NCBI GenBank assembly: GCA_023132135.1
Contig: JAGLYR010000227.1
Span: 1 to 15,357, forward strand
Direction: 5' to 3'
Origin: Candidatus Eiseniibacteriota bacterium
GTDB lineage: Bacteria; Arandabacterota; Arandabacteria; JAGLYR01
DNA length: 15,357 bases
Shown: positions 1 through 15,357 of the stretch, in pieces
Layout: the number at the start of each line of letters is the position of its first letter
Position numbering within the stretch: position 1 is the first letter of the stretch
Notes under the pieces: model-generated
Seen by the model: only the letters and a program-made list of their open reading frames with translations
Told to the model about the DNA's origin: nothing
The model's database searches: none
Made by a program: the position numbers and the translations under genes

Positions 1-28
1 GCACGAAGCACGGAGCACGAAGCACTGT
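1..28. repeat. Heptamer tandem repeat, unit GCACGAA (about 4 copies)
   Basis: Four consecutive 7-bp units read GCACGAA, GCACGGA, GCACGAA and GCACTGT. The first four bases are constant and the last three vary. The array touches the left edge and may continue outside the window. It lies 36 bp before the biotin carboxylase start codon, in its probable 5' leader. Two other unrelated arrays with the same 7-bp period lie upstream of genes further right. Confidence 0.7.
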
Positions 29-64
29 TTCTGATCCTCCTCTCCCTGGACTAGGAATCGTCTG

Positions 65-1564
65 ATGCTCAAGAAAATCCTGGTAGCGAACCGAGGCGAA
101 ATCGCAGTCCGCGTCCTGCGCGCCGCGCGGGAAATGGGTATCCCCACGGTGGCCGTTTACTCCGAGGCCGACGACGACGCTTTCCATCTCCGGTTCGCCG
201 ACGAGACGGTCTGCATCGGGCCGGCTGAGCCGGCGGCCAGCTACCTGAACTTCGACCGCATCTTCGAAGCCGTTGAGACCACGGGCGCAGATGCCCTCCA
301 CCCGGGCTACGGGTTCCTTGCCGAGAACTATCAGTTCGCTCAAGAGTGCGAGAAGCAGGGCATCACCTTTATCGGCTCCTCCTCCGAATCCATCCGCCTC
401 CTGGGATCCAAGACCGAGTCACGGCAAGCCATGATGGCCGCAGGTATCCCGCTTATTCCCGGGATGCACGCCACGGCCGATTCCACCGAGGAGTTTGTTG
501 CCGAAGCCGGAAAGGTGGGCTATCCCGTCCTCATCAAGGCCGCCGGCGGCGGCGGCGGCAAGGGCATGAGGATTGTCCGGGATGAGTCGGGGCTGGAGGA
601 AGCGGTAGCGGCTGCTCGCCGCGAGGCCGGATCGGCCTTCGGGAACGATGCCGTGTACCTGGAGAAGCTGATCGAGAAACCGCGTCATGTGGAATTCCAG
701 ATCCTGGCGGACCAGCACGGGAACGCCATCCATCTCTTCGAGCGAGAGTGCTCCATCCAGCGGCGGCATCAGAAGATCGTCGAGGAGAGCCCATCGGTCG
801 CACTGGACCCGGAACTCCGCCAGAGGATGGGAGAAACGGCGGTCAAGGTCGTCCTTGCCAGCAACTACACCAACGCCGGCACCGTCGAGTTTCTGCTGGA
901 CCGGAACCGGGAGTTCTACTTTCTTGAGGTCAATACCCGGATCCAGGTGGAACACCCGGTGACGGAGCTCATCACAGGGATCGATCTGGTGAAAGCCCAG
1001 ATACGGATTGCCGCGGGAGAACCTCTGGGAATTCGACAGGAGGATCTCTTGCAGCGGGGGCATGCCATCGAGTGCCGGGTGTACGCCGAGGACCCCGAGA
1101 ACAACTTCCTCCCCTGCGCAGGGAAAATCCTGTTTGCGGAGGAACCGGTGGGACCGGGAATCCGGGTGGATTCCGGGATCTACTCCGGCTACACGGTTCC
1201 GGTACACTACGATCCCATTCTCTCGAAGGTTATCGTCTGGGCGGAAACCCGGGACGAGGCCATCCAGAAAATGAGACAGGCCCTGGCTGCCTATCCGATC
1301 CTGGGCATCCGAACCATCGTGCCATTCCTCGGGGCCGTTCTGGACCACCCGGAGTTCGTGGGGGGAAACACCTACACCGACTTCATTGATGAGCACTTGA
1401 AGGACTGGACCCTCGAGACGGACGAGGGGGATGTTCTGGACGCGGCCCTGATTGCCGGCGCCCTGGCAACCAGCAAGCGAACCACGGATCTTCCCGCCGG
1501 CGTCCGCCGGATGCCGACTCCCTGGGAAACTCTGGGGAAATGGGAAATCGCCGCGAGGTCGTAG
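65..1564 (+). CDS. accC: Biotin carboxylase subunit of a biotin-dependent carboxylase (AccC/PycA family)
   Basis: The family carboxylates carrier-bound biotin using ATP and bicarbonate, in the cytoplasm. The 499-residue protein is full length. It opens with the N-terminal motif KKILVANRGEIAVRV and has an ATP-grasp core with the glycine-rich loop AAGGGGGKGM (Lys158 and Lys166). The signature EVNTRIQVEHPVTE gives Glu288, Asn290 and Arg292, the same numbers as the Escherichia coli AccC active site. A C-terminal biotin carboxylase domain follows, with HAIECRVYAEDP and PYDPILSK-like motifs. The ATG is preceded by AGGA eight bases upstream. The biotin carrier gene starts 18 bp downstream, so the two are co-transcribed. 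Which acyl acceptor is used (acetyl-, propionyl-CoA or pyruvate) cannot be read from this subunit. The stop codon TAG opens a TAGCCCGCGG motif seen at other gene ends here. Confidence 0.97.
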   Translation: MLKKILVANRGEIAVRVLRAAREMGIPTVAVYSEADDDAFHLRFADETVCIGPAEPAASYLNFDRIFEAVETTGADALHPGYGFLAENYQFAQECEKQGITFIGSSSESIRLLGSKTESRQAMMAAGIPLIPGMHATADSTEEFVAEAGKVGYPVLIKAAGGGGGKGMRIVRDESGLEEAVAAARREAGSAFGNDAVYLEKLIEKPRHVEFQILADQHGNAIHLFERECSIQRRHQKIVEESPSVALDPELRQRMGETAVKVVLASNYTNAGTVEFLLDRNREFYFLEVNTRIQVEHPVTELITGIDLVKAQIRIAAGEPLGIRQEDLLQRGHAIECRVYAEDPENNFLPCAGKILFAEEPVGPGIRVDSGIYSGYTVPVHYDPILSKVIVWAETRDEAIQKMRQALAAYPILGIRTIVPFLGAVLDHPEFVGGNTYTDFIDEHLKDWTLETDEGDVLDAALIAGALATSKRTTDLPAGVRRMPTPWETLGKWEIAARS

Positions 1565-1582
1565 CCCGCGGAAAGGCAGATC

Positions 1583-2089
1583 ATGATCAGCGCGGAACTC
1601 GTGTACAACGGAGAGAGATACCTGGTTTCCGTGGACAGGCCGGAAGGAGCCACGGCCGCCAGGATTGATGAGCGATCCATTGAAGCCGAAATCACGAGGC
1701 TCAGCCCCGATTGCTTCTCCCTCAGAATCGGCCCGAAGCAAACCACAGTCTTCGTTGCCCGGTCCGACGAGAAGGTATTCGTTCATGTGGGCGGCCGGCT
1801 GTTCGAGTTCGAAGAGGCGGGTGCTCAGGGCGGGGCGTTCGCCGGCGGCGGCGGGGCTGTGGCCGACGGCTCGGTGTCCTCTCCCATGCCCGGACGCGTC
1901 GTCAAGATGGCCGTCCAGGAAGGCCAGCAAGTCGAGAAAAACCAGGTCCTCGTAATCGTCGAAGCCATGAAGATGGAGAACCCTCTCAAGTCTTCTGTGG
2001 CAGGCACGGTCAAGAAAATCCACTACGCGGAGGGCGATCTGGTGGACGCCGGAAAACCCATCGTCGAGGTCGAGCCCGCGGAGGAGTAG
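1583..2089 (+). CDS. Biotin carboxyl carrier protein
   Basis: This 168-residue protein carries biotin between the biotin carboxylase and a carboxyltransferase. Its C-terminal biotinyl/lipoyl domain (about residues 92-165) contains the biotinylation motif VEAMKMEN, with Lys130 as the modified residue, and the opening SSPMPGRVVKM typical of the fold. The first 80 residues form a separate beta-rich domain (YNGERYLVSVD, then VHVGGRLFEFEE). This resembles the linker domain in acyl-CoA carboxylases and decarboxylases more than the short N-terminus of fatty-acid AccB. A glycine/alanine hinge (GGAFAGGGGAV) separates the two domains. Together with accC this suggests a propionyl-CoA/acyl-CoA or pyruvate carboxylase-type enzyme; the carboxyltransferase subunit must lie elsewhere. 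The stop codon is the first codon of a TAGCCCGCATTTCTCA repeat element. Confidence 0.93.
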   Translation: MISAELVYNGERYLVSVDRPEGATAARIDERSIEAEITRLSPDCFSLRIGPKQTTVFVARSDEKVFVHVGGRLFEFEEAGAQGGAFAGGGGAVADGSVSSPMPGRVVKMAVQEGQQVEKNQVLVIVEAMKMENPLKSSVAGTVKKIHYAEGDLVDAGKPIVEVEPAEE

Positions 2090-2104
2090 CCCGCATTTCT
2101 CATC
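2087..2104. repeat. TAGCCCGC-type element beginning at a stop codon
   Basis: The 18 bases TAGCCCGCATTTCTCATC start exactly at the stop codon of the biotin carrier gene. Sixteen of the 18 match a segment inside the protease gene at 4712-4729. The first 16 match the copy at 13701 at 12 positions. Confidence 0.55.
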
Positions 2105-2180
2105 GGCATGCGTTGCCCGGCCGAGTCCAGGATCGGCAAACATCTGCAACCTGTTGAGCCACAACCTGTTCCGCCGCTAT

Positions 2181-2213
2181 TTGCTTGATCTCCATCCGGA
2201 GATATGATAGAAT
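2181..2213 (+). promoter_or_regulatory. Predicted sigma70-type promoter for the protease gene
   Basis: TTGATC (2185-2190) and TAGAAT (2208-2213) are separated by 17 bp and match the -35 and -10 consensus at 4 and 5 of 6 positions. An overlapping alternative is TTGCTT (2181-2186) with TATGAT (2203-2208) at 16 bp. The stretch is AT-rich compared with its surroundings. Transcription would start near 2220, just before the terminator-like hairpin at 2240-2270 and about 80 bp before the protease start. Confidence 0.5.
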
Positions 2214-2239
2214 AGAAACTGGTAAAGAGACGAGCCGCA

Positions 2240-2270
2240 GGGGGCCGGCCGCAAGGCCGGACCCCCTTTT
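2240..2270 (+). terminator. Intrinsic terminator-like hairpin in the protease leader
   Basis: Arms GGGGG-CCGGCC (2240-2250) and GGCCGG-A-CCCCC (2255-2266) pair over 11 bp with one bulged A. They close a GCAA tetraloop and are followed by TTTT (2267-2270). It could terminate the carboxylase transcript. It lies after the predicted protease promoter, so it may instead attenuate that transcript. The protease ribosome binding site GAGGAGGT is at 2286-2293. Confidence 0.7.
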
Positions 2271-2298
2271 GTATTGCGTGCCGTAGAGGAGGTACGAA

Positions 2299-5200
2299 GT
2301 GAGAAGCCGCCATGTACTGATCGGGGTTCTGGCGACGATCTTTCTGGGTTCAGGTTCCGTTTGCGCGGAGCCAACCTGGATTCCCCTTGGGCCGGGCAAT
2401 CCCGGAGACCCCGTTTCCATCGACCTCCTCCTCGCAACCCCGGACGAAGTGGTGCTGGAGATCCGGATTCCCGGGTTCTTCGCCGAGGAAACCGCGACCG
2501 CCCACGGCTCCTTCACGCGAATCAGAATTCCGGGTTGTGGCCGGACAGCCCGCATTGGAAACGCGCTTCTACCCATTTTGAGGAAGGCCATCGAGGTTCC
2601 GCAGGGTTCCGCGCCGCAAATCGAGATCCTGGAGCAGACGACCTCGCGATACGATCTTCGGGGACTGGGGATGCCCCCGCGCGTGTTCCCTGTTCAGGCC
2701 CCCGTGGAGAAGATGCCCGGGGCCAGGGAATCCGCCCCATTCTCCCTCTCCATGGATTTCTATGCATCCCATTCGTCGTATCCGAAAGATCTCGCCCGGG
2801 TGACCGAAACGGGTCAGATCCGAGCCCATCGATTTGCGATGCTGCAGTTCGCGCCCGTGATCTACGTGCCGGCGCAGGGGACAATCGAGGCGACTGAGCG
2901 GATGGTCGTGAGGATCACGAACCCCGGCGCAGATCTTATGCGAACCCGGCAGGTTCTTGACCGGTACGCCTCCCCGGAGTTCGACGAGATCGCGTCACGG
3001 GTGCTTCTGAACCGTCGGGCCGGATCTGCCAAGGCCGTGCCCCCGTTGCCCGCGGGGTATCTCATCATCACCAACGCCGGCTTCTACGACGAGATGCAAC
3101 CTCTCGCCCAATGGAAAAACGGCAAGGGGTACCAGACCACCGTGACTCGCACATCCGACATTCCAGGCGGCGCCACGACAGCAGCCATCCGGGATTACAT
3201 CCAGGACGCATACGACAACTGGGACATCCCTCCAGCCTTCGTCCTTCTCGTAGGTGACGTGGCGGACATCCCCAACTGGACGGGGACCACTTCCAGCAAT
3301 CCGCCCACGGACCTCTACTACAGCACCCTGGCGGGCGAGGACTTCGTCCCCGACCTGGGAATTGGGCGCTTTTCCGTGGCGACCTCCGCACAGGCCGCCG
3401 CTCTGGTCCAGAAAACCATCGACTACGAGAAACTCCTCATTGCCTCAGGAACCGCCTGGCTCAAGAAAGCCGTATTCATGGCATCCGAGGACAACTACAC
3501 AGTTTCCGAGGGAACTCACGACTACTGCATCACGAACTACATGGACCCGGCGGGCTTCACTTCGGACAAGCTCTACTGCCACACCTGCGACGCCACCACG
3601 CAGCAGGTGAGGGACGCGTTCAACAACGGCCGGGTACTGGGGATTTACTCGGGCCACGGCGGCACAACCTCGTGGGTCGACGGTCCAGCCTTTTCCCAGA
3701 GCGACGTCAATGCTCTCACGAATCTCGACCTGTACCCCTTTGTGCAGAGCTACGCCTGCTACACGGGCAACTACACGCTCTCCGAGTGCTTCGCGGAAAC
3801 CTGGATCCGGGGTTCCGGGAATGGGAGTCTGGCTTTCTGGGCTTCCTCGGTGACCTCTTACTGGGACGAAGACGACGTGCTGGAAAAAGGCGTCTTCCGC
3901 GCGCTGTTCGAGGACGGCGTCACCTGGATCGCCGGAATGACCAACCAGGGCAAGTGGTCTGTCTACGAACACTACAGTGGCGGCGGATCGACACAGCGCT
4001 ACTACGAGATGTACAACCTGATGGGCGATCCTTCCCTGGACGTATGGACCGATTATCCAACCTCCATGGCCGTCACCCATCCGGGCACCTGTCCCGTGGG
4101 CGCCGGATCCTACACAGTCCACGTGGAGGACGGGCGCGGCCCGCTGGCGGATGCTCTCGTCTGCCTGAACATGCAGGGGGATGTGTACAGGACCGCCTAT
4201 ACCGACGCCTATGGGGATGCGGGCCTCGTTCTTGATCCGCCACCGCTCGAGACGGGAACCATGGACCTCACGGTGACCTGCCACAACTTCGCGCCGGCGC
4301 TGGAAACCGTGGAGGTGGTCATTCCGTCCATAGTCTCCGTCGTCCCGGACACCGTCCAGGTCCAGACAGCCACGGCAGTCACCGTCACGGTTCAGGACAC
4401 TCTGTTCCAGCCCATCGCAAACGTGGTCGTCACCATCGATGGCTGGGGTCTCGATCCCGCTCTGGTGGATACGACGGACAAGGCCGGCCAGGCTGTGATC
4501 ACTGTAGATGCACCGTACGGGGAAATCCTCGCGGTCGTGGGCCGGGAAATCGGAGAAAGCCATGATTGCTTCGAGCGTTCCATCGCCGTTGCCGGAGCCT
4601 CTACCCTCCCCAATCCCAGAGTTGAAGCCCGCGTGGATGAGCTGGGCCTTCTGGGAGCCGTTGCCCCGTACTACGAAGGGACCATCACGGGCCGGGCGTC
4701 TCACGCGGGGTTAGCCCGCGTTTCTCACCAGGAATCTGCTGCGGCGACGAAGCCCGGTGAGGAATGCGGACTGGACCTGTTTGCCGTAGGCTGCGGTGTG
4801 GACGCCTTCGTCTCCTCCACCGCGGACACGGCCGTCGTTCGAGTCACACCGGTGAGTCTTGGGGCTATTACCGTAGCCATAACCTGTCCGGGATTCGGAA
4901 TCTACACCGAAGAGGTTCCCGTGATCGATGTCTACGGCCTCCTCTCGGGAACGGTGCGGGACTCATCAACCGCTGATCCCCTGCCGGGCGTACCCGTGGC
5001 TGTCTTCACTGCCGGAGCGGATACCGCCCTGGTTCCGCCCTTTTTCGAAGCGACTACCGATGCGGGAGGAGGATACGCATCTCCCGACAGCATCTCCGCC
5101 GGCCCCTATGATGTGTATGCATCCAACTTCGGCTACCTGGATTTCGTTGGGAACACCACGGTGTACTGGGGCGTCAACACCTATGACATCGACATGACCC

Positions 5201-7152
5201 CTGCCCCATCGGGAATGGTCTCAGGGACTGTAACCGAAGAGGGCACCGGGAGACCCATCACGGCAACCGTCAGAATCTACCGGAGCGACGACATGTCGCT
5301 CCACTCTCAGACCACCTCCGATTCCCTGGCCGCCGGTGCGTATTCGACGGCGCAGTTGCCGTATTTCACCTACCTCTTCCGCGTGAGCGCCGCCCACTTC
5401 ATGACCCAGAACGTCTACATCGCCGTTGACGAAGCAGCCGAGGCCATGAGCTTCCAGATGCTCCCCACCCAGGGCAACCTCCTGGTGATTGACGACGACA
5501 CGGGAGACAAGACGACTGAACCCAAGCGGGGCCCCAAGCGCCGGATGATCCCCTGTGACGGCCGGGACGCAGGCGAAAGCGAGAAGGAGAAAGCGGCGGC
5601 CATGATTGCCCAGGACCTACTGAACTTTGGTTACGACGTGACCACCGAGACGTCCGCATCCACGGATCCCACAACCTGGCTCAACTACGATGCGGTGATC
5701 TGGAGCAGCGGGGACGATACCGCTCCGGTTTCGGTCTCAACGTACCGATCCGGCCTCAATGCTTACGTGGCCTCCCACGGCAAGCTGCTGATTGAGGGCG
5801 GCGAGGTCGGCTACGACGCGGCCAGCTATCCCGGCTACCCGAATTTCGCGGACAGCACCCTCCACGTCGCTGACTGGGAGCACGATTCGTCGGGCAACCT
5901 GACCCTGGACAACCCGGCACACCCCATGGCTGCCACACCCAACCTGCTTCCGGCTGCCCTGCCCATGAGCTACGACAACTACGGCGACCAGGATGCGCTG
6001 ATTCCCGATGCGGAGACCGGGATCCTGTACGGCTGGAGTTCCTACGCGGGGCAGGGCGGCGTGCTGGTGTACGATGACAACCCCGATCCTCAATCGTCCC
6101 AGGTGGTCTTCTTTTCCTTCGACTACGGCAACGTGACGGACACCCAGGGTCGAAAGGATCTCCTCGAGAACGCCATCGCCCATCTTCTGGCCCCGGAATC
6201 CACCCCCGAGGGATCGATCCGCGGCCGGGTCCGACTGTTCGATGAAACCAGCCACGAAGGCGTGATCGTTCGAACCTATCCCATGGGCCTGGCTGATACC
6301 ACGGACTCGGCGGGGAACTACCGGATCGACGGTTTCCATAACGGGACGTATCTCGTGACGGCGAGCAAGACCGGGTTCGCGGATTCGACCGTGAGTATCC
6401 AGATCATCGATGGCGGGACGCTGGAAAACATTGACTTCATGCTCTTCCCCGTCTTCGAGTACATGGACAGCCCGGAGATCGCAATCCCGGACAATAACCC
6501 TGCCGGGATCCGCGTCTACATCGACGTTCCCGACGACCTGGGAATCGTGTCCGTTGCATGCTACGTCGACCTCTCTCATTCTTTCCGCGGAGACCTGCTG
6601 GTGGAGCTGACATCTCCCCAGGGAACCACGGTTCGCCTCCACGACCGGACCGGTGGCTCGTTGGATGATATTGTCACCTGGTATGATTTCGAGACTCCCT
6701 GTGACGGTCCGGGCTCCATGGGCGATCTCGTCGGCGAATCTGCCTTGGGACAGTGGGAACTCTACGTGAGCGACCAGGCCTCCTACGATACCGGGACGTT
6801 GCACACGTGGGGCCTCCGGATTTCGGCTCCGCAGATGTCTGCGGTGGAGGAAGAAACCGCCCGCGGTATCCCCGGGACCTGTTTCCTGGCGCAGAACTAC
6901 CCCAACCCGTTCAATCCGCTGACTCACATCCGGTTTGGCTTGCCCAAGGCCGGCCGCGCGGAGATCTCCATCTTCAACATCAAGGGACAGCGGGTGGCAG
7001 TGCTGGCCTCAGGCCACTTTGAGGCCGGGATACATACCGTCGCATGGGACGGGACCGACGGCAGAGACCATGCTGTGGCTAGCGGCATCTACTTCTGCAA
7101 ATTCGAGGGGGAAGATTACGAGGCGGTGAATCGGATGGTGTTGCTGAAATAG
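2299..7152 (+). CDS. Secreted gingipain-like cysteine protease (peptidase C25) with multidomain tail and type IX sorting domain
   Basis: This 1617-residue exported protein starts at GTG behind a strong GAGGAGGT site. Residues 1-23 look like a signal peptide (cleavage near VCA/EP), followed by a propeptide-like region. The C25 catalytic domain (about 255-590) has YSGHGG with His453 and SYACYTG with Cys487, a His-Cys spacing close to that of RgpB gingipain. Next come Ig-like beta domains (about 595-875), two carboxypeptidase-regulatory-like domains (about 880-960 and 971-1053) and a glutamine-amidotransferase-like fold from LLVIDDD (1061-1290). That fold has EGGE where a nucleophile Cys would sit. 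A third regulatory-like domain (1305-1386) and a proprotein-convertase P domain (1392-1510, SFRGDLLVELTSPQGT) follow. The end is a FlgD-like C-terminal domain with NYPNPFNP at 1533-1540, the T9SS/FCB cell-surface sorting type. Cleavage specificity cannot be inferred. A palindromic repeat lies in frame near residues 801-811. The protein probably digests extracellular protein. Confidence 0.9.
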   Translation: MRSRHVLIGVLATIFLGSGSVCAEPTWIPLGPGNPGDPVSIDLLLATPDEVVLEIRIPGFFAEETATAHGSFTRIRIPGCGRTARIGNALLPILRKAIEVPQGSAPQIEILEQTTSRYDLRGLGMPPRVFPVQAPVEKMPGARESAPFSLSMDFYASHSSYPKDLARVTETGQIRAHRFAMLQFAPVIYVPAQGTIEATERMVVRITNPGADLMRTRQVLDRYASPEFDEIASRVLLNRRAGSAKAVPPLPAGYLIITNAGFYDEMQPLAQWKNGKGYQTTVTRTSDIPGGATTAAIRDYIQDAYDNWDIPPAFVLLVGDVADIPNWTGTTSSNPPTDLYYSTLAGEDFVPDLGIGRFSVATSAQAAALVQKTIDYEKLLIASGTAWLKKAVFMASEDNYTVSEGTHDYCITNYMDPAGFTSDKLYCHTCDATTQQVRDAFNNGRVLGIYSGHGGTTSWVDGPAFSQSDVNALTNLDLYPFVQSYACYTGNYTLSECFAETWIRGSGNGSLAFWASSVTSYWDEDDVLEKGVFRALFEDGVTWIAGMTNQGKWSVYEHYSGGGSTQRYYEMYNLMGDPSLDVWTDYPTSMAVTHPGTCPVGAGSYTVHVEDGRGPLADALVCLNMQGDVYRTAYTDAYGDAGLVLDPPPLETGTMDLTVTCHNFAPALETVEVVIPSIVSVVPDTVQVQTATAVTVTVQDTLFQPIANVVVTIDGWGLDPALVDTTDKAGQAVITVDAPYGEILAVVGREIGESHDCFERSIAVAGASTLPNPRVEARVDELGLLGAVAPYYEGTITGRASHAGLARVSHQESAAATKPGEECGLDLFAVGCGVDAFVSSTADTAVVRVTPVSLGAITVAITCPGFGIYTEEVPVIDVYGLLSGTVRDSSTADPLPGVPVAVFTAGADTALVPPFFEATTDAGGGYASPDSISAGPYDVYASNFGYLDFVGNTTVYWGVNTYDIDMTPAPSGMVSGTVTEEGTGRPITATVRIYRSDDMSLHSQTTSDSLAAGAYSTAQLPYFTYLFRVSAAHFMTQNVYIAVDEAAEAMSFQMLPTQGNLLVIDDDTGDKTTEPKRGPKRRMIPCDGRDAGESEKEKAAAMIAQDLLNFGYDVTTETSASTDPTTWLNYDAVIWSSGDDTAPVSVSTYRSGLNAYVASHGKLLIEGGEVGYDAASYPGYPNFADSTLHVADWEHDSSGNLTLDNPAHPMAATPNLLPAALPMSYDNYGDQDALIPDAETGILYGWSSYAGQGGVLVYDDNPDPQSSQVVFFSFDYGNVTDTQGRKDLLENAIAHLLAPESTPEGSIRGRVRLFDETSHEGVIVRTYPMGLADTTDSAGNYRIDGFHNGTYLVTASKTGFADSTVSIQIIDGGTLENIDFMLFPVFEYMDSPEIAIPDNNPAGIRVYIDVPDDLGIVSVACYVDLSHSFRGDLLVELTSPQGTTVRLHDRTGGSLDDIVTWYDFETPCDGPGSMGDLVGESALGQWELYVSDQASYDTGTLHTWGLRISAPQMSAVEEETARGIPGTCFLAQNYPNPFNPLTHIRFGLPKAGRAEISIFNIKGQRVAVLASGHFEAGIHTVAWDGTDGRDHAVASGIYFCKFEGEDYEAVNRMVLLK
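4703..4729. repeat. TAGCCCGC-type palindromic element inside the protease coding sequence
   Basis: Arms ACGCGGG (4703-4709) and CCCGCGT (4715-4721) pair perfectly around GTTAG. The stretch TAGCCCGCGTTTCTCACC (4712-4729) matches 16 of 18 bases of the element at the biotin carrier stop codon. Here the TAG is out of frame, and the protein reads LARVSH across it, in a low-complexity stretch between beta domains. Confidence 0.45.
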
Positions 7153-7178
7153 GCGCCTCGTGATTCGTGCGCGGCAAC

Positions 7179-7200
7179 GGCCGGCCGCAAGCGACCGGCC
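7179..7200. other. GC-rich hairpin after the protease gene
   Basis: GGCCGG (7179-7184) pairs with CCGGCC (7195-7200), with an inner CGC/GCG pairing. It shares GGCCGGCCGCAAG with the terminator-like hairpin before the protease at 2243-2255. There is no T-tract after it, so it may be a weak or Rho-assisted transcript end, or just a copy of the same repeat. Confidence 0.4.
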
Positions 7201-7405
7201 ATTACCATGTGGAGCAGGGTCGTTCCCTCTGCTTTTCCGAAACGTCAAGAACAAACCGCCCGTGAGCCCCACGCCGATCCGGGATCAATACACACTCACC
7301 GGCACCCCCACTCCATCCTCAACCAGTATAGATGGGGCTTTCCCCGTGACGGTCCATTTCGATACACAGGCAGACCAATATACCATCGTCTTTCTCCATT
7401 GACAA

Positions 7406-7419
7406 GGTCCAATTGGACC
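7406..7419. promoter_or_regulatory. Perfect 14-bp palindrome, possible operator
   Basis: GGTCCAATTGGACC is fully self-complementary. It lies directly after TTGACA (7399-7404) in the long spacer. A partial echo (GGACCCTCCAATT) follows about 20 bp later. A dimeric DNA-binding protein site is possible, but no acceptable -10 box accompanies it. Confidence 0.3.
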
Positions 7420-7558
7420 CCTCCTGGACCCTCCAATTCGCGGCCCCTGTCTACCAGGAACCACGGCTCGGAGCAGGGCAAGGCAGGAAACGGCGAGCCG
7501 GCACGATCAGCCAGGCACCGTGAACGCTTTTGCTTTGACAGTGCCCGATGGCCTATGC

Positions 7559-7579
7559 TAGCCTGGATTGTTCAGGCTA
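7559..7579. repeat. TAGCCTG palindromic element, intergenic copy
   Basis: Arms TAGCCTG and CAGGCTA are perfectly complementary around a GATTGTT loop. Twenty of the 21 bases match the element at 13701-13721; the one difference is in the loop. Here it is not attached to a recognisable gene. Confidence 0.75.
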
Positions 7580-7586
7580 TAACTAG

Positions 7587-7614
7587 GGAAGGGACGTAAA
7601 TGGTAAATCGTAAA
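7587..7614. repeat. GTAAATG heptamer array, direct copy 1
   Basis: A 28-bp segment starts GGAAGGGAC and continues with 7-bp units of the GTAAATG/GTAAATC type. It is repeated without change at 7710-7737. Confidence 0.85.
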
Positions 7615-7673
7615 TGGGGGGAGACGGCGGAGGCAAGGAAGTAGGGGCCTATTCCAATGCAGTTCTCCGAGCG

Positions 7674-7696
7674 CCATTTACCATTTACAATTTACG
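7674..7696. repeat. GTAAATG heptamer array, inverted copy
   Basis: The 7-bp units ATTTACC, ATTTACA and ATTTACG are the reverse complement of the flanking arrays. They match the upstream copy at 21 of 23 positions. In RNA this segment could pair with either direct copy. Confidence 0.8.
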
Positions 7697-7709
7697 GGTG
7701 TTGGTTTTC

Positions 7710-7737
7710 GGAAGGGACGTAAATGGTAAATCGTAAA
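7710..7737. repeat. GTAAATG heptamer array, direct copy 2, abutting a ribosome binding site
   Basis: This copy is identical over 28 bp to 7587-7614. Its last bases (AAA, 7735-7737) run into the ribosome binding site AAAGGAGGG (7735-7743) of the S-adenosylhomocysteine hydrolase gene. Confidence 0.85.
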
Positions 7738-7747
7738 GGAGGGTAGT

Positions 7748-9001
7748 GTGTCGTCAGTCATGAATGCCGATCAGCTGGTGGAAATGGGGAAACTGCGTAC
7801 GGAATGGGCGGCACTCGAAATGCCTGTGCTGGCTCTGGAGCGCGAGCGTCTGGTGAAAGAACGTACGTTTGATGGAATGCGCATTGCAATCTGCGCACAC
7901 CTAACGTCCGAGACAGCCAACCTGGGACGGGCCCTCGTGGCGGGCGGCGCATCCTTGGCCATGACCGCCTCCAATCCCCTCTCCACACAGGACGATGTCG
8001 TCGAGCTCATGAGGAGCGAAGGAGCGAGGGTTCACGGAAAAAAGGGCGAGGATATTGACTCGTACAATGAGGGGATCGTGGAAGCGGTGGGAACAGACCC
8101 TCATCTGGTAATCGACGATGGCGGCGACCTCATCAGCTACATTCACCTTCACCGCAAGGATCTGATTGGCAACGTCATCGGCGGCGCGGAGGAGACCACT
8201 ACGGGTGTTAAACGTCTCCGGAACATGGAGAAGGCGGGCACACTGTTGTTTCCGGTTATCGCAGTCAATGACTGCCAGACCAAGATGCTCTTCGACAACC
8301 GGTACGGGACCGGCCAGAGCACCATCGACGGAATCCTGCGGGCCACGAACCGGATGATCGCCGGAGCCAATTTTGTGGTGGGCGGCTACGGCTGGTGCGG
8401 CCGGGGAGTCGCCAGTTGCGCCAAGGGACTGAACGCCCATACGATTGTCACCGAAATCGATCCTGTCCGCGCTCTCCAGGCCGCCATGGACGGCCACCGC
8501 GTTATGACCATGGAGGAAGCCGCCGAGGTTGGCGATTTCTTTGTTACGACGACCGGGAACCGTTCCATCATCCGGCTCGAGCACATGACCAGGATGAAAG
8601 ATGGCGCTATCATCGCCAACTCCGGCCACTTCGACGTTGAGATCGACATGGACGATCTCAGGAATGCGGCCAAGAGCACTCGCCCGGTCCGCCATTGCCT
8701 GGATGAATTCGAATTCCAGAACGGTCGCCGGATCTACGTAGTCGGGGAGGGTCGCCTGAGCAACCTCGCCAGCGCAGAGGGCCATCCGGCATCGGTGATG
8801 GACATGAGTTTCGCCGATCAGGTGCTGTCGCTGGAATACCTGGTGAAGAACAAGGGCAATCTCTCCAACGCCGTGCACCGGATTCCGTTGGAGTTGGACC
8901 AGCGCGTCGCCATGCTGAAGCTGAAAACTATGGGCGTGGAGATCGACCAGCTCACCGAGAAGCAGAACGAGTACCTGAATGCCTGGGAGTCGGGAACGTA
9001 G
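7748..9001 (+). CDS. ahcY: S-adenosylhomocysteine hydrolase (adenosylhomocysteinase), short archaeal/thermophile type
   Basis: The family hydrolyses S-adenosylhomocysteine to adenosine and homocysteine with bound NAD, clearing the inhibitor left by methyltransferases. The 417-residue cytoplasmic protein has the substrate-site signatures EMPVL and NPLSTQDD, then EETTTG (Glu149) and NDCQTKMLFDNRYGTGQS with Lys179, Asp183 and Asn184. The NAD-binding loop is GGYGWCGRG (212-220), and NSGHFD holds His294. It lacks the long insert and the C-terminal Lys/Tyr tail of proteobacterial and eukaryotic enzymes, and ends LTEKQNEYLNAWESGT like archaeal and Thermotoga-type forms. Some of those prefer S-inosylhomocysteine, so substrate choice is not certain. 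GTG is chosen as the start because AAAGGAGGG lies five bases upstream; an in-frame ATG at 7760 is too far from it. Proline dehydrogenase follows after 56 bp. Confidence 0.93.
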   Translation: MSSVMNADQLVEMGKLRTEWAALEMPVLALERERLVKERTFDGMRIAICAHLTSETANLGRALVAGGASLAMTASNPLSTQDDVVELMRSEGARVHGKKGEDIDSYNEGIVEAVGTDPHLVIDDGGDLISYIHLHRKDLIGNVIGGAEETTTGVKRLRNMEKAGTLLFPVIAVNDCQTKMLFDNRYGTGQSTIDGILRATNRMIAGANFVVGGYGWCGRGVASCAKGLNAHTIVTEIDPVRALQAAMDGHRVMTMEEAAEVGDFFVTTTGNRSIIRLEHMTRMKDGAIIANSGHFDVEIDMDDLRNAAKSTRPVRHCLDEFEFQNGRRIYVVGEGRLSNLASAEGHPASVMDMSFADQVLSLEYLVKNKGNLSNAVHRIPLELDQRVAMLKLKTMGVEIDQLTEKQNEYLNAWESGT

Positions 9002-9013
9002 GGATCAAGAGCA

Positions 9014-9048
9014 GTCCCTGGTCCGTAGTCCCTAGTCCCTAGTCCAAG
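9014..9048. repeat. Heptamer tandem repeat, unit GTCCCTA (5 copies)
   Basis: Five contiguous 7-bp units read GTCCCTG, GTCCGTA, GTCCCTA, GTCCCTA and GTCCAAG, 35 bp in all. The array fills most of the spacer between the hydrolase and proline dehydrogenase genes. Its last unit supplies part of the AAGGA ribosome binding site (9046-9050). Confidence 0.85.
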
Positions 9049-9057
9049 GACCTTCTG

Positions 9058-9972
9058 GTGGGAATTAACCAAGCTGTTGTCGATCTCATCCCGAATCCCC
9101 TCGTGCGGGCATTCGCCGCTCCCTATGTCGCCGGTATCGGCCTCGAGTCGGGCGTAGACGCCGCCGACCGGTTCTTTCGTGAACGCAAGTTCCTCTCCAC
9201 ACTGGATGTCCTCGGCGAGGAATTGAACCGCGACGAGGATGTCGAGACGGCAGTCAACCTCTACCTGAAGATGGCCGGCTACTTCTCCAGCCGGCCCCAT
9301 TGCAGTATCTCCGTCAAGCCCACCGGAATGGGTATCCACAATAGCTACGAGTACTGCCGCGACAATGTCGAACGGGTTGTGAAGTCCGCCGTCGAGCACA
9401 GGATCGATGTGACCATCGACATGGAGGACCATACCCTGACCGACATCACGCTGCGGATGTACCGGGAGCTCCGGGAAAAGTACGAGAACGTCGGGACCGT
9501 CCTTCAGAGCCGGCTGTTCCGAACCGACAAGGACATCCACGACCTCCGGGATATCCCCGCCCGGATTCGTCTGTGCATTGGTATCTATGTCGAGCCGTCC
9601 GAAATTGCTATCACCAACAAGGCGGCCATGAAGCGGAAACTCCTCGAACAGGCCGGGAAAATGTTCGACTACGGCCACACCGTGGAATTCGCCACTCACG
9701 ATGAGCGCACAATCGACGAAGCGCTGGCGCTGGCGGACCGGAAGGGTGTGGCGAAGGAACGCTACGAATTCCAGTTTCTGATGGGTGTGCCCAGGGGAAA
9801 GCTCCAGCGGCAGCTGATTGCGGATGGAATCGGCGTTCGCCTCTACGTACCCTTCGCCAACGAGTGGAAGGATGCCTCCCACTACTGCAAGCGACGTCTC
9901 GCCAACAATCCCAACATGGCTTTCTACATTCTCGCCAACCTGCTGAGGAAAATCCTGTCTCCATCCGCGTAG
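9058..9972 (+). CDS. Proline dehydrogenase (monofunctional, FAD-dependent)
   Basis: The family oxidises L-proline to pyrroline-5-carboxylate and passes electrons through FAD to the quinone pool. The 304-residue length is close to the Thermus-type monofunctional enzyme. Barrel motifs appear in order: LDVLGE, SVKPT, IDMEDH (Asp121), QSRLFRT, RLCIGIYVEP, EFATHDE, EFQFLMGVPRGK and RLYVPFANEW. The substrate-binding arginine pair is Arg279-Arg280 in CKRRLANNP. GTG is the start, with AAGGA seven bases upstream. No pyrroline-5-carboxylate dehydrogenase lies next to it. It probably shares a transcript with the preceding hydrolase. The TAG stop faces the convergent cytochrome gene with only 4 bp between the stop codons and no visible terminator hairpin. 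Confidence 0.95.
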   Translation: MGINQAVVDLIPNPLVRAFAAPYVAGIGLESGVDAADRFFRERKFLSTLDVLGEELNRDEDVETAVNLYLKMAGYFSSRPHCSISVKPTGMGIHNSYEYCRDNVERVVKSAVEHRIDVTIDMEDHTLTDITLRMYRELREKYENVGTVLQSRLFRTDKDIHDLRDIPARIRLCIGIYVEPSEIAITNKAAMKRKLLEQAGKMFDYGHTVEFATHDERTIDEALALADRKGVAKERYEFQFLMGVPRGKLQRQLIADGIGVRLYVPFANEWKDASHYCKRRLANNPNMAFYILANLLRKILSPSA

Positions 9973-9976
9973 CAGG

Positions 9977-10585
9977 TCAAGGGACCGCGTGGGTCTCGGT
10001 GCTCTCGGGCGGAGCCTCGATGGGTGGGGCGTGGGTGATTCCGGCAATAGCTGTCCTGAATTCGAATCCGCTGAAGGTGGGGCTTTGCTCGTTGTGGCAT
10101 TTCAGGCAGGTCTTCTCTGAGATCTCCCATAACCCGGATTCAACGGCCTTCCCGTGATCCATCATCACCGGGAGCTTCTTGTAGTCGTTGCCCGGTCCGT
10201 GGCAGGACTCGCACTGGACACCATCTTCCAGCTTCAAGGCGCCCTTGACTTCTTCCTTCCTGAGTCCGTGCGCCGTCGAATGACAGCTGAGGCATTCAGG
10301 GGCCTCTTCGGCCGCGGTTTTCAGGCCCATTTCCCTGGCAATTTTCACCGAGGCTTCGCTGCTCAGGGTTGCATAGGCTCCAGCATGCGGACCCTTGAGC
10401 CAGGCCCCGTACTGGTTGCCCATTCTCTTGCTCTTGTGGCAGATCCTGCAGGACTTGACGCCAACGTACAGGGGAACTGCCGCGTCTTCCCTTTTCGCCT
10501 CGGCAGAAGGTGTCTTCTGCTGCCCCAACGCAGCAGCGGCCAGAAGCATCAGACCAATCACAATGGCGAATAGAAACCTGCGCAT
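9977..10585 (-). CDS. Periplasmic tetrahaem cytochrome c (cytochrome c554-like)
   Basis: This 202-residue exported electron carrier begins with a signal peptide, MRRFLFAIVIGLMLLAAAALG. Four CXXCH haem c sites lie at residues 46-50 (CRICH), 98-102 (CLSCH), 125-129 (CESCH) and 160-164 (CLKCH). Additional histidines (67, 106, 144, 185) could be distal ligands. The arrangement resembles cytochrome c554/c' domain proteins. The start is the ATG at 10585 because GGGAGG lies eight bases upstream and the signal peptide begins there; a longer frame reaching 10639 adds 18 unlikely residues. It follows the cytochrome c/b fusion gene after 60 bp on the same strand, so it is probably that complex's periplasmic redox partner. 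The physiological acceptor is unknown. Confidence 0.9.
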   Translation of the reverse strand: MRRFLFAIVIGLMLLAAAALGQQKTPSAEAKREDAAVPLYVGVKSCRICHKSKRMGNQYGAWLKGPHAGAYATLSSEASVKIAREMGLKTAAEEAPECLSCHSTAHGLRKEEVKGALKLEDGVQCESCHGPGNDYKKLPVMMDHGKAVESGLWEISEKTCLKCHNEQSPTFSGFEFRTAIAGITHAPPIEAPPESTETHAVP

Positions 10586-10631
10586 ACGCTTTGCCTCCCG
10601 ACACCTCCCGATTCTGCCACACCCACCGGCA

Positions 10632-10648
10632 CCAGTCAACCCAGGCTA
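10632..10648 (-). repeat. TAGCCTGG-type element beginning at a stop codon
   Basis: On the minus strand the stop codon of the cytochrome c/b fusion opens TAGCCTGGGTTGACTGG. It agrees with the 13701 element at 10 of the first 11 bases and then diverges. Confidence 0.4.
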
Positions 10649-12190
10649 GCGGCTTCGCAACCGCTCGTATTCCTCCCGATGGTCCCGTTTGAGATCTTCA
10701 ATCCGGATGCGGCCGTCAAGCCAGGATCGATCCATCGGAAAAATCCCCGGCCGCCAGTGCGCGTTGTACAGATGCCATACTCCGACAGCGAGGATCGCCA
10801 GAATCGCTTCCCACGCATGAATCACCCGAGCCAGATCTACGATGAAGAGCGGCCAGATCTCCTCAACCCACAGTACAAACCCCGACACTGTCATGACTGC
10901 GCCCCCGCACAGGAGGGCGAAATACTCCATCTTCTCCACGTACCCAAACCGGCCCTTTGAGGGTCTCTCGCTCCGCTTCCCCAACAGGTACCAAATGGTG
11001 CCGGCCAGTTCCCGGAGATCCGCCACCGACAGGCTCATCTTCCGCCGCTGCTCCCTACCCCGCCTGGAAACCGCAATGTACCGGAGATGGTAGAGGCCAA
11101 GGGCGATAAAGATGGCGGCTGCCCAGCGGTGAAGCTCTCCCCTCCAGGACATCAGGAACTCCGCAGCCGGCCAGTGTGTCGGAAGCCCGCCGGGAACCTT
11201 CAGCACAAGACCGCTCACCGCGAGTATGAGGAATGTTCCAATCAGCAGGCCGTGTTGAATCCTCTCACCAAGGGTCCATCGCAGGACCGTCCCCGACAGC
11301 TCGGTGTGGGAAGCACCATCATCAGGATGAAAACCCGCTCTGCGCCGCGCCCTGAAATCCAGCACGTTGTGCAGGAACATCGCGCTGATCAAGCCTGCGA
11401 TCACGAGCATATAGAATCCCCTGACGAGCCCGATGAGAGCACCCTTCTTCCCCCCGTAGATCGCGTGGGAACTTCCTCTCAGGAAGGCCGGTGTGGCCCG
11501 GGGATGGCATTCGGTGGCGCTGCATGTTTGGAGGAGATTCGCTATGTGCGTCGTTGAGGCGGGATCCTGACTGCTCCGGACATTGTGCGCTGTGTGGCAG
11601 GCTACGCAGTCGGCCACCCGCTTGTCTCCCAAGCGAATGGAGCGACCGTGAAAGGACTGGCGATACCCTCGAGCCCACTCCAGTCCGACGCCATGGGAGA
11701 CCATCAATGCTTCGTCTTCGTGGCACTGGGAGCACAGTAGAACCCGACTGCCGGCTGTCAGGGAATCCGCGGGAACCGGAGCATGAGGATCATGACACCA
11801 GAGGCATCCGGGGCCCGGCAGCTTAGCCCGCCCATGGACACTGCCATCGAACTCGTCCGTATCGTGGCAGGTCGCACAACCGGCGGTGGTCATCTCCTCG
11901 GAGGGATGCGGTTCAGATTCGGCGCCGAGATGACAATCGCCGCAGTCGAGGATGCCATGGGGCGACTGCTCGTACTGGGCGCCGCCGACCGACAGGGAAC
12001 GCGAGTCGCCCAGTACCAATCCCCCTGTGCCCGCCACCTCGTGGCAGCCGAGACAGTCGCCAGTTGTCACTGGAGGAGGCTCCGGCGCGCCGAAGGCGGC
12101 CGGAACCCCTACGCTGCCCACCAGGAATCCCAAGAGTCCCAGCCAACGACGAGGCGCGAGCTCACATGCTGCATTCACTGTTTTCCACAC
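10646..12190 (-). CDS. Heptahaem cytochrome c fused to membrane cytochrome b (quinol-oxidising type)
   Basis: This protein of about 514 residues probably moves electrons between membrane quinone and periplasmic carriers. After an N-terminal hydrophobic segment (LGLLGFLVGSVGVPAAFG) come six CXXCH sites, about residues 46-50, 83-87, 105-109, 129-133, 153-157 and 195-199. A seventh site has wider spacing, CSATECH (223-229), a CX4CH form known from cytochromes c3. The C-terminal half has about five membrane segments and histidines suited to b haems (such as GLYHLRY and VIHAWEAI), resembling cytochrome b561/formate-dehydrogenase gamma subunits. The open frame reaches back to a TTG at 12262 with a poor binding site. 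I prefer the GTG at 12190 because GGGGAG lies about 11 bases upstream and the signal sequence follows, though a GTG at 12178 is possible. The tetrahaem cytochrome gene is next in the operon. Confidence 0.85.
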   Translation of the reverse strand: MWKTVNAACELAPRRWLGLLGFLVGSVGVPAAFGAPEPPPVTTGDCLGCHEVAGTGGLVLGDSRSLSVGGAQYEQSPHGILDCGDCHLGAESEPHPSEEMTTAGCATCHDTDEFDGSVHGRAKLPGPGCLWCHDPHAPVPADSLTAGSRVLLCSQCHEDEALMVSHGVGLEWARGYRQSFHGRSIRLGDKRVADCVACHTAHNVRSSQDPASTTHIANLLQTCSATECHPRATPAFLRGSSHAIYGGKKGALIGLVRGFYMLVIAGLISAMFLHNVLDFRARRRAGFHPDDGASHTELSGTVLRWTLGERIQHGLLIGTFLILAVSGLVLKVPGGLPTHWPAAEFLMSWRGELHRWAAAIFIALGLYHLRYIAVSRRGREQRRKMSLSVADLRELAGTIWYLLGKRSERPSKGRFGYVEKMEYFALLCGGAVMTVSGFVLWVEEIWPLFIVDLARVIHAWEAILAILAVGVWHLYNAHWRPGIFPMDRSWLDGRIRIEDLKRDHREEYERLRSR

Positions 12191-12404
12191 GTCTGGTAAT
12201 ACTCCCCGACCGAGTGAACGGTTCCTTCCCAACGATGATTCAAGTTCCGGCCAGTGTCCCAAAGAACCCCGGAGATGTCCAGAGGGATCAGGAAACCGGG
12301 ATCAGGAATAGCTTGATCCCTTCCTCCGCGAGCTGTAGCCTATTGGGTTTGCTGGACGAGCGTCGGTGGGGATTCCTGTCTCTGTCCCATTGGGAGGCCC
12401 GAGA
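12191..12404. promoter_or_regulatory. Divergent intergenic region between the cytochrome operon and CoA-transferase
   Basis: These roughly 210 bp separate two divergent starts and must hold both promoters, but I cannot identify convincing -35/-10 pairs. TTGATC occurs at 12313 without a good partner. The region contains a repeated GGGATCA motif and an inverted copy of it (12284-12320). The ribosome binding site of the CoA-transferase, GGGAGG, is at 12392-12397. Confidence 0.5.
12284..12320. repeat. GGGATCA direct and inverted repeats, possible operator
   Basis: GGGATCA occurs at 12284-12290 and 12298-12304, a 14-bp period, and its reverse complement TGATCCC at 12314-12320. The second and third copies form a hairpin with a 9-nt loop. 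The 14-bp period is twice the 7-bp period of the other arrays. Confidence 0.45.
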
Positions 12405-13703
12405 ATGGGTTGGATGGACACATTTCGAGATAAATCAACAACACCGGAAGAGGCTGTCTTCTGCGTCAAGAGTGGGGATCGGCTCTACATCAGCGGCAAC
12501 GCCGCAACTCCCTCCCCCCTGATGGAAGCCCTGGCCACCCGCAAGGACGAGCTCAACGACGTGGAGATTGCCCACCTGCTCCTCTTCGGAGAAGATCCTC
12601 TGTCAACCCCGGAGATGGAGGGTCATTTCCGGCACAATTCGCTTTTCGTGGGGCCAGCCGACCGGAAAGCAGTGAACGAAGGCCGCGCCGACTACGTACC
12701 AGTTTTCCTCGGCGAGATTCCGCGTCTTTTCTACGATGGTCTGATGCCCATTGACGTGGCGATTCTCCACACCTCCATTCCCGACGAACACGGTTTCCTG
12801 AGTCTGGGAGTTGAAACACTCTGCTCCAAAGCAGCCGCCATGACCGCCCGGACCGTGATTGCTCTGGTCAACGAGAAAATGCCCCGGACACTCGGAGACT
12901 CCTTCATCCACATCAGTCGCGTCAGCCATTTGGTCGAAGTGTCGATGGACCTTCACGAACTGCCAAGGAAACCCGCCACCCAGATCGAGCAACGGATTGG
13001 CCAGCACATCGCGGGTCTCGTGGAGGATGGGGCCACACTACAGCTGGGCATCGGGGGAATTCCCGACGCCGTCCTGGCGGCCCTGAAGGACAAGAAGGAT
13101 CTCGGCATCCATACGGAGATGACCTCCGACGGAATCATGGAGGGCATAGAGGCGGGCGTGATCACTGGAGCAGCGAAGAACCTGCATCCCGGCAAGGTGC
13201 TGACCACGTTTCTTTTCGGGTCCACCAGACTCTACGAATTCGCCGACAACAACCCGATGTTCGAATGCCATCCTGTTGAGCACACGAACGATCCCTTCGT
13301 GATCAGCCAGAACGACAACATGGTCGCCATCAACTCGGCAGTCCAGGTCGACATCACAGGCCAGGTTTGCTCCGATTCCATCGGCACGACAATCTACAGT
13401 GGATTCGGGGGACAGGTGGACTTCATTCGCGGCGCAGCCCGATCCAAGGGAGGGAAACCTATCATTGCCCTGCCTTCCACCGCCAAGGGCGGCACGATCT
13501 CCCGGATTGCACCGGAGCTCCACCATGGCGCCGGAGTGGTCACCAGCCGCGCCGATGTCCACTACGTGGTCACCGAGTACGGCGTGGCCTTCCTCTACGG
13601 GAAGAACCTCAGGGAGCGCGCCAAGGCGCTTATCAACGTGACTCATCCAAACTTCCGGGAGGATCTGGAGAAGGCGGCCTACGAGCGGCATATCTACAGA
13701 TAG
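12405..13703 (+). CDS. 4-hydroxybutyrate/acetyl-CoA-hydrolase family CoA-transferase
   Basis: Members move CoA between acetyl-CoA and short carboxylic acids such as 4-hydroxybutyrate or butyrate, through a glutamyl-CoA thioester. The 432-residue protein matches the usual family length. The motif GIHTEMTSDG carries Glu238, the same position as the catalytic glutamate of the Clostridium aminobutyricum 4-hydroxybutyrate enzyme. Other family motifs are LGIGGIPDAV, the CoA-binding loop SGFGGQVDF (from residue 332), and the C-terminal EYGVAFLYGKNLRERA with LINVTHPNFREDL. ATG at 12405 is the start because GGGAGG lies seven bases upstream; a longer frame from a GTG at 12366 lacks a binding site. The exact acid substrate is not readable. 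The TAG stop is the first arm of a palindrome shared with the convergent DUF4416 gene. Confidence 0.93.
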   Translation: MGWMDTFRDKSTTPEEAVFCVKSGDRLYISGNAATPSPLMEALATRKDELNDVEIAHLLLFGEDPLSTPEMEGHFRHNSLFVGPADRKAVNEGRADYVPVFLGEIPRLFYDGLMPIDVAILHTSIPDEHGFLSLGVETLCSKAAAMTARTVIALVNEKMPRTLGDSFIHISRVSHLVEVSMDLHELPRKPATQIEQRIGQHIAGLVEDGATLQLGIGGIPDAVLAALKDKKDLGIHTEMTSDGIMEGIEAGVITGAAKNLHPGKVLTTFLFGSTRLYEFADNNPMFECHPVEHTNDPFVISQNDNMVAINSAVQVDITGQVCSDSIGTTIYSGFGGQVDFIRGAARSKGGKPIIALPSTAKGGTISRIAPELHHGAGVVTSRADVHYVVTEYGVAFLYGKNLRERAKALINVTHPNFREDLEKAAYERHIYR

Positions 13704-13721
13704 CCTGGATTATTCAGGCTA
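13701..13721. repeat. TAGCCTG palindrome carrying the stop codons of two convergent genes
   Basis: Arms TAGCCTG (13701-13707) and CAGGCTA (13715-13721) flank the loop GATTATT. The first TAG is the stop codon of the plus-strand CoA-transferase. The last CTA is the TAG stop codon of the minus-strand DUF4416 gene. A 20-of-21 identical copy lies at 7559-7579. It could act as a bidirectional transcript end, although no T-tract follows. Confidence 0.85.
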
Positions 13722-14276
13722 CAATGGCGGTAGCGAATGACGGAGAGCCCCTTCGCCCATTCGACGCTTCTTCTTGTAGAGCCGCCGGATCTCAGTCAGT
13801 ATTTCATCATACCGCCCATCCTTGAAATCCGCAAAACCCCAAGGATACGACCGCCATCCCTTGTTGTAGTACCGGGTCAGATCCGCGTAGATTCCCTTCC
13901 CCAAGTGCACTTTCGGTCCCTGGAACTTGGCCGACGCCAGGACGATCTTGTAGATGTCCATGTACCCGGGATCCAGGTTGATCCGTCGCCGGTCTCCTTC
14001 CCGAAGCTCGTGCTCGATCCTGTTGGTCGTGAGCTTGGCCTGTACGATATCGTCGGGCGAGATGAGTGTCTCGAAGGACAGGAACCAGCGCCGGAGTCCC
14101 GGCCCCATCTCCGCCTCGTAGTAGCTGGTCACATCAAAGGGGAAGGATGATGACTCCAGATCGGTGGGCCCAAAGGACTCCACCAACCGCTCTCTGACTT
14201 CCGGGAGGAGGAATTCGGAACGGGCAAGCACTCCCACAAAGAGCTGGACAGGTTCTGCCGGGCAGGTCTCTGCCAT
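13719..14276 (-). CDS. DUF4416 family protein
   Basis: This 185-residue soluble protein of unknown biochemical role shows the DUF4416 pattern. It has an early VQLFVGVLARSE, a central FPFDVTSYYEAEMGPGLRRWF, then INLDPGYMDIYKIVLAS and HLGKGIYADLTRYYNKG, ending FADFKDGRYDEI. There is no signal peptide or membrane segment. The start is taken at the ATG at 14276, with GAGG five bases upstream and the family homology beginning soon after. A GTG at 14312 would add 12 residues and has no binding site. It lies 51 bp downstream of the N-acetyltransferase-like gene and is probably co-transcribed with it. The last dozen residues run past the usual family end before reaching a stop codon embedded in the repeat palindrome. 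Confidence 0.85.
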   Translation of the reverse strand: MAETCPAEPVQLFVGVLARSEFLLPEVRERLVESFGPTDLESSSFPFDVTSYYEAEMGPGLRRWFLSFETLISPDDIVQAKLTTNRIEHELREGDRRRINLDPGYMDIYKIVLASAKFQGPKVHLGKGIYADLTRYYNKGWRSYPWGFADFKDGRYDEILTEIRRLYKKKRRMGEGALRHSLPPL

Positions 14277-14327
14277 GGCTGCCTCAGTGAGAATCGAAAT
14301 CGCGGATTCCACGGATTGCGGGCTGGG

Positions 14328-15209
14328 TCAGGAGAAGGCGCCTTCCCACGACGAGTCGTTCTCCCCATTTCTCTTCTGCCACGCAGCCCGGCGCTCGGCA
14401 AGGATCCCCCTGGCTTCCTCGACCCAGTGGGGCGCTATCCCAAAGTAGGTCTCGACTGTCTTGTCAAGACTTTCTCTCACGTTCTCCTTGCGCTGCCCGC
14501 GGAACGATGTTATCCGGAGGTGGTTCTTGCGCAGGTACAGATGTCCATGGTGACTGGCCCGGTACAGGCAAACGTTGCTCATGGAGGATTTGGAGAACGA
14601 TGCGATCCAGTGGCGTTCGAATTCCTCGTCAGACACAGGCTCGTTGGTAAAGCAGTAACGCCACTTCCGTTCCTGGGCCATGTAGGTGAAGAGATGGAAA
14701 CGTTCATCCTCCGGATCGAAAACCAGTTCCACACCTCCGTGGCGGGACACGAACCGCACGGGCCGGTCCTTCGATAGCGCCACCGGTCGATTCAACCCGT
14801 AGCCCGGGTCAATAAGAACATCGCCCTCCGGCAGGCGGACGATGGCGGCGCAGTGGATATTCTCCCCCGCGCGCATGTGGGCCATCACCTTGTAGCAGTT
14901 GAACCCGGTACAGATGAGCAATCTCTCCAGAAAGAACGTGAGGGAGAAGCAGGTCCCCCCCAACCTGTGTTCAACATGGTCCTTCATCACCTCGGCGGGG
15001 AGACGGAACCAGTCCACGGGATCCTTCTCTTCGCGACTCCTGATAATCTTGCTCAGGTTCTCATACGGAAGGCGGCCAAAGCTGGAGACCAGCTGCTGCA
15101 GAAACAGCGGACCCCGGGCCGAGGGATCCAGCCGGAAGTGCTTGAAGAAAAGGTCGTTGGCCTCCTGCCAGATATCCGACCTTGCCGGTTGAAGAACGCG
15201 AGTTGGCAC
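14328..15209 (-). CDS. Arylamine N-acetyltransferase-like (NAT fold) protein
   Basis: Classical NATs transfer an acetyl group from CoA to an arylamine or hydrazine through a Cys-His-Asp triad. The 293-residue protein has LPYENLS (49-53), then RLGGTCFSLTFFLERLL with Cys87, GENIHCAAIV with His119, and LIDPGYG with Asp134, so the triad is present. It departs from the textbook motif RGGxCxExN (here LGGTCFSLT), so substrate and acyl donor may differ. Some NAT-like proteins act on acyl-CoA or polyketide-type substrates. No signal peptide is seen. GTG at 15209 is the start, with GGGGAGGG a few bases upstream; an overlapping ATG in another frame at 15211 opens no real protein. It is followed by the DUF4416 gene. 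Confidence 0.82.
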   Translation of the reverse strand: MPTRVLQPARSDIWQEANDLFFKHFRLDPSARGPLFLQQLVSSFGRLPYENLSKIIRSREEKDPVDWFRLPAEVMKDHVEHRLGGTCFSLTFFLERLLICTGFNCYKVMAHMRAGENIHCAAIVRLPEGDVLIDPGYGLNRPVALSKDRPVRFVSRHGGVELVFDPEDERFHLFTYMAQERKWRYCFTNEPVSDEEFERHWIASFSKSSMSNVCLYRASHHGHLYLRKNHLRITSFRGQRKENVRESLDKTVETYFGIAPHWVEEARGILAERRAAWQKRNGENDSSWEGAFS

Positions 15210-15220
15210 ATTCCCTCCCC

Positions 15221-15247
15221 CGCTCCAATCCGGATCATTCTGGAGCG
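15221..15247. other. Hairpin between minus-strand genes
   Basis: CGCTCCA (15221-15227) and TGGAGCG (15241-15247) pair perfectly. With inner AAT/ATT the stem extends to about 10 bp with one bulge. It lies between the stop codon of the edge gene and the ribosome binding site of the NAT-like gene. No T-tract follows on the minus strand, so it may be a processing or translational element rather than a terminator. Confidence 0.4.
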
Positions 15248-15258
15248 ATGGGAAATCA

Positions 15259-15357
15259 TCAGGACTTCTCAGGTTCCGCGGAGTCTTCTTCCGGCTCTTT
15301 GGTGTCTTCTGCGGACTCCTCCGCTGTGTCTTCTGCGGACTTTTCCGCTGTGTCTTC
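15259..15357 (-). CDS. C-terminus of a truncated gene with acidic octapeptide repeats
   Basis: The last 32 codons of a minus-strand gene enter from the right edge and end in TGA. The residues are almost all Glu, Asp, Ala, Ser, Thr and Lys. An 8-residue unit, roughly SAEDTAEE, is repeated, then the tail drifts to EPEEDSAEPEKS. The tail is highly acidic and probably disordered. I cannot name the protein from this tail. It is placed to be the first gene of the cluster with the NAT-like and DUF4416 genes. Confidence 0.6.
   Translation of the reverse strand, partial: EDTAEKSAEDTAEESAEDTKEPEEDSAEPEKS
15302..15357. repeat. 24-bp tandem repeat encoding the acidic tail
   Basis: Two full 24-bp units (15302-15325 and 15326-15349) differ at only two bases, and a third begins at 15350. 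On the minus strand they encode the octapeptide repeat of the edge gene. Near-identity at the DNA level points to recent slippage or expansion. Confidence 0.8.

Follow-up and report, generated by a model that had tools for sequence, protein, structure and literature searches.

TAGCC[C/T]G repeats at bacterial stop codons are probably IS1380-related mini-transposons that insert at CTAG

Mobile repeats that supply stop codons have already been described. The pneumococcal BOX repeat encodes the stop at the 3' end of a gene in 36 cases without evidence of protein truncation (PMC3049150), and GTAG REPs are palindromes whose TAG end often serves as the stop for the genes next to them (PMC3733652). 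Mycobacterial MIRUs are mobile repeats at gene boundaries that have little effect on genes (PMC12548453). IS630 transposons duplicate TA and prefer a TA within CTAG (Tenzen and Ohtsubo 1991, as cited in PMC2170065), and RUP, an IS630 MITE, occurs as small copies consisting only of terminal inverted repeats (PMC2229807). piggyBac elements, to which IS1380 is related, mostly duplicate TTAA, a 4-bp sequence (PMC10813416). In a partial literature search, we found no account of stop codons occupied by IS1380 MITEs.

The TAGCC[C/T]G repeats analysed here resemble each of these systems in part. They share with BOX a small size, mobility, enrichment between convergent genes and the provision of stops, but differ in sequence and in the proposed transposase. 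Whereas GTAG REPs carry GTAG at one end and are linked to RAYTs, these repeats mostly show CTAG at each end and are not accompanied by a RAYT. MIRUs differ in sequence and lie at start codons with a coupled ORF. In contrast to IS630 and RUP, no IS630 transposase was found with the repeats. Their YTAR target resembles the piggyBac TTAA, and their arms match IS1380 ends (below), although the copies themselves are non-autonomous, 17–182 nt long and without a transposase.

The window, a stretch of 15,357 nucleotides, contains 12 TAGCCYG sites where shuffling predicts 2.0. Scored against the 18-nt repeat consensus of their own genome, six of these sites are the ends of four true copies (2087, 4712, both ends of 7559–7579 and both ends of 13701–13721). 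The copy at 13701–13721 is a 21-bp minimal palindrome, TA[GCCTGGATTATTCAGGC]TA, with 0 mismatches to the family arm and a hairpin z of -4.1; its pattern occurs 23 times in the genome. Its ends are the stop codons of a CoA-transferase gene (plus strand, 13701–13703) and a convergent DUF4416 gene (minus strand, 13719–13721), both identified by Pfam, and the site at 13721 is thus the opposite arm of the palindrome that begins at 13701. At 2087–2102 (plus strand), a solo arm of the TAGCCCGCATTTCTCACC subfamily, exact over 16 nt and with 1 mismatch in 18, contributes the TAG that stops the biotin carrier gene; many other solo arms lie at stops in the genome.

The earlier note had also pointed to an off-gene copy at 7559 and one inside a protease gene at 4712, and both are real. 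The first is an intergenic minimal palindrome (7559–7579) with 1 mismatch in 18. The second is a 63-nt copy with both arms (4712–4774, plus strand; 0 mismatches in 18, hairpin z -4.3) within a C25-family protease gene (Peptidase_C25); read in frame as TTA-GCC, it adds ~21 residues to the protease and no stop. The claim that five of ten genes end in the motif stands for three genes, at 2087, 13701 and 13721, which represent two insertions. For the remaining two, the match is at chance level. The stop context of the biotin carboxylase gene (1562–1570, plus strand) matches over 9 nt only, with 9 mismatches in 18, which is no better than in-gene TAGCCYG sites, and its status as a true copy is not demonstrable. 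That of the cytochrome fusion gene (10638–10648, minus strand) matches over 11 nt only, with 6 mismatches in 18, a score that in-gene chance sites also reach; it is likewise not demonstrable as a copy and is either a degenerate remnant or chance. The TAGCCYG sites at 309, 11604, 11824 and 14800 are chance occurrences, and an Rfam search of the window returned no match.

The parent genome (G000) comprises 3.4 Mb in 345 contigs, of which we sampled 1.14 Mb together with the window. The commonest repeats of this sample start with TAGCC[TC]G (TAGCCTGGGTTATTCAGG, TAGCCTGGATTATTCATGAATCC, TAGCC[CT]GCATTTCTCACCAG and TAGCCTGGACTATGCACAAATCC). Complete copies range from a 17-nt core to 182 nt and have inverted ends, with an inverted repeat of approximately GCC[T/C]G[G/C][A/G]TT[A/T][T/C]TCA and, in nearly every case, TA at each end. 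They have the features of MITEs: terminal inverted repeats, no coding capacity, a length below ~600 bp and many copies (423 arms in 3.4 Mb). These MITE-like elements have TAGCC[C/T]G as their terminal inverted repeat. Taken alone, the 7-mer shows no genome-wide enrichment (895 occurrences vs 1,107 for the reversed pattern), whereas the 16-mer TAGCCYGSRTTHYTCA, allowing at most 1 mismatch, occurs 423 times vs 4.

Several features of the surrounding sequence deserve mention. In this genome, many copies are bordered on one side by a second repeated module, a feature that an insertion model leaves unexplained. Other short dispersed modules (AGTCCCTAGTCCCTAG, AATAGACAATAGAGAATAGA, GTGACAGGTGACAGGGTGACA and ACGTAAATGGTAAATCGTAAATGG) occur in the window at 9024–9050 and 7587–7746 and in many contigs of the genome, joined in mosaics next to TAGCC elements. 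One D-type palindrome (L115, 7773–7830) has TTAA on each side plus a further shared GGAGTGAT/ATCACTCC inverted flank. Many contigs end within elements (for example L034, L045, L083 and L100); the repeats have probably broken up the assembly and concealed longer copies.

We examined stop codons using gene calls from a purpose-written hexamer model (876 genes), cruder than standard gene-calling software. Of 258 arm ends, 65 coincide with the start of a called stop, and no other offset is represented more than 4 times. CCYG follows TAG at 86 of 475 TAG stops (18%) vs 119 of 8,648 in-gene TAGs (1.4%; Fisher p = 2e-57). Since the sample was partly chosen for hits, the fair figure comes from the contigs that were not, where 18 of 147 stops (12%) have it (Fisher p = 3e-11). 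The motif thus passes the frequency check laid out in the earlier note, and conservation extends well past position 8. Together with the repeat structure and the CTAG target described below, the exact placement of arms at stops bears out the proposal in the earlier note that a dispersed short element enters at the 3' ends of genes and provides their stop codon. Of the three stop codons, TAG is usually the least used; in this sample, from a genome of ~60% G+C, it is the commonest (475 of 876, or 389 when TAGCCYG stops are set aside), and it is likewise the commonest in the class relative G006 (102 of 228).

The flanks of the elements point to a specific target. Among unique-flank ends, 57% have C immediately ahead of TA (62% at stops and 54% elsewhere) vs 26% at other TAG stops, and other flank positions show no clear bias. 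In G006, C precedes TA in 56%. The target preference is thus YTAR, mostly CTAG. CTAG is rare in the parent genome (0.46 of expectation), and stops hold 28–30% of its non-genic CTAG sites. Insertion loci lie at stops in 58 of 165 cases, or 59 of 169 when the set of arms is varied slightly (35%; p = 0.21 vs the CTAG model). Given that these two proportions are so close, target choice accounts for most of the stop-codon habit. Plain TA targeting was rejected as it predicts only 6–11% of insertions at stops (11% in the parent genome) vs the 35–48% seen. In the small G006 sample of 48 loci, stops are used above the CTAG expectation (23 of 48, 48% vs 28%, p = 0.004), and context-weighted models place only 15–17% of insertions at stops; a residual preference for stops, or tolerance at them, may therefore exist beyond CTAG.

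The target duplication may be 2 or 4 bp long. CTAG..CTAG pairs fit either length, and TTAG..CTAA pairs favour a 2-bp TA over the 4 bp usual for the related piggyBac elements. Among G006 arms, TTAG outnumbers CTAA by 20 to 2, which argues against a 4-bp direct repeat; a 4-bp duplication is thus disfavoured, and a duplication of 2 bp seems the better fit.

These results also bear on an alternative in which selection holds the motif at stops as a functional signal of the 3' end, such as a terminator, a processing site or a ribosome-release site. Placement exactly at stops, the stable hairpins formed by complete copies and the richness of convergent gene pairs in elements (21 of 29 convergent loci are at stops) would all suit a signal, as would the solo arms of 16–18 nt that persist at stops where the remainder of the element is gone. 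Retention of the tip is expected in any case, however, because its loss would remove the stop. About two thirds of insertion loci lie away from stops, and the target C is about equally common there. Hairpins lack the T-tract of an intrinsic terminator: the 13701 copy is followed by CAATGG and the 7559 copy by TAACTAGG. Only 7–10% of genes carry the motif, and copies fall from 423 to 0–5 in most class relatives, unlike a core signal. We therefore consider a selected 3'-end signal very unlikely, and the suggestion of the earlier note that the motif works in ending transcripts, in 3' processing or in ribosome release finds no support here, the position of the repeats being explained by the CTAG target and the G at the element end.

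An insertion event can be traced in a relative. Among seven genomes of the same class, G006 has 107 arms of type TAGCCCGGATTATTCA and the other six have 0–5; the G006 elements are a sister family and share the stop-codon habit. Copies in G006 are mostly 180–182 nt and are flanked by C..G in 11 of 27 cases, otherwise mainly by Y..R. The G006 rrf gene ends in EIMEV-TAG, and this TAG consists of the first letters of a 182-nt element. Read across from TA to TA, the site becomes GTC-TAG-GG, followed by 43 nt and then the next gene. In the parent genome and in G001, G002 and G004, the rrf orthologues have an ordinary stop after EIMEV or EIMEI and no element. The locus is thus a filled site with orthologous empty sites, for one site and between genera or families rather than between strains. 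Since the orthologues end at the same codon, the G006 insertion lies at the ancestral stop and left the protein unshortened. Outer-membrane proteins end in a terminal F, and several of the affected proteins do so as well. C-terminal truncation as the usual source of these stops is disfavoured because the rrf orthologues share their end codon and because of these terminal F residues.

We then considered which transposase might move the elements. When public genomes were scanned for exact matches to a 24-mer of the parent-genome type, nothing was found, whereas a shorter arm pattern matched many: the arm CTAGCCYGGATTATTCAYRA is present in at least 119 stretches from many phyla. Dokdonella immobilis (L238) is one carrier of the arm. 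In this cross-phylum set, an open frame of at least 150 codons runs into the element TAG in 33 of 119 arms, vs 14 and 6 for the two alternative frames. A filamentous cyanobacterium (L214) has two arms around 1.6 kb with a single IS1380-family transposase (NF033539, E = 9e-111), forming a complete insertion sequence. Its left end is CTAGCCTGGATTATTCATGAA, and its terminal repeat CCTGGATTATTCATGAAT (left arm) is identical to the B-type arm of the parent genome. Two further bacteria (L230 and L221) have one arm each, and the frame of an IS1380 gene opens 50–65 nt inward of it. Three unrelated genomes thus have IS1380 genes bounded by, or next to, these repeats.

The parent genome has an IS1380 gene of its own (G000:C139; E = 7e-117), 37% identical to the L214 transposase. 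A D-type arm, GGTGAGAAATGCGGGCTA, lies ~215 nt past its stop as a matching right end. The left arm was not found, nor was an intact autonomous copy with both arms in this genome. On its upstream side, the gene abuts an apparent IS3-type OrfA on the other strand (L196, 780–2412), and the left end of this IS1380 element seems to have been lost. Judging from the terminal repeats that they share with the L214 insertion sequence, the elements are predicted to be non-autonomous relatives of IS1380.

Two other transposase families were weighed as partners, and neither was found with these ends. The TA duplication and CTAG preference reported for IS630 would suit MITEs of an IS630/Tc1-mariner transposon, and a truncated IS630-like C-terminus adjoins one G006 element. 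Searches with PF13358 and NF033545, however, found no IS630 transposase in the parent genome, and the G006 fragment is next to a single arm rather than flanked on both sides. Given also the association of the repeats with IS1380 genes in unrelated genomes, an IS630 origin appears quite improbable. The G006 fragment itself (L176, 1420–1686; G006:C241), in which the IS630-like transposase C-terminus is fused to the end of the element, suggests that a deletion or an insertion brought two mobile elements together.

GTAG-type REPs moved by RAYTs, with a TAG end that supplies stops, would likewise be short palindromes with the habit reported for such repeats (PMC3733652), and the genome has one weak Y1_Tnp match. 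Yet G precedes the TAG in only 10% of element ends, which is not the GTAG foot of REPs, and TAG is present at both ends rather than one. The longest copies reach 177–182 nt with long inverted repeats. No such repeat lies near the single Y1_Tnp locus, and a RAYT flanked by arms was not found. A REP/RAYT origin is extremely unlikely on this evidence.

We consider it highly probable, then, that TAGCC[C/T]G elements are IS1380-related, gene-less mini-transposons that insert at CTAG, and that genes survive because the first G of the element restores the stop. An IS1380-type transposase would place an element into YTAR, mostly CTAG, leaving TA at each end. Many non-genic CTAG sites are the NNC-TAG of stop codons, where insertion would give NNC-TA[G...C]TA-G; the first G of the element would remake TAG, and the protein would be unchanged. 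Such insertions, being harmless, would be retained, and those within genes would mostly be lost. Deletions may later reduce copies to short palindromes or solo arms, in which the TAG would have to remain as the stop of the gene.

A broader proposal is considerably more doubtful and on balance unlikely. Stops could be a preferred niche of IS1380-type MITEs beyond the frequency of CTAG, with the G end making insertion harmless; across several phyla, the elements could then be a standing source of stops and 3' hairpins that has helped to push stop usage towards TAG. The arm common to more than 100 contigs from many phyla ties a widespread small repeat to IS1380 insertion sequences. The case advises caution, as motifs at gene ends are not necessarily regulatory signals. 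A CTAG target and a G at the tip of the element offer a simple, testable reason for a harmless mobile repeat to lie exactly on stop codons.
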